This document shows, piece by piece, positions 1 through 64,000 of a stretch of 64,000 nucleotides of DNA. The stretch's first letter is position 1. Each line of letters begins with the position of its first letter. Location: positions 41,334-105,333 of the IMG/VR virus record IMGVR_UViG_3300018412_000013. The stretch is one strand, 5' to 3'. The position numbers and the translations under genes are program-made. The notes below the pieces were generated by a model. The model saw only the letters and a list, made by a program, of their open reading frames with translations, ran no database searches and had not been told where the DNA came from. Origin of the DNA: a virus.

Positions 1-72
1 CCGAAGCTTATCTGGCAGCAGGGGAGTAATCCCCTGCATTTCCACGAATTAGATGACCCTAAAGTACTTTAA
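1..72 (+). CDS. C-terminal end of an unidentified protein (partial)
   Basis: Frame 1 is open from the window edge to a TAA at 70-72, giving 23 residues (PKLIWQQGSNPLHFHELDDP and three more). The start lies outside the window. A short intergenic stretch and a new gene follow, so this looks like the tail of a real gene rather than chance. Function cannot be judged; the neighbours suggest a virion or assembly protein. Confidence 0.45.
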   Translation, partial: PKLIWQQGSNPLHFHELDDPKVL

Positions 73-144
73 GGGGAAATCTTATTTTTGCATTTTACGC
101 TGCATTGAGCGGCGACTATATTTAAACCACTGGAGTTTATAGTG

Positions 145-318
145 ATGAAACAGAATCTTCAGAATGTTGCTATCGCCGCGACAACAATTGAAGTTGCAGT
201 AACGGCTATTCGTGACTTAGCCGGGACGAACTTAAGTGGCTCCGACATGAAAGACCTTGAGGATATCTATGCTCAAGAACTACACGCCCAGGTAATGGAG
301 GCGGCAAATGCTCAGTAA
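145..318 (+). CDS. Small hypothetical protein, 57 aa
   Basis: ATG at 145 follows the purine-rich stretch TGGAG at 131-135. The product is an Ala/Thr-rich, probably helical small protein (starts MKQNLQNVAIAATTIEVAV). Its stop overlaps the start of the next gene (ATG at 308), an arrangement that suggests translational coupling. It is too short for most ORF callers. I recognise no family; with the next gene it probably forms one transcription unit. Confidence 0.6.
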   Translation: MKQNLQNVAIAATTIEVAVTAIRDLAGTNLSGSDMKDLEDIYAQELHAQVMEAANAQ

Positions 319-1735
319 TCAAACCATGCATGCGGCTACGTCGTTTGCAAACAGCCTAGCGGCTTCTAACATCGCCCTGGATGTACATCGTAATGGCCCG
401 ATTGATTTAATCATGGCTACGATGAACCCTATTGAAGAAAACCCAAATGATAGTGAAGCTATCATGCAGGCAGCGCGTCCTTTAAATAGTGGTTTTGACC
501 CACACACGGCAGAAGTTCGCCGTGTAGCGACTATGCTGGCAGCGCGTGTAGCGGGTAACATTAAACTTGCACGTAATGAAATCAACCCGATGATTCGCGA
601 TATTATTGCGACATGTGAAAAGAGAAAGCACGAAATCGAAAGTGATTCTCCATTAAACATTCGTATTAAGAATATTGCCGTTTTGCCAACCTTTACTTCT
701 AGTGAACTAGAGGGCATGTACGAGCGCTTTAAGTTAGGAACGTTCCGTCCGGTGACACTCGGTGGCCCTATCCGTACTAAACTCATCGGGGCAATGACCG
801 ATGACCTTTTGTATGAAGGTCTAAAGCGTGGCAATGATGTTTGGAACACCGGCATTATGCAAGCGCTAAAAGAAGGTCGTGAGTGTTGTGGTTTTACCAA
901 TGCCTCTGACTTACTATTACGTGACGCAGAGTTAGCGTACGGGTCAGTAAAGTGGTTCCATGACCCAACGAACTTAATTAACTTCCTGTTTGTTTCCTCA
1001 GTACTCAATGGAAAAATGCCATCGGTTAATATCGAAGACTTCTCCATGACTGAACGAGCTGAGCTTGCTAAGCTACAGGCGTATTACGGAAATAAACTGG
1101 CGATTCAGATTCGCACAGTGACGGATTTTGCCGCATCCGGTAACTTTATCTTTGTTGCGGAAAGTACTCGTAAAGAACTCTATGTTTATACGAAGAACTA
1201 TCTGAAGTGGATTGAAGACGGCGGTAACGCTGATGCCTTAATCGGTGCAGTAGCTTCTGGTGAAGAAAGTATTGCCGGTGTGTCTTTCAGTATCAAAGAT
1301 AAGACTGAGCACTACATGAATGTCTATAAGACACTGGAGTCTCGCTACCGTGCTAAGCAGCGCATGATTACTACTACCGAAATGAAAGATGTGATTGAGA
1401 CATCGGTCTATCGCACTATTCATTCTACGCTACTGGATGACCAGATGCGTACGGCTGTAGCAAACGCAAAAGCCTTCTTCTCAAAACACCCACTGCAAAC
1501 AAACGAAGACATTTTGGGCTATACCCGCCGTGCGGTGTGTCGTACATTTGCAGCGAATACTTCATGTCTAGAAATCTTAAACGACATTGACGCGTTTATG
1601 GAAGATAATGAAGGTATGACAATTGAACGTGCTGCGGTATTAGCCGGTATTCGTCTACTCGCGAAATGGAGTGCAGCGCAATTGAGTGTATGTCGTACTG
1701 CGGTGCGTGGGCCTGCGCCTGTCACTTCTCTTTAA
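308..1735 (+). CDS. Hypothetical protein, probable virion or assembly protein, 475 aa
   Basis: A 475-residue soluble protein with no signal peptide or membrane segment. It is mostly helical by composition, with an Ala/Met-rich N-terminal third and the segment VRRVATMLAARVAGNIKLAR. I recognise no catalytic motif. It overlaps the upstream 57-aa gene by 11 bases and is closed by a hairpin terminator. Location just ahead of the prohead protease makes a head-morphogenesis role plausible, but that is inference from position only. Confidence 0.75.
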   Translation: MLSNQTMHAATSFANSLAASNIALDVHRNGPIDLIMATMNPIEENPNDSEAIMQAARPLNSGFDPHTAEVRRVATMLAARVAGNIKLARNEINPMIRDIIATCEKRKHEIESDSPLNIRIKNIAVLPTFTSSELEGMYERFKLGTFRPVTLGGPIRTKLIGAMTDDLLYEGLKRGNDVWNTGIMQALKEGRECCGFTNASDLLLRDAELAYGSVKWFHDPTNLINFLFVSSVLNGKMPSVNIEDFSMTERAELAKLQAYYGNKLAIQIRTVTDFAASGNFIFVAESTRKELYVYTKNYLKWIEDGGNADALIGAVASGEESIAGVSFSIKDKTEHYMNVYKTLESRYRAKQRMITTTEMKDVIETSVYRTIHSTLLDDQMRTAVANAKAFFSKHPLQTNEDILGYTRRAVCRTFAANTSCLEILNDIDAFMEDNEGMTIERAAVLAGIRLLAKWSAAQLSVCRTAVRGPAPVTSL

Positions 1736-1752
1736 ACTCAATAACGAATAAG

Positions 1753-1780
1753 ACCTCTCTCTTACGAGGGAGGTTTTTAT
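1753..1780 (+). terminator. Rho-independent-type terminator
   Basis: The arms ACCTCTCTC and GAGGGAGGT pair (with one G-T wobble) around a TTAC loop and are followed by TTTTTAT. It separates the 475-aa gene from the next unit. Confidence 0.7.
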
Positions 1781-1795
1781 TCCATAGGTTTTCTT

Positions 1796-2521
1796 ATGGA
1801 CGTAACACAATTAAAACGTGATGCTTCACGTATCCATAAAGCCATTCATGTCGATTTAGAAAATCAAGTACTCGTGGCGAAAGAGCGTCTAGAGCTCATG
1901 GTACCGGAACACTATTTCAATGGTAAACTAGGAACAATTGACGAAGACTGGCGGGTCGCAGGCATTGTTGCGTGGATTGTCGATGGACATTATGGAGTAT
2001 CATTAGTGAACTCCATGATATCATTAAGTCCTGAAGAAACCACCATTGTTAAAGTGGACGACGTCAACTACTTTCACTTTACTTGGACAACAGGGGCTTT
2101 GATTACCAAGAACTTTAACCTACCTCAACAAAAGTCACTGGTGTTTGAAATCTACGATGAAATCGTGGCAAAAGGGAAACAGCCATGGTATGTAAAGCAC
2201 TTAGACCGAGCAGAGCTCTTTTACAGTGCGCCTAAGTTTGCTGGGGTTGACTTACGGTCTTCTCAGTCCATGCAATCCATCTTCTGTTCGTCGTGTATGC
2301 GTGACCCTAGAGACCGCAGTAAGCCAGCCCGTGAAAGCTTCGAGACACAGGACGACTACATGAATGCGGAAATCGACGTCATTCCTTTACGAAGTGTGGC
2401 CTTCGGTGCCGATAATGCGGCATCGCGTCTTCTAGGTTCATACTTAAGCACCGGTGTGGTTTCAGAGCTGGTTAACCCGTCTGAAACTGTCGAAGAAATA
2501 GAAACCCTTTTAAGGATGTAA
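1796..2521 (+). CDS. Hypothetical protein, 241 aa, upstream of the protease
   Basis: A 241-residue soluble protein with mixed alpha/beta composition (start MDVTQLKRDASRIHKAIH). There is a CSSC pair near residue 160-163 but no recognisable zinc site or active site. It ends 3 bases before the prohead protease start, so the two are almost certainly co-transcribed and may share a head-assembly role. No family recognised. Confidence 0.75.
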   Translation: MDVTQLKRDASRIHKAIHVDLENQVLVAKERLELMVPEHYFNGKLGTIDEDWRVAGIVAWIVDGHYGVSLVNSMISLSPEETTIVKVDDVNYFHFTWTTGALITKNFNLPQQKSLVFEIYDEIVAKGKQPWYVKHLDRAELFYSAPKFAGVDLRSSQSMQSIFCSSCMRDPRDRSKPARESFETQDDYMNAEIDVIPLRSVAFGADNAASRLLGSYLSTGVVSELVNPSETVEEIETLLRM

Positions 2522-2524
2522 ACG

Positions 2525-3319
2525 ATGAGTACTATTGCGCTATACGAATGCAACATACTGAAAAGTAAAAATAAGGTTGGTCGATTAAAGACTGATGCAA
2601 ATGGCTATCGTGAGATATGTCTAGGGGCGTTTAACTGCTTAACCGAGAAGGGGGAATTCTATCCTTTTACACAGGCGGTTAAAAACATGTTTAAACCCGG
2701 TTCCCGTCTACTACACCAAATCGAAACAGGTCGTCTGCGTGGGGAAATTGAGCACCCTTACCCAGTACCAGGCATGACATTCCCACAATACCTCAACCGC
2801 GTAAAGATGGTTCACAATCAGTTTGTCGCCCATCATATCAAATCTGTACGTTTAGAGACGGCTAAAGACCATCGCGGTAATAATGTCGTTAGTGTTATCG
2901 GTATGGTAAAAGGTTCAGGTCCATATGGAGAACAACTCGATAAGAAATTTGAGAACCCAGATGAGAACGTAGATTTCTCGGTACGTACGTTAACTACCCC
3001 TACTCCTGAAATCAATGGTGTTCCTCAAAAGGTGATTAATTTACTGATTACTTGGGACCAAGTTAACATGGGCGGTGTAGCTATTGCTAACCGTTATGAT
3101 ACTCCTTCTCTAGAATCTATGGATAGTGACATCATATGGACACCAGAAAACGCACAGCGCTTTGAAATTACAGAAGCGACTCTAGCGGCGGCTGAACTCT
3201 GTGAGTCTGTAGGTACGGGCATGGAAAGCGATATGCTCATTGACTCTACACTTATCCGCACCAGTCTAGGCTGGGAAAAGGTACAGCTTATTGGTCCTCG
3301 TAGCTCAGTAAACTGGTAA
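2525..3319 (+). CDS. Prohead core maturation protease (T4 gp21 / phiKZ gp175-like)
   Basis: 264 aa. The family cleaves scaffold and capsid N-termini in the prohead. Seen here: the H-containing motif GRLRGEIEHPYP (His about residue 77), a strand region rich in charged residues, then VDFSVRTL with the candidate nucleophile Ser about residue 152. This H...S order and spacing is that of T4 gp21-type serine proteases (GELxHP ... GxSxR). Start ATG at 2525 is 3 bases after the previous stop. No Asp/Glu third residue can be assigned by eye. The alternative is a non-catalytic assembly protein, which I think is unlikely. Confidence 0.75.
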   Translation: MSTIALYECNILKSKNKVGRLKTDANGYREICLGAFNCLTEKGEFYPFTQAVKNMFKPGSRLLHQIETGRLRGEIEHPYPVPGMTFPQYLNRVKMVHNQFVAHHIKSVRLETAKDHRGNNVVSVIGMVKGSGPYGEQLDKKFENPDENVDFSVRTLTTPTPEINGVPQKVINLLITWDQVNMGGVAIANRYDTPSLESMDSDIIWTPENAQRFEITEATLAAAELCESVGTGMESDMLIDSTLIRTSLGWEKVQLIGPRSSVNW

Positions 3320-3328
3320 GGGGGGATT

Positions 3329-3628
3329 ATGGAGTATATTGATATTGCTTTTGGGGTCACCTATGTAGTACTGATAGCGGCACTTCAATATGTTAAGCTG
3401 TTTATGACCGAGAAAGAACTTCAGTTCTGGGCTCCGATACTCCGTCAACTTATCCTAGTGATGGCTGGGTTTCGTGTACAAGTCGGTGCTAACGGTAATG
3501 TTACCTTTACCCAAGGCACGGCTTATGTAAGTCACGATACCGTTAAAGGAAGGACGGGTAAACTCATATTAGCCATCCAGTCCATTGCAACGGCTTTGGC
3601 CGGTGGCGGCGCATACGTTACAGGGTAA
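3329..3628 (+). CDS. Small membrane-associated protein, 99 aa
   Basis: Starts MEYIDIAFGVTYVVLIAALQ; residues 6-22 form one likely membrane helix and 38-50 a second hydrophobic stretch, with a small Gly/Ala-rich C-terminus (IATALAGGGAYVTG). It follows the protease by 9 bases with a strong ribosome site (AGGGGGG). No family recognised. Confidence 0.65.
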   Translation: MEYIDIAFGVTYVVLIAALQYVKLFMTEKELQFWAPILRQLILVMAGFRVQVGANGNVTFTQGTAYVSHDTVKGRTGKLILAIQSIATALAGGGAYVTG

Positions 3629-3670
3629 ATGTTAGGTGGCTAGGGGCTTAGAGTGCCTCTAGCTGCTGTT

Positions 3671-3713
3671 TTTCTGTGTTTCAAGAAAACGTGACACCTA
3701 TATAACCATAATG
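3671..3713 (+). promoter_or_regulatory. Candidate phage promoter, extended type
   Basis: Contains AAGAAAACGTGACACCTATA followed by TAACCATAATG. The 3' part is the recurring CCTATAT motif; the 5' extension is nearly identical to the region in front of chimallin at 39450-39493. It lies 90 bases upstream of the membrane-protein run. Promoter identity is inferred from recurrence and from resemblance to the phiKZ early motif TATATTAC. Confidence 0.6.
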
Positions 3714-3739
3714 AATTAACCAATATAAAACGAAAGTTT

Positions 3740-3788
3740 TCTCTCCTCTAGATACTTAAGTATCTAGAGGAGAGAGAGACTTTTTTAT
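3740..3788 (+). terminator. Long perfect hairpin with U-tract in a leader
   Basis: An almost perfect palindrome (arms TCTCTCCTCTAGATACTT and its complement, 3740-3776) followed by CTTTTTTATTT. It lies between the candidate promoter at 3691 and the start codon at 3803, so it may be the terminator of the upstream unit or an attenuator in the leader of the downstream one. Confidence 0.7.
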
Positions 3789-3802
3789 TTAGAGGAGTCA
3801 CC

Positions 3803-4078
3803 ATGTACGCTTTTATATTACGTGCGATTAACTATACGCCCAAAGGGGAGCACCCTACTAAAACCAGTAAGGTCAAAATGGCTTTAGGTGTATTTCTACT
3901 GATTGGCTTCTTTCTATCAATAGCATGGCTTACTGTTACAGGGCACCCACTGGAAGCCCTAGAACTGATTACGGCACTTATAGTCGTCTATGTACTAGCA
4001 ACACCCAAACCGCGTGTTGAAAAGAAAAAGCCTGCTAAAAAAGAAACCGAAACTAAAACTGATACAGATACGGAGTAA
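3803..4078 (+). CDS. Two-helix membrane protein with charged tail, 91 aa
   Basis: Hydrophobic segments at about residues 27-43 and 49-66 are followed by a Lys/Glu/Thr-rich tail (KKPAKKETETKTDTDTE) that should lie in the cytoplasm or periplasm. Ribosome site GAGGAG precedes the ATG. First gene of a run of five small membrane-type genes; it lacks the full MFATIK start of the others but begins MYAFILRAI. Function unknown. Confidence 0.7.
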   Translation: MYAFILRAINYTPKGEHPTKTSKVKMALGVFLLIGFFLSIAWLTVTGHPLEALELITALIVVYVLATPKPRVEKKKPAKKETETKTDTDTE

Positions 4079-4084
4079 TATCAC

Positions 4085-4333
4085 ATGTTTGCAACTATTA
4101 AATCTCGCATGATTCGCCTTGGGAACTTTCTTATTTTTAACTACTTAGATTGTGCAATCGAAAGACCTATCTCACTTATTATCAATATACTCGTAGCAAC
4201 TGCGATTGTTTATGCACTTGCCTTTATGGGCATTACTGGCTTTATAGGCGCATTACTAGGAGCTATCATTAACATTTCTCTTAAACGTGCTGTACTGCTG
4301 TTTTGTTTAAATCGCTCATGTGCTTATGCATAA
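4085..4333 (+). CDS. Small membrane protein, MFATIK family, 82 aa
   Basis: Begins MFATIKSRMIRLGNF, then two hydrophobic segments (about 33-50 and 52-66). The same MFA(T/A)IK start appears in the next two genes, pointing to tandem duplication. Begins 6 bases after the previous stop. No known family recognised. Confidence 0.7.
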   Translation: MFATIKSRMIRLGNFLIFNYLDCAIERPISLIINILVATAIVYALAFMGITGFIGALLGAIINISLKRAVLLFCLNRSCAYA

Positions 4334-4381
4334 GCACTGATTCATAACTCCACCACCAACCCATTAAGAAGGAACACTATT

Positions 4382-4639
4382 ATGTTTGCCGCTATTAAAA
4401 ATACGTTTAACCGTACCGTTAACGACTTTAAACACTCAGGTGTTTACATTACATGTAGTGCGTTTGCATCAGTCTATCTGCTTGTTATGCTAGTATGTAT
4501 CGCCGTTCTAGCAATTTCCATTATGCTAGAATCCATCTTCCATATGGCAGGGATGCTATGCATCGTAGCACTCGTTGCGTTTATCGTCGATTGCGCTCTA
4601 ACTTACTACAAATCTGACCTTAGTACTGTACTTGCTTAA
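4382..4639 (+). CDS. Small membrane protein, MFATIK family, 85 aa
   Basis: Begins MFAAIKNTFNRTVNDF, then two long hydrophobic helices (about 26-46 and 53-74). Its leader ATTAAGAAGGAACA is repeated in front of the next gene. Cys and Met are common in the helices. Function unknown; probably inserted in the host inner membrane. Confidence 0.7.
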   Translation: MFAAIKNTFNRTVNDFKHSGVYITCSAFASVYLLVMLVCIAVLAISIMLESIFHMAGMLCIVALVAFIVDCALTYYKSDLSTVLA

Positions 4640-4686
4640 GTACACTCTAAACTACAACCATTACTTTATTAAGAAGGAACATTACC

Positions 4687-5025
4687 ATGTTTGCTACTAT
4701 TAAAAACGCTTTAACTGTTGCGCTAGAAGCAACAAAAGAATTCTTCATGGGCTTAAATCTAACAATGGTGTTAGGTGCAGTCGGTCTATTAGCTGCGGCT
4801 GCCTTAACTTGGTCCCTATGTAAACGTTACCTTGCTAAGAAAAACTCTACTGAGTCTAACGACTCGGCAGCAACCGAAGAGGTAGTAAAGCCTGCGGAAA
4901 CTAACGCGACTGTATCCGAACAAGCTAAAGAGTTTAGTGCTGTAAAAGAGTCCATCGCAAAAATCCACGGGGACATTGAAGAGGTTCTAGAACAACTCGA
5001 CGGTACCGCTGTGGCTAACGCTTAA
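4687..5025 (+). CDS. Membrane-anchored protein, MFATIK family, 112 aa
   Basis: Begins MFATIKNALTVALEATKEF. One membrane helix at about 24-44 (LTMVLGAVGLLAAAALTWSL), then a basic stretch (KRYLAKK) and a long acidic, Glu/Ala-rich soluble tail. Shares its ribosome site and first six residues with the two genes upstream. Function unknown. Confidence 0.72.
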   Translation: MFATIKNALTVALEATKEFFMGLNLTMVLGAVGLLAAAALTWSLCKRYLAKKNSTESNDSAATEEVVKPAETNATVSEQAKEFSAVKESIAKIHGDIEEVLEQLDGTAVANA

Positions 5026-5043
5026 CACAACAATTAAGGTCGC

Positions 5044-5096
5044 TAGCGCAACCAGAAGGCATCTCTGCAGGGGTGCCTTCGACTGGCGCTATAGGC
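5044..5096 (+). other. Hairpin between genes
   Basis: GAAGGCA and TGCCTTC pair around CTCTGCAGGGG, with flanking GCTAGCGC / TGGCGCT partly complementary. There is no U-tract, so it is more likely an mRNA stability or processing structure than a terminator. Confidence 0.4.
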
Positions 5097-5110
5097 CGAC
5101 TGGAGGACAT

Positions 5111-5863
5111 ATGTTTAGTACACTCATTAATAAAATTACCCAACACGCCAGACGAGTAGGAATGGCCATACTGGTTATATTAACCCTAGGTTTCTACTCT
5201 CCAGCAGATTATGCTTTCCGGGTTCAAGTCGACGTCGCCATGCCAGAGCCGCGTACTGTAGAAGTGCCATGCTGCTATAAAGAATCTCCGGTACATAAAA
5301 CTGCGCCTATGCAAACAAATTCACCGGTGGATAAAGAGAGCCATGCTTTTGACTTTCTTTCGAGTGACACAATGCCAACTCCTAAAAAGGAAACGGTAGA
5401 AAGCGCTCCTGTAGCCTCCCCTTATGTGAATCAGCGACCAGTAATAGGTGCACGTAAACGCGCTTATATTACGGCGTCAGAGCACGAGGAACGTATTCGT
5501 CAAAGAGGACTTTACTCTAACACTCCTGTAAACAGTATGGTGTATGAGGATGGGAATATATTTCAATTAGACCACCGTCAGTATACGCCTCGCTTTTCTA
5601 TAAATCCAGGCGACATCGCGATGGAAGGTTTTCAGAAGAACATTACCGACTATTACTTACTAACCGGTGTAACGATAGACGACCATCCTTTAAATGAGGA
5701 AGAAACGGTACGTTTAGATTTACCACGGGACCATCCATACTATGGCATGCGTCAAATCGATATATGGAAAGCTCTAAATTACCCTGACTTACGCCCTGGC
5801 GTACCAGGTGATGCGCGATATGCCCGTTATGGCTTATTATCCGTGAACGAGACCCTCGTTTAA
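5111..5863 (+). CDS. Membrane-anchored hypothetical protein, 250 aa
   Basis: N-terminal MFSTLINKITQHARRVGM resembles the MFATIK start. A hydrophobic segment (about residues 18-28, AILVILTLGFY) follows, then a long hydrophilic region with low-complexity Pro/Thr/Lys (about 50-100) and a folded-looking C-terminus (YYLLTGVTIDDHPLNEEE). Probably a membrane-anchored protein with an exposed domain. It closes the membrane-gene run and is followed by a terminator. Confidence 0.7.
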   Translation: MFSTLINKITQHARRVGMAILVILTLGFYSPADYAFRVQVDVAMPEPRTVEVPCCYKESPVHKTAPMQTNSPVDKESHAFDFLSSDTMPTPKKETVESAPVASPYVNQRPVIGARKRAYITASEHEERIRQRGLYSNTPVNSMVYEDGNIFQLDHRQYTPRFSINPGDIAMEGFQKNITDYYLLTGVTIDDHPLNEEETVRLDLPRDHPYYGMRQIDIWKALNYPDLRPGVPGDARYARYGLLSVNETLV

Positions 5864-5885
5864 TTTCGCAATAATTAACCACCCT

Positions 5886-5914
5886 GGGGCTTTCTATAGA
5901 GCCCCCCTTTTGTT
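5886..5914 (+). terminator. Rho-independent-type terminator
   Basis: GGGGCTTTCTATAGAGCCCC is a stem-loop followed by CCCTTTTGTT, directly after the 250-aa gene. Confidence 0.7.
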
Positions 5915-5946
5915 CAAACTACAACTCTAGATGGTAAGGAAACAAC

Positions 5947-6237
5947 ATGAAACACCTTAAAACTATAAGAACTACGCTAGGTAACCGAAAAGAAATGGAC
6001 GATTTCTTTCTACGATTTAAGACCACTAAAACCCTCAGCCACGCTTTTGAAAGTGTCTTACGTCGAAACAATGTTGATTTAAACTGTGAAACCTTTAAGT
6101 GTGCTAAAGAAAGCGCCATTCGTCGAAAAGCCCCTGCCGTAGTACTTGAGTTTATTGAGGCAGCGGAGGCAAGAGAAGAAGCCTTAGCTAAACATTCATT
6201 ACAGGTAAGTACAGACGGTTGGTTTATTGACCTCTAA
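5947..6237 (+). CDS. Small basic hypothetical protein, 96 aa
   Basis: Lys/Arg-rich soluble protein (MKHLKTIRTTLGNRKEMDDF) with a probable helical C-terminal half. Ribosome site TAAGGAAA. No membrane segment. Its charge would suit nucleic-acid binding, but I see no known fold. Confidence 0.65.
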   Translation: MKHLKTIRTTLGNRKEMDDFFLRFKTTKTLSHAFESVLRRNNVDLNCETFKCAKESAIRRKAPAVVLEFIEAAEAREEALAKHSLQVSTDGWFIDL

Positions 6238-6261
6238 ACGCGACAGTTGCATTTATAAAGC

Positions 6262-6287
6262 AAGTAAAACCTATATTTCCATAATGA
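6262..6287 (+). promoter_or_regulatory. Candidate phage promoter
   Basis: TAAAACCTATATTTCC followed by ATAATG; one copy of the recurring motif, 30 bases upstream of the next start codon. Confidence 0.6.
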
Positions 6288-6317
6288 TAATCAACCCACA
6301 ATCAGAGAGTGAAAACT

Positions 6318-6740
6318 ATGAATAGTACAGTATCCGCACTAGCTAAACTACTAAAAGGTAAAGTACGTGAAGACGATGGTCTTATTGTAGCTGGTAAAGA
6401 AACCTATGTGGAATTAAGACCTGAAGGCGTTACTGAAGAACAACTAGACAAAGTCAATCAGTACAATACGGATTACCTGGCGGCTTCAGCATTGGTTACC
6501 GGTGAACTTGCACATGCGTCACCTCATGATACCGTTAATGGTGCATTTGAAGGCGGTGACCATATTGGCTTTGAACATCTCTTTCAAAGAAAGGTCACTA
6601 TCGAAGGGGAAGAGCGTCATAACTACATGACATCTGCCATTATGAATGACTTCGGTACATCTAAAGATGGTATTGCTGCGGTACATAGCCATATTGCCCA
6701 GCTAATTACTTCTGAAGAAACCGTCGCTGAAGAAGAGTAA
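6318..6740 (+). CDS. Hypothetical soluble protein, 140 aa
   Basis: The start ATG at 6318 is preferred to the in-frame GTG at 6309 because GAGAG at 6305-6309 is spaced correctly for it. Starts MNSTVSALAKLLKGKVREDD and ends with an acidic tail. Acidic overall. It sits directly behind a candidate promoter and ahead of a terminator, so it is probably a monocistronic, well-expressed gene. No family recognised. Confidence 0.7.
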   Translation: MNSTVSALAKLLKGKVREDDGLIVAGKETYVELRPEGVTEEQLDKVNQYNTDYLAASALVTGELAHASPHDTVNGAFEGGDHIGFEHLFQRKVTIEGEERHNYMTSAIMNDFGTSKDGIAAVHSHIAQLITSEETVAEEE

Positions 6741-6753
6741 GGTCCCTATTGGC

Positions 6754-6808
6754 TAGATGAGGGAGGGAAAACCTTCCCTCATCTAATAAAGTCTGCTTTT
6801 ATTAATAG
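6754..6808 (+). terminator. Hairpin terminator
   Basis: TAGATGAGGGAGGG pairs with CCTTCCCTCATCTA around AAAA (one wobble), followed 12 bases later by CTTTTATT. Closes the 140-aa gene. Confidence 0.6.
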
Positions 6809-6820
6809 AAGGAAAGTGCC

Positions 6821-7066
6821 GTGATATATCTAGGACGATTGGAAACTCCTAAACAAGTTAACAATGAGCGCGTTGCGCTGATTGCAAAATTCATGCGATT
6901 AACTAACCGCATTAGCCAATTAAAGAAAAAGTACGTAGGGAAAGTCCCGTACTGCAAAACTAAAATTACTCCGGTCAGTGGTGACTGCACCATTGAAAGT
7001 ATTACCATGCAAATTACTCAAGCGGAACAGGTATTACGCGAACTTCAGGAAGGGGCGGCGACATGA
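6821..7066 (+). CDS. Small basic hypothetical protein, 81 aa, GTG start
   Basis: GTG at 6821 is preceded by AGAAGGAAAG at good spacing. The product is helical and Lys-rich (RISQLKKKYVGK) and ends in a likely short coiled coil (MQITQAEQVLRELQE). The stop overlaps the next start (ATGA at 7063), so the two are translationally coupled. Unknown function. Confidence 0.6.
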   Translation: MIYLGRLETPKQVNNERVALIAKFMRLTNRISQLKKKYVGKVPYCKTKITPVSGDCTIESITMQITQAEQVLRELQEGAAT

Positions 7067-7242
7067 CCATGAAAGACCCGATTTCTGGTGAGCTCATGGA
7101 TGTATTTGCTCCTATTCTTTTTATTGAAGAAGATGAAGAGCCGGTCGATGTGTTAGGGAACATCGATTTCGATGAGTACTTCTTTGACCCTACCCATCTC
7201 ATCGATATGGAAGATGCGGTTCCCCCAGAACCAGAACCATAA
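7063..7242 (+). CDS. Short acidic protein, 59 aa
   Basis: ATG at 7063 overlaps the previous stop. The product is strongly acidic (FIEEDEEPVDVL, NIDFDEYFFDP, PPEPEP at the end). Acidic, hydrophobic-rich small phage proteins are often inhibitors or DNA mimics, but nothing here identifies a target. Closed by a palindromic terminator. Confidence 0.6.
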   Translation: MTMKDPISGELMDVFAPILFIEEDEEPVDVLGNIDFDEYFFDPTHLIDMEDAVPPEPEP

Positions 7243-7246
7243 AAGA

Positions 7247-7300
7247 ACTCTTCCTCTCTAGTGCCTAGGCACTAGAGAGGAAAGAGTCATCTTATTTTTT
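7247..7300. terminator. Bidirectional terminator between converging genes
   Basis: A 17-base-pair stem centred on GCCTAGGC (arms CCTCTCTAGTGCC and complement), with a bulged A near the base, followed on the plus strand by CTTATTTTTTTTA. Converging units meet here: plus genes on the left, tail tube on the right. Confidence 0.75.
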
Positions 7301-7303
7301 TTA

Positions 7304-8164
7304 TTACAAGCTAGATGCTACGTTGTTTACAGCAGCACGCCCACCAATAGGCACAGCATCATCCGCTACGTTAACCGATAGCCCTGAAGTAAATGCAGTT
7401 AATGAGCGTGGCGCTAGGCCCTGCTTATTCACTGAATCCAAATACTCCATGGCCATTGCGTTAACGGCGTCGCCTACCATAGTAAATGCCGTGAACTCTA
7501 CTGACTGTTCTAGACCTTCTAAGGCTTCGCCTACCGCACGTTGCGATTCGTCTGTAAAGCCCTTAGGCATCATGTTTGAGCACAGGAACGCTGAAGTTAC
7601 ACCTGTCATTGAACGGTTAGGTTCAATAAACAACACAACCATTGACTGGAAGTCTGGAGTAATCGCAGGCGAACCTGCTTCTTCATACGACGGTTTATTA
7701 ATGATTGAAGGGTGACCTAAGTCGCCTTCTTGCATTAACTCATCCATCCAGTCTTCGATGATGCGAGTAATCGGCTTACCGTCTAACTCGTCCCATACGA
7801 AAGTAGGAGTAGAACGGTCACGAGTAACCTTAGTTACCGTTTCAAACATCTCGCCGCCATTGGATGCAATTGTTTCTAAGAATTCGGCGTTCTTAGAACG
7901 TACGAGGCCCGTAATGGATTTTGGTAACAATTCAACCATTGCCTTTAAAAAGGCAATGCGGTCCGTACCGTCATCCTGTAGCTGCATACCTGTAGGTTCT
8001 TGAATAAGAACCGCAATTAAGCGGCCCTTAACCAGTTTACCTGCATTTGCCCAGTTAGCAAAATCAGGGATGAAGCCGTTTTGACCGCCCACACGTGGGT
8101 CAGCCACACCTGAGTTTGAATTACGGTTCAAACTGTGGGCGCTGTCTAATAAAACCTGTGACAT
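7304..8164 (-). CDS. Tail tube protein (phiKZ gp30-like)
   Basis: 286 aa. It would polymerise into the inner tube of the contractile tail, through which DNA passes. Evidence is its size, the Gly/Asn/Ala-rich composition without cysteine clusters, and position 15 bases downstream of the tail sheath, the order known in phiKZ (gp29 sheath, gp30 tube). A GGAGG ribosome site precedes the ATG. No tube motif can be proved by eye; the call leans on synteny. Confidence 0.72.
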   Translation of the reverse strand: MSQVLLDSAHSLNRNSNSGVADPRVGGQNGFIPDFANWANAGKLVKGRLIAVLIQEPTGMQLQDDGTDRIAFLKAMVELLPKSITGLVRSKNAEFLETIASNGGEMFETVTKVTRDRSTPTFVWDELDGKPITRIIEDWMDELMQEGDLGHPSIINKPSYEEAGSPAITPDFQSMVVLFIEPNRSMTGVTSAFLCSNMMPKGFTDESQRAVGEALEGLEQSVEFTAFTMVGDAVNAMAMEYLDSVNKQGLAPRSLTAFTSGLSVNVADDAVPIGGRAAVNNVASSL

Positions 8165-8179
8165 TTATCCGGCCTCCGG

Positions 8180-10213
8180 TTACGCATCGAGGTCGCTACG
8201 GCGACGAGCGATGATGTTAAATTGCTGAACAGTGCGCATAACATCTGCATAGACTTCAATGTCCATGTTAGAGCTATATCCACGCAGTTCGTCGGCGGCG
8301 GTCTTATAAGACGTTCCACGAATCGTCACGCGACCGTCGTAACGGTTAGCGACTTTACCATCGAACGTTTCTTCTACACGTTGATGATATTGGGAATCTG
8401 TCTCTTTAGAACCACCTGACGTCTGTGCCCAAGTCAGTGCTGCTTGTTTAGTCACATCCACCATGATTTGCATCACGATGTCTGAGTTTAGTACCGAAGT
8501 ACTGTTCTCATAGATGGACTGAATAGCCGGCCAACCGATTTCAGTACGGCCTAGGTATTCAACACCGTTGACGCCATAATCCCAGAAGTTGTCTTTTGGT
8601 GTCTGTGGCACATACGTGTTAGTCACACCTGACAACTCAGTAACCAGTTTTGCTGGGTACTCGTCATAAGACTCAACCGACTTCATAATGCCGCTACCAG
8701 CACCTAGGTACTTAGCACGTTTATGGATTAAGTCAATGATGAGTGGTACGGTACGTTTACGTAAAGAAGACGTCCATGTACCTACAGAGCGAGTAATGGT
8801 AGCACGGCAGACACCCGTACCATAGACGCTAGACTCTGGAGTCAGACGTGCGGCGTTAAGTAGCACTAACGCTACTGAGCTTTCAGCAGCAATGTCATTT
8901 GGAACCGTACCTTCGACATGTGTACAGATACCAACGTGGATGTCCGGTCTTTGACCTAGAGTCGCCAACATTGATTTCTTAGTGTCTAATGTAAAGCCAG
9001 TGTCGTACATTACTGAGAATGGGAATCGCAACATGTCCTTTACAGGGTTCAGTGGGTTTTCCCAACCAGTTTCAAGCTCACTGCGTACAAGATCGTCGTA
9101 CGTAGCATCTGTCATGTCACCGTCATCACCACCTTTTAAGTAGTGTGTTGTTGCGCTATTTAGGGCAACAGAGTCCGATGATAGACGCACGGTTTCGTGC
9201 TCGATACCTTCCCAGCTAATCGCGGTAAATGGGTTGATTAGATGTGCGTCGGCAATGGCCGTGCCCGTTTCTGCTTCTTCAGTTACCTTAATGGCATCGA
9301 GGATAGTTTTTAGGTTATCTTCGTAGAAGTAGATTTGACCAAAAGGACCATAGCGCTTGACTTGACCCGCTGTAAAGTCTTGCCAGTCTTCCACTAGACG
9401 CTCTAGACCAAATGTTTGACCCGTGTTCTTATTAGTAACACCTGGCTTAAAGCTCACATCAATCGAACGGTCAGCATTAATAGAAGGAACCACGACAGGT
9501 GTACTTTCTGCAGTTTCACGCTCAACGATCGCAAAGCGGTACATCATGGTGTTTTGGTCTTCTACTACAAATGCATCGGCTGGGTCAGCCGTTTTCAAAT
9601 GTGGTACCGACATACGCATGCCGATGTTATTGCCGTATTTACCTTTAGAAGACGCTTCGAATTCTAAAATAGGGTAAATAGTCGATTCTTCACCGACTTT
9701 ACCCACTAAGGTACCCGGAGTTTGATTTGGAATCGCACCGGCTTCGAGTTCATCGACTGGGGATACTGTCCAGCGGATTAAAGAACCATCAAAGGTTACA
9801 CCACTGTTGGTAATAGGGCCGTTCTCATCCGAAGTAACAGTGCCATCGGTAGCACGTACGTATTCTTCGAATGTTTGAACTACGACTTCTGCGCTTAGTA
9901 CAAAGCGCCCTTTCTTAGCCGTTTCACTTAGGATACGGTGGACATAAAAAGCATTACCCGCAGCGTTAGCTGTGAGTGCGGCTACGGTTTGGTGTGAGAA
10001 GTATTCTTTCAGTTCGTCTGCGGCATCTTTACCATACATACGTAGGAAATCTGCGCCAACCACCAACTCATCCGTCTCAGGACCTTTTGGTGTACGAAGG
10101 AAAAAGCGTGGTAAGTGGATAGGCAACTCGTCGCGCTCTGCAGGTAACGCACGGGTTGACAAATCTTGCCAGCCTTTGAATACTGCTCTTGGAGTACTTT
10201 TATTAAGAGACAT
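8180..10213 (-). CDS. Contractile tail sheath protein (phiKZ gp29-like)
   Basis: 677 aa, close to the roughly 695 aa of phiKZ gp29. Sheath subunits wrap the tail tube and contract on infection. Seen: N-terminal MSLNKSTPRAVFKGWQDLSTRALPAE leading into a domain with HLPRFFLRTPKGPE, a long beta-rich middle, and a C-terminal RGTSYKTAADELRGY segment typical of late sheath strands. It is the first gene of a minus-strand pair with the tail tube and is divergent from the virion block. Start has a GAGGA ribosome site. Confidence 0.82.
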   Translation of the reverse strand: MSLNKSTPRAVFKGWQDLSTRALPAERDELPIHLPRFFLRTPKGPETDELVVGADFLRMYGKDAADELKEYFSHQTVAALTANAAGNAFYVHRILSETAKKGRFVLSAEVVVQTFEEYVRATDGTVTSDENGPITNSGVTFDGSLIRWTVSPVDELEAGAIPNQTPGTLVGKVGEESTIYPILEFEASSKGKYGNNIGMRMSVPHLKTADPADAFVVEDQNTMMYRFAIVERETAESTPVVVPSINADRSIDVSFKPGVTNKNTGQTFGLERLVEDWQDFTAGQVKRYGPFGQIYFYEDNLKTILDAIKVTEEAETGTAIADAHLINPFTAISWEGIEHETVRLSSDSVALNSATTHYLKGGDDGDMTDATYDDLVRSELETGWENPLNPVKDMLRFPFSVMYDTGFTLDTKKSMLATLGQRPDIHVGICTHVEGTVPNDIAAESSVALVLLNAARLTPESSVYGTGVCRATITRSVGTWTSSLRKRTVPLIIDLIHKRAKYLGAGSGIMKSVESYDEYPAKLVTELSGVTNTYVPQTPKDNFWDYGVNGVEYLGRTEIGWPAIQSIYENSTSVLNSDIVMQIMVDVTKQAALTWAQTSGGSKETDSQYHQRVEETFDGKVANRYDGRVTIRGTSYKTAADELRGYSSNMDIEVYADVMRTVQQFNIIARRRSDLDA

Positions 10214-10428
10214 CTATGAAATCCTCAAGACAGTTTATAAACTTGTTTGCTCTAACGTTAAAGCGGCTAAATCCCATAGGGAATACCCTAGGGCGTAACT
10301 CCGCCACGAGTCACTTTTTAACAGACTGATTAGTGTTCACCTTATTACAGCAGGGTAAACTCTATAAGATTGGTATTAAATAAAAACAGGCCTAGCTAAT
10401 CTGTTTTTCTTACACTCTGGATATAATC
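10214..10428. promoter_or_regulatory. Divergent intergenic region, probably two promoters
   Basis: Separates the sheath gene (minus) from the virion block (plus). Contains TAAACTCTATAAGATT at 10356-10371, a weak variant of the phage motif, and an AT-rich leader with AACAG...CTGTTTTT near the plus start. No clear motif was found in the minus direction. Confidence 0.35.
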
Positions 10429-11361
10429 ATGATTGATACAGCATATGAAACTACCTACGGGCGTCAGTTTAAAAACCTTTTTACTGAAGCCATGGATTTC
10501 TCCATTAAAAACATTCTAAGACGCAGTGACAATATTCTTCCTTTCGGAGAGAAAGAAAACCTCTTTAAAATCTCTCCTGAGATTACGACTGATGAACTCC
10601 TGCCTTTCCGTTTACCGGTTTCTTTTACTTACCGAGACAAGTTCTATACGGTAGTTGACACACGTGCATTCGAAGGGGCAGACGGTAAGATTCGTCAGCA
10701 GCGTGAACTTGATGCTTTAGCGATGCGTGCTAAATACATGCACAGTTGGATTGAAGAGCCAAGTCTCTATGAATCTGTCTTACCCGAACTGTCCATTCTT
10801 TTTGCGGAATGGATGGTTCAATCCATTACTCAACGCCACGGTCCTACCATTGCCCAGCAAGAAATTATTCGCATTTATCTAGCATGTTATTACCGTACCC
10901 TTATGTTTACGGCGGACGACTTAAAACAAGTCGATGCAGATTATCTCGGTGAAGTCCTATTTAAGTTTGCAGTGACTCAACTTAAAATGCCGCGTGACTT
11001 TGTTACTAGCGTTATGGAAGATGAGAACTTTATTAAGGTTCTTAACAACCTGATTGCCGTAGGTAAAAGCGACTTAAATAACTGGTTGACTGGGCTTAAC
11101 CTCTATCTAGATACACCGGCAATACGTTTAGACAGTTCGGCGTTAATTATCCTGACGGTATCCGCGAGCTGGATGGGTTGGGGTGCACAAGACATTGCCG
11201 GTACGGCTATTGAGTATCCGCCTATGTTAGCCTACATGGCCAATATGGCGATGACCCTAGGGGTCTATCGACGCACCAAGATAGGAATGGCTGTAGAAGC
11301 CTGTAAGCGTCGACGTGTGAAAATGGAGACCTTAACCAGTTGGGCAAAGGAAATCATCTAA
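10429..11361 (+). CDS. Virion structural protein, 310 aa (phiKZ gp28 position)
   Basis: Soluble, largely helical 310-aa protein beginning MIDTAYETTYGRQFKNLFTEA. No enzymatic motif. It lies between the tail sheath and the terminase, where phiKZ carries three virion genes; by order this would correspond to gp28. The next gene begins 18 bases downstream. The structural role is inferred from synteny. Confidence 0.65.
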   Translation: MIDTAYETTYGRQFKNLFTEAMDFSIKNILRRSDNILPFGEKENLFKISPEITTDELLPFRLPVSFTYRDKFYTVVDTRAFEGADGKIRQQRELDALAMRAKYMHSWIEEPSLYESVLPELSILFAEWMVQSITQRHGPTIAQQEIIRIYLACYYRTLMFTADDLKQVDADYLGEVLFKFAVTQLKMPRDFVTSVMEDENFIKVLNNLIAVGKSDLNNWLTGLNLYLDTPAIRLDSSALIILTVSASWMGWGAQDIAGTAIEYPPMLAYMANMAMTLGVYRRTKIGMAVEACKRRRVKMETLTSWAKEII

Positions 11362-11379
11362 CCATTTTAGGGGCGCACC

Positions 11380-14253
11380 ATGATTGATTTATCAACGGCC
11401 TTAATTCGAGACGCACTGACAAATGCCTGGGCAAACCCTGCCCAGGATAGACAGGTCCTAATTAAGCCAAAACAAGTAACCTCTGCACGAGGAACCATAG
11501 GGGCTTACCGTACGCCTTACAGTAGCTATCCGGTTCCCGATACCACCCATCGATGGATGCTTTATGAGTATGGGCAACTGCCGCCTCGATTTATTGGGTT
11601 AGACTTAGATAACTCAGTGTGGCGTTCTCTTAAAGAAGTCATGTCCCAGGAGGACGTGATCGCATTTCCAATGATACGTCATCGTATGCTTATGACGTCT
11701 ACGGTAAAGGTAATTCGTCTTAATAACAATAACCTTTTGTTTGCCGTAGAGATGGCATCCAATGCAGCGTTAATGAAAACAGATACTGACCTCTATGTTC
11801 GTTTTTACAGTAATGCGTTCTTTAGTACTGTAGAAGGCAGTGCCTATGGCGGTATTGAAACAGACGGCATTTTTGCGACAGATGGGACTGAAGCCGCGGC
11901 TCTACTGTCAGTATACAATACTTCTGGATATGCAAACAGCGGTACGACATGGTGGTTTAAAAACGGTTATCTTACAGATAAGCCGACAGTTAACGACATT
12001 GCTATTGGCGATAACCTCCAGTACATATGGGACTCATCGGGTATTCAGTACTACGATGTCCAGTTGAAGAACCTAACTTCCTTTACTAGCATTAAAGATC
12101 AAGTCTCTAAACTGTTGTTGGTAACGCCCGGTTACGTAGATACTGACTTAGTGTTCTATGACGATATCGAAATCTTCTTATACTCCGTTGATTTAAATGG
12201 TAAGAAGAAAGGTTGCTACTATGATCGTCAACGCGTATCGGATTTAAGTCAAGTCACTTATCGTGACTGGAGTTTAGATGGTACACGCCTATCCGAAGTC
12301 ATCTTAGAGCAAAATGGAGAGATTAACTACTCCTCGGCTTTTGTTCGAGTATACCTGCGTAAAACGGTAGCGATTACAACCGATATCGGTGACGGGTCTT
12401 ACCTCGGTGACTTTTATAATATTGATGCGGCTGACCGCTATCGCATTCTTACCGGAAGCTACGGTAGCTTAACACGCTGGAAAGCGGCTGAGCTGGAAAA
12501 CTCTCCGTTCATGAAATGGCTAGGAAGTGTAGGTACGGCATTAACGGAAGAGGACGTGCATCAGGTCTATAATTACTACGGGCTTCAACGTGCTGTACAG
12601 TTACCGGTTAAAAATGCAGGGGCATGGATTTTACCAGAAATGGCAAAGCAAGGCTGCCTTGTGGTTAATCTAGATTCCAATGGCGAATACCTAAGCCAGC
12701 AAGTCTATACTGAGGCAAGTTTTGGTATCGGGGTCCATACCCCAGTAGGGGATGTTGCAGATATCCTTGTCTACTGTGGTAACCTAATCACGACTCCAGT
12801 AGCAATGGACTTACCCGTGGTGTTAGGAAATGATATTCCAGGTATCTTTGATGAAGAGCGGTTTTATTATGTCGGTGCGACACAGCAATGGGTAATTGCC
12901 ACACAAGGGGCAGATTACACGTATACCGCCTCTACAGGGGCGATAGAGTGGTCATCGACTCATAACAGTACTTCTAAACTAAAACGCAGTGCTGGGCATT
13001 ACACGCATCGTGAGCTTACCATTCCCTACAGTTCACTCTGTACACCAATCGATATCTTTGCGAATGGCACCCTTCCATCATCTAAACATGACTTTGGTCG
13101 AGTAGATGTATGGATAGATAACCAACGTGCTGTACCGGGATTGGATTATTTCGTGGATGGCTTTAAGTTGTACCTAACCACGAAAGAGTACATCGATTTA
13201 GAAACCGATGTAGACTCTAATCCACAACTTGCCCACGTTCGTTTTATTGCCCATGGTTTACCTAAGGATAGCGAAGCAGGTCAATATGGCTTTGTCGTGG
13301 AAGGAATGGTGAATCACGATAACGATATTGATTTGGTTAAGAACCGCAATCAGACGTTGTTTATTAATGGCCGTAAGACGGATGTAAGTCAAGTATGGCT
13401 TGCTGAGGACTATCGTGGGGAATACGCGGTTAGATTTTCTACCGGGACTCTAGTGTCGTGGAGGGAAGGGACTGAGTATGTAGAGTACACACCTGTCGTC
13501 TATGACCGTGTTCTGTATGTTGCGCCATTAGGTGGCGTTGGCGCAACCCAGGTCTTTGATGAGACATTGTGGTTACGTGTATGGGAACTTAGTCATTTTA
13601 CCTATGATGATAATGGGGTTACCCGCCACGTGAAGATTCACGCCGGTAAAGATACTGTACTAGTACGAAGTGTTGCCGTAGATGGCATTGAGGAAGAACC
13701 CGATACGTTTATTCCGCTGGCTTTGGGGGCTGACTATCAGCTTACCCCAGGATTGCCACTATCTGCTCCTCCAGCAAATGCCAGTACTTATCAGTTCACC
13801 AGTACTGCCAATGTCATTTCTCGTTTTGTCGCGCAGACCCTCGCTGAAAATGAAGCAGATAGTCGGACTATGACATCGACCATCTCTGCTTACCTAGAGG
13901 CACTCAGTCCGTCATATGAACTTAAAGGACCGATTAATATCCCTAGGCAGCACAGAGTCGTCAGTCCATTTATATCAGCGCTTACTAAGGCTATTCAAGC
14001 CGGGGAAATCAACCTGACCAGCGCTGACTTAAGTGAAGCGGCGGTCGATTTTCTTACTCGGGACTATCAGTATCTCTTTCATTATGACCCAGTCTATGAC
14101 GATACGCAAAACCATGACTTTATTACTGGTTATGGGCACTGTGAACTAGAAGCCATTGCGCTGCCAGCAAGGGCAGTCAACTTCCTAGCAAAATGCAGTG
14201 AGTATTTCTTTGACGGGCGTATACAAATTAACCGCGACTTTACCATCGCGTAA
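11380..14253 (+). CDS. Large virion structural protein, 957 aa (phiKZ gp27 position)
   Basis: The largest protein in the window. Beta-rich, with many aromatic, Thr, Ser and Gly residues and short strand-turn patterns, as in tail or baseplate proteins; no transmembrane segments, no nuclease or peptidase motif seen. It is second of three collinear virion genes ending at TerL. Tail or baseplate location is an inference from composition and context. Confidence 0.65.
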   Translation: MIDLSTALIRDALTNAWANPAQDRQVLIKPKQVTSARGTIGAYRTPYSSYPVPDTTHRWMLYEYGQLPPRFIGLDLDNSVWRSLKEVMSQEDVIAFPMIRHRMLMTSTVKVIRLNNNNLLFAVEMASNAALMKTDTDLYVRFYSNAFFSTVEGSAYGGIETDGIFATDGTEAAALLSVYNTSGYANSGTTWWFKNGYLTDKPTVNDIAIGDNLQYIWDSSGIQYYDVQLKNLTSFTSIKDQVSKLLLVTPGYVDTDLVFYDDIEIFLYSVDLNGKKKGCYYDRQRVSDLSQVTYRDWSLDGTRLSEVILEQNGEINYSSAFVRVYLRKTVAITTDIGDGSYLGDFYNIDAADRYRILTGSYGSLTRWKAAELENSPFMKWLGSVGTALTEEDVHQVYNYYGLQRAVQLPVKNAGAWILPEMAKQGCLVVNLDSNGEYLSQQVYTEASFGIGVHTPVGDVADILVYCGNLITTPVAMDLPVVLGNDIPGIFDEERFYYVGATQQWVIATQGADYTYTASTGAIEWSSTHNSTSKLKRSAGHYTHRELTIPYSSLCTPIDIFANGTLPSSKHDFGRVDVWIDNQRAVPGLDYFVDGFKLYLTTKEYIDLETDVDSNPQLAHVRFIAHGLPKDSEAGQYGFVVEGMVNHDNDIDLVKNRNQTLFINGRKTDVSQVWLAEDYRGEYAVRFSTGTLVSWREGTEYVEYTPVVYDRVLYVAPLGGVGATQVFDETLWLRVWELSHFTYDDNGVTRHVKIHAGKDTVLVRSVAVDGIEEEPDTFIPLALGADYQLTPGLPLSAPPANASTYQFTSTANVISRFVAQTLAENEADSRTMTSTISAYLEALSPSYELKGPINIPRQHRVVSPFISALTKAIQAGEINLTSADLSEAAVDFLTRDYQYLFHYDPVYDDTQNHDFITGYGHCELEAIALPARAVNFLAKCSEYFFDGRIQINRDFTIA

Positions 14254-14268
14254 TGGGGATGAAAACCA

Positions 14269-15927
14269 ATGGCTTCAAGTCTATATATCCATACACCGGA
14301 CACGAACCGTTTTAATATTTGGCATATTAGCGATTTGTACTTCGGTGAGCCGCCTTCTAAAGAAGTGTGGCGCCCTAATGTTAACGACATGGTAATTGAC
14401 TGGGATGTCGGCATCTATCGTGTGCTATCGGTAAACGAGGAATCCATTCCAGTATTGCAGCTTATCAGTCGTTTCAGTCAGGACAGCCGCTTTAACACAG
14501 AGTCTACTTCTCTTATTACAGCACTGTCAGATTACCAGCCTTCGGCGGCTACTAAAATCTTTATCGATACTAGCGTTAGTCCAGCTATCCTTAGTGTTGA
14601 CGGTCGGTTTGTCTGTTATGGGAGTGAGCCTACGCGCTGCGTATTCTTCCGTGGCACAGACACCTCTATCAATGGAGAGGTCATTTCTGAAGTCTACAAT
14701 GGTTCAGGCGATCTTATCGGTGACCAAGTCCCTCTAGAGCTTATTAATGCAGAGGGCACCATTAAGCGACCAGTACAGTTTAAAACCACTAAGGCGATTG
14801 AAGCTGGTGAGGTGGTTACTGCAGTATTTTATACCGACTCTAATGGCGTCTATAGCAAACAGCCATTTTTGGTATCGAGTTCTGCAGGTTTTAGACCTGG
14901 CGATATTTCTGAGAAATACATCGACAGTATCTCCCTACGAGGAGACGCCCTGTCTGATACTCAGGAAGACCTCATTGAAAACACCGTGGGTACGCCACTG
15001 AACGTGGCCCTTCTAAAAGGGGTACTGCACTATAATGACGGCAGTGAAACCGAAGTAGGAATTGACGGAGTGAAAATGGTCCTACGTGGACTGAACAACT
15101 TCGATACGTCTTACGTAGGTACACCGACCAGCGTAGTGCTGCAGTACTACCCTAGTCTAAATGAGAAGTTTATCAATGGGAGCATTAACGGGTCACCGTC
15201 AATCTCTCATGTCTATAAACTGGCGAATATCGCACGTGACAGTTCATTCAGTCTGAAAATCTTCATTGTTCCAGTATGGGATGCGGGTACCACTAGTTAT
15301 AGCTATCGCTATTTCTTAGTAAACCTAGAAGGGGATTTGTTTACAGAAGTTACGGCTGACGTAGACGCGATGTTGGAAGGTGGTGGGTTATTATCTGGTA
15401 CAGACTTTACGACGCGTCAAGACGCGGTGTTTAGTCTAGACATGAGTACGATTTCACCGACTATCTATGGCACGTATGTACATACCCAGAAGACGGATAT
15501 TACGATTGACCAACCAGGGGCTATCTCTGGACAAACCTGGTTAATTGACTACATCGGAGATCAAACTAACATGTTTGGTCAAGACCTGAAGGCGTCATGT
15601 AATGCTATCGGTGACACCATTAACATTGCTAATGGCATTGGTATTCTAGAGAACTGGTTAACGGAACTCTACTATGCCATCGAACCACTGTACGATAACA
15701 CGGTACTGACTCAAGCACCAACACCAACGCACTTCTCACTCATCTACGATGACGTCGAGACAGACAAGGTGGTGCTCACTGACTACAGCTCTAATATTCC
15801 ACTCTCGGTAGGTATGGGTAACTTTACCAACCAAGACACCGTCATGGTACGCTGGATTTTAGAAACTGTAGATGGGGATAAAACCCTAGGTATCACACCG
15901 TTGTTTATTAAGAACGACCTAGCCTAA
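14269..15927 (+). CDS. Virion structural protein, 552 aa (phiKZ gp26 position)
   Basis: Beta-rich soluble protein (MASSLYIHTPDTNRFNIWHI) with several PTSVVLQYY / GTPLNVALL-like strand segments, resembling tail or fibre proteins in composition. Starts 15 bases after the 957-aa gene with a GGGGATG ribosome site and ends at a strong terminator before TerL. No specific family recognised. Confidence 0.65.
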   Translation: MASSLYIHTPDTNRFNIWHISDLYFGEPPSKEVWRPNVNDMVIDWDVGIYRVLSVNEESIPVLQLISRFSQDSRFNTESTSLITALSDYQPSAATKIFIDTSVSPAILSVDGRFVCYGSEPTRCVFFRGTDTSINGEVISEVYNGSGDLIGDQVPLELINAEGTIKRPVQFKTTKAIEAGEVVTAVFYTDSNGVYSKQPFLVSSSAGFRPGDISEKYIDSISLRGDALSDTQEDLIENTVGTPLNVALLKGVLHYNDGSETEVGIDGVKMVLRGLNNFDTSYVGTPTSVVLQYYPSLNEKFINGSINGSPSISHVYKLANIARDSSFSLKIFIVPVWDAGTTSYSYRYFLVNLEGDLFTEVTADVDAMLEGGGLLSGTDFTTRQDAVFSLDMSTISPTIYGTYVHTQKTDITIDQPGAISGQTWLIDYIGDQTNMFGQDLKASCNAIGDTINIANGIGILENWLTELYYAIEPLYDNTVLTQAPTPTHFSLIYDDVETDKVVLTDYSSNIPLSVGMGNFTNQDTVMVRWILETVDGDKTLGITPLFIKNDLA

Positions 15928-15936
15928 ATAAAATCC

Positions 15937-15977
15937 TATAGAGGGGTGCCTTCGGGTACCCCCTATATTTTTATATC
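15937..15977 (+). terminator. Rho-independent-type terminator
   Basis: TATAGAGGGGTGCC pairs with GGTACCCCCTATA around TTCG, followed by TTTTTATAT. Separates the virion block from TerL. Confidence 0.75.
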
Positions 15978-15992
15978 TTAGGAGTGTAAGAG

Positions 15993-18131
15993 ATGATTCT
16001 ACATGCCGGAGACTGGGGATATTATCCTAACGCCATAGCGGATACCACAACTAAGAACGCTAGCTTTCTCCATTATGCGAAAACCCTAACCGCCTTAGGG
16101 GTAGAAAACCACGCATGGCCATTGGCTCTGCATAACCCTGAAATCCAGGGCATAGACCCCTTCAACAGTAAACTCACTGTAGAAGAAGTCGCTGCTATCT
16201 CGTATGAATCTAAATTTAACTATTGGTATTTCTTACGGGAAGTCTCTAGGGTTCCACAAACCGGTACCACCATCCCTTCTTGCTATTTAGCAAACCGAGC
16301 TAATATGGCACTGAACTGGTGTTTCTTAAATAACATTGACTTCGCTAACATTATGCCCCGTCAGTGTGGTAAGTCGGTCGGAGCTGACGTATTAAACAAC
16401 TGGTTAATGCATGTTAGTGGCGTTAACTTAAACATACAGCTCATTACGCGCGGTGATGACCTGCGTGTTAAAAACATTAAGCGGCTAAAAGCCATCCGGG
16501 ATTTACTCCCTCCTTATCTAAACTTTTACCGTCCAGGCAAGGACGCTAATAACACCGAGCGCTTAACCTGTATGGCGCTTGAGAATGAATATGTGACTGC
16601 TGTTGCACAAAAAGATAAAGCAGCAGCAGATAACCTAGGGCGTGGATTGACATCGTCCATTATTCAGGCGGATGAACCACCATACTGTGCAAACATACAT
16701 ATATCTTTGCCTGTAGCGCTGGCAGGTGCCGGTACGGCTCGTGATTTGGCTGAAGCGAACGGTACGTTCTATGGTAACATCTATACAACAACGGCTGGTA
16801 AAAAGGATACGCCGGAAGGGAAGTACATGTACGACCTTATCCACTCCGGTATGTACTGGACTGAAAAGCTATTAGATGCCGGTAGCCGTGAACAAGCCTG
16901 GGACATGATTGCACTGCACAGTAAACGTCGGTTGGTAAACGGTACGTTCTCACATCGCCAGATAGGTAAAGACGATGAATGGTTACGCAAGAAGATTATC
17001 GACTCTACAGGGGATAAAGATGCGGCGGAGCGCGACTATCTGAACCAATGGACATCCGGTAGTGAGAGCTCACCTTTATCAGTAGCGCTTAACAGAGCCG
17101 TAGCGCAGTCTAAGAAAGAAGCTACCTATACGCAACGCTTTAAACAGAACTACCTCTTAGATTGGTTTATAGGGCGTGCCGACATGCAGTCTAGGCTCAT
17201 GAACAATGAAATCATTCTAAACATCGACCCGTCTCAGCTTGTAGGGGAAGACGGTAACGGAGTGGTGATAGAAGACCTGCGTAATATGGAAGTAATTGCC
17301 GGTACAGATATTACGACTTCTAATATCTTCAGTTTTGCCAGTTGGGTGACTGACATGTTGGTGATGTTTAAGAAAATGACCTTAGTCATTGAGAATGCGG
17401 CATCCGGACAAGCCATACTTGACATCGTGGCACACCAACTCATGCAGTTAGGTATTAACCCATTCAGACGTATCTTTAACCGCGTTATCGATAACCCTAT
17501 CTCCATGAAGGCAGCCTATCTTGACGTCGTTGAAAACAGTGACAAGTGTGAACCTGAGCTTTATGAGAAATACAAAAAGTATTTTGGGTTTAATACGAAT
17601 GGGGCGACTCGCCCACTACTGTACGGAATGGTACTTCAGAAAGCGGCTAAATCCACTGCTCATTTATGTAACCATCCTGCTCTAGTAGAACAGATACTGA
17701 GTTTGGTGAAAAAGAATGGGCGTGTAGACCACCCATCAGGCGGTCACGATGATATGGTTATCGCGTGGTTGCTTGGACACTGGTTCAGTACTTATGCTCA
17801 AAACTTAGCCTGGTACGGAATCCGCCCAGGGGTCGTGCAGTCACTGGTGAGTGAGTTAGGCGCCGAACTGAGTGACGAAGAGATACGTGACCGTATCTTT
17901 AGGGAAGGATTGATTAAGCGCATTAACGGCTTAAAAGAGAAACTGGAGACTTGTAATGACATTGTACTGACACAGTCATACTCAATGCAGATTAAGTTGC
18001 TGGTGGCTCAACTTGACGATACTGACTTTGAAGCTAAGGTTATGGCAGACATCCGGGCTATTAGTGAAGAGAAAGGTAAGGAGAAACGTTCGTTAAGTCA
18101 AATCCTTAAAGAAGAAAATAAGTATTACTAA
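15993..18131 (+). CDS. Large terminase subunit (TerL, phiKZ gp25-like)
   Basis: 712 aa DNA-packaging motor: ATPase plus nuclease, acting at the capsid portal. Walker A RQCGKS at about residues 123-128; Walker B region SSIIQADEPP at about 221-230 with the DE pair; coupling region NIYTTTAGKKD. The C-terminal RNase-H-like nuclease shows AGTDITTSN (first Asp) and GGHDDMVIAW (last acidic pair). Length is normal and there is no intron. It stands alone between two terminators, next to the virion genes as in phiKZ. Confidence 0.9.
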   Translation: MILHAGDWGYYPNAIADTTTKNASFLHYAKTLTALGVENHAWPLALHNPEIQGIDPFNSKLTVEEVAAISYESKFNYWYFLREVSRVPQTGTTIPSCYLANRANMALNWCFLNNIDFANIMPRQCGKSVGADVLNNWLMHVSGVNLNIQLITRGDDLRVKNIKRLKAIRDLLPPYLNFYRPGKDANNTERLTCMALENEYVTAVAQKDKAAADNLGRGLTSSIIQADEPPYCANIHISLPVALAGAGTARDLAEANGTFYGNIYTTTAGKKDTPEGKYMYDLIHSGMYWTEKLLDAGSREQAWDMIALHSKRRLVNGTFSHRQIGKDDEWLRKKIIDSTGDKDAAERDYLNQWTSGSESSPLSVALNRAVAQSKKEATYTQRFKQNYLLDWFIGRADMQSRLMNNEIILNIDPSQLVGEDGNGVVIEDLRNMEVIAGTDITTSNIFSFASWVTDMLVMFKKMTLVIENAASGQAILDIVAHQLMQLGINPFRRIFNRVIDNPISMKAAYLDVVENSDKCEPELYEKYKKYFGFNTNGATRPLLYGMVLQKAAKSTAHLCNHPALVEQILSLVKKNGRVDHPSGGHDDMVIAWLLGHWFSTYAQNLAWYGIRPGVVQSLVSELGAELSDEEIRDRIFREGLIKRINGLKEKLETCNDIVLTQSYSMQIKLLVAQLDDTDFEAKVMADIRAISEEKGKEKRSLSQILKEENKYY

Positions 18132-18137
18132 AACGAC

Positions 18138-18176
18138 ATTACTCTCCTTCCCCGTTAAAGGAAGGAGAGTAATTGT
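18138..18176. terminator. Bidirectional terminator
   Basis: ATTACTCTCCTTC pairs with GAAGGAGAGTAAT around CCCGTTAAAG, in the 54-base gap between the converging TerL and minus-strand 408-aa genes. Confidence 0.7.
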
Positions 18177-18185
18177 CTATTCTGG

Positions 18186-19412
18186 TTAAGTTGAAGAACT
18201 GCCGCCGGATTTAAGGGTAAAGATACGCAGGATGAGATAGATGTAAAGGGCAACGCCTGTGGCGACCCGCATAGCTGGTCTAGCTCTAGGTACCGCTTCT
18301 TCTACGAGTTCAACACATAGGCGCTTAATCGTAATCAAATCTTTGCGTTTGGTACGTGAAGAACGATAGTAGTCTCGGCATTTACTAATCATAGCAGGGA
18401 CATCCGTAAGCGATATACCGTCACCACGAGAGACATCAAACAACATGATAACTAGTTCTTCGGATAGCTCATCGAGTTGAGGACGTAAGACACGGCTGTT
18501 TTCTGACATGTAAGATAAGGTATCTCTAAGGTAACGAATGTCAGCAGTTGTGACCACTGTCATTGTGTCTTCTAGTAACGACTCCTTAATGAGTTCGGCT
18601 TTAGTCTTGTAGCGTCCCTTTAAGTCCTCAATGAGTTCTCTTTGGAAGCTACGGACGTTACCGACGACCTTAACACCTTCATGTTCACCTATGCGGCTAA
18701 AACTACCAATGCGTGCTTCTTGGTCTTTAATGCGATGGAAGGATTCCGTTAAAGCGTTTAAGACGTCGGTTAAACGGTCCTGTAGGTCATTTGCCCACTT
18801 AGCCACATCATAGGTGCCTTGGAATGTTTGAAGCTGCTGACGCCATAGGAACTTATCTGAAACGACTTGTTCACCACGCATCTTAAGTAGTTCAAACCAG
18901 CTCCCTGCTTTCTTTAAATCCGACCGATAGTCCAATGACTCATAGTGAGCCATGGCAATGGATTCATTGGCTTTAAATCGAAAACGGTTACGCATGCCTG
19001 ATGTTAAGTGTTTCATGTGGGCGCCGATAATGGTGTATACAATACCAATCTCTTTTTCGTCTTGAGAAAGACGGCTGGTAGCAATACGGTGAGCCACATA
19101 TAGAAACGAAAGGTTCATGAGACTAGAAGCCACGCGCCAGCGAGATTCAATCCCGTCTAGCTCGTAGATGTCATTCTGGCAATCTTCAATATCGATAATA
19201 CCACAGATTTCTTCTAGCCAATAGCGACCGTCGACTTCGTCCATCCATACCGCACGGTAAACCCCTAAGAGGTGCCCACCGAAAAAATTGGTGTGTTCTT
19301 CATTTTTGTTTGCGAACTTCTGGACGAACTGAAGTACGCGATTGATAAATTGCTTATCGACCTCAATGTTGGTATAGGTATCCATTAGGTCTTTGAGTGA
19401 TGGAAATGCCAT
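18186..19412 (-). CDS. Hypothetical protein with C-terminal membrane helix, 408 aa
   Basis: Starts MAFPSLKDLMDTYTNIEVDK. Mostly helical and charged; the region about 220-320 has heptad-like spacing and could be coiled coil. Near the C-terminus ATGVALYIYLILRIF (about 386-400) is a likely single membrane anchor followed by KSGGSSST. No enzyme motif. Minus strand, monocistronic, converging on TerL. The tail anchor suggests a host-membrane function rather than a virion one, but this is uncertain. Confidence 0.65.
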   Translation of the reverse strand: MAFPSLKDLMDTYTNIEVDKQFINRVLQFVQKFANKNEEHTNFFGGHLLGVYRAVWMDEVDGRYWLEEICGIIDIEDCQNDIYELDGIESRWRVASSLMNLSFLYVAHRIATSRLSQDEKEIGIVYTIIGAHMKHLTSGMRNRFRFKANESIAMAHYESLDYRSDLKKAGSWFELLKMRGEQVVSDKFLWRQQLQTFQGTYDVAKWANDLQDRLTDVLNALTESFHRIKDQEARIGSFSRIGEHEGVKVVGNVRSFQRELIEDLKGRYKTKAELIKESLLEDTMTVVTTADIRYLRDTLSYMSENSRVLRPQLDELSEELVIMLFDVSRGDGISLTDVPAMISKCRDYYRSSRTKRKDLITIKRLCVELVEEAVPRARPAMRVATGVALYIYLILRIFTLKSGGSSST

Positions 19413-19471
19413 AAAGTTATCCTATCAGTGAGGATGAATAAAAAGAGTATCTAGAGGATTCGTTTTCGGCA

Positions 19472-19497
19472 CGGGTTAAAACCCATATTACCTTAAC
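19472..19497 (+). promoter_or_regulatory. Candidate phage promoter (variant)
   Basis: TTAAAACCCATATTACC matches the recurring AAAACCTATATTAC with one substitution. It lies in the divergent gap, pointing toward the gene at 19576. Confidence 0.5.
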
Positions 19498-19575
19498 GCA
19501 TAAACACTACCTGTTAACTATAGGGAATACTTATAACCATGTTCAACATTTTAACTTTACTGTGCGAGGCACATT

Positions 19576-20343
19576 ATGAATGCAAAGAAAGAGCAAGAAG
19601 CTCGAGTTGCCGCCATGCGGCTAGTACTCGACCACTACAGGCGAGATACCGTCAGTCCCATTTTTATTACGCCGGAGATACTTAGGGAATACCACTACCA
19701 GCTAAAGGATGTTGACCGTGTAGTTGTGTTTATTGGGTTTGACATTAACAGCCCATTAATGATACCGACAGGAACGCACTTTAAACAAGATGTATGGGTG
19801 GTAGAGTCCATCTATCGCTCCGCAATTGACGTAACTATCGAAGGTGACATGTATTTCATGGACACTGAGATTAGATTACGTTATGGAACCGACATCGTAA
19901 TTAATACCCACCCTCTGGCTGAAGTCAAAGGTATCCACCGCTTCGATGCAGTGAGTTGGGAGCACTGGAAGTCTGAAAAGATACGGACACGACTTATGGG
20001 TAACAAAGCTGTTAGAGTCTTTCATAACGAAACCGACGCTAAAGTGTTACAACAGAAGTTCCGCGATGTCTTTTTAGCCCTCCCTACATTTCCACTGAAA
20101 GATTTTATTAAACTCCTTCCGTCAGTCAAACTTTTGTATAATAAAAATAAGGGGCTACATAAAGTAGTCGGTGATATCATCATAAAAGGACCTTACCGAT
20201 ACACCATACCCGAAAACCTATTATTCACAGGAGACGTCAGTCATCTAGATTACATCCAGCAAGACTATCCATCAACCACTCGGATAGAAGGCGGTAAAAT
20301 CGAGATGCTGAGTTACTTCAACTATGCTGACAACAACCCTTAA
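19576..20343 (+). CDS. Hypothetical protein, 255 aa
   Basis: Soluble mixed alpha/beta protein with a helical, charged N-terminus (MNAKKEQEARVAAMRLVLDH). No motif recognised. First gene behind the 19472 promoter candidate. Its 3' end overlaps the next gene by 20 bases in another frame, so the pair is an operon. Confidence 0.7.
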   Translation: MNAKKEQEARVAAMRLVLDHYRRDTVSPIFITPEILREYHYQLKDVDRVVVFIGFDINSPLMIPTGTHFKQDVWVVESIYRSAIDVTIEGDMYFMDTEIRLRYGTDIVINTHPLAEVKGIHRFDAVSWEHWKSEKIRTRLMGNKAVRVFHNETDAKVLQQKFRDVFLALPTFPLKDFIKLLPSVKLLYNKNKGLHKVVGDIIIKGPYRYTIPENLLFTGDVSHLDYIQQDYPSTTRIEGGKIEMLSYFNYADNNP

Positions 20344-20683
20344 TCAAAAGAAACTTATCGTAGTCGGTAATTTCTTCTCCTGTAACGGGGAGATAGGAAA
20401 CCCACTGCGCGTGGCCTATACGGGAGCGGATGTTGCCCCGTGGCTAAAAGAAGCCTTTGATAATAACGTATCTGAAGAAGACTATGGCGCACTCGCCCAA
20501 CACCCAGACCCTCATGTGAGGTGTCTGGTTGCTCGTAATCTAGAATGTCTGGATATACTGGCAAATGATGTCGATGCTTCAGTACGTCAAATTGCAAAGG
20601 AAGCTTTGCGCTATACTAGAGGACCCATGCGGGACCCGATTGATATAAAGCGTGAATTTCACCATGAATGGGTGCGGCAGTAA
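20324..20683 (+). CDS. Small protein with HEAT-like C-terminal half, 119 aa
   Basis: Starts within the previous gene. The C-terminal half reads as two short helical repeats (ALAQHPDPHVRCLVARNL and ILANDVDASVRQIAKEAL), with the P-x-x-x-R-x-x-A/V-A pattern of HEAT-type repeats. The N-terminus LIVVGNFFSCNG is a possible beta strand. Could be a protein-binding adaptor; function unknown. Confidence 0.6.
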   Translation: MLTTTLNQKKLIVVGNFFSCNGEIGNPLRVAYTGADVAPWLKEAFDNNVSEEDYGALAQHPDPHVRCLVARNLECLDILANDVDASVRQIAKEALRYTRGPMRDPIDIKREFHHEWVRQ

Positions 20684-20770
20684 TCCCATAGACTCAGGAC
20701 AATAAATTAAACCTTTAATTTATGCCCTCTTCGTATTTTAAACCCACTAATCCGTAAACAGGAGTTTTAC

Positions 20771-21721
20771 ATGAGTAATTGGCAAGGCGGTGGCGGTAAC
20801 TGGGGCGGTAAACGCGCTCCTAAGCCACGTCCACAACACGGTCCAGAGCACGAACTAGAGCCACGCATTGAAGCTATCTTACGCAAAGACCGTAATGTCC
20901 CTAAGAACTATCACAGTCCAGGTGAATCTCCATCGCGTGAAACCATACTGTTAGAAGGTGACCCAGAACGTCAAAGTATTGAAGTACCAAAAGCGGCAAT
21001 GTTGTTTAAGCAAGCAGGCTACCCACTGAACCACGACCAGTATCCACCGATTAAGAAGTTTAATTCTGAATACCCAGATTCAAACTACTACTTCGTACAC
21101 AGCGGTCCTGTATTCTGGAAGAAAGACGAAAACTTCCGTCATATCCCGACATACTCACGTTATGTCATCGACCGCTTCGGTCGTGTACTCAATGCCTGCA
21201 CTGGTGTTGCTGTACAACCTGAAAACGATCGTATGTATAAACTGGTGGCTGATGGTCCTGCCTTTAGCAATAACCCATACTGGGCAGCTAAAGACACACT
21301 GCTGATGTTAGCATTCAGTACCTTACCTGAAAACTTCATTGACTATGGCGGTGGTACATACAGCCATGAGCTTAAAGTTGATGCAGAGAAAGGTGAGTAC
21401 ACATGGGTTGCTCGTCCAGCAGTGAAAGTCCGCAATGGCGAAACTGGTCAAACGAAGTTATATCGTAATTTCCCTGAGTTTATTGAATGTGCGGTAAAAG
21501 ACTTCCAGCAAGCCGGTGATTTACGACGTCAAATCCGTACACCGATTGATGGCGTTCTGACCGTAGGTCCGTTCCAAATCAAGCTAGCAGAAGAAACGGC
21601 GATGCCTGAACTTCCAGTGGCTAGCGAAAGCAGTTCTACTGCGGCAGTCAGTGAGCCTGCTCCAGCAGCAGCCACACAAGAAGAAACCGTCGATATTGAT
21701 TTCGATGATTTAGAATTCTAA
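20771..21721 (+). CDS. Gly-rich protein with SSB-like acidic tip, 316 aa
   Basis: N-terminus is a Gly/Asn/Trp tract (MSNWQGGGGNWGGKRAPKPR), the middle a beta-rich domain (about 90-260) with YVIDRFGRVLNACTG, then an Ala/Ser/Glu linker and the acidic, aromatic end DIDFDDLEF. A flexible linker with a C-terminal DxDFDD-hydrophobic tip is the signature arrangement of single-stranded DNA binding proteins. No OB fold can be proved by eye. It could instead be a virion or structural protein. Strong SD (ACAGGAG) and its own leader suggest good expression. Confidence 0.6.
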   Translation: MSNWQGGGGNWGGKRAPKPRPQHGPEHELEPRIEAILRKDRNVPKNYHSPGESPSRETILLEGDPERQSIEVPKAAMLFKQAGYPLNHDQYPPIKKFNSEYPDSNYYFVHSGPVFWKKDENFRHIPTYSRYVIDRFGRVLNACTGVAVQPENDRMYKLVADGPAFSNNPYWAAKDTLLMLAFSTLPENFIDYGGGTYSHELKVDAEKGEYTWVARPAVKVRNGETGQTKLYRNFPEFIECAVKDFQQAGDLRRQIRTPIDGVLTVGPFQIKLAEETAMPELPVASESSSTAAVSEPAPAAATQEETVDIDFDDLEF

Positions 21722-21728
21722 CATGAAC

Positions 21729-21764
21729 TAGTGTACTGTCTGATTTCGGTCAGACAGTACACTA
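21729..21764 (+). terminator. Perfect hairpin before the cca gene
   Basis: TAGTGTACTGTCTGA pairs exactly with its complement around TTTCGG (2 x 15 bp). No U-tract follows; the ribosome site AGGAG of the next gene comes 3 bases later, so it may be a transcript-end or translational control structure. Confidence 0.6.
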
Positions 21765-21776
21765 ATAGGAGCTTTT

Positions 21777-23054
21777 ATGAAAATATACTTAGTAGGTGGT
21801 GCAGTACGTGACATAGCAATGGGCTTAAGTCCAAAGGACTTTGACTATGTGGCTGTTGGCGGTAATCCCGATTATTTTCAGGAATGGAAGATGGTCGGTA
21901 AAGACTTTCCGGTTTTTATTGAACCGGCACATGGATGGGAAGTTGCATTAGCACGTAAAGAAAGTAAGACAGGACTAGGGTATACCGGTTTTTCTATAGA
22001 GTGGGAAGGGGTGACTCTAGAAGAAGATTTAGCTCGACGTGACCTGACCATCAATGCAATGGCGCAGGAAGTTGACTGGGAGCAAACGGTTGAGAAAGGG
22101 TACCCTATAACAACCGGGGATATCATAGACCCCTACGGTGGCTTAGACAGTCTTAAGAACCGATTGTTGCATCCGACCTCAGTGCGGTTCGAAGAGGACC
22201 CAGTGAGGCTATTACGCGCCGGGCGCTTTCTAGCACGGTATACTGAGTTTAAGCCGAGTGTCCAGTTAATCGAAGTTTGTAAAAGAATGGCGCGACAGGG
22301 TACAATGGGTGAACTTAATGCGGCCCGTGTATGGAAAGAAACGGAAAAGGCCCTAACTGAGCACTTTCCAGTGAACTACTTCGACTTCATTACCCAGTTT
22401 GACTTTCCCTTTGTACGGTTCTTACGGGCAATGAAACATACCCGTGAGGACAATGCTTATCATCGTGAAGAGTCTGTCTATGACCATACAATGATGGTAT
22501 TAGCTCATGCCAGTCAAACCGATAATAATCCTAGGCTTAACTTTGCCTGCTTAATGCATGACATTGCTAAACCCTATTGTTATGCAACTCAAGGGAATGG
22601 ACATGGACATGAAGAGGTAGGAGTAGGGATGGTTAAAGAGTTCTGCTCTACATGGAGTATACCTAAGGCATATCGAGATTCGGCCATTGCAGTTACACGT
22701 TACCACCAAATGGTACATTCTGCACTAGGACGTAATGGCGATAGTCCGCTTAGACCACGCAGTGTTATGACTCTCTTCAATGGCATCCATGCCTTTAATC
22801 AACCCGATAATTTAGAGTTTCTACTGCAAGCATGTTTCGCTGACCATTACGGACGCATTGGCGATGAGCCCCCAGCCGTTTATCGCAATAGCGAGTTTCT
22901 AAAGGAGTGTTATGCCGCAGCTTCGCAGGTTGACGCACAAGCTTTAGCCGCTCGTCTTATCGAGAAGGGGAACTGCGCAGGACACGTCATTGGTGAACGT
23001 ATCAATGAAGCGAGATGTAAAGCTATCTCGGTGGTCCGTAACCAATGGGTTTAA
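21777..23054 (+). CDS. cca: CCA-adding tRNA nucleotidyltransferase with HD domain
   Basis: 425 aa. Adds or repairs the 3' CCA of tRNAs. Class II nucleotidyltransferase motifs: GGAVRD (about residues 7-12), DFDYVAVGG with the metal-binding DxD (about 21-29), and the RRD of LARRDLTINAMA. The bacterial-type arrangement continues with RLLRAGRFLARY and an HD phosphohydrolase-like domain (YDHTMMVLAHA and CLMHDIAKPY), as in gamma-proteobacterial Cca. No tRNA gene is visible nearby, so its substrate is probably host tRNA damaged during infection, or phage tRNAs elsewhere. Probably host-derived. Confidence 0.9.
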   Translation: MKIYLVGGAVRDIAMGLSPKDFDYVAVGGNPDYFQEWKMVGKDFPVFIEPAHGWEVALARKESKTGLGYTGFSIEWEGVTLEEDLARRDLTINAMAQEVDWEQTVEKGYPITTGDIIDPYGGLDSLKNRLLHPTSVRFEEDPVRLLRAGRFLARYTEFKPSVQLIEVCKRMARQGTMGELNAARVWKETEKALTEHFPVNYFDFITQFDFPFVRFLRAMKHTREDNAYHREESVYDHTMMVLAHASQTDNNPRLNFACLMHDIAKPYCYATQGNGHGHEEVGVGMVKEFCSTWSIPKAYRDSAIAVTRYHQMVHSALGRNGDSPLRPRSVMTLFNGIHAFNQPDNLEFLLQACFADHYGRIGDEPPAVYRNSEFLKECYAAASQVDAQALAARLIEKGNCAGHVIGERINEARCKAISVVRNQWV

Positions 23055-23060
23055 TAAGTT

Positions 23061-23101
23061 AGATTAGGTTATCTGCGTGATAGCAGATAACCTATCTTTT
23101 T
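23061..23101 (+). terminator. Rho-independent terminator of cca
   Basis: AGATTAGGTTATCTGC pairs with GCAGATAACCTATCT (one bulge) around GTGATA, followed by TTTTT. Confidence 0.8.
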
Positions 23102-24213
23102 AACTTAACTTATTTTTCTCTCTATAAAAGCCCAGAAGGCGGTTTAGATATAAATCAACCCACTTGCCTTAGTTAACTAAAATAACCCTCTTAGAAATCG
23201 ATACAATGCGTTTTAAGCTATATTTGAATACAAAGATTAAAGTAAGTTAAAAACATCCTGTTAAAGTTATGTTTTCTTAGTAGGTAATTTTGACTCTTGT
23301 AAAATACCCAATTTTGACCTAAATATTTTTAAGTGCGATGACTTTCTAAAATTAGGACATTTCTCTCTATCCATTGCCCCACCTTTAGTATGCCTTAATT
23401 TGTAAAAATTTACAGAGCCGATCAAATTAAGATGAGGAGCTTTTCTAGATCTATTTTTTTCTAAAGAAAAAAATAAGTAATTATTAATATATATATAGAA
23501 AAAAATATTTTAATAAGATTAGTCATATAAAGATATTAAAAAAAAACAACTGAAAGTTGTTTTTAAAGAATATAAAACCTAAAAGAAAAAGATCAGGAAC
23601 TCGAACTACGTTCTCATTCTGGAAATTAGATCGGTTTAAATATATCTCGAAGAGTCTGCTATGAGTGTAAGCACTCATAGACTCACTAGGAAGATTCTAG
23701 AGAAAAGTTTAGTAGGTTTATATAAAAACTCAACATTTACACTCTACTCCTCCTGAGGACTACCTCAGGAGAGATGAAGTAAACTTTCAAAAAACATTGG
23801 ATTATAACTGATGCCTCCCTTGAGGGGAGTCATAGAAAGTCCCGGAGGGAGATCTAAAATAAACAAAATATATTTGGGCCGCGACGCGACGCCGTCGGGC
23901 ACACCTCTGGCAAAAATAAAGTCCCTAATGCCCTCTAAAAGTTCCTGTATCGAACGTAGAGCCACGTTAAAGTATTAAGGTGATAGATTGCTTACCTTTT
24001 ACATTATCGTCGCTCTAATCGCTTTACAGAGAAGATTTTATATTTTAATCAAAAACAGTAAAAACACATTCCTGTCTCCTTTTACGGAAGACAGGAATGG
24101 TTTGTAAACCCCGTAGGGGAGGTGCCACTAAGATACCAGAGTGTGAAAACAGTGGCACCTCTATTCATCGCTGTAGCTAGGTCTAATAATTACAGCCATA
24201 CAATTGGTGCGAT
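23102..24213. other. AT-rich non-coding region with hairpins, 1.1 kb
   Basis: The longest gap in the window. 23102-23640 is very AT-rich with A- and T-runs and a TATATATATA tract near 23490. Hairpins: 23543-23566 (AACAACT gaa AGTTGTT plus U-run), 23652-23684 (GAGTCT...AGACTC with inner ATGAGTG/CACTCAT), 23750-23771 (CTCCTGAGG/CCTCAGGAG), 23814-23851 (CTCCCT/AGGGAG), 24067-24099 (CATTCCTGTCT/AGACAGGAATG) and 24119-24161 (GAGGTGCCACT/AGTGGCACCTC). I found no convincing tRNA fold and no supported ORF. Candidates are small RNAs, an origin or a transcription hub. Confidence 0.55.
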
Positions 24214-24669
24214 ATGAAAACAACCGTAACCTATCTCGAGGACATCTGTGATGTAGCACGGCTACGCACGGGGGATGTTCTTATCAATTTCTGTAACTGT
24301 CGCTGTGAATGGCGGAGTGATTGGCAGCAATCTTTAAAGCGTGCTTGTCAGAACGCATACATTGCCGATTTGAATACCCGTAAGGGAGACGCTACTAAGT
24401 TAGGCATGGTAACATGGGCTAAAGAACGTAATGGGGTCTTTGTTGTAAACCTATACTGTTACATTGAACATACCAAAGAACCTTTAACCACCATTGAGGA
24501 AAACCTCTATCGAGGACTTAAGGTGGTTCATGCCCTGTTCCCTAAGAGTAGGGTAGTTGTCCCTGCCCATGTGCCTTGTATCCTGCCTCGATGGCATACT
24601 TCACTTATGCAGCAACTCCATAGCGTACTGCATGACCGAGACCTTGTTTTGTACGTAGACGGTAAATAG
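24214..24669 (+). CDS. Macro-domain-like protein, 151 aa
   Basis: The pattern GDVLINFCNCRCEWRSDW, then LKRAC, then RKGDATKLGMVTWAKERNGVFVVNLYCYI follows the order of a macro (ADP-ribose-binding) domain: strand-loop with an N, a helix, G-x-A/G before a strand, then a hydrophobic strand with a tail. The classic G-G-G loop is not clear, replaced by CRCEW. Macro domains bind or remove ADP-ribose and could counter host ADP-ribosylation. The similarity is modest; another nucleotide-binding fold is possible. Confidence 0.5.
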   Translation: MKTTVTYLEDICDVARLRTGDVLINFCNCRCEWRSDWQQSLKRACQNAYIADLNTRKGDATKLGMVTWAKERNGVFVVNLYCYIEHTKEPLTTIEENLYRGLKVVHALFPKSRVVVPAHVPCILPRWHTSLMQQLHSVLHDRDLVLYVDGK

Positions 24670-24671
24670 AG

Positions 24672-24694
24672 ACCCAGTCACCGAAGTGACTGGG
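24672..24694 (+). terminator. Hairpin after the macro-like gene
   Basis: CCCAGTCAC pairs with GTGACTGGG around CGAA. No U-tract follows. Confidence 0.45.
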
Positions 24695-24748
24695 GTACAA
24701 CAGGCGACTCACGTGAAGCCACAAAGCTCTCTACTAAATTTGTAAGTT

Positions 24749-24777
24749 ATCTAAAACCTATATTACTTCAGTGATAT
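24749..24777 (+). promoter_or_regulatory. Candidate phage promoter
   Basis: CTAAAACCTATATTACTTC followed by AGTGATA; an exact copy of the core AAAACCTATATTAC. The next start codon is at 24804. Confidence 0.65.
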
Positions 24778-24803
24778 ACTCTAATAAACCAAAGGAGACT
24801 GTT

Positions 24804-25532
24804 ATGTCTAACGAACTTTTAAAACCACAAGAATTATTGGCGCTCTGTAAACAGAACTTTGAATCCGACTCCCTTACCTTGGAAGACAGTGACAGTCTGA
24901 AGACAGCCCTGGAAGGATATGTACAGACTTACCCAGCCGTAGCGAAGGGGTTGTTTTATTCACAGAGCGAGAACGGTGTGTTGTGTACCGAACTTAACGA
25001 CTATGTGGCTCGACTGTTCATGCAGTACCTGGATGACCTGGTTAAGCTGAACCAGACGGTCTATGTGAAAACCTCTACATTCAACATCCAAGATACCGCA
25101 ATGCCTAAAGCGATGCAGGCAGCACTATACAAAGCTATCCCGTATTACCTTAATGGCCCATGGTGCGTTACTGTCGATAAAGACCTACGTCAGTTCAGTC
25201 GCCGCTATCTAGCAGAAGACTCGGTTAGTCAGATTGAAAAGATTAAGCGCATAACCGAGCGTCGTTTGCGTTATATCGCACCCGGCTCACCTGTCAGCAT
25301 CGTTGGCGGCGGGGATAACCAGCACCGTGTAGGCATCCTCTGTGAAGCTAAGGGCGATATCCATTTAGGTTGGACAGAGTGTACTATTGCGTTCAGTGCC
25401 GGCGGTAATCTGGTAGAGTACGCAACCTATCACCGTTCTGAGATACGTCCATTTAGTACCCAGAAGAAAGACCTAGATAAAATCGGTCAGTCTTTATGGG
25501 ATACCTTAGAAGCTAAATTGGTAAAGGCGTAA
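24804..25532 (+). CDS. Hypothetical protein, 242 aa
   Basis: Start ATG 24804 has AAAGGAG at 24790-24796; the longer in-frame start at 24771 falls inside the promoter motif and is rejected. Soluble, starting MSNELLKPQELLALCKQ, with a basic middle (KIKRITERRLRYI) and SIVGGGDNQHRVG, possibly a small beta barrel near residues 160-220. Directly behind a promoter-like motif, so likely early. No family recognised. Confidence 0.7.
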   Translation: MSNELLKPQELLALCKQNFESDSLTLEDSDSLKTALEGYVQTYPAVAKGLFYSQSENGVLCTELNDYVARLFMQYLDDLVKLNQTVYVKTSTFNIQDTAMPKAMQAALYKAIPYYLNGPWCVTVDKDLRQFSRRYLAEDSVSQIEKIKRITERRLRYIAPGSPVSIVGGGDNQHRVGILCEAKGDIHLGWTECTIAFSAGGNLVEYATYHRSEIRPFSTQKKDLDKIGQSLWDTLEAKLVKA

Positions 25533-25547
25533 CTTCAGAACCTATAA

Positions 25548-25558
25548 CCCCCCCCCCC
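25548..25558 (+). repeat. Run of eleven C residues
   Basis: A homopolymer C tract lies between the 242-aa gene and the zinc-ribbon gene, about 22 bases upstream of the start codon at 25581. Long C runs are slippage-prone. Confidence 0.9.
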
Positions 25559-25580
25559 ATCATGAGAGGAGTATTAAAGC

Positions 25581-25772
25581 ATGCAACCCAGTAAGTCAGA
25601 AGCGGATTACGAGCTTATACGTAAAGGCGAATGCCCTAAGTGTCATGCTGTCGGTACCCTACAGGAAATCTCCTTAGGACATGGCGGCATGATAGCCTGT
25701 ACCCGCTGTAATCAGGAATGGGACCTCGTTACCCTCATGCATGGGGCTAACCCCACTAAAACTCAATCTTAG
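25581..25772 (+). CDS. Zinc-ribbon protein, 63 aa
   Basis: Two CxxC pairs, CPKC (about 18-21) and CTRC (about 40-43), separated by a beta-rich GTLQEISLGHGGMIA: a compact zinc ribbon. Such proteins usually bind nucleic acid or act as transcription accessory factors. GAGAGGAG ribosome site; preceded by the C11 tract. Confidence 0.7.
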   Translation: MQPSKSEADYELIRKGECPKCHAVGTLQEISLGHGGMIACTRCNQEWDLVTLMHGANPTKTQS

Positions 25773-25786
25773 AAGGGATATTAATC

Positions 25787-26086
25787 ATGGCGATTATTAC
25801 AGAATGGTGGTGGCTAGCGTTACTAGTAGGGCTGCCTGCTGGCATAGCAATCAGTCTCATCAATCACCGCACCATGCGTAATTGTAAATCCCCTGTTTTT
25901 CCAGAAACGGAATTAAAGGAAATTATAGCGACCTGTCGCAGTGAAGGGAAATCCCCTAAGCAAGCCCTTTCATTAGCGAGGGTTTATCTCATCAACCATG
26001 GCCATATGGGTTCCAGTTGTGGTTTCCATTTAGAAAGGCTGGTCTCTGAAGAGTACTACGGTAAACTTCCTTTAAGTACCGGTTAA
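25787..26086 (+). CDS. Small membrane-anchored protein, 99 aa
   Basis: N-terminal helix EWWWLALLVGLPAGIAISLI (about 5-24) then a soluble, probably cytoplasmic domain with two Cys. Second gene after the zinc ribbon, 14 bases downstream. Function unknown. Confidence 0.65.
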   Translation: MAIITEWWWLALLVGLPAGIAISLINHRTMRNCKSPVFPETELKEIIATCRSEGKSPKQALSLARVYLINHGHMGSSCGFHLERLVSEEYYGKLPLSTG

Positions 26087-26100
26087 GGTACTGTGCTATT

Positions 26101-26144
26101 GCTCCTACTGTCCTTTACGGGGCAGTAGGAGCTTTATTTCTTTC
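26101..26144 (+). terminator. Rho-independent-type terminator
   Basis: GCTCCTACTG pairs with CAGTAGGAGC around TCCTTTACGGGG, followed by TTTATTTCTTT. Confidence 0.75.
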
Positions 26145-26176
26145 TATCTTAATTTTTCATAGATTGGAGATAACGC

Positions 26177-26785
26177 ATGTCGTTACTACAACCAAAAATC
26201 AAACGGGTATCTGGGTACGGTAACTTAGACGTAGAGAACCCTGACCCTCAGCGTTATATGCAATGGGCGTGTTTACTACACGCCATAGTAAAGCGAGATA
26301 AAATCCCTACGGGTGACTTCCTAACCTACAGTGCGTTTTCACACTGGTTAGACAGTGTCGACTATAGACCGAGCCATACTCGCTTGGTTGACCTATCCCC
26401 TTTACTGGAACCTGGAAACTGTCTAGGTACAGAGCACTATGTTTGTTTACCTGTAGACGAAGCTTATCAGGTTCGAATTACAGTTAAGCAGAGTAAGGCA
26501 GGGTTACCTCGATGGGTACGTCGGTCTAACAGTCACCGTACCGCTTATGCGTTTACTATTACTCAGTATTTGAAAACGGGTAATCGTGTTATACGTGGTA
26601 CTCGTAATACTCCCTTAGAAGCTCACAATGAAGCTCTAAGGGTTTTTATTGGTAATCTTAAACGTATCTACCAGGGTAATTCTAATTCGTTAAATAGAGC
26701 TGTTTTAGAGCGTTCTATTGAAGTACTAGAATCTCGTTATAAAAGTAATCTTACTCTTATTGAGAATAAGGTATTTTTTATTTAA
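26177..26785 (+). CDS. Hypothetical protein, 202 aa, paralogue of the gene at 27113
   Basis: Shares with the 27113 product, in the same order, ENPD/ENPV, a W-x-x-L helix, FLTYSAFSHWL versus FLKFSGYKAFL, a DLSPLL/LLLPAYL segment, AYQVRI/AHQVRYI, and SKAGLPRWVRRSN/SRKALPWVTARN. The layout recalls a family of small phage proteins related to HNH/AP2-type homing proteins, but without clear catalytic residues. The 3' half is noticeably AT-rich. Sits between two hairpin regions. Confidence 0.6.
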   Translation: MSLLQPKIKRVSGYGNLDVENPDPQRYMQWACLLHAIVKRDKIPTGDFLTYSAFSHWLDSVDYRPSHTRLVDLSPLLEPGNCLGTEHYVCLPVDEAYQVRITVKQSKAGLPRWVRRSNSHRTAYAFTITQYLKTGNRVIRGTRNTPLEAHNEALRVFIGNLKRIYQGNSNSLNRAVLERSIEVLESRYKSNLTLIENKVFFI

Positions 26786-27112
26786 CTTTACTTGCCTAAT
26801 ATTTTGAGGGGGGTACCGAGCAGAGCGAGGTGGGGGGAGATACCCCCCTCTATCTAATATTAGAAATAGTATTATGAAACTGTGAGTACTCAATACTCAC
26901 AGAGGAGATCATGAACACTGTGTACTGATAGACAGTACACACATGAGAGACATTTAAGCCCTACTATCGTACTATAACCTGATGATTCTATCTACTCTCC
27001 TAGAAAGAGAGTAGATAGGGTTATAGACTGTATTTAGGGATATTATGATTTATCTGTTTACTTTGAGTAAACAGAGTAGTAAGTACTGAATACTTAGAAA
27101 AGGAGAAAAGAG
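26786..27112. other. Non-coding gap with a series of short hairpins
   Basis: 327 bases without a supported ORF. In order: a G/C-rich stretch with GGGGGG...CCCCCC (26812-26851), CTGTGAGTA/TACTCACAG (about 26879-26901), GTGTACTG/CAGTACAC (about 26920-26940), CTACTCTC/GAGAGTAG (about 26994-27016) and CTGTTTACT/AGTAAACAG (about 27053-27073). Stems are 8-9 bp with 3-7 base loops and unrelated sequences. The next gene has GGAGAAAAGAG as ribosome site. Confidence 0.6.
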
Positions 27113-27706
27113 ATGAGTCGATTAGTATGTGGATTGGGTATCAATGACATAGAGAACCCTGTCGTGATTAAAGACAATGGTCTGATTGTCTATCGATGTC
27201 CATTCTACGCCAGATGGCACCATATGTTAAGTTTGGCTAAAAAGCGTGGCTATGACGTGTGTCCTGAGTTTCTTAAGTTTAGTGGATATAAGGCCTTTTT
27301 AAAGCGCAGTGGGTATACTGACGGTAAACTCGTCCTGTTACTGCCGGCTTATCTAAGCACCTCAGTCATTGACCCTACCTCCGTTGCCGTATTAGACGCT
27401 CACCAGGTTCGCTACATTACGAATATCCGTTGGAGTCGTAAAGCCCTACCTTGGGTAACAGCACGTAACAGAGGCTACGTAGGTGACTTAACCCTACACT
27501 ATCCAGTCACGCATCGTGCTACCCATCGTGGGGATAACGAGCTGGATATTCATCTACGATGCTTAGCGGATAAGATTAAAGACTTAACTCACTTAGCTGA
27601 GGAGTATCGTACTAACCCATGGACCTTTCACAGCTTACGTCGGCTAGTTTCCCATATGGAGAATTCCTTTAAGGAATGTCTCCCTTATGCCCCTGACCCA
27701 TTTTAA
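27113..27706 (+). CDS. Hypothetical protein, 197 aa, HNH/AP2-like family remnant
   Basis: Pattern LVCGLGINDIENPV, then YARWHHMLSLAKKRGYDVCPEFLKFSGYKAFL, resembles phage proteins of the form GxGxND-Y-x-x-W-x-x-M...F..F..W that are linked to mobile HNH or AP2-type modules. Paralogous to the 26177 product. Catalytic residues are not evident, so it may be a degenerate or purely DNA-binding derivative. Confidence 0.6.
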   Translation: MSRLVCGLGINDIENPVVIKDNGLIVYRCPFYARWHHMLSLAKKRGYDVCPEFLKFSGYKAFLKRSGYTDGKLVLLLPAYLSTSVIDPTSVAVLDAHQVRYITNIRWSRKALPWVTARNRGYVGDLTLHYPVTHRATHRGDNELDIHLRCLADKIKDLTHLAEEYRTNPWTFHSLRRLVSHMENSFKECLPYAPDPF

Positions 27707-27712
27707 TCAATT

Positions 27713-27750
27713 CTCCCTCTTTACGGAGGGAGTTTCCTATTTCTTTTTTT
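27713..27750 (+). terminator. Rho-independent-type terminator
   Basis: CTCCCTC pairs with GGAGGGAG around TTTAC, then TTTCCTATTTCTTTTTTT. Confidence 0.7.
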
Positions 27751-27972
27751 GTAATTATTATTTACAGACTCGTGTTATATAGGTAGTGGATAACCGACAT
27801 TTGCCTCCAGCAAATGGGTAGGGGATTATGATCTTAAAAGAATCTAGAAAGATCTTGTAAATAGATCGTGAAAATTAACAAGGTAATCCTATGTAGGTTT
27901 TACCTAAAACAACGTCGTTATTCACTCAGCCTCAATCGACTAAGGGTATCCATTTACCCTAGGAGAATGATC

Positions 27973-28356
27973 ATGCTCACAGGAAACTACATAGAAATGT
28001 TTGAAGTATTAGGAATTAGTCTAGGGTACCTTATCCTCATCGTGCTATTTCTGACGATTGCCGTAGGCAGCTTCATTGCTGCAGGGCCATTTAATCAAAA
28101 TGCCATGGATGCCGTCAAAGAAGAAGAGATAGAGCGGTTAGCACTAATCCTCAAAACCAAACTCATCTATAGTCCTCGCTTATCTAACCCTAAGCGATGG
28201 ATACAACACCGATGTTCCAAACACTGTAAGAACACTTCCCTAGAATCTAAGTTTACGTCACACGACATTGACACCATTGTCATGAAGGCACGGGTATTAG
28301 TCCATGACTATCGTCGTACCGTAGGTCGCCTAAAAGAGGAAGGTAAACTCATATAA
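27973..28356 (+). CDS. Membrane-anchored protein, 127 aa
   Basis: Start ATG 27973 fits AGGAGA at 27961-27966; the GTG at 27868 and ATG at 27967 are rejected for lack of spacing. N-terminal helix (LGISLGYLILIVLFLTIAVG, about 12-31), then a basic, Cys/His-containing cytoplasmic domain (RWIQHRCSKHCKNTS). First of three small membrane genes. Function unknown. Confidence 0.65.
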   Translation: MLTGNYIEMFEVLGISLGYLILIVLFLTIAVGSFIAAGPFNQNAMDAVKEEEIERLALILKTKLIYSPRLSNPKRWIQHRCSKHCKNTSLESKFTSHDIDTIVMKARVLVHDYRRTVGRLKEEGKLI

Positions 28357-28374
28357 CAACTAAGTAGGCTAGCT

Positions 28375-28761
28375 ATGGACGCGGAGCGCGAACTCATCTA
28401 CCAACTCCTCTCCATTGCCGGTATTATCGCCGGTGGCATCTTTGCGATATGGAAGGGGTATTTACAAAAAAAGAATACTCGCCTGGAACTCATCACCGTC
28501 AATAAGAAACGGGAGATTCAGAAAGAGAAAGTATTCATTGCAAAATTCATTGCCTCTATCGCCTTAATGCTGGCACGTACTGAAAATGCCCCTTTAGGAG
28601 GGCGTCATTTCTCTAGAGCAAAGGAGTTCTATCTAGAGTATGGACATCTATTAGGTCATGAGCCTAAGGTGTACCCTGGACTGTTTAAGCTTGCTAAGAA
28701 GATAGCGGTACGTGACTTGTCTCAGGGAGTAGACCCGGAGTCTTACTACGATGAAGATTAA
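28375..28761 (+). CDS. Membrane-anchored protein, 128 aa
   Basis: N-terminal helix (LLSIAGIIAGGIFAIWKGYL, about 11-30) followed by a Lys/Arg-rich stretch (KKNTRLELITVNKKREIQKEK) and a helical soluble domain. Same topology as the gene upstream, 18 bases away. Possibly an inner-membrane effector; unknown. Confidence 0.65.
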   Translation: MDAERELIYQLLSIAGIIAGGIFAIWKGYLQKKNTRLELITVNKKREIQKEKVFIAKFIASIALMLARTENAPLGGRHFSRAKEFYLEYGHLLGHEPKVYPGLFKLAKKIAVRDLSQGVDPESYYDED

Positions 28762-28810
28762 CCGGGTACTATAATTAAATGTGTGAAACTGACAGTAGGG
28801 AAGGTTGTCA

Positions 28811-29098
28811 ATGATAGTACGCTTGAGTTTAGTGCTCCTTGCGTTATGGTCATTCTACAGCTTGTCTGTCTTCGTACATACGCGTGTTATTCCAGTTGAT
28901 AGCCCATGGGTAGTTGCTTTAGAAAGCAATTCCCATGATAGTGCTATCATTCCAGCCGGAATAGCGCTGGAGCGACGAATTGAATCCGGGATTATCCAAT
29001 CTTGTGTAGACCACAAGAAGAATGGCCCGGCATTCGTAGATGGACATAGATGTGACCATAACACACAACAATACCGGTTGGTTTGGGAAACAGGCTGA
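28811..29098 (+). CDS. Small exported or membrane-anchored protein, 95 aa
   Basis: ATG 28811 has GGGAAGG at 28798-28804; the TTG at 28805 is too close to it. N-terminus MIVRLSLVLLALWSFYSLSVF is a signal peptide or anchor. The mature part carries two Cys (SCVDHKK and HRCDH) that could form a disulfide in the periplasm. Unknown function. Confidence 0.6.
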   Translation: MIVRLSLVLLALWSFYSLSVFVHTRVIPVDSPWVVALESNSHDSAIIPAGIALERRIESGIIQSCVDHKKNGPAFVDGHRCDHNTQQYRLVWETG

Positions 29099-29237
29099 AT
29101 GTATGGTTAATCTATACGACGCCTAAAATGGCTTAAGTCCCATATATCTTTTTGTTTATTAGACCGTCCATAGATAGGTCAGCCTTAAATGGCAAAACAA
29201 AACAGTCCGTCAATACTGAGAGATTGATATAAGACCT

Positions 29238-29285
29238 CCTAGGGAGATAGCTAATGCTATCTCCCTAGGCACTCTTATCTTTTTT
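29238..29285. terminator. Bidirectional terminator
   Basis: CCTAGGGAGATAG pairs perfectly with CTATCTCCCTAGG around CTAATG, followed by TCTTTTTTCTTTTT. It lies between converging genes. Confidence 0.8.
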
Positions 29286-29289
29286 CTTT

Positions 29290-30066
29290 TTAATAGATAC
29301 CGCCTAACATGATACCGATATGTTCACGGCTGGCTTCAGGGTCACTGAAGATGGCGATGCGATGGAACGTGTCCTCGATGAATTCTTGATATCGCACATA
29401 CGCGTCTTCCATCTGGTCTAGCCGACTCAGTAAACGGTCGTTAGGCGTACCACCAGTCGATGAACCACTGCCAATTTGAATGGATACGCGGTTGTAGACA
29501 ATGGCTTCGGTCGCCATCACGCAGAGGTTAGCAAAGTCTCTCCAGTAAGCTTTATCGACAGTAGAGAACTGCTCGTCATAGGAAAGAACGCATTTTAACC
29601 AAGCAATACCGCCTAGCGTTTCATGTACCAGTACGGTATTCGGACCGACTAATCGTACATTCGAAATTCCTGCACTTTCAAAAGGTGTAGAGGACGCCAA
29701 CATGGCATTCGCGGCATTAGTTAATGGGTCTGACCCAGTATCGAAGTTATTCCTACGTGCCCCGTACTCGATGGCCATTACTCTGGAGATTTCGCGTCCT
29801 TGAGTCATAGAGGTAGGTATGCGGTAGATGTAGGCGCCTTCAGCAACAGTCGGTGTTAGTCCAGACAAATCAATGTTCGTGTGTTGACCACCGATGGTGT
29901 TAAGGTCTGGTAATACAAACTGGTCAATGACTTCACTCTTAATGAGCCATTCCAAAGAAGTCGTGTTATGTCGTTGATAGAGGGAATGTTGTTTAAAGGC
30001 CATATTAAGTAAATCGTAAGGAATACGGTTTCTAATATGGGATATGACGTAATCGATTAATTCCAT
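29290..30066 (-). CDS. Hypothetical protein, possibly virion, 258 aa
   Basis: Minus-strand soluble protein beginning MELIDYVISHIRNRIPYDLL. Mixed alpha/beta; contains a flexible GSGSSTGGTPNDR loop near residue 201 then a helical C-terminus. It is divergent from PhuZ and, like the other minus-strand genes here, stands alone. A late structural role is plausible but unproven. Confidence 0.6.
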   Translation of the reverse strand: MELIDYVISHIRNRIPYDLLNMAFKQHSLYQRHNTTSLEWLIKSEVIDQFVLPDLNTIGGQHTNIDLSGLTPTVAEGAYIYRIPTSMTQGREISRVMAIEYGARRNNFDTGSDPLTNAANAMLASSTPFESAGISNVRLVGPNTVLVHETLGGIAWLKCVLSYDEQFSTVDKAYWRDFANLCVMATEAIVYNRVSIQIGSGSSTGGTPNDRLLSRLDQMEDAYVRYQEFIEDTFHRIAIFSDPEASREHIGIMLGGIY

Positions 30067-30159
30067 TGCTCTCGGCCCCTTTGTGGTCTTTTACGGGTGA
30101 CGTGAATAGGATAGGGTATGGGCCCTAGTATACATAATGTTTAAAAGGAAAACAACACA

Positions 30160-31161
30160 ATGAAAACCAAACTAATGATTTACGGCTGTGGTGGTACAGG
30201 ACTTAACCTACTGCAGGATGTGATTGACCACCCTAATCTACCGACTCAATCACCGGTAGATGCTGTACGTATTGACCTGTCTAACGCAAACGAGCGTAAG
30301 GACTGTCCTCTACCAAATTACTCTATTCCTGGTACCGGCGCTGGTAAAGACCGTGCTTTAGCACTCGAACAAACACGTCCTCACATTGACGACATCCTTA
30401 AGCAGCACTTACCTGGCACCAACAACATCGTACTGTTCAGTGCCGCAGGCGGTACGGGTTCAGTCGTTGGTCCTCTTATTATCGCTGAACTGTTACGTCG
30501 CGGACATTCTGTAACAGCCTTTGTAGTAGGTTCTACCTTAACGGGTAAGCACTGTAAGAACACACATAAAACATTGCTTACCTTACAGCAGCAAGTACGC
30601 AACATTAAAGTGCCTTTAGCATTGGCGTATTATGAGAACGCAGAAACTGAGACTGAGACAGGTCGTAAAGGTAATCGCCCTATGGTCGATAAGACGATTG
30701 CTAACGATATTTACCGTATGTCTCTTCTTTCTTCAGAAACACATCGTGAGCTTGACCGTAACGACTTTAAGAACTTCTTAGACTATCGTAAAGTTACCGA
30801 TGTACCACCACAGCTTACCGAAATTATCTTTGGTGTAGTGGGCGATGAGAACGCGAATGACTTTAGCGCATACCAAGGTTCCGTTATCAGTTCTGTCTCT
30901 GTGCTACGCTCTAAAGCCGATACGGGTCCTGACTTAGGTCAGCCTTATGGCGCCGAAGGTTACTATCAAGAAGAAGTCGTAGAAGAGTACGGTGATAAAG
31001 CCCATGGCCAATGTGCGATTCTGACAACATTGAATCTAAGCACCTATATGGATAATGTGCTGGCACGACTACAGCATTTAGAAGAAGTGGAAGAAAACCT
31101 AAAGCGCGATAACGGTTTCCGCTGTGATATTGCTTCTGATGACGATGACGTCCTACTATAA
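30160..31161 (+). CDS. phuZ: PhuZ phage tubulin/FtsZ-like GTPase (phiKZ gp39-like)
   Basis: 333 aa, normal for PhuZ. It forms dynamic filaments that centre the phage nucleus and deliver capsids to it. The tubulin signature GGTGS lies in LFSAAGGTGSVVGP (residues 97-101); the N-terminal nucleotide loop GCGGTGLNLL (about 9-18) and the PGTGAGKDR loop (about 58-65) are also present. The C-terminus is acidic (RCDIASDDDDVLL), like the PhuZ tail that makes longitudinal contacts. Upstream leader AAAAGGAAAA; a candidate start region ATACATAATG lies 30 bases before. This is a hallmark of nucleus-forming jumbo phages. Confidence 0.93.
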   Translation: MKTKLMIYGCGGTGLNLLQDVIDHPNLPTQSPVDAVRIDLSNANERKDCPLPNYSIPGTGAGKDRALALEQTRPHIDDILKQHLPGTNNIVLFSAAGGTGSVVGPLIIAELLRRGHSVTAFVVGSTLTGKHCKNTHKTLLTLQQQVRNIKVPLALAYYENAETETETGRKGNRPMVDKTIANDIYRMSLLSSETHRELDRNDFKNFLDYRKVTDVPPQLTEIIFGVVGDENANDFSAYQGSVISSVSVLRSKADTGPDLGQPYGAEGYYQEEVVEEYGDKAHGQCAILTTLNLSTYMDNVLARLQHLEEVEENLKRDNGFRCDIASDDDDVLL

Positions 31162-31182
31162 CCATTAAAATCCAAATAATTC

Positions 31183-31202
31183 TGTTACCTATATTACCTG
31201 GG
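31183..31202 (+). promoter_or_regulatory. Candidate phage promoter
   Basis: TGTTACCTATATTACCTGGG contains the core CCTATATTAC. The first gene of the nine-gene cassette begins at 31229. Confidence 0.6.
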
Positions 31203-31228
31203 TAGCAGAATTATTAATGGAGTTTCTT

Positions 31229-31597
31229 ATGCATACTGCATATATTCAATCTTTAACCCCTGAGCAAATACAGTTATTAAACCACGTTATACAAACCTAT
31301 GACTCTTCCTTTGTGCCGTCCTCCTCGCGTCATGTATCATACCGCTTACGCATCTACGAACAAATCATTGGAACGCTATTAGCGGAACACTGGGGGGCGA
31401 GGTTTAAACCCCATCTTACCCAGAGCTATGTCCAGCTACAGCAGTATGTCAGAACCTGTACCAATAAAGAAATACTTTTAAGTGTTTTAAAACCCATTCC
31501 ATTGTGGCAAGTAACTTTCCATGTGGAGTTTATTGACCCTGTGTCGTTTATTGTCTATGAAGAAGGAGCAAGAAGGCCATGCGCCCCGATTATTTAA
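31229..31597 (+). CDS. Cassette protein 1, hypothetical, 122 aa
   Basis: ATG 31229 follows ATGGAG at 31217-31222; the in-frame ATG at 31217 is itself part of that ribosome site. Helical protein ending in strands (WQVTFHVEFIDPVSFIVYEE). The strand-D-x-strand ending recurs in the following genes, suggesting a shared fold. First gene of a tight overlapping run, directly behind a promoter motif. Confidence 0.65.
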   Translation: MHTAYIQSLTPEQIQLLNHVIQTYDSSFVPSSSRHVSYRLRIYEQIIGTLLAEHWGARFKPHLTQSYVQLQQYVRTCTNKEILLSVLKPIPLWQVTFHVEFIDPVSFIVYEEGARRPCAPII

Positions 31598-32076
31598 AAT
31601 CCATGGTACTGGATACCTACACTCTCGCTTCTAGACTACTGTCCCATGCTGACTATATGCAACACGAACTAATGCAGCCATGGCCATTTCCTTTTAAGCC
31701 CACTATCGAAGTCTTCCAAGGAATGCTAGTAGCCCATGCTAAAGACATCGTAGAGTATAGTCTATGTGCCCACATTCGTGGACATCATGATTCTCAGCTA
31801 GAGCTATGCTGTCAATCCCTAACGGGACGTAATAATCCAGAACAGGCTCAGTCCTTAAAGCGCTTCTATAATGAAATCGCAGGAATGGACTGGCATGAGC
31901 GAATCATTGCTTTAGTCGGTACACAAACCTACGACATCTGGAATATTGATGCGACACCCGACACAGTAGTCATCGTACATATAGGTGATTTTCGAATAAT
32001 GGAGTGGGAACGAGACCATATGGAAAACGGAGAGTATTATGCAGACCCCATTACTATTAGGAATTCACGACGTTAA
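31579..32076 (+). CDS. Cassette protein 2, hypothetical, 165 aa
   Basis: Overlaps gene 1 by 19 bases; ribosome site AGAAGGAGCAAGAAGG. Helical body (LASRLLSHADYMQHELMQPW) and C-terminal strands (WNIDATPDTVVIVHIGDF). Function unknown; probably co-translated with its neighbours. Confidence 0.65.
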   Translation: MRPDYLKSMVLDTYTLASRLLSHADYMQHELMQPWPFPFKPTIEVFQGMLVAHAKDIVEYSLCAHIRGHHDSQLELCCQSLTGRNNPEQAQSLKRFYNEIAGMDWHERIIALVGTQTYDIWNIDATPDTVVIVHIGDFRIMEWERDHMENGEYYADPITIRNSRR

Positions 32077-32440
32077 GGAGTGCCTGGGTGCGACTCTAGA
32101 GACCTATGGGTTTGTGTTCCATGGGCCTCTAGAAGAAATCGTTAAGCACGAATTCGAATGTCATTTCTATGGTAAGACCTTTCGTGACCTCACGGTATCT
32201 CCGTTAGAAGAGTACTTTGACAATAACCGTGTTCCTACCGATTACCGCCACTACATATACTCCGTGTTAGCAGAACAGTTCAGTCGCCTTATTGACCGCA
32301 TTGTTGATAGCCAAGCACGTGAGTATTACCATTACCAATTAGAATGGGTAGATAACCTTACCGTCTATTTACATAGATTGGAACCTACTCTTACCGATAC
32401 ATCTAGTTCATCACTGGAGGGACTGTTATGCAGTTATTAG
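32039..32440 (+). CDS. Cassette protein 3, hypothetical, 133 aa
   Basis: Begins 38 bases inside gene 2 in another frame. Helical with acidic patches, then strands (YHYQLEWVDNLTVYLHRLE) in the same strand-D-x-strand pattern as its neighbours. Unknown function. Confidence 0.65.
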   Translation: MQTPLLLGIHDVKECLGATLETYGFVFHGPLEEIVKHEFECHFYGKTFRDLTVSPLEEYFDNNRVPTDYRHYIYSVLAEQFSRLIDRIVDSQAREYYHYQLEWVDNLTVYLHRLEPTLTDTSSSSLEGLLCSY

Positions 32441-33126
32441 TAAACCACCACGATGCAGGTAGTCCGTATTATCGTAATAAAGCACTAGCCGCGGTTGCGG
32501 CTAGTGCTTTATATTCTTTAGCACAGACTTTTCTTTGCAGAACGTATAATCGTCATCAGGACTTGAATGAAGTGAACGGCATGTTCCGTCACGCTATTTC
32601 TGCCCTATTGAACGAAACCCCGGTCGAGCACTACTACGACCCAGAACCATGTAGCTGTACCACACATTATGTCCAGTGCCCCCAATGTTTAGATAAACAA
32701 AATACATTAAGTGCGTCTGGCCTAGTATTAGATAGTCTACCCTTTGCTGATTTACATGTCCAGAACTGCGAGTGTTATGACCAAGAAAGCATTTGCCAGT
32801 CATGTCTGATGAACGAGCAATATGAACGTGAAATTGAAATGATCATTTACGAGTTGTCTAACAACATGATGATTACACGCGAAATGATAGACTTTCTAAT
32901 GGCTTACCCGTCACCAAACGTTTATCTGATTGACGATAATACCATCATGTTAACTGACCAAAACTTGCCTCAGTACAGCCTGCCTGCGTATAATAACACT
33001 GCTCCTGGATTTGGAGTATTCCGTAATGCAATGGTGGGTGGTCCAGTGCAGAGCATAAAGTCCTATCTTAACGCTACACCAACACATGTCTTTTATCCTC
33101 ATGCGCTAATGGATGCAGAGTTATGA
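32428..33126 (+). CDS. Cassette protein 4 with two zinc modules, 232 aa
   Basis: Ribosome site GGAGGGAC precedes the ATG, which lies inside gene 3. Two clusters of identical spacing, CSCTTHYVQCPQC and CECYDQESICQSC (C-x-C-x6-C-x2-C), lie about 70-115 and should each bind zinc. The C-terminal region has NVYLIDDNTIMLTD like its neighbours. A perfect 15-bp hairpin lies inside the coding sequence at 32478-32511. Possibly nucleic-acid binding; unknown. Confidence 0.65.
   Translation: MQLLVNHHDAGSPYYRNKALAAVAASALYSLAQTFLCRTYNRHQDLNEVNGMFRHAISALLNETPVEHYYDPEPCSCTTHYVQCPQCLDKQNTLSASGLVLDSLPFADLHVQNCECYDQESICQSCLMNEQYEREIEMIIYELSNNMMITREMIDFLMAYPSPNVYLIDDNTIMLTDQNLPQYSLPAYNNTAPGFGVFRNAMVGGPVQSIKSYLNATPTHVFYPHALMDAEL
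32478..32511 (+). other. Perfect 15-bp hairpin inside a coding sequence
   Basis: TAAAGCACTAGCCGC pairs without mismatch with GCGGCTAGTGCTTTA around a GGTT loop, followed by TATTCTTTA. It encodes residues about 17-28 of cassette protein 4. Confidence 0.85.
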
Positions 33127-33464
33127 AGTTAGTCATCCATTTTAAACATATTCACCTCCTACAGGGCATTCCTGTAGGGAGTGACTTATGGGAGATGTGG
33201 AAACTGGCAATAGAGATGCACTGCTGGAATATTCCGCATAGTGAGATACGCGCTGAGTTACAGGAATTTGAAGGGTGTTTTAATAATGGTAATGTAGACT
33301 GGAAGGTAGAATTTACAGACATTATAGATACCATAATCCACACACTAGCATCCTCAGCTAAACAAGACCACAGCGCGCTATTATGTGAGTATGATGGTCT
33401 AACGCTGGATGACATCGATGTGTTGGATTCGGAAAGTCTAATATTGGAGTTTAACAATGAGTAA
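33123..33464 (+). CDS. Cassette protein 5, hypothetical, 113 aa
   Basis: ATGA overlap with the previous stop (33123-33126). Helical with Trp-rich N-terminal half; ends DDIDVLDSESLILEFNNE, the same strand-D-x-strand ending as the others. Unknown function. Confidence 0.65.
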   Translation: MKLVIHFKHIHLLQGIPVGSDLWEMWKLAIEMHCWNIPHSEIRAELQEFEGCFNNGNVDWKVEFTDIIDTIIHTLASSAKQDHSALLCEYDGLTLDDIDVLDSESLILEFNNE

Positions 33465-33816
33465 CTTTATTGTATTGTTGCACCATGAAGACATCATGGA
33501 CTACATCGAAGGCACTGACTATACCTTTAAGCATGCCTTAGGGGTCTGGGTACGTGGTCTTATTATGGGTCGGTCAGAAATGGCCATCTTTAAAGACGTT
33601 GAGACTCTCTTTAGTGGACCAGAAGAAGAGTTTGAAGACTTCTGTGATGATGTCACTACGATTATGGCCAATATCGATGAGGGTAGTCTCAGGCGAGTTA
33701 AGTCTCTTTACTGTGCCAAGGAAGAAGAGATAGGCGCCAGTGCCTTAGCGTGCTATGTCGAGGTTAATGCTATTGACCAGCATACGCTAGGCTTTACCGT
33801 AACAGGGATAAAGTAA
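33457..33816 (+). CDS. Cassette protein 6, hypothetical, 119 aa
   Basis: Overlaps gene 5 by 8 bases. Acidic helical body (SGPEEEFEDFCDDVTTIM) and strand ending YVEVNAIDQHTLGFTVTG. Unknown function. Confidence 0.65.
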   Translation: MSNFIVLLHHEDIMDYIEGTDYTFKHALGVWVRGLIMGRSEMAIFKDVETLFSGPEEEFEDFCDDVTTIMANIDEGSLRRVKSLYCAKEEEIGASALACYVEVNAIDQHTLGFTVTGIK

Positions 33817-34173
33817 ATGTCTAAATACTTACACCGAGTCGTGGCCCCGTCTAATGGCGTACTAGAGCAAATCCTAGGAAGGTTCTGCAGTAGTAATGTT
33901 CCACCGGACGATTTTGAGACTCGTCTCAGGGATGTTCTTAGCTTTACCTACTCTACAGTTCGTGGAATAGAATGCGAACCGTTCCCTTTCGAAACCCTAG
34001 AAGGAGATAAAATCGTTAAGGCAAGACTTCAGCTATTTAAGCAAATCATAAGTAGCCTTAGTGAGGCTGCCCTAGTCGAACTGAGGTATGACTCTTCTGT
34101 GGGTAATGACCTCATCTTTTTAACGGTGACCTATGAGCCAAAACCCAACATCCCCAACCCCCACTATCGGTAA
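33817..34173 (+). CDS. Cassette protein 7, hypothetical, 118 aa
   Basis: Starts directly after the previous stop. Ends with strands (ALVELRYDSSVGNDLIFLTV) and a Pro/Asn tail. Same general shape as its neighbours. Unknown function. Confidence 0.65.
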   Translation: MSKYLHRVVAPSNGVLEQILGRFCSSNVPPDDFETRLRDVLSFTYSTVRGIECEPFPFETLEGDKIVKARLQLFKQIISSLSEAALVELRYDSSVGNDLIFLTVTYEPKPNIPNPHYR

Positions 34174-34570
34174 CCTTCAGCAAATGATAATCCAGGTCAT
34201 AGGGATACAGAAACTGATTAACCTTTATCCAGAGGGATTTTCAGTGATGATTAAACCTACCCTGGACTGTCTATTGCAAGGCATCCGTGATAGAGATGAT
34301 ATATTAGAACATCTCTACGAAGATACCTGTGAAGGGTTATTGGTCCGTGTTTGCCACTGTCACTCCATGCGCATGGACTGTGCTGACTGTGAAGACATGG
34401 CCCACGTTGATAGTCTAGCCATCGGGCTGTTAGACGCCCTTTTAGAACTACTGTTAAAATCGGACTTAGTATTGGATGAGATGGCAGTCTTTCTTTCACC
34501 GAGTCATTTCTTTGACTACCAAGTCCGTGTATTGGACAATGATAGTCTAGTACTTGATAAGAGGCTATAA
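34133..34570 (+). CDS. Cassette protein 8 with zinc module, 145 aa
   Basis: Begins 41 bases inside gene 7; the start is not certain (an internal ATG at 34184 is an alternative). Contains CHCHSMRMDCADC, exactly the C-x-C-x6-C-x2-C spacing of cassette protein 4. Ends YQVRVLDNDSLVLDKRL. Probably a diverged relative of protein 4. Unknown function. Confidence 0.62.
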   Translation: MSQNPTSPTPTIGNLQQMIIQVIGIQKLINLYPEGFSVMIKPTLDCLLQGIRDRDDILEHLYEDTCEGLLVRVCHCHSMRMDCADCEDMAHVDSLAIGLLDALLELLLKSDLVLDEMAVFLSPSHFFDYQVRVLDNDSLVLDKRL

Positions 34571-34572
34571 CA

Positions 34573-34920
34573 ATGGAACCCTTTGAAAAGGTCTCTTTAA
34601 TCATAAGAGACCCCTCTTTAAGTGAATATGTCACTAAACTCAAAGAGATACACTGGTATGACTTACCCATTGAAAACGAAGTCGACCCATTCGTGTACGC
34701 TCAAGAAATGTTCTTAAAGTTAAATAACGACATTTATGGCGCCACTCAAGGTAAGTACTGTGACCCTGAAATTGTAGATGCCTTCTTAGAGTTTAAAGCC
34801 AAACTCGAGCACTCCATTGCATCCAATCATTACTTACCTCTCTATCGCTTAGAACACCTTACACTGGCTAGTGTAGAGTTTGTTTCCATGGACGGCGATG
34901 TTGTCGCTGTCTTTGATTAA
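34573..34920 (+). CDS. Cassette protein 9, hypothetical, 115 aa
   Basis: Starts 2 bases after the previous stop. Acidic, helical, with strand ending ASVEFVSMDGDVVAVFD. Last clear member of the cassette; the next gene has its own leader. Unknown function. Confidence 0.65.
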   Translation: MEPFEKVSLIIRDPSLSEYVTKLKEIHWYDLPIENEVDPFVYAQEMFLKLNNDIYGATQGKYCDPEIVDAFLEFKAKLEHSIASNHYLPLYRLEHLTLASVEFVSMDGDVVAVFD

Positions 34921-34950
34921 AAGAATCTAGTAGGATTAAGGAGATTACCC

Positions 34951-35367
34951 ATGACCATTTATGACATTGTCCCTGGACAGAAACTGAAGTTTTCAATCTA
35001 TGGACAGATTAACAGCGTGAAGAACTTCGAAGGAACAATTGCCGGGCTAGTACTCGGCAGCTATGTTCCACAAACCGAAGACCCTTCCATTAACCATGCT
35101 AACATTTACCCAACCTTACCGGACTCTCGTAAAGAAGCGTTCCAAGACCTTTATACTTCATACCAGTATGTTCAGCTAGTACGTGCGGATAACAGCATTG
35201 TATATATCGGACTACCATGGATTAATGATGCAACCATTGAGTCTTTAGAAAACGTTATTTGTGACATCCGCCTAACTAACTTTAAAGCTTCTCGTCGTGA
35301 CGAACTCGTTCTCAAGTTAGCACAGTGGAACTTTGATGTAGAAAAGATAACGGTATCGACCGAGTAA
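34951..35367 (+). CDS. Hypothetical beta-rich protein, 138 aa
   Basis: MTIYDIVPGQKLKFSIYGQ suggests a small beta barrel at the N-terminus (strand-turn pattern to about residue 45) followed by YQYVQLVRADNSIVYIGLPWI. Strong ribosome site AAGGAGAT. Not obviously of the cassette family. Unknown function. Confidence 0.65.
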   Translation: MTIYDIVPGQKLKFSIYGQINSVKNFEGTIAGLVLGSYVPQTEDPSINHANIYPTLPDSRKEAFQDLYTSYQYVQLVRADNSIVYIGLPWINDATIESLENVICDIRLTNFKASRRDELVLKLAQWNFDVEKITVSTE

Positions 35368-35476
35368 TTATTTTAAATGGGCTTGTCTTATAGCATAGGT
35401 AAAGGCGGGTCCAGTTCATGATCGCACATGAATGGCTTTACCAATTGGGTTTGGACAACAAAGTGTTGTTATTTTT

Positions 35477-35521
35477 CAGATACTCTAGGCTTCGTGCTTA
35501 GGGTATCTGTTTTTTTTTTTG
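35477..35521 (+). terminator. Strong terminator with 12-T tract
   Basis: CAGATACTCTAGGC pairs with GCTTAGGGTATCTG around TTCGT (one mismatch), followed by twelve T. The preceding 100 bases hold two small stems (TTCATG/CATGAA, CAACA/TGTTG) and no gene. Confidence 0.8.
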
Positions 35522-35568
35522 CTTTTTTACAAGACATGGGAATAGATTAGACCCAAAAGGAGATAACC

Positions 35569-37734
35569 ATGTCCGCCTTTGTAAAACCTTTAGATTACTA
35601 TAGCCGAGATTATGACATCATCGGTAACTATAAGCAGTCCATGTCACAGGTCATTCATCTGTGCACTGGCGCAACAGTAGAAGAAGCACGTTCATTTTTA
35701 GATGTCAAAATGGATAATGAGTGGAAACCTAAATCCCCTCAAATGAAAGCTCTGATGCGTGAACCCCGCGCTGACCGTGCTAAAAAGAAAATCGATTTTT
35801 TATCTTACATGGACTGGGTGTCAGCACAGAACCATATCTTAGCCCCAAACCTTATCTGTTACGCTAACCCTAACATTGAAGAATCTTTCCTTTCTGGCTT
35901 TATCTCCAACAACCTAGCAACTCGTTCTGCGGTTAAGAAGGAAGGTCAAGCAGCCGGTATGGCTGGGGATAAGGAACATGAGAAGTTTTGTGACCTATTA
36001 CAAGCTAACTATAAAATCCGAAACAACTCTATCAGTGGCGCACTATCGAGTCCGTTCAACCCATTGTACTACGCTTCGTCTCATACATCCTTAACCAGTG
36101 TGTGTCGTACGATTACGTCGTATGCCAATGCCTGCAATGAAAAGTTAATGGCCTCTAACCGCCATTACTATAGCCCTGAGGTTACAATAGAGAACATTGC
36201 CTATGTTACCTCCCATGCTGACCTAACTGCCGTGTCAATGGCAATGGATGCGTTTAACATTAGTCCGCCATCGGTTGACTTTGTGTTAAACCAAATCTTT
36301 GAATCTACCAGACTGTACTGGAATCAGGAATCGTCAGAAGCCATGATTGAAACCATGGTTCGCAATATGACGGATGTTGAACGCGCTGCCTTTAGCTTTA
36401 CAGGTGACCTACACGCGCTCCATCAGTCTAACGATACTGTGGTTCGTTTATTCTATGATAAACTTTCTACGCGCACTGCGCCGGTCATGGATAAGGCAGA
36501 GCAGGAAAAATGGCTAGGTGTCGCTGAAGATAATGAAATCGCTCTAGCGTCTTTATTGTGTTCAGACTTTATGAAAGGTAAAAAACCAAAAGACCTAGAC
36601 CCAGAAGGTTATGGGGTTTGGATTGGACACATCAAGAATGTACTGACGGTGCTGGATGAATATCAGCTCTTTATTGACGCATTCATCAGTACTCGTCTAA
36701 TGGTAGGGGCTATCCATAGTTTACCCACGATTGTACGTAAGGTCGTCGTAGGGTCAGACACAGACTCTTCTATCTTTAGTACGCAGAAGCAAGTGAAGTG
36801 GTATACTGGCGCGATAGACTTTAGTCATGCTGCCGTGCAAGCCGGAGCCATTACGTCGTATCTCGCTTCACAACACATTGTGCATACCTTAGCACTGCTG
36901 TCAGGGCAGATGGCTGTTAAGAAAGACTTACTATTTAAACTCTCTATGAAATCAGAGTTCTATAGTAAAGGATACTCGCAAACCGGGGTCACAAAGGTAT
37001 ACACTATGTCAATAGACGCTCAGGAAGGAAACGTTTTTGGTAAACCTAAACTTGAGGTGAAAGGTGTACTATTAAAGAGCTCTAAACTCCCAGGTCCTGT
37101 GCGTGATGAAATTGAGAAATTCATCTGGTACTGCATGGGTGCCCCTGGTGTAAAAGGAGGAATATCCCCACTGCAACCTGCTGCCATTTTAGCCAAGATA
37201 GAGCATCGCATTATGCATCACTTACGTAGTGGTAATACGACGTACTTTAAAACCGAACAGATTAAGACTACAGCTACTTATGCAGCAGAAGACAGTGCTG
37301 CGCAGGTGGTGTGTAAAGACATATGGAATGAACTGTTTGGGGCAGAGAAAGGGTATATCGAGCAACTGCCGGCGGATGCCTATAAGGTTAACGTTGATTT
37401 AAGCAAGATGGATAAGCTTATGGCATGGGGTGACATGTTAGGACAAGATAAGAAGAACAAACTTCGTGAGTTCTTACATCAGCGAGGTAAGTCGTCCATG
37501 ACACAGCTATTAGCCCCTACAGAGCTAATGGAAGGAGGCGTGATACCTAAAGAGTTGCTAATGGTAATGGATACGAGAAAGGTACTCTTTTCTCTGATGC
37601 AGCCATTTTATATTCTGAGTAACGCATTAAGCCTTAATATCGCTAACTCTAAGTTCACCCATTTCTGGAGTGATGACTTTACAGAAGAACAGGCAGATAA
37701 ACATTTGCCAGAAGGATACACCATAGAAATCTAG
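35569..37734 (+). CDS. Divergent family-B-like DNA polymerase, catalytic part
   Basis: 721 aa. Motif C appears as KVVVGSDTDSSIFST (residues about 391-404), the metal-binding DTD of family-B polymerases. Ahead of it lies a motif-B-like helix, FCDLLQANYKIRNNSISGALSSPFNPLYY (about 140-168), matching KxxxNSxYG in position. After it, KLEVKGVLLKSSKLPGPVRDEI resembles the thumb-proximal KG(V)xxxRSDxP. No 3'-5' exonuclease motifs and no clear motif A are seen, so this may be one half of a split polymerase with the rest elsewhere. A separate DEDD exonuclease is encoded at 41589. Own leader and terminator. Confidence 0.75.
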   Translation: MSAFVKPLDYYSRDYDIIGNYKQSMSQVIHLCTGATVEEARSFLDVKMDNEWKPKSPQMKALMREPRADRAKKKIDFLSYMDWVSAQNHILAPNLICYANPNIEESFLSGFISNNLATRSAVKKEGQAAGMAGDKEHEKFCDLLQANYKIRNNSISGALSSPFNPLYYASSHTSLTSVCRTITSYANACNEKLMASNRHYYSPEVTIENIAYVTSHADLTAVSMAMDAFNISPPSVDFVLNQIFESTRLYWNQESSEAMIETMVRNMTDVERAAFSFTGDLHALHQSNDTVVRLFYDKLSTRTAPVMDKAEQEKWLGVAEDNEIALASLLCSDFMKGKKPKDLDPEGYGVWIGHIKNVLTVLDEYQLFIDAFISTRLMVGAIHSLPTIVRKVVVGSDTDSSIFSTQKQVKWYTGAIDFSHAAVQAGAITSYLASQHIVHTLALLSGQMAVKKDLLFKLSMKSEFYSKGYSQTGVTKVYTMSIDAQEGNVFGKPKLEVKGVLLKSSKLPGPVRDEIEKFIWYCMGAPGVKGGISPLQPAAILAKIEHRIMHHLRSGNTTYFKTEQIKTTATYAAEDSAAQVVCKDIWNELFGAEKGYIEQLPADAYKVNVDLSKMDKLMAWGDMLGQDKKNKLREFLHQRGKSSMTQLLAPTELMEGGVIPKELLMVMDTRKVLFSLMQPFYILSNALSLNIANSKFTHFWSDDFTEEQADKHLPEGYTIEI

Positions 37735-37757
37735 TTAGTAAAATGTGTTTCAGTGCA

Positions 37758-37787
37758 AAGTAAAACCTATATTCCCATAGTGTATAT
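37758..37787 (+). promoter_or_regulatory. Candidate phage promoter
   Basis: GTAAAACCTATATTCCCATA followed by GTGTATATG; one of the recurring motifs. A hairpin lies between it and the gene at 37872. Confidence 0.6.
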
Positions 37788-37809
37788 GAGTAAATAAAAC
37801 AATGACTCT

Positions 37810-37858
37810 GTGTCCCTTAAGCCTTCGCTTAAGGGACACTCGGTCTTTTTTCTTTTTT
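37810..37858 (+). terminator. Leader hairpin with U-tract
   Basis: GTGTCCCTTAAGC pairs with GCTTAAGGGACAC around CTTC, followed by TCTTTTTTCTTTTTTA and then the ribosome site AGGGAG. It stands between promoter and start codon, so it may attenuate the 94-aa gene. Confidence 0.75.
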
Positions 37859-37871
37859 AGGGAGTATAAAA

Positions 37872-38156
37872 ATGCGCATTTCAAATATGGAAATCAATGA
37901 AGACTTTACCGTTCAATGTATTAAAGGCAGTCTGGTTGCAGTTATTACCATTGGCCTATTTAAAACCAGTGATATTAAAACTGAACGAGTCGTGGTTCAG
38001 TTACAGCGTAAGGGTAAGTTAGACACTATCTACGATGCTGTAACTCGTAAAGCCTTAGCTATCTCTTTACGTGATAAAGGCATTAAGTCAGCTACTGATG
38101 TAGAAGCTTACTTATATGAAGAGATGTTAAAGCGATACGCGATATTCGAAGCATAA
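37872..38156 (+). CDS. Hypothetical protein, 94 aa
   Basis: MRISNMEINEDFTVQCIKGS; N-terminal strands (LVAVITIGLF) then a basic middle and a helical C-terminus. Expressed from its own promoter-hairpin leader and followed by a bidirectional terminator: a monocistronic unit. Unknown function. Confidence 0.65.
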   Translation: MRISNMEINEDFTVQCIKGSLVAVITIGLFKTSDIKTERVVVQLQRKGKLDTIYDAVTRKALAISLRDKGIKSATDVEAYLYEEMLKRYAIFEA

Positions 38157-38195
38157 ATAGAGAGGAGGGCAAACCCGTCCTCTCTATTTTTTTTT
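38157..38195. terminator. Bidirectional terminator
   Basis: ATAGAGAGGA pairs with TCCTCTCTAT around GGGCAAACCCG, followed by nine T in the plus direction. Converging genes meet here. Confidence 0.75.
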
Positions 38196-39276
38196 AGTTA
38201 AACGAGAAAGCAACGTCTGTATAGCCTAAGGTGATTAAGTCCACAATATCTCGGTTAGGGGCTTTTTCAATCACGCGTTGCGACCTTAATACACGGTCGT
38301 ATTTGCGCCATAGGTTTTCCTGTGTAGTCTGCTCTGGGTTATTAGGAGTAAACTTAAGGCATACCTGAATAGAAGGGATAATCGCCGCAAACTGAACCCA
38401 GTGATTCTGTGGACTAATGTCAGTGGCCAATTCAGGTAGCCCTATACCCATGTCCGGATACACAAACGAAGGTACATGGGATAGTATTTTCTCCCATGTA
38501 GCAGAACGGTTGGATACGTCCTCTAGAAGCCCATAAAGGGTTTCGAGTAACTCACTGGTGCGGTTAGGAATAGCGAGATGAGTAGGAAAGCTCCCACTAT
38601 CCATCTCCCATGCCCCCTTACCTATTACTAGGCTGCGCATCATGATGGCGTCCATCTGTGACCACATCATAGATGGGTATACGTATTGTCCGATAAAGTG
38701 CTCAATCCGACGCTGATATTCTACAGGCAGCTTTTGGTTTTCCAGATGCCAACCTAAATACATGTAGGCGAGTAGTCCTATGTCGATGCTTACGACACAG
38801 TAGTTAATGTCTCCCTCATCAATGAGGTCTGGGCGAACATATGACCCTTTAACGCCCGCTCGGTCGATTACGCGTAGAGGTTGGAGGGTTTTCCATGGAG
38901 CTTGACTAAATACACGGTGGCGGTTTTTCACCACGGTCTCTGCGACTAGTATTGTCTGTGTGCGCTCTCCGTAAAAGAGGCCACTGAATGCTTCACCCGA
39001 ATTCTGCGATGTGGTAATGCCAACACTAAAAGCAAGCTCTTCAATGTTCTCATTAACCTTATTATACAGCCCTAAGGAATCGGTTGTCAATAGCCCTTGT
39101 AGTCGATAGCATAGACGTACAATAGGACTGGACATGTCAATCGGCACATACTTGTTGTTATAGTAGTTAATTGCCGTTGCTATGTTTTTGGCTTGAAGTT
39201 TTACCAAGCGGTCAAGCCCTGCCTCTATTGTGAGTCCACGAGACAGGCCAGTAAATGTTTTAAAAAGGGGTAACAT
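38194..39276 (-). CDS. Hypothetical protein, possibly virion, 360 aa
   Basis: Minus-strand soluble protein (MLPLFKTFTGLSRGLTIEAG). Mixed alpha/beta, several aromatic-rich strands (YCVVSIDIGLLAYMYLGWH). No enzyme motif recognised. It is monocistronic, as the other minus-strand genes that look structural. The upstream divergent gap holds the chimallin promoter on the other strand. Confidence 0.6.
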   Translation of the reverse strand: MLPLFKTFTGLSRGLTIEAGLDRLVKLQAKNIATAINYYNNKYVPIDMSSPIVRLCYRLQGLLTTDSLGLYNKVNENIEELAFSVGITTSQNSGEAFSGLFYGERTQTILVAETVVKNRHRVFSQAPWKTLQPLRVIDRAGVKGSYVRPDLIDEGDINYCVVSIDIGLLAYMYLGWHLENQKLPVEYQRRIEHFIGQYVYPSMMWSQMDAIMMRSLVIGKGAWEMDSGSFPTHLAIPNRTSELLETLYGLLEDVSNRSATWEKILSHVPSFVYPDMGIGLPELATDISPQNHWVQFAAIIPSIQVCLKFTPNNPEQTTQENLWRKYDRVLRSQRVIEKAPNRDIVDLITLGYTDVAFSFN

Positions 39277-39449
39277 GACATGGCCTCTAGTAATAAAAAA
39301 TATGGATGTCCTATAGGATGTGGACGATGCACTTTGGTGTTATCGCCCAGTGCAAAAATGCTATTAGAGGAATAAGTAACTATACTTTGCCTAATAGTAT
39401 GTTAGAGTTTATCCTTGATTGGGTAAACCTAACAGGTAGACTGTCCACT

Positions 39450-39495
39450 TTTCTGTTTTTCAAGAAAACGTGACACCTATATTCCCCATATGCTT
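39450..39495 (+). promoter_or_regulatory. Candidate chimallin promoter, extended type
   Basis: CTGTTTTTCAAGAAAACGTG then ACACCTATATTCCCCATATG. The first 30 bases are almost identical to 3671-3700. This is the extended form of the recurring motif and stands about 100 bases upstream of the chimallin start. The rest of the 39277-39589 gap shows no gene. Confidence 0.65.
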
Positions 39496-39527
39496 TAACA
39501 TCATTAAAACAATTGATGTTAGCGGAA

Positions 39528-39556
39528 ATAAGCCATACACGGCTTTTTCTTTTATT
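39528..39556 (+). terminator. Leader hairpin with U-tract before chimallin
   Basis: AAGCC pairs with GGCTT around ATACAC, followed by TTTTCTTTTATTT. A second small stem (ACATCATT/AATTGATGT) lies at 39498-39521. Both are inside the presumed leader. Confidence 0.5.
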
Positions 39557-39589
39557 TAAATTATCATATCTCACCAGAGGATATTTACT

Positions 39590-41467
39590 ATGTTCGATCC
39601 AAATGAAAACAAAGCACCTAAAGCAACTAAAGTTCCAGCAGGCGACAATACTCAAGCAACATCGCAATCAAGCGACTTTTTCTCTGACTATCTAGCCGGT
39701 GCTTCTGACGTAGCATCACGTTCTTCTGAAATCGTAGTTAAGGCAGTTGAGTTCCTAAACAAACGTTCTGAAGACGCTAAGCGTCTAAACGCTGACCGTG
39801 TAGGTCTACGTTTCACTCACATCGATGACGAAACAGCGCTAGGTCTACCTGTTATCATCGCTTACAACACTAAAGGTCCGGTTAACGGTTTCTTCACTAT
39901 CATCGTTGAAGAAGGCGCATACGACGGTAAGTTAAAAGGTCGTGAAGTACATGTACTGAACGAACAGATTGTTATCGACCAATCGACTTCTGATTATTGG
40001 GATGGTATCTTAGTTACAACTATCGCTAAGCATCTGAAGCAGCTTACTCAAAAAGACTATGCGCACAATAGCTACATGGTTGCACGCGAGTGCATGGACT
40101 TGTCTAACGAGAAGTACCTAGGTGCACTATACGCGACATCAGAGCGTAACCTAATGTCTCTGTCTGTAGTTAATGTCCCAACAATCGAAAACTTGAACCA
40201 ACACGGTCTGTCATTGGAAATAAGCCATGACGTATCACCTGGTGCAACAGTTGAAGATTTAGAAGGTAACCCTGTTTACTGTGACGTTGAATCAACCGTA
40301 AGTCTAGGTGTGCCACGTGACCGCAACAACAAAAACCGTTCACACAATGCCCGTGAGCGTCGTGCTACTCTTGTAAACGTACGTAGTTACCTAGACTTCG
40401 TGTTCCAACCAGCAAGTCAAGTCGCTACGTTACCTGGCACTCAAGAAATGATTCGCCCAGCATACCACCCAGTATTGATTCAAGCAGACAGCTCAGGTAT
40501 CGATGCTCAAACTGGTAAAGCATTTGAATCACGTGAAACTGCACTGTTCGCATTGCTAGCAATGGCAGAGCTGGCGGCTAACCGTAACTACATCAACATT
40601 CTGCGTCGTAACCACGGCGGTAAACCAGAAATTGGTGTATTAGGCTACCGTTGGGAAGGTCGCTACGGTGTACAAGACTGGGTACCGGCCGAAGTAGAAA
40701 TCGATAAAGGTATCGCTACTGGCATGAACTCAGGTCGTCAAACACTGGATGCTTACCTAAAACGTAACGTACACGACACTATTACAGTAGCAGTCGACGT
40801 ACTACGCGGTGGTCGTAACGCATGGATCTATGAACCATACGTACAGTCAGTGCTAGCGAACAACCCAAATGACCGTCTAGAAGCGAACACCAATATTGTT
40901 CGTATGATTGACGCGTTCACTAAAGGTCACTTCTCTGCACTATGGCCAGAAAACAAACCTATCTTCCAAGAGTCTGTTGTTGCAGTACACTCAGCAACTT
41001 ACTTAGACAAAGATGGTCACGTACATGACGTACGTGAATGTGGTACGCTACAGCTACACCAACTTTACAAAGAGCAAACTGATGCACGCATGGCTGAGTT
41101 TGAAAAATCAATGGCACCGGGTGGTTCTAACGGTGATGTTGGTCTAGTCAACATTCACAATCGTCGTCAAGTACTAAAACAAGTACTAGGTGCAGAAATC
41201 AATGGTATGATTGAACGTCTGTTCTACATGCCTGACTTCTTCCCTGTGTTCTTAGAAGCGTGTGGTCGCGCTGGTCTTCGTGTTAGCTCTGAAGGTCTAC
41301 ACGACACAACTGTAGCTGGTAACATGGGCGTGGATAACTTCCACGCTGGTCAAATGCCTACAATGACAGGTATTTACCAAACCTCTACAGGTGGTTATGC
41401 AAACGGCCAAGGTCAATACATCGGTGGCAACTACAGCTACGGTGCATATGGTGCCTACAACGGTTAA
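39590..41467 (+). CDS. chmA: Chimallin (ChmA), nuclear shell protein
   Basis: 625 aa; known chimallins are about 600-630 aa. It assembles the protein lattice enclosing phage DNA. Seen: disordered polar N-terminus (MFDPNENKAPKATKVPAGDN), a folded core with VGLRFTHIDDETALGLPVIIAYNTKGPVNGF, and a flexible Gly/Tyr/Asn-rich C-terminal tail (NGQGQYIGGNYSYGAYGAYNG) matching the tails that tie protomers together. Codon use is strongly biased (GGT, CGT, CTA, GTA), as expected of the most abundant early protein. Context is phiKZ-like: the nvRNAP beta' gene follows shortly. Identification is by family knowledge, not a search. Confidence 0.85.
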   Translation: MFDPNENKAPKATKVPAGDNTQATSQSSDFFSDYLAGASDVASRSSEIVVKAVEFLNKRSEDAKRLNADRVGLRFTHIDDETALGLPVIIAYNTKGPVNGFFTIIVEEGAYDGKLKGREVHVLNEQIVIDQSTSDYWDGILVTTIAKHLKQLTQKDYAHNSYMVARECMDLSNEKYLGALYATSERNLMSLSVVNVPTIENLNQHGLSLEISHDVSPGATVEDLEGNPVYCDVESTVSLGVPRDRNNKNRSHNARERRATLVNVRSYLDFVFQPASQVATLPGTQEMIRPAYHPVLIQADSSGIDAQTGKAFESRETALFALLAMAELAANRNYINILRRNHGGKPEIGVLGYRWEGRYGVQDWVPAEVEIDKGIATGMNSGRQTLDAYLKRNVHDTITVAVDVLRGGRNAWIYEPYVQSVLANNPNDRLEANTNIVRMIDAFTKGHFSALWPENKPIFQESVVAVHSATYLDKDGHVHDVRECGTLQLHQLYKEQTDARMAEFEKSMAPGGSNGDVGLVNIHNRRQVLKQVLGAEINGMIERLFYMPDFFPVFLEACGRAGLRVSSEGLHDTTVAGNMGVDNFHAGQMPTMTGIYQTSTGGYANGQGQYIGGNYSYGAYGAYNG

Positions 41468-41496
41468 TTTGTAGTATTAAACCTACGTAAGAAATA

Positions 41497-41552
41497 AGCT
41501 GAAGGCTGCGGTGAAAGCCGTGGTCTTCAGCTTTCTTATCTTTTTTCTTTTT
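41497..41552 (+). terminator. Terminator after chimallin
   Basis: AGCTGAAGGC...GTCTTCAGCT with an inner GGC/GCC stem, followed by TTCTTATCTTTTTTCTTTTT. Confidence 0.75.
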
Positions 41553-41588
41553 CTGTATAAAGCACTACTACTAACAAGGATAGCACGA

Positions 41589-42338
41589 ATGCCAAAAATC
41601 TTTTATCTCTCTACTGACACGGAAACCTTAGGGTTTAATGGACCGGTACGATTGCCAGATGGCACTATAGTCCAAGGTTGTGCATATTACCCTATCGTAC
41701 AGATTGCAGGTAAGTTATTAGACGGACATTTAAACGAACTAGCCCACTTTAATTATTTCATTCAACCTACCGCAGCACAAATGGCACGTGCCCTACCTGA
41801 AACTGTAGAATTTCATATTAAAAATGGTTTTGACAAAGCATGGGACTCGGCCGAGCGCTTAAGTATCGAAGATGCACAGGTGGCTATCTACCAGTTCCTA
41901 GTCAGTCATCTGTCTATTCACTGCCCTGAGTACATTAAAGAAGGGAAACTTCCTGAATACAAATACGATAACCCTGCAGTTATTATACTGCATGGTAAGT
42001 CTGTTAATTTCGATCGTACCTTTTTAAACTGCCAGTTACCTGAAATCGGTATGATACTAGGGCATCAAACCGCGGATGTCTCCGCTATCCGTACGTTAAT
42101 GTACCCAGTAAAGCATTTACCTAACCGACTCTCTAAGACAACGTCTACCCATGATGCACTCGATGACGTCAATGCAGCGATTGCTGACCATAAGGCCATC
42201 TTAGATTTCTTAAACCTCGTCCCTGTACCCAAAGGCAAGTATCACTATTTAGAAGATGTCACTAACGTAGTATCTGAACAAAACAAAACCTATATTGCTA
42301 AAGTGATAACCTTCCTAAAAACCCACCTCTTTAAATAA
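41589..42338 (+). CDS. DEDD-family 3'-5' exonuclease
   Basis: 249 aa from ATG 41589 (ribosome site AAGGAT); the longer in-frame start at 41511 lies in the terminator hairpin and is rejected. Exo I LSTDTETLGF (Asp10, Glu12), Exo II HGKSVNFDRTFL, Exo III HDALDDVNAAIADHK with the DEDDh His-Asp spacing. Fold is DnaQ / oligoribonuclease-like. May proofread for the polymerase that lacks an exonuclease domain, or degrade RNA or host DNA. Sits between chimallin and RNA polymerase. Confidence 0.85.
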   Translation: MPKIFYLSTDTETLGFNGPVRLPDGTIVQGCAYYPIVQIAGKLLDGHLNELAHFNYFIQPTAAQMARALPETVEFHIKNGFDKAWDSAERLSIEDAQVAIYQFLVSHLSIHCPEYIKEGKLPEYKYDNPAVIILHGKSVNFDRTFLNCQLPEIGMILGHQTADVSAIRTLMYPVKHLPNRLSKTTSTHDALDDVNAAIADHKAILDFLNLVPVPKGKYHYLEDVTNVVSEQNKTYIAKVITFLKTHLFK

Positions 42339-42348
42339 GGAGTTTTAC

Positions 42349-43680
42349 ATGATAGGTGCCCGTGTCTTTAACTTCGTTAACTTAGACAATGTTATCCAGC
42401 GGATGGATAAACCTCCCATTATCATTAACCAGCTTGCGCTCGATACGGAAGAAGACAGAAAACTCTTAGAGTCTTTAACCGTAACACGCTATGAAGCTAC
42501 TGACGTGTTTTCTACTGTCCCTATGTGTTCCTGCCGCCGCACTAAGGTCGCTGAAGCCTTAGGGACTATCTGTGAGCACTGTGGTACAGAAGTCGTGTCT
42601 CACCACAACCAAGCCATGGAATCCGAACTGTGGATATCCGTCCCAGACGGGATTGAGTATTTCCTTTCTCCTCTGCCATGGATATTCTTAAATCAACGCC
42701 TCTCTGCTCGAGGCTTTAACGGCTTACAATGGGCCATGGATTCTAAAATCCCAGACCCAGAAGAGTCTAACAAGAAAGCCTCTTCTATTGTTAACCGCTT
42801 TAAACAAGCGGGTTTTGTTCGTGGGTTATCTCACCTCAAAGACCAATTCGACACTATAGTCGATGTTGCTATTAGAGAAACCCAATCGGCTCAAAAGCGA
42901 GTTGAGTTACTAAACTTCATTGACTACTACAAGGATGCCCTGTTTGTCAAACACATCCCTATTCCGTCTAAGGTCGCGTTTACCATAGAGAATACCGCCT
43001 ATGGTAACTATTTCGACCGTACAATGACTTCCGCAATAGAAGCCATCTTCTCAGCAGCAGGTACGTCCTCTATGCGTAACATCAAACGCTTAGAGTCACG
43101 CTTTACCTCTATCTTAGTTAACCTAACGGCTTACTATGAAGACGTGGTTACCAATAACCTGTCATCTAAGTCAGGATGGCTGCGCCGAGTAAACTACGGC
43201 ACTCGTATGAACTATTCCTTCCGGAATATCATTACGTCCTACCATGGTCTACATGAGGTCGATACGATATTGGTTCCGTACCATCAGCTATTAACGGTGT
43301 TAGAACCTTTAGTCGTGGCTCACCTCATCCGTGAGTATAACCATACCCACAGTCAGGCTCAAGCCTATGTAATCCAACACGCTACCGATAAAGACCCACT
43401 GTTGTGGGAAATATTGGAAATGTTCATTGACGAAACGCCACCTGTGCCTGTATCGGAAACAGCGCACGTAGTGACGCTAGATAAGGGAGGAAGACCGGTA
43501 CTCACGGATTTACCGTGTACACTTACTACACGTAAGGTTAGAACCGGTGGAGGTATACGCTGTGCCCTTACGCGCTATCCCTCATTATCCCGTTCTAGCA
43601 CGCAGGGCGTTAGGATAGTTGGATTAAGTGACTGCGAGATAAGGATTTCAGTCCTTGCTCTACGTGGTCCAAACGCCGAC
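42349..43680 (+). CDS. RNA polymerase beta' N-terminal half, exon 1
   Basis: Non-virion RNA polymerase subunit (phiKZ gp55 position, next to the chimallin gene). Exon 1 codes 444 residues: the zinc site CSC...CEHC (about Cys60, 62, 75, 78), the clamp region, and RYPSLSRSSTQGVRI matching bacterial RAPTLHRLGIQAF. It ends at NAD (43672-43680), the first half of the catalytic NADFDGD. The reading frame runs on into the intron only to 43707. The missing FDGD lies in exon 2. Splice site is placed by protein homology and may shift by a few bases. Confidence 0.85.
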
Positions 43681-45055
43681 AAACTAAAGTACAGTTTGCT
43701 CCATTAAGGAGAAACTCGTGGAAATTAAACTACACGGAGACACTTTCAGAAAATCTTTAGAACATCCTTCTATTGTCGTTTCTCGGACCGGCAAACTCTT
43801 TAATCTAAAAGAAAACGCTTACATTGAAATCAATCCTCCTAAAGAAGATTGGTACTTGACGTTTACTTCTCCTGACACAGGCAAGACATCATTACTCCAT
43901 CGCTTAGTTGGGGAATGCTGGGTGTCTAACCCTAGCCCGGAAACGTTCACCCTGATTAACCATAAGAACGGTAATAAACATGACCCGCACTTTGGAAATC
44001 TAGAGTGGACCGACCATAGTGGTAATATACGTCACGCCTATGAACATGGTCTACGTACCGAAATGCAGACACTCGAAGTTTTCGATAAAGTAACACAGAA
44101 ATGGTTTAAATCTAAAGGTCTAAATAAGACCGCGGCCTTAATCGACCTATCTCCGGCGCAACTGTCTTATCACCTTAAGGCAAAGGGCTGGTTTGAAAAT
44201 GCCAATTTCATCACTCAGCTTTCTAACCTGGAAAGCCGTAAGGTGGCTGACCGTACTTTGTTTCCAGTAGGTGTTTTCGCCAAAGATATCGAAACAGGGA
44301 AGGTCGTTATAGCTGAAAACATTTCGCGCCTATCTAAAACCATAGGGGTTCCGAAGTCCAATATAAGACGTTGCATAGTGAAGGGAAAAGAATACCCCTC
44401 CAATGGCTACTTGTTTAGTTTGGACGGTGAGTTCCCAGAGACATGGAAAGATAACCATCGGACTAAAAAAGCCGTGGTCTACTTACATGAAGACGGGCGT
44501 AGAGTAATTGCCGTTTCGGATAGAGAAGCACAGAAACTGACAGGTATTAATGCTAAGCGTATAGTTAGAATGAAGAAAGAAGGTTCATCCTTTAAAGGTT
44601 GGAAAGTGCAAACTGGATAAGTCCGCCTCTATGGTGACATACAGGTGAGAATACGTGAATTGCTGGTAAAGTCTAAAGCCTAACACCAAAACGGATAGCG
44701 AAAGCTAAAACGGTAACGGTGACGAAAGTCAGAAAAGACGTTAGGATGACCTATGGTGAGAGCCTAAGGGTTTTGACAATGGACAGCTCAGCAGCCAAGC
44801 GCCTACGGATTGTTGTGATAACAAGCTATGGTGAAGGTTCAACGACTATTACTGGGTACGGCACCCGATGTAGGAGAGCAAGCGCCTCCGAAGTGCGTAT
44901 ATCTGGAGTTGACTGAAGAAGTCTTATTCTCCAGAACTGATATAGTCTCGGCGTATCGCAAGATACCTGCTAGCCTGTGATGGTTAGTCGTCCGGTGAAA
45001 CCCCGGAGCAGCATTAAGTTGCGGGTAAGGGATAGCATCCTTACTGAAGATAACG
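43681..45055 (+). ncRNA. Group I intron in the beta' gene
   Basis: Self-splicing intron with an internal homing-endonuclease gene. Core elements after that gene: P-like AATTGCTGGTAAA (44657), R-like GTTCAACGACTATT (44838) and S-like GATATAGTCTCG (44939), the P7-forming pair of subgroup IA introns. It ends in G (45055), immediately before FDGD. The 5' boundary after NAD has C rather than the usual U, so it needs experimental proof. Confidence 0.82.
43718..44620 (+). CDS. Intron-encoded HNH homing endonuclease, 300 aa
   Basis: Located in the intron loop. HNH_3-type core INHKNGNKHDPHFGNLEWTD (His82, Asn85, Asn94) followed by an IRHAYEHG helix, then NUMOD-like DNA-binding modules (KTAALIDLSPAQLSYHLK and SRLSKTIGVPKSNIRRCI). 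It would nick intron-less RNA polymerase alleles to copy the intron. GTG start at 43718 behind AAGGAG. Confidence 0.85.
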   Translation: MEIKLHGDTFRKSLEHPSIVVSRTGKLFNLKENAYIEINPPKEDWYLTFTSPDTGKTSLLHRLVGECWVSNPSPETFTLINHKNGNKHDPHFGNLEWTDHSGNIRHAYEHGLRTEMQTLEVFDKVTQKWFKSKGLNKTAALIDLSPAQLSYHLKAKGWFENANFITQLSNLESRKVADRTLFPVGVFAKDIETGKVVIAENISRLSKTIGVPKSNIRRCIVKGKEYPSNGYLFSLDGEFPETWKDNHRTKKAVVYLHEDGRRVIAVSDREAQKLTGINAKRIVRMKKEGSSFKGWKVQTG

Positions 45056-45247
45056 TTCGACGGTGACCAAATGACAGGGTCTATTGCTTTAGATGAATAC
45101 ATGGCTGAACGCATGAGTTTACTCGCGCCTCACTATGACGTTTATTCTACGGCATACCCTTTAACATTAAAGCATAACATCGGTTTACCGTCTGTTACTG
45201 TTACAAACAAAGCAGAATGGATGGCATCCGAAGTTATGGTTATTTAA
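45056..45247 (+). CDS. RNA polymerase beta' N-terminal half, exon 2
   Basis: 64 codons in frame with exon 1: FDGDQMTGSIALDEYMAERM then SLLAPHYDVYSTAYPLTL to a TAA. FDGDQM completes the magnesium-binding active site; the following residues match the bacterial MAVHVPLSxEAQAEA segment. Spliced product about 507 aa. The remainder of beta' must be another gene. Confidence 0.85.
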   Translation, partial: FDGDQMTGSIALDEYMAERMSLLAPHYDVYSTAYPLTLKHNIGLPSVTVTNKAEWMASEVMVI

Positions 45248-45268
45248 ATTAGAAAAAAAGAATAGTCT

Positions 45269-45290
45269 GCAGGTAGTGACTACTACCTGC
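45269..45290 (+). terminator. Hairpin after the beta' gene
   Basis: GCAGGTAGT pairs with ACTACCTGC around GACT. No clear U-tract; possibly a mRNA-end structure. Confidence 0.45.
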
Positions 45291-45322
45291 GGTTGTTCTA
45301 TCTATAAAGAGAAGTGTATAGG

Positions 45323-45853
45323 ATGATAGTAACTAAACTCAAGTTTTATTACGGAGCGTGTACAGGTTTCTTCCATCGGAACATGCGCAAGATCATTCCT
45401 AAATGGAATCAAGCTGCAATCGATAAGGCATCAGAATGGCCTGGTATTACCCTTATTCCGCTTGTGGCTGAACGAATAGGTATTGTATCTGGATGCCCAT
45501 TACCGGGATACGTAATGATGCTGCAACCTATTCGGGACTATGACCTTTTGCTCCAAGAACAATGGAAGGTCAATAACATCTGTCTAGACGAGTGGGTCTA
45601 TTCGTCCGCCTGGCTAACAATGGTACAGTCTAAAACTATCACTGAAGATTCCTACTTTAGATATCTAAAGTACTTCCATGACCTAGACGTACAGTGGAAA
45701 GCGGGTACGTTAAAAGGAATGCCTACTTTAAGCCAAAATGTCTATAACGATTATGGAGCCGACGAGATGGCTTTAGTCATTGATATAAAGAATGCTTTAT
45801 TCGAGATATTCAATAGTAAAGCCCTCACCGATAAACCCTACGTGATGTTATAA
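45323..45853 (+). CDS. Hypothetical protein, 176 aa
   Basis: ATG 45323 is preferred over the GTG 45314 by spacing from AAGAGAAG. Soluble (MIVTKLKFYYGACTGFFHRN), Trp/Tyr-rich, helical. Unknown function. First of several small genes after the RNA polymerase. Confidence 0.6.
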   Translation: MIVTKLKFYYGACTGFFHRNMRKIIPKWNQAAIDKASEWPGITLIPLVAERIGIVSGCPLPGYVMMLQPIRDYDLLLQEQWKVNNICLDEWVYSSAWLTMVQSKTITEDSYFRYLKYFHDLDVQWKAGTLKGMPTLSQNVYNDYGADEMALVIDIKNALFEIFNSKALTDKPYVML

Positions 45854-45910
45854 GGCTATCTTACCTTAACACCCACATTATGTTTAAGCTAATTTGCAGG
45901 AGTACAGTAA

Positions 45911-46066
45911 ATGCAACCGTGTCTATGGGAAAGAATTAAAATTTGGTTTTGTGAGAATTTCGAACATAAGTTTGATAAGTCTAAGGCATGGGTCTTTAAT
46001 GGTCATCGGCATAATACATGTAAGCGATGTCGCCGAGTTATTTCTACCACGCTGGAGAACGATTAA
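45911..46066 (+). CDS. Very small zinc-finger-like protein, 51 aa
   Basis: ATG 45911 with ribosome site GCAGGAG. Sequence includes CLWERIKIWFCENFEHKF and CKRCRRVIST; Cys4, Cys14, Cys37 and Cys40 with neighbouring His could hold one zinc ion. Stop overlaps the next start (TAATG). Too short for most callers; the overlap and SD support it. Confidence 0.55.
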   Translation: MQPCLWERIKIWFCENFEHKFDKSKAWVFNGHRHNTCKRCRRVISTTLEND

Positions 46067-46233
46067 TGTGCTATTCCCTGCTAGAGTGTTATTTCGACGG
46101 AACATTAGTCATTATAATAGTAGCACTTATAGCCATCGCGGCCCTAGCCATGGCTCTAAGCCCATATCGCCGTAAAGTATATGTCACTTTGGCACCCTTC
46201 AGGAGAATACCAACCATTGATAAAAGGGAATAA
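46066..46233 (+). CDS. Very small membrane protein, 55 aa
   Basis: ATG 46066 overlaps the previous TAA. One strong helix (LVIIIVALIAIAALAMALS, about 14-32) followed by a basic tail (YRRKVYVTLAPFRRI). Holin- or inner-membrane-like in topology; unknown function. Confidence 0.55.
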   Translation: MCYSLLECYFDGTLVIIIVALIAIAALAMALSPYRRKVYVTLAPFRRIPTIDKRE

Positions 46234-46237
46234 GTAA

Positions 46238-46489
46238 ATGAAGCATGACCCCGCAGAAGATGAGCTGTCAACGCATGATTTTAAAGGAGAATTTATTAGA
46301 AATGGAATCCGTTATGTCACTTACTGGAATTATGGCCAAAATATACCACATGGTGTTATTCCTGACACCATAAAGGATCTTCGTCGACGTGGCGCACCAT
46401 TGACCGGAACGATTACTGTCGAAGGACTGAGTGACTACTTAAATAAATATGTCAGAGGTTCAAATGAAGTGGTGGAAAGGAACAATTAG
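46238..46489 (+). CDS. Hypothetical protein, 83 aa
   Basis: Start MKHDPAEDELSTHDFKG behind AAGGGAATA. Charged, soluble, with a possible beta hairpin (GIRYVTYWNYGQN). Overlaps the next gene by 26 bases. Unknown function. Confidence 0.6.
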   Translation: MKHDPAEDELSTHDFKGEFIRNGIRYVTYWNYGQNIPHGVIPDTIKDLRRRGAPLTGTITVEGLSDYLNKYVRGSNEVVERNN

Positions 46490-46919
46490 AAGACTTCAGG
46501 AAGACATGGTGTTAGTCGTAGGAACGAACCCAGCCGGGAGACATGGCAAGGGTGCTGCTAAGTTTGCGATGCAGTTCGGTGCTAAATACGGTCAAGGGAG
46601 AGGGATGATGGGGCAGACTTATGGTCTTGTTACTAAGAACCTCAATAAAGACTTTATAGAGCAACACGGTAACCGAGAGATACATTACGACAAGACTGGC
46701 CCACGTTCTTTATCTAAGGAACAGGTTGAAGAGAATATCTTTGATATGTACACCATCGCGATGACCCTTCCTGCATTGCGCTTCATCGTTATCTATCAGG
46801 CTACAGACGACAATCTAAACGGATACACTGCTAAAGAAATGTGGGAGATGTTTACTCACGTAGACCCACCCGATAACATCTATTTCCATGTTAGCTTTAA
46901 AAAGTTCTTAACAGAATAA
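46464..46919 (+). CDS. Macro/SLOG-like phage protein with GRHGKGAA motif, 151 aa
   Basis: Start placed at ATG 46464 behind AGAGG, because relatives typically begin with a W-x-G-x-I-x-x-L stretch; ATG 46506 is possible. Contains LVVGTNPAGRHGKGAAKFAM and YGQGRGMMGQTYGLVTKNL, the signature of a widespread phage family with a nucleotide-binding Rossmann-like or macro-type loop. May bind ADP-ribose or another nucleotide; activity in this family is not established to my knowledge. Confidence 0.7.
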   Translation: MKWWKGTIRRLQEDMVLVVGTNPAGRHGKGAAKFAMQFGAKYGQGRGMMGQTYGLVTKNLNKDFIEQHGNREIHYDKTGPRSLSKEQVEENIFDMYTIAMTLPALRFIVIYQATDDNLNGYTAKEMWEMFTHVDPPDNIYFHVSFKKFLTE

Positions 46920-46939
46920 AACCTATATTACTTATGTGA
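46913..46939 (+). promoter_or_regulatory. Candidate phage promoter
   Basis: AATAAAACCTATATTACTTATG: exact core plus a TATG shortly after. A small hairpin (CTTCTTA GCAA TAAGAAG, 46946-46963) and TATCTTTT follow before the next gene. Confidence 0.65.
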
Positions 46940-47013
46940 CCCAGCCTTCTTAGCAATAAGAAGTATCTTTTAACCAATACCTCTTATGCTATGAAACCCA
47001 ATTGGAGAACACA

Positions 47014-47643
47014 ATGCTTAATACCATTTATGCCGATAGCGACGTCGGCATTGCCAGTTTGTTTGGTCGGCCCAGCCAAGCCTTACAAGCTAGAATCAAT
47101 CAAGGGGTACAGGCTTTCTTAGAAAGAACCAGCCCCTATTGTTCAGACTTAGCGGCATCGGTAGCCCACCGTTTCCATGAATATACACATGGTGACTTTG
47201 CCCGCCGTGTAAATAGCGTCCGTGGGTACATTAATCAAAGCTTTAAATCTGATGGAATCCGTTATCTATCTAATGTAGAAGAGTTACAGAATGCCCCTGC
47301 ATCAATGCGTCATTATGTAATGGCACATCCTGGCATGCGTGAACTCTATCAGCAAAACTGTATCGAAGGCTATGGCGATGCTTATCGTGATGCTTCGCCA
47401 ACAGGTATTGGTCGCACTCACTACGACTATCGCGTCATTACTAATGGTGTTGTACAAGCAGAAGAAATGGATGACGGAGAAACAAGAATGATAGCTCGTC
47501 GTTATTACGAAGCGGTAGTGCCTGAGTACACGCCTACGTTAAGCGATAAGGCCGCAGTACAGATTACCTACGATGTACTGACTCGTCATTTACGAGACTC
47601 ATTACTTGACCCTAGTTCTGAAAACAATGCCTTAATCGGCTAA
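47014..47643 (+). CDS. Hypothetical protein, possibly virion, 209 aa
   Basis: ATG 47014 behind TTGGAGA; the in-frame TTG 47002 is part of that site. MLNTIYADSDVGIASLFGRP; helical, charged, no membrane segment. Has its own promoter motif and is closed by a terminator. Unknown function. Confidence 0.65.
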   Translation: MLNTIYADSDVGIASLFGRPSQALQARINQGVQAFLERTSPYCSDLAASVAHRFHEYTHGDFARRVNSVRGYINQSFKSDGIRYLSNVEELQNAPASMRHYVMAHPGMRELYQQNCIEGYGDAYRDASPTGIGRTHYDYRVITNGVVQAEEMDDGETRMIARRYYEAVVPEYTPTLSDKAAVQITYDVLTRHLRDSLLDPSSENNALIG

Positions 47644-47647
47644 TAAA

Positions 47648-47674
47648 AGAAAGGGCGTTTGTCCTTTCTTTTTT
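47648..47674 (+). terminator. Rho-independent-type terminator
   Basis: AAGAAAGG pairs with CCTTTCTT around GCGTTTGT, then TTTTG. Confidence 0.7.
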
Positions 47675-47696
47675 GTCAACTATAGGAACCACCATC

Positions 47697-48110
47697 ATGC
47701 CCGTACCTGCAATAGGCACTCTATCGTCAGACGGTTACGTTACTGACCCTAAAAAACAACTTTCGTATATGTTTGCCCACATATTCGAAACCCGTCATAA
47801 TGACACCATCCTTTTCACAGGACAACTTACTTCGATTCAGTTACTGACCGCTAAGTACGCTAAAGACAGTGCGGTGTTTCGTACCGAACTTACGGCAGCA
47901 TTAACAAAATACTTTTCTCGTGTCTTTGATAGTGCTAAAGTTATCGTTACCACTGAAGATATCGATGAGTCTAGCTACATGGCTTCTATAGACGTCAAGG
48001 TGACGCGTAATGGCGAACTTTATAGCTTAGGTGCTGAGCTGTCTATAGACCCCTTAAAATCCATTACACGCCTGATTAAGGAGATTAACCAGTCAATAAC
48101 CTCCCCCTAA
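47697..48110 (+). CDS. Hypothetical protein ending at IscB insertion 1, 137 aa
   Basis: ATG 47697 behind TAGGAACC; starts MPVPAIGTLSSDGYVTDPKK. The arrangement (short N-terminal segment, helix, strand pair SSYMASIDVKVTRNGELYSL) recalls small baseplate wedge proteins of the gp25 type, weakly. The last residues TSP and the stop are encoded by the left end of the omega-RNA element, so the original C-terminus may have been slightly altered. Confidence 0.6.
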   Translation: MPVPAIGTLSSDGYVTDPKKQLSYMFAHIFETRHNDTILFTGQLTSIQLLTAKYAKDSAVFRTELTAALTKYFSRVFDSAKVIVTTEDIDESSYMASIDVKVTRNGELYSLGAELSIDPLKSITRLIKEINQSITSP

Positions 48111-48338
48111 AGGGGTAGGCTTGTAAAAGCCTAATTGACCAGCCTTAGTTCTTAACAGAACTACGTTATCTTAGTTATCATACCCTGGGGTGGCCGGTCC
48201 AGCCCCAGGCTCTATGCAGGCTCTGTAAACAGTTCTAGAGGTAAGAACCGTCAACCTGGTGAGCCGATTACGGTAAGCTTTGATAACATTGGCGAGGACC
48301 ACTTAACTGCTTAAATGCACGTAAACAGGAACGATATT
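48081..48338 (+). ncRNA. IscB omega-RNA (HEARO), copy 1
   Basis: Guide RNA scaffold directly upstream of iscB. The conserved element begins at TAACCTCCCCCTAAAGGGG (48097); the guide, read from the neighbouring gene, would be about 48081-48096 (GAGATTAACCAGTCAA). Stems shared with copy 2 include TAGGCTT/AAGCCTA, AGTTCT/AGAACT and CCTGGGG/CCCCAGG; each differs from copy 2 by paired changes. The conserved ATTACGGTAAGCTTTGATAA core lies at about 48268. Ends 8-10 bases before the iscB start. Exact ends are not known. Confidence 0.85.
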
Positions 48339-49796
48339 ATGTCTAATTCCGTATTCGTCTTAAATGACGATAAAACGCCCTTAATGCCGTGTAAGCCGGC
48401 TAGGGCGAGATTATTATTAAAACAAGGTAGGGCGGCTGTGTTTAGAACCCATCCCTTTACTATCATTCTAAAAGAACAGATAGAGAACCCTGTACTGGAA
48501 ACGATAAGGGTAAAGGTAGACCCCGGTAGTAAAACCACCGGGATAGCCTTAACAGTTCACTATAAAAGAGGAGTAAAGTGCATCTGGGGAGCCAACCTAG
48601 AACACCGAGGTCATGCTATAAAAGATGCATTACTATCTAGAGCACAGTGTCGTAGAGGGAGGCGTGGCCGAAAGTTACGCCACCGTAAACCTAGATTCTT
48701 AAATCGGTTTAAACCTGAGGGATGGCTTGCACCAAGCATTATGTCTAGAGTAGATAATACACTAACTTGGGTAAATCGCTTGATGCGGTACTGTCCTGTG
48801 GGACAGGCCTCTGTAGAACTTGTTAAGTTTGATATGCAGAAGATGGAAAATCCTGAGGTTACAGGTAAAGGATACCAACAAGGTACTTTACACAACTATG
48901 AAGTTAAAGAATACTTACTGTATCGCTATAACCATACTTGTCAGTATTGCAAAGGCGTCAGTAAAGACCATATTCTAGAGATAGAGCACATTGTACCTAA
49001 ATCTAAAGGAGGCACGAATAGTATTGGTAATCTAACTTTAGCCTGTTCGAGCTGTAACCGACATAAGAATAACCATACTTTGAAAGACTGGTTAGAAATA
49101 AACCGTGGTCTAAAAACACCTCTGGCTAAAGCCAGGGTACGTAACATCCCTAGTGTGATATCAAGACGTAAACCTACGCTTAGAGACGCTGCCGCTGTCA
49201 ATGCGACGAGACATAGGCTAGTAGAAGAGCTAGGGTTTTTAGGACTACCGACGGAGTCGGAGGGAGGGCATGTTACGAAGTATAACCGCCGCCGGCAAGG
49301 CTATCCGAAGGACCACTGGATAGATGCTGCGCTAGTAGGTGATACGGGCAGTAACGTGCACATACCGAAATCTACGCATCCGTTACTTATTAAAAAGACT
49401 AAAGTTAATAACCGTCAAATGACTAGGCCGGATAAGTATGGTTTTCCTAGAACTAAACCTAAAGGCCCGTCTAAAGCCTTCGGGTTTAAAACAGGTGATG
49501 TGGCTAAGCATGGTAGGCTTATTGGCCGCGTAGCGATAAGAACATGCGGTTACTTTAACTTTTTAGGTAAAGGCTGCAGTTACCGGCACTTAAAACGTAT
49601 CCAGTCAGTAGATGGTTACCAGTACACCGACGGTAAGTTAACAAGTCTAATAACAGAAACCGACTACTTGCCATGGTTTACTTATGTACATTCCGTTACT
49701 AAAATAGATGGTAGTGCTAAAAAGATAACTGGCAAGCTTAATAAGGAGGGAAAGAGATTTTTATGTACACCAAAAAATACATCAGGCACGTCCTGA
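48339..49796 (+). CDS. iscB: IscB RNA-guided nuclease, copy 1
   Basis: 485 aa; relative and presumed ancestor of Cas9. ATG 48339 fits the alignment with copy 2. Domains: PLMP domain (DDKTPLMPCKPARARLLLK, about 10-28), RuvC-I VDPGSKTTGIAL with Asp61, bridge-helix Arg-rich RRGRRGRKLRHRK (about 105-117), RuvC-II around YEVKEYLL, HNH CQYC...EIEHIVPKSKGG...CSSC (about 201-239, His217), RuvC-III GYPKDHWIDAALVG (His326, Asp329), then a C-terminal domain. All catalytic residues seem present. Closed by GGGGACT/AGTCCCC at 49804. Confidence 0.92.
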   Translation: MSNSVFVLNDDKTPLMPCKPARARLLLKQGRAAVFRTHPFTIILKEQIENPVLETIRVKVDPGSKTTGIALTVHYKRGVKCIWGANLEHRGHAIKDALLSRAQCRRGRRGRKLRHRKPRFLNRFKPEGWLAPSIMSRVDNTLTWVNRLMRYCPVGQASVELVKFDMQKMENPEVTGKGYQQGTLHNYEVKEYLLYRYNHTCQYCKGVSKDHILEIEHIVPKSKGGTNSIGNLTLACSSCNRHKNNHTLKDWLEINRGLKTPLAKARVRNIPSVISRRKPTLRDAAAVNATRHRLVEELGFLGLPTESEGGHVTKYNRRRQGYPKDHWIDAALVGDTGSNVHIPKSTHPLLIKKTKVNNRQMTRPDKYGFPRTKPKGPSKAFGFKTGDVAKHGRLIGRVAIRTCGYFNFLGKGCSYRHLKRIQSVDGYQYTDGKLTSLITETDYLPWFTYVHSVTKIDGSAKKITGKLNKEGKRFLCTPKNTSGTS

Positions 49797-49841
49797 TTCC
49801 TCAGGGGACTAAAGTCCCCGGTATTCTCAGGAGAAAATAAA

Positions 49842-50318
49842 ATGAGTGGTTTTATAGTCCCAGAAAACGTTTTTCCTTCTATTAAGGAAAGTTTGTTCCG
49901 TGACCGTTATTTGCCTGCCTTCATTAATAACGATAAAGAGCTTTGCTTAGAGTGGGTAGAGCGCATCTCTATCTCTCCCTTTGCAAAAGTACGTGTAGTC
50001 GATGATTCGGATATGGATAAGATTCTATTTGAAGTCCCGCCACTAGTACGTGGTCCAGAGACTCAGATAGGCGGAAACTTCAATGCCGTAATGCAAACCG
50101 CTAGCCGTATTGCAGAAAACTACAACAGTAAAGTGACTGAGCGCTATATCCGTGATACGTTAAATGGGCGCTTTGTCTGTGAAACCGAATCCGACGCTGA
50201 CATGGAAGCGTGGATTGACATTGCAATTCGTTATGGATATAGTCGTCCAGATACACCACAATCTACTGCCTCAGGAAACAATAATGGATTGGTTAACGAA
50301 GAAGAAGACTGGGATTAA
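49842..50318 (+). CDS. Hypothetical protein, 158 aa
   Basis: MSGFIVPENVFPSIKESLF; acidic C-terminus (VNEEEDWD). Soluble, mixed alpha/beta. Ribosome site CAGGAGAAAA lies just inside the right end of the IscB element. Overlaps the phosphoesterase start by 35 bases, hence co-expressed. Unknown function. Confidence 0.65.
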   Translation: MSGFIVPENVFPSIKESLFRDRYLPAFINNDKELCLEWVERISISPFAKVRVVDDSDMDKILFEVPPLVRGPETQIGGNFNAVMQTASRIAENYNSKVTERYIRDTLNGRFVCETESDADMEAWIDIAIRYGYSRPDTPQSTASGNNNGLVNEEEDWD

Positions 50319-51456
50319 CATCCTTTACTTTTCCGATGTACATATGCTTCATCCCCGTGTACGCAGTCGAGATATTGCTGACCGATTACAAAAGCTAATC
50401 CTTAATGTTATCAAACACCATGTGTTAGACTATATCATCATTGCTGGGGACTTTTATGATGAAAGTGGCTATTTACCCGATGAAGATGTATTTGTAGTAG
50501 AAGAGTTTATACGTGTGCTGATTCATCTATGTGCACATAATCATATCAAGCTTCGGATACTAGAAGGTACCCCGTCCCACGATAGAAAGCAATCTCGCCA
50601 CTTCGTTAAGGTAAATAATTTCCTTAGTGGAAAAGAAAAGGCCGACTTAAAATACATCGAGACATTGGACATTGTTAAGGAAGAAGATGGTTCGACATGG
50701 CTTTATGTCCCAGATGAATGGCATCATGACCCAGATGTTGTCTGGAAGCAGGTACGGGATAGGCTGAATCAGGAAGGTTTAACTCAGGTAGACTTTTCCG
50801 TAACACACGGGATGTATAAGCACCATGTACCACATGGACTGGATTTAAAAGCCCATGACCCTGACCGGTATCTGGATATCACCCGTTACTATGTAGACAA
50901 TGGGCATATCCATACAAAGTCTGTCTACAAAGACAGGTTCATTACCAATGGGTCACCTGACCGTTTGGCTATGGGGGAAGAGGAAAGTAAAGGGATATGG
51001 ATGGCTCATGTAAGTAGTCACTCACGTATGGAAGACAAATTGTTTTTCTTTGAAAATAAAGAAGCCACGTATATGGTAACTTTAGACATTAAAGAACATA
51101 CCTTTGAGAGAAGTAAAGAAGTCATCGAGTCCCATTGCCATCCTACAGAAAGACGCTTTATTCGTCTGGAAATCTCAGAAGAGCTTTATAGTCAAGGACT
51201 GATGAGTTATTTCCAAGACTTATACCCTAATATAGTCTGGACAAAAAAGGTCACTCGCAATGACAATATGCAAGTCTCTTTTTTAGAGGCATTAAATGCT
51301 AAAGTGCACAATAGACCTATTAATGCCAACACAATCGAAGACCTTTTCTTAGAAGAAGCACGTCTTCGTAATGTAGACGAGAATGAGGTTATAGATGCCT
51401 TAGCTTTTTTGAAATCCCAACCCTTTTATGTCAGTAACCTCCCCCTAAAGGGGTAG
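50284..51456 (+). CDS. Mre11/SbcD-like metallophosphoesterase, 390 aa
   Basis: Start ATG 50284 (AGGA 10 bases upstream) is preferred over 50164. Calcineurin-like motifs: ILYFSDVH (Asp18, His20), IIIAGDFYDE, EGTPSHD (in place of GNHD), SVTHGMYKHH, and DNGHIHT. This is the set used by nuclease SbcD/Mre11 for two-metal catalysis. Possible role in DNA repair or recombination in the phage nucleus. No SbcC-like partner is in the window. The last six residues NLPLKG and the stop come from the second omega-RNA element. Confidence 0.8.
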   Translation: MDWLTKKKTGINILYFSDVHMLHPRVRSRDIADRLQKLILNVIKHHVLDYIIIAGDFYDESGYLPDEDVFVVEEFIRVLIHLCAHNHIKLRILEGTPSHDRKQSRHFVKVNNFLSGKEKADLKYIETLDIVKEEDGSTWLYVPDEWHHDPDVVWKQVRDRLNQEGLTQVDFSVTHGMYKHHVPHGLDLKAHDPDRYLDITRYYVDNGHIHTKSVYKDRFITNGSPDRLAMGEEESKGIWMAHVSSHSRMEDKLFFFENKEATYMVTLDIKEHTFERSKEVIESHCHPTERRFIRLEISEELYSQGLMSYFQDLYPNIVWTKKVTRNDNMQVSFLEALNAKVHNRPINANTIEDLFLEEARLRNVDENEVIDALAFLKSQPFYVSNLPLKG

Positions 51457-51676
51457 GCATGTAAGTGCCTAACTGACCAGCCTTAGTCCCGTTAGGGACT
51501 ACGTTATCTTAGTTATCATACCCCGGTGTGGCCGGTCCAGCACCGGGCGCTATGCAGGCTCTGTAAACATACCTAGAGGTAGGGTAAGTCAACCTGGAGA
51601 GCCGATTACGGTAAGCTTTGATAACATTGACGAGGACCACGTAACTGCCCTACGGGCACGTAAAGGGAACGATATT
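51419..51676 (+). ncRNA. IscB omega-RNA (HEARO), copy 2
   Basis: Same architecture as copy 1. Element starts at TAACCTCCCCCTAAAGGGG (51435); the guide would be about 51419-51434 (AACCCTTTTATGTCAG), the end of the phosphoesterase gene. Stems with paired changes relative to copy 1: TAGGCAT/GTGCCTA, AGTCCC/GGGACT and CCCGGTG/CACCGGG, plus GCCC/GGGC near 51645. Conserved ATTACGGTAAGCTTTGATAA at 51605. Confidence 0.85.
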
Positions 51677-53149
51677 ATGTCTAATTCCGTATTCGTCTTA
51701 AATGACGATAAAACGCCATTAATGCCGTGTAAACCGGCACGGGCGAGATTATTATTAAAACAAGGTAGGGCAGCAGTTTTCAGAAAGCAGCCCTTTACTA
51801 TCATTATGAAAGAACAGATAGAAAACCCTGTTCTTGAGAACATTGAGGTAAAGATAGACCCCGGTAGTAAAACCACCGGGATAGCGCTAGTAATGAATAC
51901 TAAACGTGGAGCTAGATGTATCTGGGGTGCCAACCTTAAGCACCGAGGTCAGCAGATACGTGATGCCTTATTGTCCCGCGCTCAAACGCGACGGGGGCGA
52001 CGCAGTCGTAAACTGCGCTACCGTAAGCCTCGATTTTTAAACCGAGTTAAATCTAAAGGGTGGTTGGCGCCCAGTATTTACACTCGAGTAGATAATACCC
52101 TCACTTGGGTTAACCGTCTTATGCGCTATTCGCCAGTGACGTCGGCAGTGGTTGAACTCGTTAAGTTTGATATGCAAAAGATGGAAAACCCGGAGATTGC
52201 AGGTAAGGCGTATCAGCGAGGAAGTCTCTTTAACTATGAAGTTAAAGAGTATTTACTGTATCGATATAACCACACCTGTCAGTATTGTTCTGGTGCATCT
52301 AAAGACCCCATTTTGGAGATTGAACATATTGTTCCTAGAGCATCAGGTGGTAGCAATCGACTGAGTAACCTGACACTCTCCTGTGCGACATGTAACCGAG
52401 AGAAAGGGAAACTGTCTTTGGCTGACTGGAAGGATAAATGTACCCACCGAAAAAACCCTATTGACATGAAGCGATTAAAAGGTATTGTTCGAGTGGGACA
52501 GAACATTAAGCCCGCACTGAAAGATGCGGCTGCCGTGAACGCTACTCGATATCGTCTAGTAGCTGAGCTGGACTATCTGGGACTACATACGGAAACCTCA
52601 GGAGGACACATTACCAAATATAATCGTAAGCAACAGGGTTATCCGAAGGACCATTGGATAGATGCTGCTTTAGTCGGAGAAAGGGGTTCTCACGTTCATA
52701 TCCCTCCGGAGTTACATCCTTTAATCATTAAAAAGGTAAAAGTTAATAACCGCCAGATGACAAAGCCTGACAAATATGGCTTCCCTCGAACGAAAGCTAA
52801 AGGTCCTTCCCGAGCTTTCGGTTTTAAGACAGGAGATATCGCGGCTTCCCCGTTTGGCGTGGGGAGGGTGGTCATCCGGACCTCGGGTACTTTTAACGTA
52901 TTAGGAAGAGATGTTAGCTGGAAGCGTTTAGTCCATCTCTCCTTTACTGACGGTTACGAATATGTGGACCAACGCATCGTCAAGATGATTGTTGATAAGC
53001 ATACTGTAATTAAAGAGGTGTTTGAGAGAGTCATATCAAAAACATTAATTGACGCCGATTCCCTTCTCATAGAAGGTACATTGAATCGTAAAGTAGTTCA
53101 TGGTATCCGTAGGGACAGTAAAACTAGAGACCATACTAAACTATATTAA
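51677..53149 (+). CDS. iscB: IscB RNA-guided nuclease, copy 2
   Basis: 490 aa. Same order as copy 1: PLMP domain, RuvC-I IDPGSKTTGIAL (Asp61), basic bridge (RRGRRSRKLRYRK), YEVKEYLL, HNH CQYC...EIEHIVPRASGG...CATC, RuvC-III GYPKDHWIDAALVG, C-terminal domain with KAKGPSRAFGFKTGD. The first 70 residues are nearly identical to copy 1 at the DNA level, the rest much less so. Complete; no frameshift. Confidence 0.92.
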   Translation: MSNSVFVLNDDKTPLMPCKPARARLLLKQGRAAVFRKQPFTIIMKEQIENPVLENIEVKIDPGSKTTGIALVMNTKRGARCIWGANLKHRGQQIRDALLSRAQTRRGRRSRKLRYRKPRFLNRVKSKGWLAPSIYTRVDNTLTWVNRLMRYSPVTSAVVELVKFDMQKMENPEIAGKAYQRGSLFNYEVKEYLLYRYNHTCQYCSGASKDPILEIEHIVPRASGGSNRLSNLTLSCATCNREKGKLSLADWKDKCTHRKNPIDMKRLKGIVRVGQNIKPALKDAAAVNATRYRLVAELDYLGLHTETSGGHITKYNRKQQGYPKDHWIDAALVGERGSHVHIPPELHPLIIKKVKVNNRQMTKPDKYGFPRTKAKGPSRAFGFKTGDIAASPFGVGRVVIRTSGTFNVLGRDVSWKRLVHLSFTDGYEYVDQRIVKMIVDKHTVIKEVFERVISKTLIDADSLLIEGTLNRKVVHGIRRDSKTRDHTKLY

Positions 53150-53165
53150 TCATAAGGAGTAAACG

Positions 53166-53942
53166 ATGACTCCACGTACCGTAGGAGAAAAGTTAGCGTT
53201 TTCAGTAGGGACAGCTATCCCTTTAGAGGAACACGTTGTTTCAGATGGGTATAAAGCCGACGCTATTCTGTTAAACGTGAAAACGTTATTTAGAAACTTC
53301 TGGGGGGCGTGGCCAAATACCGACCGTCCTCCAGTACAGCAAATGTTTGAGCTTTTTGTAGAAGAAGTTAGAGACATTATGGCACTGTGTCAAACGATGG
53401 GAATAACACCTGTCCTATATCACTTGACTTATGCCTCACTGAGCAATCGTTATCCGAATGCTACGTTAGTAGTTCCTAAGACCGATAACCAGAAGGCCTA
53501 TGCCAGCGCCGAAGCAGCTATGATGAAGGTAGCCATTAGTCAGTTCCCAGAAATGGTAAAGAGCGATTTAACATTACCGTCTTTTAACGGAAACGTTTAT
53601 CTGTTAAGTTCATACCCAGTAGACTTACTTAATGCGCATCGCTATGTATCGTTAAAGTTACTCGAGAGCCATACGGGGAATGTGAAAGGACGCGCTGAGT
53701 GGTTTAGTAAACTCAGTAACGCTCCTGAACTACAACACCTTCCATTTAACCATTTCATGTTACAGGTATTTGGTGACCGGGCTACTCAGTTTGTAGGCCA
53801 ATCCCAGAAGATAAAGAAAGCCGTCATTAAACTAGCACTTTCTCGTAACTGGAATCAGTCTACTACCCTTACCCGTATACGTGAAAATCTCACATCGATT
53901 GAAGACAGTGACTTGCGCAAACAGTGCCTGTCATTTGTCTAA
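53166..53942 (+). CDS. Hypothetical protein, 258 aa
   Basis: MTPRTVGEKLAFSVGTAIPL; soluble, helical C-terminal half, no enzyme motif. Ribosome site AAGGAG lies after IscB copy 2. Followed 20 bases later by another gene, so an operon. Unknown function; the phosphoesterase and it were probably adjacent before the element arrived. Confidence 0.65.
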   Translation: MTPRTVGEKLAFSVGTAIPLEEHVVSDGYKADAILLNVKTLFRNFWGAWPNTDRPPVQQMFELFVEEVRDIMALCQTMGITPVLYHLTYASLSNRYPNATLVVPKTDNQKAYASAEAAMMKVAISQFPEMVKSDLTLPSFNGNVYLLSSYPVDLLNAHRYVSLKLLESHTGNVKGRAEWFSKLSNAPELQHLPFNHFMLQVFGDRATQFVGQSQKIKKAVIKLALSRNWNQSTTLTRIRENLTSIEDSDLRKQCLSFV

Positions 53943-53962
53943 CCCGACAATAAGGATACCCT

Positions 53963-54649
53963 ATGACAGGCTATGTAAAAACCCCACTGAGTCATCGTAA
54001 GCTGGCACTTCGAGGTGTTCCCTACTCCGAAGACAGTTATAAGGCACCGCAGTTTGTACCCGACATGTTCGCTGGTAACCCGCAGTTAGTTGCCTGGGCA
54101 GAGTTTCCAGAAGAAAAAGACAAAGTCGATAGCCGCACTGGAAAGTCCATGTGGAAGGTACCCATTAAGGCCTCTACAAGCTGGCCTAGACTGCGCAGCT
54201 TATTGATGGACATAAAGTCATTGATTGGTAACAGTGACCCCGTAGTGAGACGCGTAGAGACCCTTACACTACCACCGGACGAAAGCGGTGAAGGAGTAGG
54301 CACTGGACGAGTGCATCAGGCCTACATCTATTATGGCCGAGCCAAATCTGGGCACTTGTTCATTGCTCTAGAAAACGCAGACCGACCACGATGTACTTTC
54401 TTGTTTGAAGAAGACAGTTGGCATAATTACCAAAGTAAAGAAGACAGTCAGCAGGCTGCCTCTGTACGTTCGGATAATGTGGCGCTGGGGTATATTGATA
54501 CGCTTATCGATACATACCAGTGGGTCTTTACTAACAAGTATGACCCTGACTTCGTTCCAAAACGAAAACCACGCATTCCGCCAAACCCTGTGTACGAAGA
54601 GCAACCTAAAACGGAAACGACTCCTGTTGTAACAGAAGGCTGGGAATAA
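53963..54649 (+). CDS. Hypothetical protein, 228 aa
   Basis: MTGYVKTPLSHRKLALRGVP; beta-rich centre (YIYYGRAKSGHLFIALENA) and a Pro/Glu/Thr disordered tail (KRKPRIPPNPVYEEQPKTET). No motif recognised. Terminator follows. Confidence 0.65.
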   Translation: MTGYVKTPLSHRKLALRGVPYSEDSYKAPQFVPDMFAGNPQLVAWAEFPEEKDKVDSRTGKSMWKVPIKASTSWPRLRSLLMDIKSLIGNSDPVVRRVETLTLPPDESGEGVGTGRVHQAYIYYGRAKSGHLFIALENADRPRCTFLFEEDSWHNYQSKEDSQQAASVRSDNVALGYIDTLIDTYQWVFTNKYDPDFVPKRKPRIPPNPVYEEQPKTETTPVVTEGWE

Positions 54650-54660
54650 AGCGATCATTA

Positions 54661-54697
54661 GCTACGTCCTTTTAAAGGACGTAGCTATCCTTCTTTT
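54661..54697 (+). terminator. Terminator with perfect stem
   Basis: GCTACGTCCTTT pairs with AAAGGACGTAGC around a single T, then TATCCTTCTTTTGCC. Confidence 0.75.
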
Positions 54698-54749
54698 GCC
54701 TTATTTAACGAGGCGCGTGAATTCTCTGGAAGGTGGCTATTTTCAGCCA

Positions 54750-54777
54750 TTTTTAAAACCTATATTACTCTTATGTA
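54750..54777 (+). promoter_or_regulatory. Candidate phage promoter
   Basis: TTTTAAAACCTATATTACTC followed by TTATG: exact core, 35 bases upstream of the next start. Confidence 0.65.
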
Positions 54778-54805
54778 TACCCACTATTAACATTAGGAGA
54801 ACACC

Positions 54806-56245
54806 ATGTCTTTAGCCATATCTATCATACCCGCCACTAAGCGGCTATCGACTTCCTATAAAGGAAAGGAGATTACGTGGCAGTATAGCGTATGGGGACG
54901 GTTAAACACTGAGCCAACCGAGCGTATTTTCGGTGCGACCAACGACTATCTGGCAACTCTACCCGAAGCCGTTCAAGATGACCTATGGGCGTGTTACGAA
55001 GAAGCCAATGATTTATTACTGTCTATTGGTAACTTAAAAACCTTAGAGTCTGACTTGATTACTATTGTTAACCGTATGTCACAACATTTTGATTTTGACC
55101 ATCTGCTTAACTGGGCAGTTACCAAAGGTAATATTCTACCAGACACTAATATTGAAGAGCGCAACAACACGACTAACCCTGACTCAATGCACTATGTTCG
55201 CCAAGACGCTCATGAAATGGCGGTGTTCTGCGTACTGGTAAAACTCATTACGCCAATCTGGGGACCATACATCAACCATGTTAAAGACGAAGTAGGCAAT
55301 CTACAAAAAGAACGTATTGCTGCGCGTATCTTTGCAAAGTCTGCGTTTTCTGAAATGCGCCCATATGTACGCATTCAAGATTACCTAACCATACTTGCAG
55401 AAGTCAAAACCAAAAACATCAATACAGCAATGATGTATGGCCTGCCAAAAACAGACCTAGACAGTTTCCTGATGGGGTTAACACTGACTCGTCGTTTTAC
55501 GGTTATCCCGCTGCGTGCAAAGGGACAGCCGTCAATTGTAGCCTATGTCTTTAAGTTCCTAGAAGACAAAATCACGCAATTAGGAAACGGACCATATCGT
55601 GACAAGTTCCCATTAGGACAAGGGACATCACAGGAATCCGACAGCTTTGCTGACCAGTACCGTATCTCTCAAGATGTATCGGACATGATACCGATTGAGA
55701 TAGAGTACTATTTGGAAGATGTTCCTCGTATCTGTGAAACCATGGGACTCGATGAAACAGGCCTAGAAGACGTCGTAGCACTGCGCCGTGCTCTAAAGGA
55801 AAACAAACGTTTTAAAATTATTGACGTTATCCATGAAGTGATTCCGGCGTTAGTGTTTAGACACGTTGTCTCACCTGCCCTGCATCGTCATCTATGCCGT
55901 GACGCACGATTAACCTTAATCGCCGTTACTGCGGTATACTGCCATGTACGTGGCTTAACAGATATCACTCGACTGCTTACGGCAGTTAAACAACCATTAG
56001 ACCTTACTGAAATGGAGATGGGGACTCAAAATGGTCAACAGTTACGTCGGATGAGTAAAGAACTTGAAGATGCACTTAATGACCGCTACCCACATCGACA
56101 ACCCAGTGATTTAAGAAACGGCACTAACCCAGGCCGTAACATAATCGAAGAAATCGTCAAATTCATTAATGCCCATGACTGGCTAGGTTTAGACGATGTC
56201 TCTGAAATTCGTAACTCTTTAGCTACACTCTTTATTGAAAAGTAA
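54806..56245 (+). CDS. Hypothetical 479-aa protein, candidate fifth nvRNAP subunit
   Basis: Soluble, helical 479-aa protein (MSLAISIIPATKRLSTSYKG), no enzyme motif. In phiKZ a promoter-recognising fifth subunit (gp68) lies a few genes ahead of the intron-bearing beta gene; size and order here fit. Sequence identity cannot be judged by eye. Has its own promoter motif and starts a three-gene unit. Confidence 0.45.
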   Translation: MSLAISIIPATKRLSTSYKGKEITWQYSVWGRLNTEPTERIFGATNDYLATLPEAVQDDLWACYEEANDLLLSIGNLKTLESDLITIVNRMSQHFDFDHLLNWAVTKGNILPDTNIEERNNTTNPDSMHYVRQDAHEMAVFCVLVKLITPIWGPYINHVKDEVGNLQKERIAARIFAKSAFSEMRPYVRIQDYLTILAEVKTKNINTAMMYGLPKTDLDSFLMGLTLTRRFTVIPLRAKGQPSIVAYVFKFLEDKITQLGNGPYRDKFPLGQGTSQESDSFADQYRISQDVSDMIPIEIEYYLEDVPRICETMGLDETGLEDVVALRRALKENKRFKIIDVIHEVIPALVFRHVVSPALHRHLCRDARLTLIAVTAVYCHVRGLTDITRLLTAVKQPLDLTEMEMGTQNGQQLRRMSKELEDALNDRYPHRQPSDLRNGTNPGRNIIEEIVKFINAHDWLGLDDVSEIRNSLATLFIEK

Positions 56246-56275
56246 TCCACCATACACTCTTAGGAGAACAACACG

Positions 56276-57772
56276 ATGTATCACCAAAACCCATTAACTG
56301 AAGGCATCCAAGCAGCAAACTCTATTCAAGTAGACGTTGTTAAGGCATTCTTCATTGCGGTACCTGGAGAACACCCGATGCATTACCGTCCAATGGTGAT
56401 GACCTTCGATGATAACAGTTTCCGTCAGATGCGAGATATTACTGCCAATGGTTTAACCCTAGACCATGCGGCACTTCGTCAAGTCTCACGTAACATTATT
56501 TCGCAATCACGTCAGTCCCAAGGCGTAATCGGTATCGATAACGGATGGGGCACTCAGCGCTTTGCATTCTATATCCTTTTCCGCATTACTACACCCGCTC
56601 GTACGTCAGATGAGATTTTAACAGGTTATACCGACCATTTAGGTATGTCTGAACTAAATGGCCCATCATCACGTGTATGGGACCAGAACATGACATTGTC
56701 TATTAATAGCCATATGCGTGTTCATACTACGGAAACCTATGGTACACATGGCAGTCAGTTAGTTTATGCCGGCCGTGACGTCAATCAGGTCTTACGCCCT
56801 ACTTACGTCCAGCTCAATGACCAGCCGATTAATATGACTGAGTCATCCATTGCAATGCGCCCAGTGGACACGTTGCATCGTTTACAAGTTGAAAAGATGG
56901 GAGGTGCTGACACGGTACATGACGTTCGCGGACGAATTGCTATCGGCGATGGTTCTTACGGCGTATCTAGCTCACGTAAAAACGAATTATCTTCCCAGTA
57001 TCTGTCTAAGATTCTACAGTCGTACTCAAACGCTCACCGTCAAACCAACGGTATGGGAGGTGAAGTTATGACTACGGGTACAGCGGCATCCTATGCTCGT
57101 GAGATATCTCTAGATAGCTCAGTACTGTTCCGCCATCTAGGACAGTACAGTTCGTATGCTCATGCTGGCTACCTAACCTTTGGTGAGCTAGTTCGCATGT
57201 TCCCGTATGTCGAGCAAAACATCCAAGTAGTTATGCCTGGACGCGGCTCAATCGTGAGCAACGCCGAAGATACACATGGCTGGGGTGCCCCTGATGAAAT
57301 CACTAACGTGGCACATGCCCTGTCACATACTATCCCGGCTATACTCTCAGACTGCTTAGCAGTTAGCTCAACCTTTACTATTCATAACCGTACCATTAAT
57401 GGTCAGCCAGACATTGCGGTAGAAGCACTCCAACCTATGTTTGACAGTGTTGCGGATGAGCGCATTTATCCTGCGTTTTGTGAGAGTATCCTAAATGACG
57501 TTATTCCGGAACTCTTCCCATATAACGAAACCGACTTCCTTATCCAGATGCGCTGCTCGCTTTTTGGCTCATCACGTATCGAAGTTAGTATTAACGGTTC
57601 TCCACTGACACCCTATACTGCACCTAACTATGCCGATGGTTTAACTGCCTCGTCTATTGGTGCTAACGACGCACAGCTTGCTGACACGGCTATTAAAACC
57701 GGTGGCATGTTAGACGCTGTGTTCTCAAATGCCATTGACCCTGGTTTAGCGACACGCCAGTACACGTACTAA
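56276..57772 (+). CDS. Hypothetical 498-aa protein (phiKZ gp69 position)
   Basis: Soluble, beta-rich protein (MYHQNPLTEGIQAANSIQVD) with Gly/Ser loops and no recognised catalytic site. By gene order it corresponds to the phiKZ gene between gp68 and gp70, which I recall being linked to protein import into the phage nucleus. Treat that as a hypothesis. 30 bases after the previous gene, AGGAGAAC ribosome site. Confidence 0.5.
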   Translation: MYHQNPLTEGIQAANSIQVDVVKAFFIAVPGEHPMHYRPMVMTFDDNSFRQMRDITANGLTLDHAALRQVSRNIISQSRQSQGVIGIDNGWGTQRFAFYILFRITTPARTSDEILTGYTDHLGMSELNGPSSRVWDQNMTLSINSHMRVHTTETYGTHGSQLVYAGRDVNQVLRPTYVQLNDQPINMTESSIAMRPVDTLHRLQVEKMGGADTVHDVRGRIAIGDGSYGVSSSRKNELSSQYLSKILQSYSNAHRQTNGMGGEVMTTGTAASYAREISLDSSVLFRHLGQYSSYAHAGYLTFGELVRMFPYVEQNIQVVMPGRGSIVSNAEDTHGWGAPDEITNVAHALSHTIPAILSDCLAVSSTFTIHNRTINGQPDIAVEALQPMFDSVADERIYPAFCESILNDVIPELFPYNETDFLIQMRCSLFGSSRIEVSINGSPLTPYTAPNYADGLTASSIGANDAQLADTAIKTGGMLDAVFSNAIDPGLATRQYTY

Positions 57773-57829
57773 TTACTATTTTAACTTAAATGGATGGGGT
57801 AGAGATACCTGCCCCATCAGGAGAAGACA

Positions 57830-59608
57830 ATGAAACTATCTGACCTATATCTAGCATTAGCCGCGGCACTGGACGTGTTCCCTAACGAAGAAACCAAGTA
57901 CCTGTGTGCGAACTATGGTGAAGAAATCGTACCGATTACAGTACCTGTTGTACGCAATGGTCAAACCGTAAACCTGCCAGTTATTATTCCTGACGATGAA
58001 GTCATGAAGGTGGAAGAAGACGGTACAACCATTAAGTTCCATCCATATGCCGAAAGTCCATTCGGTGGTCAAAGCGAAATGTTAAATCGCTTAATCATCC
58101 TTGCAGGTGGTAAACTATGTACTACTGTTATCAGTCTGGTAAGTCAGCTCATTAACCTATCGGTTAACTACGAAGAGTTCGACAAGTACAGCAACAAAAC
58201 CATGCAGCTTATCGGTAAGTTACCTCCTGTGAAGAAAGACAAGTCGCGTGAGAAAATCCTAGAGTATGCCAATAAAGTTATGCGTGCTAACACCGCCATT
58301 GCAGGCCAGCATCCATTGCTGCGTATTAACGTAGGTCGTCGTGAGCGCAGTGACATTAAAGCACTGCGTTGGTGTGAGCTTTCATTGCCTGTACTAAAAG
58401 ACGATGGCGATATGCGTATCTTTGGTGTTAAAGCACCTTCTAAGTTAGCATACGATACCGTTTACGGTGCATTTGCAACCGTACTAGGGCATGACAGTTT
58501 AACTGAAGACAACAAAGTCTTTCTAAACGGTTCCCTATCGCAAACTGCACCATACTTTCAGGCGCTATTAAAGACACTGAAAGAAGCGACAGAACACTTT
58601 AACCATGTCCTGTCACAAATGGGCCGTCAAGGCGATAAGTCTGCAAAACTTAATACGGACTGGTTTGGTTTACTGGATGACCCTGATACTCTAGTAAAAG
58701 AAATCCCAGTACCATTTGAAGGTAACGTAGGCAAAGCCGATGGTAAGTCTGCATCTATTGCAGTAGCCGAAGGCACTCAAGCCCCTAAACCTGCAGCAAT
58801 TAATATGGAACTGAGTTCCAAAGCTAAAGCACCGGCGCCTGTTACACAATCGGTTGCTCAGACGACCACTATCGACCATAAGGATACCATGAACACTATG
58901 CGCAAACAGACTATGTCCGCGTTACACAAAACCAATGCCAGTGCCGCTAGCACTTCTATGCGTAAACAGCCAGCACAATCTGCTGTACGTGATGAAGCGC
59001 CTGTGGAGGTGGCCGAGACGGCAAAAAAGCCTCAACTGGAAATTGGAACCCGTTCTCGGGAAGTAGCTTCCGCAAATAACCAGTTGCAGATAGGTGCACG
59101 TGTTCGTGAAACGCAAGTACACGATGCTTTAGGTGAACCAGTGTTTACACGTAACGGTCAGCCACTGATGATGCCTTCTACGGATAAAATCCATAAGGAG
59201 CTTTTCATCATTGCACGTGAACCTAATGGTACGATTGCATGGAATGGGGATGTTCCTCACTTAGACCCAATCACACGTATCGAAGTCGACCGTCTAAAGC
59301 AACAGCGTCAAGGTAACGGTGCGTATGGTGCAGGTCCTGCTCGTATGGGCTACCAACCTCAACCGGCCGCCTTTGCAAACCCTAATGACCCACGCAATCG
59401 CTATCAACTAGCTGCGCCTCCGGCTCAGCCTGGCTATGGTCAGCCAGCGGCTCCTGGATACGGTCAACCTGGTTATGGTCAGCCCGGTTATGGACAACCT
59501 GCAGCACCAGTCTATGGAACCGCACCGGCCTATGGCACGGCTCCTGGGTATGGTTATACATCACAGCCAATCGTCCAGGGTACAGGCTATGCAGGACGTG
59601 TAAGATAA
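57830..59608 (+). CDS. 592-aa protein with Pro/Gly/Tyr disordered tail
   Basis: Folded N-terminal region (about 1-290) with RRERSDIKALRWCELSL and basic surface patches; a low-complexity Ala/Thr/Lys/Gln linker (about 320-440); a short domain (FIIAREPNGTIAWNGDVPHL); then a C-terminal tail of YGQP repeats. Disordered PGYGQ tails favour RNA binding or condensation. By order this is the phiKZ gp70 position, and the shape suits a nuclear-shell RNA-binding protein such as ChmC. Unproven. Confidence 0.55.
   Translation: MKLSDLYLALAAALDVFPNEETKYLCANYGEEIVPITVPVVRNGQTVNLPVIIPDDEVMKVEEDGTTIKFHPYAESPFGGQSEMLNRLIILAGGKLCTTVISLVSQLINLSVNYEEFDKYSNKTMQLIGKLPPVKKDKSREKILEYANKVMRANTAIAGQHPLLRINVGRRERSDIKALRWCELSLPVLKDDGDMRIFGVKAPSKLAYDTVYGAFATVLGHDSLTEDNKVFLNGSLSQTAPYFQALLKTLKEATEHFNHVLSQMGRQGDKSAKLNTDWFGLLDDPDTLVKEIPVPFEGNVGKADGKSASIAVAEGTQAPKPAAINMELSSKAKAPAPVTQSVAQTTTIDHKDTMNTMRKQTMSALHKTNASAASTSMRKQPAQSAVRDEAPVEVAETAKKPQLEIGTRSREVASANNQLQIGARVRETQVHDALGEPVFTRNGQPLMMPSTDKIHKELFIIAREPNGTIAWNGDVPHLDPITRIEVDRLKQQRQGNGAYGAGPARMGYQPQPAAFANPNDPRNRYQLAAPPAQPGYGQPAAPGYGQPGYGQPGYGQPAAPVYGTAPAYGTAPGYGYTSQPIVQGTGYAGRVR
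59425..59560 (+). repeat. Tandem YGQPG-coding repeat
   Basis: Repeats of about 15 bases such as GGTTATGGTCAGCC and GGTTATGGACAACC encode PGYGQP units, with a related AYGTAPGYG block after. Synonymous changes between units show they are kept at the protein level. Confidence 0.75.
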
Positions 59609-59619
59609 AATAGAGTTTA

Positions 59620-59655
59620 TTAACCCACAGACGTAATGGTCTGTGGGTTAATATT
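59620..59655. terminator. Bidirectional terminator
   Basis: TTAACCCACAGAC pairs perfectly with GTCTGTGGGTTAA around GTAATG, between converging genes. Confidence 0.7.
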
Positions 59656-59682
59656 AATTGTCTCTATAAATTTTTCTTTTTC

Positions 59683-60027
59683 TTAGCGTAAACTATTTTT
59701 GTATCGCTGTAACAAGGTATCGAGATAACTTAGACTAGGGAGTAAAAAGGAAGTCTTAACCCCGTTATAGGCAGAAGGATGTGTTAACCCATTTAACCGA
59801 GCAATGACCCAATGATAGTCTTCACGCACCCCACGTGATATTAGCCATCCGCCTAAGTCACCTCTATATTTTAAATTATCATTTCGGTCCATTATTACCG
59901 TGGTGGTATTAGAGTGACTAGCGATAACTTTTAGTTGTGCCTCTATGGCATTTCTAAAACCTTGAGAGTTAAACCCATCTACGTCCTCATCCACGGTAGG
60001 GATGAGCTTATTTAAAGAAAATGTCAT
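59683..60027 (-). CDS. Hypothetical protein, 114 aa
   Basis: ATG at 60027 is behind AAAGGGGCAATT on the minus strand; longer forms would run through the plus-strand promoter and are rejected. MTFSLNKLIPTVDEDVDGFN; soluble, with NTTTVIMDRNDNLKYRGDLGG. Divergent from the beta gene. Unknown function. Confidence 0.6.
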   Translation of the reverse strand: MTFSLNKLIPTVDEDVDGFNSQGFRNAIEAQLKVIASHSNTTTVIMDRNDNLKYRGDLGGWLISRGVREDYHWVIARLNGLTHPSAYNGVKTSFLLPSLSYLDTLLQRYKNSLR

Positions 60028-60044
60028 AATTGCCCCTTTACCAT

Positions 60045-60071
60045 AAATAAAACCTATATTATCTTTTATGA
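60045..60071 (+). promoter_or_regulatory. Candidate promoter of the beta gene
   Basis: AATAAAACCTATATTATC followed by TTTTATG. The beta start codon is at 60131, leaving a leader of about 60 bases. Confidence 0.65.
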
Positions 60072-60130
60072 ATGCGTTGATAGTAACGCATGGTGTTCTA
60101 AAAGATTCACAACAGCACAAGGAGAAACCA

Positions 60131-61328
60131 GTGGGAACCATCGAAAAGTTACTCAATCGTTCTGAGTTAACAGGTACAACCGATCTTATTACCCCATATG
60201 GAAGTCCAGACTCCAGCCCGCGTTTACACATGGTCGCCGCCCAGTCCCAACAGGCAATGCAGCCATTACGCCCAGATATCCCTATCTCTTTGACAGGTTA
60301 CGAAGTACAGATGTCTAAGACGACAATGGCCATCACGATGCCCTGTGACGCTATTATCGAGGACATCATCTCGCATCACGTATCCGCCGTTATGTCACAG
60401 CGTGACACGGTAACCAAAACGATAGTCTATCAAGACGTAGATACGGGTGAGTATGGGAGTATTGAGCTAGAAGGGTATTTCCGAGCACACGACGTGTTTG
60501 GGGCACGTTTAAACCTAACCCCAGAAGGTCAGCGTCTGCGCCCTGGCATGCAGGTCAAAAAGGATACAATTCTCGCTCACTCAAATGGCGCTAATGTTGG
60601 TGGTGTGTATACTACGTCATTAACCACTGAAGTGGCTAACCTATCATTAAACGGCGTTATAGAAGACGGACTGATTGTTTCTGAAGAGTTCCTGAAAAGA
60701 GCTGCGCCTGTGGCGATGGCATCGCGTGATATTGAAACCGGAAAAGAGCGTTATTTCGTTGGAGTATATAGCGAAGGTGGCGTATTCCGTGCCTTTCCCG
60801 GACCAGGCGAAAAGATACGTGACGACAACTTAGTTTTCGCTACGCGTAACTATGACCCATTGTTAGACTGTGTCTATATGCTAGAAGACATGGTTGATAC
60901 TGTGGACTTTGCCTATGACGAATGCGTCTTTGCACCACCAGAGTGTGAAAATGCTAAAGTGGTAGATGTTACTGTATATAGCTCACCTTCAACCTCGCGC
61001 TTACGTCAGACTCCACCTACCATGGAAGAGTCCTTAAACGTTTACCGTGAACAGAAAGGACACTACTGTAATAAACTGGTTGATATCTACCGTCGGCTAA
61101 GAAAGCAAGAAGGGAATCGCTTAAAGCTATCACCGAAGCTAGAAGAGCTACTTACCTATGCGCTGGCAGATAAGCCGAATGACCAACCTCGTTCAAACAA
61201 CTATTCTGGTGCAGGTACGGTTCAGTACACCTATAAGGCTAAGCAGATTGATGAGTGGTACGTATCAATTGAATTAGCCTGGATGTACGATTTAAGCTAC
61301 GGTGCAAAATTCGCGGACTTACACGGAT
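60131..61328 (+). CDS. RNA polymerase beta C-terminal half, exon 1
   Basis: phiKZ gp71-73-like nvRNAP subunit. GTG 60131 has AAGGAG at 60118-60123; the upstream ATG 60068 falls at the promoter and is rejected. Exon 1 codes about 399 residues, including LNGVIEDGLIVSEEF (matching NFEDSILISE of bacterial beta) and ends SYGAKFADLHG, the counterpart of GDKMAGRHG with one of the two catalytic lysines. The frame is then closed by the intron at 61357. The splice site at U61328 fits the group I rule. Confidence 0.85.
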
Positions 61329-63210
61329 GTTTCTCTATAAGGACTGATTTTAATTAGTAACAAATGTACCAATAGTATGTATTTAAATTTTAATAGTGCG
61401 AGAATACAACTATGTTTTGGTACATTCCAGGAACAAACGATTGGGCGATTGATGAAGAACATATTCTTCGTAGTCCAGAAGGAAAACTCATCCGGCCGAG
61501 TGTTAACCAAAGGGTTAGATTAACCCTGTACGGTAAACCAACGGCTACTTCATTGAAGCGTCTATTCCTTTTAGCGCATCATGACATGTTTTTACCAGAT
61601 AGAAGTCTAGAGGGGCTCCAAAACGTTAAGTTTGTCCCTCAAGAGAAATCTGGCTTTACTGAAAGTAGTGGGTTCATGCCTATCTTCAAGGAACCCATTC
61701 ACATTAATAAGGATTTTCGCGTATGTCCACTATGCCCAAGTCTGGCCGTAAATAAGGAGGGTACTAAAATTTATTGCTGGAGGACTGATAAGTATCTAAA
61801 TGTTTATAGTCTCGCCGGTTACCGATACCTTACTCACTACGGCCGAAATTACAGGGTTCATAGATTAGTAGCATCGGCATGGGTAGAAAATCCAAATCCT
61901 CGGACTAAACCGGTTGTTAATCACATTGACCACAATAGAGATAACCCGCATTATCTTAACTTAGAATGGTGTACCCAGCAAGAAAATGCCGAGGCTATGG
62001 TGGAATATGGAAACAGCGCTACAGCCATCGAGTGTAAAGTTAGAGACTTTGTAACGGGCGTGGTAACTATTTATCCTAGTGTCAATGCCGTCGCTAAGGC
62101 GTTAGGTTTAAAACCACCAATACATTTAAGTACTTTAATGTCTACCAACCCTTATCGTCTTTATATGGACCGCTACGAAATAAAGCCACTGATGGATCAG
62201 ACCCCATGGAAAAAGATATCTCCAGGAGAATCCAGGAAGTCCCAGTACACATTTGCAGTCTACGAGTCACCTGGTAATGCCTTGATTTATCATGATCGTA
62301 TGCAGGTACAGAAAAACTATAAGATATGGAACGTTCCTAACATCGAGCGCCTAATCGATAAGTTTTCTGAACTCCATCCTGACAAACGTATCTATTATTG
62401 CAAAAACTATATACATGAGACTATACAGTCGATGCGTATAGGCACATGGGAAATTAAGGAGTGGGCTTCAATACGAGAAGCCTCTAGAAAACTTAATGTC
62501 AGTTTTTCGGCCATACATGGAGTTATCCGTGATAACGCTTCTTCTAGAGAAGTTAAAGGTTACCTCTTTAGAACAACATCCTCGTTGCCGTGGGAACGCA
62601 ATGTAGATGCATTTAAAAGTAAAAAAATGAGTTTAAAAGCAGTGCACGAAAAGGACGGAAGTACAATCAACTTTGTATCTCTGCGTGCCGCCGCCACCCA
62701 CTTTAACTGTGATAGAAGCACCGTTAAAAGATGGATACGTAAAAAAATTGTTTTGTTCGGTTACTTTTTAAACAAAAGTTAATAGCATCCCTTAGCCAGT
62801 AATGGCTTTGAACAAACTCCTCTAATTGCGGGAAGTTCTTGGTGAAACTTACTACCAACTTAATGCGGAAACGTAATTAAGGGCGCAGCTAATCACTGCG
62901 GTATGGTAAAAAGGTAAGTGGAAAGAAAATCGACGCAGCGAAGTTCCTAAGTCTATTAACAGATATGGAATGAGTTCAACGACTATCGAAAGGATAGCCA
63001 TAGTGGTGACATTATGGTGAATAACTGAGTAGAGTACAGCCACAGGCTTATGGTGGCCCTGGAGAACAGGATAGCGCACATGCGTAATGGAAACGGGGAG
63101 CCCCTACCTCATCTTTATAAAGATGTCGAGGGTGATGATATAGTCTGCCCCTTATGGCGACATAAGGCGGGTGTCTGAGCACACCGGGTCAACAATTGCA
63201 CGTTGATTGG
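61329..63210 (+). ncRNA. Group I intron in the beta gene
   Basis: After the internal HNH gene the ribozyme core is clear: P-like AATTGCGGGAAGTTC (62825), Q-like AATCGACGCAGC (62928), R-like GAGTTCAACGACTAT (62970) and S-like GATGATATAGTCTG (63133). It ends in G at 63210. phiKZ carries an intron in the equivalent gene (gp71-73). Subgroup IA by the P and P7 elements; exact ends need RT-PCR. Confidence 0.85.
61412..62782 (+). CDS. Intron-encoded HNH homing endonuclease, 456 aa
   Basis: Larger than usual. HNH_3 core VVNHIDHNRDNPHYLNLEWC with NAEAMVEYG after it (about 168-200). An N-terminal extension carries CPLC and YCW, a possible zinc site. Downstream NUMOD-like repeats: SVNAVAKALGL, SIREASRKLNVSFSAIHGVI and SLRAAATHFNCDRSTVKRWI. 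Probably nicks intron-less beta alleles. Its sequence is unlike the endonuclease of the first intron beyond the HNH core. Confidence 0.82.
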   Translation: MFWYIPGTNDWAIDEEHILRSPEGKLIRPSVNQRVRLTLYGKPTATSLKRLFLLAHHDMFLPDRSLEGLQNVKFVPQEKSGFTESSGFMPIFKEPIHINKDFRVCPLCPSLAVNKEGTKIYCWRTDKYLNVYSLAGYRYLTHYGRNYRVHRLVASAWVENPNPRTKPVVNHIDHNRDNPHYLNLEWCTQQENAEAMVEYGNSATAIECKVRDFVTGVVTIYPSVNAVAKALGLKPPIHLSTLMSTNPYRLYMDRYEIKPLMDQTPWKKISPGESRKSQYTFAVYESPGNALIYHDRMQVQKNYKIWNVPNIERLIDKFSELHPDKRIYYCKNYIHETIQSMRIGTWEIKEWASIREASRKLNVSFSAIHGVIRDNASSREVKGYLFRTTSSLPWERNVDAFKSKKMSLKAVHEKDGSTINFVSLRAAATHFNCDRSTVKRWIRKKIVLFGYFLNKS

Positions 63211-64000
63211 ACAAAGGGAAAGGCGTAGTCTGTGAAATTCGTCCACGTAGCCAAATGCCACGTGATGACTTCGGCAATATTGCCGATGTAGTACAATCAG
63301 GAATCTCTGTCTTTGCCCGTATGAATATCGGGCAAGAATATGAGCGTTACATTAATGCCGCATGTCGAGACGTGTCTAAAGATATGCGTAGAATGAATGC
63401 AGAAGGAGAATGGCTAGAAGCATTTAACCATGGTATGGGACTAATCCGTATTGTCTCACCGGAACAATACGAGCACTATCTTAAGGTTAAAAATACTGAC
63501 CTTAAGAAACGTGAATGGGTAGACAGTGTTGCTGAAGATATACTGCGTCTATTAGTGCGTCCGGATTCCGGAATACTAAGCAAAGAGCTTATCACTGCGA
63601 TTCGAGAATATCGTCGTCCCGATAAGTCACCTATTACTTATTATAACTATGACGGTAATCTTATCCGCACTGAAAAGACGGCTTTAATCGGTCCTAAACA
63701 AATGATTGTCTTAGATAAGTCATCGTTTAAACCAATGGCGGTAGCCGTATCCCGACGTCAACAACATGGTTTACCAGCGACCACCAACAAACGCACCAAG
63801 GTTGCCTTCCCGACTAACCGACAGCCGCCGAGAAGTTGGGGTGAAACCGAAAACCGAAATCTGTGTGCCGCAATGGGAGGTGAAGCCGTATTGTACCAAA
63901 CAGACCAATCCACTAACCCAGACGCAACGCGCAATGCATTAGAGAGCATGTTACGTAAACCTAAGCCATTTAAAACCTTTAAGCACTTAGACCGCACTAA
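63211..64000 (+). CDS. RNA polymerase beta C-terminal half, exon 2 (partial)
   Basis: Joined in frame (G-Y-KGKGVV across the junction), then CEIRPRSQMPRDDFGNIADV and SVFARMNIGQEYERY, matching bacterial beta KGVISKINPIEDMPY and VPSRMNIGQILE. The Lys of KG is the second catalytic lysine. Near the window end, NRNLCAAMGGEAVLYQ precedes the final helix. The reading frame is open at the edge. Confidence 0.88.

Follow-up and report, generated by a model that had tools for sequence, protein, structure and literature searches.

Two sister IscB-omegaRNA elements at gene junctions of a nucleus-forming phage as candidate RNA-guided homing endonucleases

Selfish homing endonucleases are common in phages, where the free-standing types (GIY-YIG, HNH) are found as intergenic insertions between conserved genes and owe their specificity to the protein itself. 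In HEARO/IscB (OMEGA) systems, the HEARO RNA lies directly 5' of the gene for an RRXRR-HNH IscB, usually with no TnpA, and viral cases are known: more than 16% of contigs with HEARO nucleases are of apparent viral or prophage origin, and TnpA is rare among them (Goltsman et al., 2022, PMC9755519). Cutting of element-free alleles that biases inheritance or competition has been shown experimentally for two other systems, a TnpB gene drive in plasmids (PMC11870625) and gp210, an intron endonuclease that phage PhiPA3 uses as a weapon against PhiKZ in the competition between nucleus-forming phages (PMC11620839), whereas for the IscBs described here such activity is predicted only.

The two loci share the HEARO/IscB layout and differ from described cases in that a single nucleus-forming phage holds both sister copies and that a syntenic relative shows the junctions without them. 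They lie in a window of 64,000 nucleotides, part of a 105,333-base IMG/VR fragment; coordinates are those of the window, and both elements and their flanking genes are on the + strand. The first-pass annotation spoke of a jumbo phage, a designation that rests on homology (a phiKZ-type nuclear shell protein encoded at 39590-41467, and synteny with phages of 270-320 kb), the record itself being only a fragment. It also implied that IscB in a phage was new; the two IscB-omegaRNA loci stand, but viral HEARO had already been published (PMC9755519), and IMG/VR holds 79 viral loci with IscB relatives, one contig carrying two IscBs (L020 and L079). We propose, with a probability of roughly 0.6, that both loci are IscB elements of IS200/605 descent which have persisted as free-standing homing endonucleases guided by RNA, with a specificity predicted to lie in a guide taken from the flanking sequence and not in the protein. 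The loci bear on the natural role of IscB without a transposase, and they connect work on OMEGA nucleases as gene drives with work on homing endonucleases as arms in the rivalry of nucleus-forming phages, two subjects kept apart in the papers cited here.

Both RNA scaffolds (omegaRNA 1, 48092..48307; omegaRNA 2, 51430..51645) match the full length of the Rfam HEARO model RF02033, with 139.1 and 117.2 bits against a gathering score of 83, and each lies directly 5' of a full-length IscB gene. At 216 nt each, they align without gaps and differ by 29 substitutions. On the Rfam structure, 8 pairs have changed on both sides with pairing kept, 1 has changed on one side with pairing kept, and 1 is broken. 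When the same substitutions were placed randomly, the expectation was 0.58 double changes, with never more than 5 in 20,000 simulations, and about 10 broken pairs. The compensatory changes that had been picked out by eye are therefore real, and all three stems named at that stage exist, the pairing of TAGGCAT/GTGCCTA including one G-U. These data support selection on RNA folding at both loci.

The earlier reading of two full-length IscBs with intact catalytic residues is likewise borne out. IscB 1 (48339..49796, 485 aa) and IscB 2 (51677..53149, 490 aa) are sisters with 100% support; both contain RRXRR (PF14239, about 240 bits) and HNH (PF01844) domains, and their top PDB sequence matches are solved IscB structures. 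The PLMP start, RuvC-I Asp, arginine-rich bridge (RRXRR), HNH and RuvC-III motifs are all present, and RuvC-I D61, RuvC-II E160, HNH H217 and RuvC-III H326/D329 (copy 2 numbering) are invariant in the five sequences aligned. An alternative start for IscB 1 at 48315 would give 493 aa; 48339 is the more likely one because its ATG aligns with the copy 2 start at 51677. Between the two proteins dN is about 0.30 and dS is saturated, and purifying selection is supported.

Element limits were set at HEARO model position 1 on the left and immediately before RTGA on the right, as derived from near-identical element pairs at different sites. Both elements begin with GTCA and end directly 5' of an ATGA that serves as the downstream start codon and is the predicted TAM or target motif. 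Element 1 (48092..49841) takes in the last codons and the stop of a PHIKZ062 homologue (47673..48110; phrog_3294; 47% identical to the gene at the same place in Vibrio phage Yong XC31), and its ATGA (49842..49845) opens a PHIKZ063 homologue (49842-50318). Its right end is an IS200/605-like hairpin (49791..49832), TCCTGA-TTCCTCA-GGGGACTAAAGTCCCC-GGTATTC-TCAGGA, in a layout shared with other HEARO/IscB elements, and the AGGAG ahead of the downstream gene lies within the 3' arm of this hairpin. Element 2 (51430..53165, left edge uncertain by 1 nt) takes in the last 9 codons, from 51430, of an SbcD-like nuclease gene (50284..51456; 55% identical to Yong XC31; weak Metallophos match; true start uncertain), and its ATGA (53166..53169) opens a PHIKZ066 homologue (53166-53942); it has the left end and the ATGA but no recognisable right-end hairpin. 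Any extension to viral HEARO insertions in general as lying at start codons would be tentative: among 151 related loci a right end could be proposed for just 39, not all of them convincing, and where homologues are lacking insertions may also lie mid-gene.

These ends raise the possibility that the loci are ordinary non-autonomous ISC transposons, moved by a TnpA of the host or of another element, in which IscB does no more than re-establish the donor copy once the element has been excised (peel, paste and copy) and no phage-to-phage homing takes place. Element 1 has both transposon ends and shares with ISC / IS200-IS605 transposons the GTCA left end, the hairpin with loop CTAAAG and the RTGA at the junction; near-identical pairs at different bacterial sites indicate that elements of this kind do transpose; and the second copy in this phage is probably the product of a move within the lineage. 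Yet no match to TnpA (Y1_Tnp) was found in the 105-kb record, which is part of the phage genome, the rest of which, or the host, could carry one. The earlier statement that no transposase is seen holds for TnpA within this fragment, with the qualification that a right end of IS200/605 type is present in element 1. Element 2 has no recognisable end of this type, and yet its IscB and omegaRNA are under purifying selection. On balance, we regard transposition without homing as rather unlikely.

Comparison with relatives shows that each element is inserted precisely between two genes that are direct neighbours there. Yong XC31 shares the gene order and lacks both elements, and neither IscB nor HEARO occurs at either junction in any of 86 related-phage loci (for element 2, Yong XC31 and 85 others); frequent horizontal homing would predict otherwise. 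The junction between SbcD and 066 that is occupied by element 2 holds a GIY-YIG homing-type endonuclease gene in one relative (L225) and, in another (L251), a 2.7-kb gap with several small ORFs and neither IscB nor HEARO; a gap in a third (L183) contains one ORF with no Pfam match. A search for close relatives returned a single near-identical contig (99.98% over 13.5 kb), which carries both elements and thus offers no polymorphism for their presence; IMG/VR relatives and exact empty-site searches likewise yielded no element-free allele from a close relative, an outcome compatible with homing and with vertical inheritance alike.

By analogy with published IscB RNAs, in which the guide is 5' (PMC9755519), the predicted 16-nt guide of omegaRNA 1 is TTAAGGAGATTAACCA (48076..48091), which spans the end of the upstream gene and what used to be the ribosome-binding region of its downstream neighbour. 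That of omegaRNA 2, assigned in the same way with an edge uncertain by 1 nt, is ATCCCAACCCTTTTAT (51414..51429). Guide 1 matches the homologous empty site of Yong XC31, with its ATGA, at 12 of the 13 TAM-proximal bases, a match unique among 16,429 candidate RTGA sites. Element 1 thus splits a predicted recognition site that is largely intact in an element-free relative. Guide 2 matches no junction of the relatives compared, where the SbcD|066 junction is empty and the guide sequence is not conserved. An exact search of IMG/VR for the empty site of element 2 (site B) gave no match; that for element 1 (site A) returned one, in a phage that is not related; the identical letters there form a ribosome-binding site before an ATG, and the match was set aside.

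It is also conceivable that the elements are mainly phage weapons, IscB cutting co-infecting related phages at conserved junctions with no need for homing, much as PhiPA3 gp210 acts against PhiKZ. The match of guide 1 to Yong XC31 and the nuclear shell protein encoded by this phage fit such a role, for which there is the precedent just named (PMC11620839). However, the sole mismatch of guide 1 adjoins the TAM, and over the first 13 positions HEARO nucleases show little tolerance of mismatches (PMC9755519); with guide 2 finding no target in any relative compared, we consider a purely offensive role improbable. That a domesticated or cut-deficient IscB regulates genes through guides resembling ribosome-binding regions is highly improbable: guide 1 does derive from such a region and both copies are maintained, but the catalytic residues are all conserved and the window itself contains no near-target for the guides.

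Returning to homing, we infer a course of expression and cutting from the observed anatomy, ends, element-free junctions and selection on RNA and protein. Each locus would be a mobile HEARO/IscB element of IS200/605 (ISC) type that lacks its own transposase gene. Transcription of the upstream gene would run into the element and yield an omegaRNA with flanking phage sequence as its 5' guide, and IscB with this RNA would cut phage genomes in which guide and ATGA are uninterrupted, that is, the same junction without the element. The cut genome would either be repaired from an element-bearing genome, which would copy the element in, or simply be lost. Through such cutting and copying the elements would act as free-standing homing endonucleases, and their specificity would be rewritten automatically at every new insertion site. 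Both lie at junctions whose downstream gene opens with ATGA, and they furnish the upstream gene with a stop codon and the downstream gene with a new ribosome-binding site, so that little harm is expected. TnpA in trans may still move element 1 to new sites; element 2, its right end apparently lost, would have to rely on homing or be inherited vertically.

More tentatively, nucleus-forming phages may host IscB-omegaRNA as self-reprogramming homing endonucleases: with an RNA that copies the site into which it has inserted, one enzyme lineage could colonise ATGA-start junctions in succession and cut relatives at conserved translation-start regions, maybe inside the phage nucleus. Action there would require import of IscB and retention of the guide RNA. 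Here the predicted guides and TAMs can be read together with the empty targets and a syntenic relative, which makes RNA-guided homing directly testable for one enzyme lineage at two sites.

Rfam also identified two group I introns in the window, with adjoining HNH-endonuclease genes, and reported no CRISPR repeat family there. These introns, the GIY-YIG gene at the SbcD|066 junction, the lack of a near-target in the window and that of a TnpA gene in the 105-kb record were counted for homing; the transposon-type right end of element 1 was counted against it, so that transposition may explain the position of element 1. Synonymous sites are conserved at the 5' end of the IscB genes. A general RNA constraint was ruled out as the cause, such conservation being absent in 1,776 other IscB pairs, and gene conversion between the two copies is the explanation we prefer.

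Both loci carry the components claimed for them by the first-pass annotation. The two HEARO/omegaRNA scaffolds match the Rfam model over its full length (48092-48307, 139.1 bits; 51430-51645, 117.2 bits), and they are the only HEARO matches in the whole 105,333-base record. The IscB gene directly downstream of each RNA encodes RRXRR and HNH domains; the nearest PDB sequences of both proteins are solved IscBs, and the catalytic positions are invariant in all five aligned proteins, so the description of both as full-length IscBs holds. The start of IscB 1 is most likely 48339, which lines up with the IscB 2 start at 51677. The compensatory stem changes also stand: across a gapless 216-nt alignment with 29 substitutions, eight pairs of the Rfam structure show double changes that still pair, one shows a single change that still pairs, and one is broken. 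Random placement of the same substitutions gave a mean of 0.58 double changes (maximum 5 in 20,000 runs) and ~10 broken pairs; this null takes no account of site-specific rates, yet the gap between observed and expected is large.

The IscB proteins differ at 33% of residues (dN ~0.30, dS saturated), which indicates that purifying selection has acted on both copies over a long time. The exception is the C-terminal 60 residues, which are poorly conserved and only 27% identical between copies, much below the remainder. Both proteins run ~60 residues past the usual end (DGYxY); positions 49106-49140 (IscB 1) are listed alongside the two C-termini for this extension.

Near-identical HEARO/IscB pairs at different bacterial and viral sites allow the element ends to be placed. 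What they share begins at model position 1, the G of GTCA, and extends to RTGA (ATGA or GTGA); a hairpin whose loop reads CTAAAG or CTGAAG frequently lies ~20-30 nt 5' of RTGA. Element 1 has its left end at 48092, a right-end hairpin at 49791-49832 (6-bp inner and 6-bp outer stems) and, at 49842, an ATGA that starts the downstream gene. In element 2 the left end is present, as is an ATGA at 53166 that is again a start codon, with no recognisable right-end hairpin. Its left edge can be placed only to within one base, as the flank ends CTTTTAT; the reading CTTTTA/ATGA would recreate the TAATGA of the relative described next.

The record, of which the window is bases 41334-105333, most likely represents part of a nucleus-forming jumbo phage genome, because it has a nuclear shell protein gene (39590-41467; phrog_4795, E 1.4e-35), the order of phiKZ genes 062-068 around the elements, and Vibrio phage vB_VmeM-Yong XC31 (Yong) as closest isolate, with an SbcD-like nuclease 55% identical. 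In Yong neither gene pair is interrupted; the two junctions read ..GATTAACCG/ATGACAG.. and ..GCAGCATA/ATGATAG... Excising element 1 in silico yields ..ATT AAC CAA TGA.., whose four-base stop/start overlap is identical to Yong's. No IscB or HEARO was found in 79 IMG/VR loci and seven isolates located via SbcD and its neighbour, and SbcD directly adjoins the PHIKZ066 homologue (066) in most of those among the 86 that yielded both genes. One IMG/VR contig carries both elements (99.98% identical over 13.5 kb). At element 2's junction, between SbcD and 066, L225 (IMGVR_UViG_3300020048_003360) has a GIY-YIG/NUMOD3 endonuclease gene (6181-7131) and L183 a 179-aa gene without a Pfam match (6143-6682); the gap is about as big as L183's in four other contigs (L184, L185, L188 and L190).

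Both insertions lie at gene starts. RTGA begins 24 of the 46 predicted plus-strand genes in the window (ORFs of at least 110 aa) and occurs 1,047 times on both strands, giving a rough chance of ~(24/1047)^2, or ~5e-4, for two such insertions. The simplest explanation for this bias is that harmful insertions were lost. As read from the sequence, each element supplies what insertion removes: the upstream gene's stop codon lies in its first 27 nt (TAA, 48108-48110; TAG, 51454-51456), and a new ribosome-binding site serves the downstream gene (AGGAG within the element 1 hairpin; AAGGAG in element 2).

In published IscB/HEARO RNAs the guide is 5'-terminal (PMC9755519) and effective at lengths of ~13-15 nt (PMC13180657), so we assign guide 1 to the upstream flank. 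The predicted guide, TTAAGGAGATTAACCA, comprises the end of the upstream gene and the old ribosome-binding region. At Yong's homologous empty site it matches 12 of 13 TAM-proximal positions, the mismatch adjoining the TAM; the 86 related loci contain 16,429 RTGA sites, and the next best of these has three mismatches. Neither 16-nt guide comes within five mismatches of an RTGA site in the window, and predicted guide 2 matches no junction of the relatives compared.

The best reading is RNA-guided homing of an IS200/605-derived element, with expression, cleavage and homing all predicted. Such an element, devoid of transposase, would persist through RNA-guided cutting of empty alleles, acting as a free-standing homing endonuclease whose flank sets specificity. 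This proposal is supported by the endonuclease gene in the same junction of L225, and by two precedents: the TnpB-driven spread of its IS through plasmids (PMC11870625) and, in nucleus-forming phages, a homing endonuclease that acts as a weapon in competition (PMC11620839). It is further supported by two group I introns (RF00028) and two adjoining or overlapping HNH-endonuclease ORFs (phrog_59) at 43718-44968 and 61412-63167, by which the present phage can be judged rich in homing elements. A search of the 105,333-base record for a TnpA transposase gene gave no match, but element 1 retains both ends and may be mobilised in trans.

Among 144 viral and bacterial proteins, each of the two IscBs has the other as its nearest relative (100% support, on a long stem), so one copy probably gave rise to the other within the present phage lineage. 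Synonymous identity is 50/66 in the first 80 codons versus 102/246 in later codons (p 8e-7); other IscB pairs lack this gradient, suggesting that the copies later underwent gene conversion with each other in their 5' part. The region of unusual likeness is 48092-48580 versus 51430-51915.

Viral HEARO systems are already known, making up >16% of the contigs that encode HEARO nucleases and mostly without TnpA (PMC9755519); the value here lies in a fully readable anatomy and testable targets rather than a new class. Another viral contig, IMGVR_UViG_3300034684_000299 (L020/L079), has two distantly related IscBs, and the viral loci L076 and L060 each have two HEARO hits within 7 kb.
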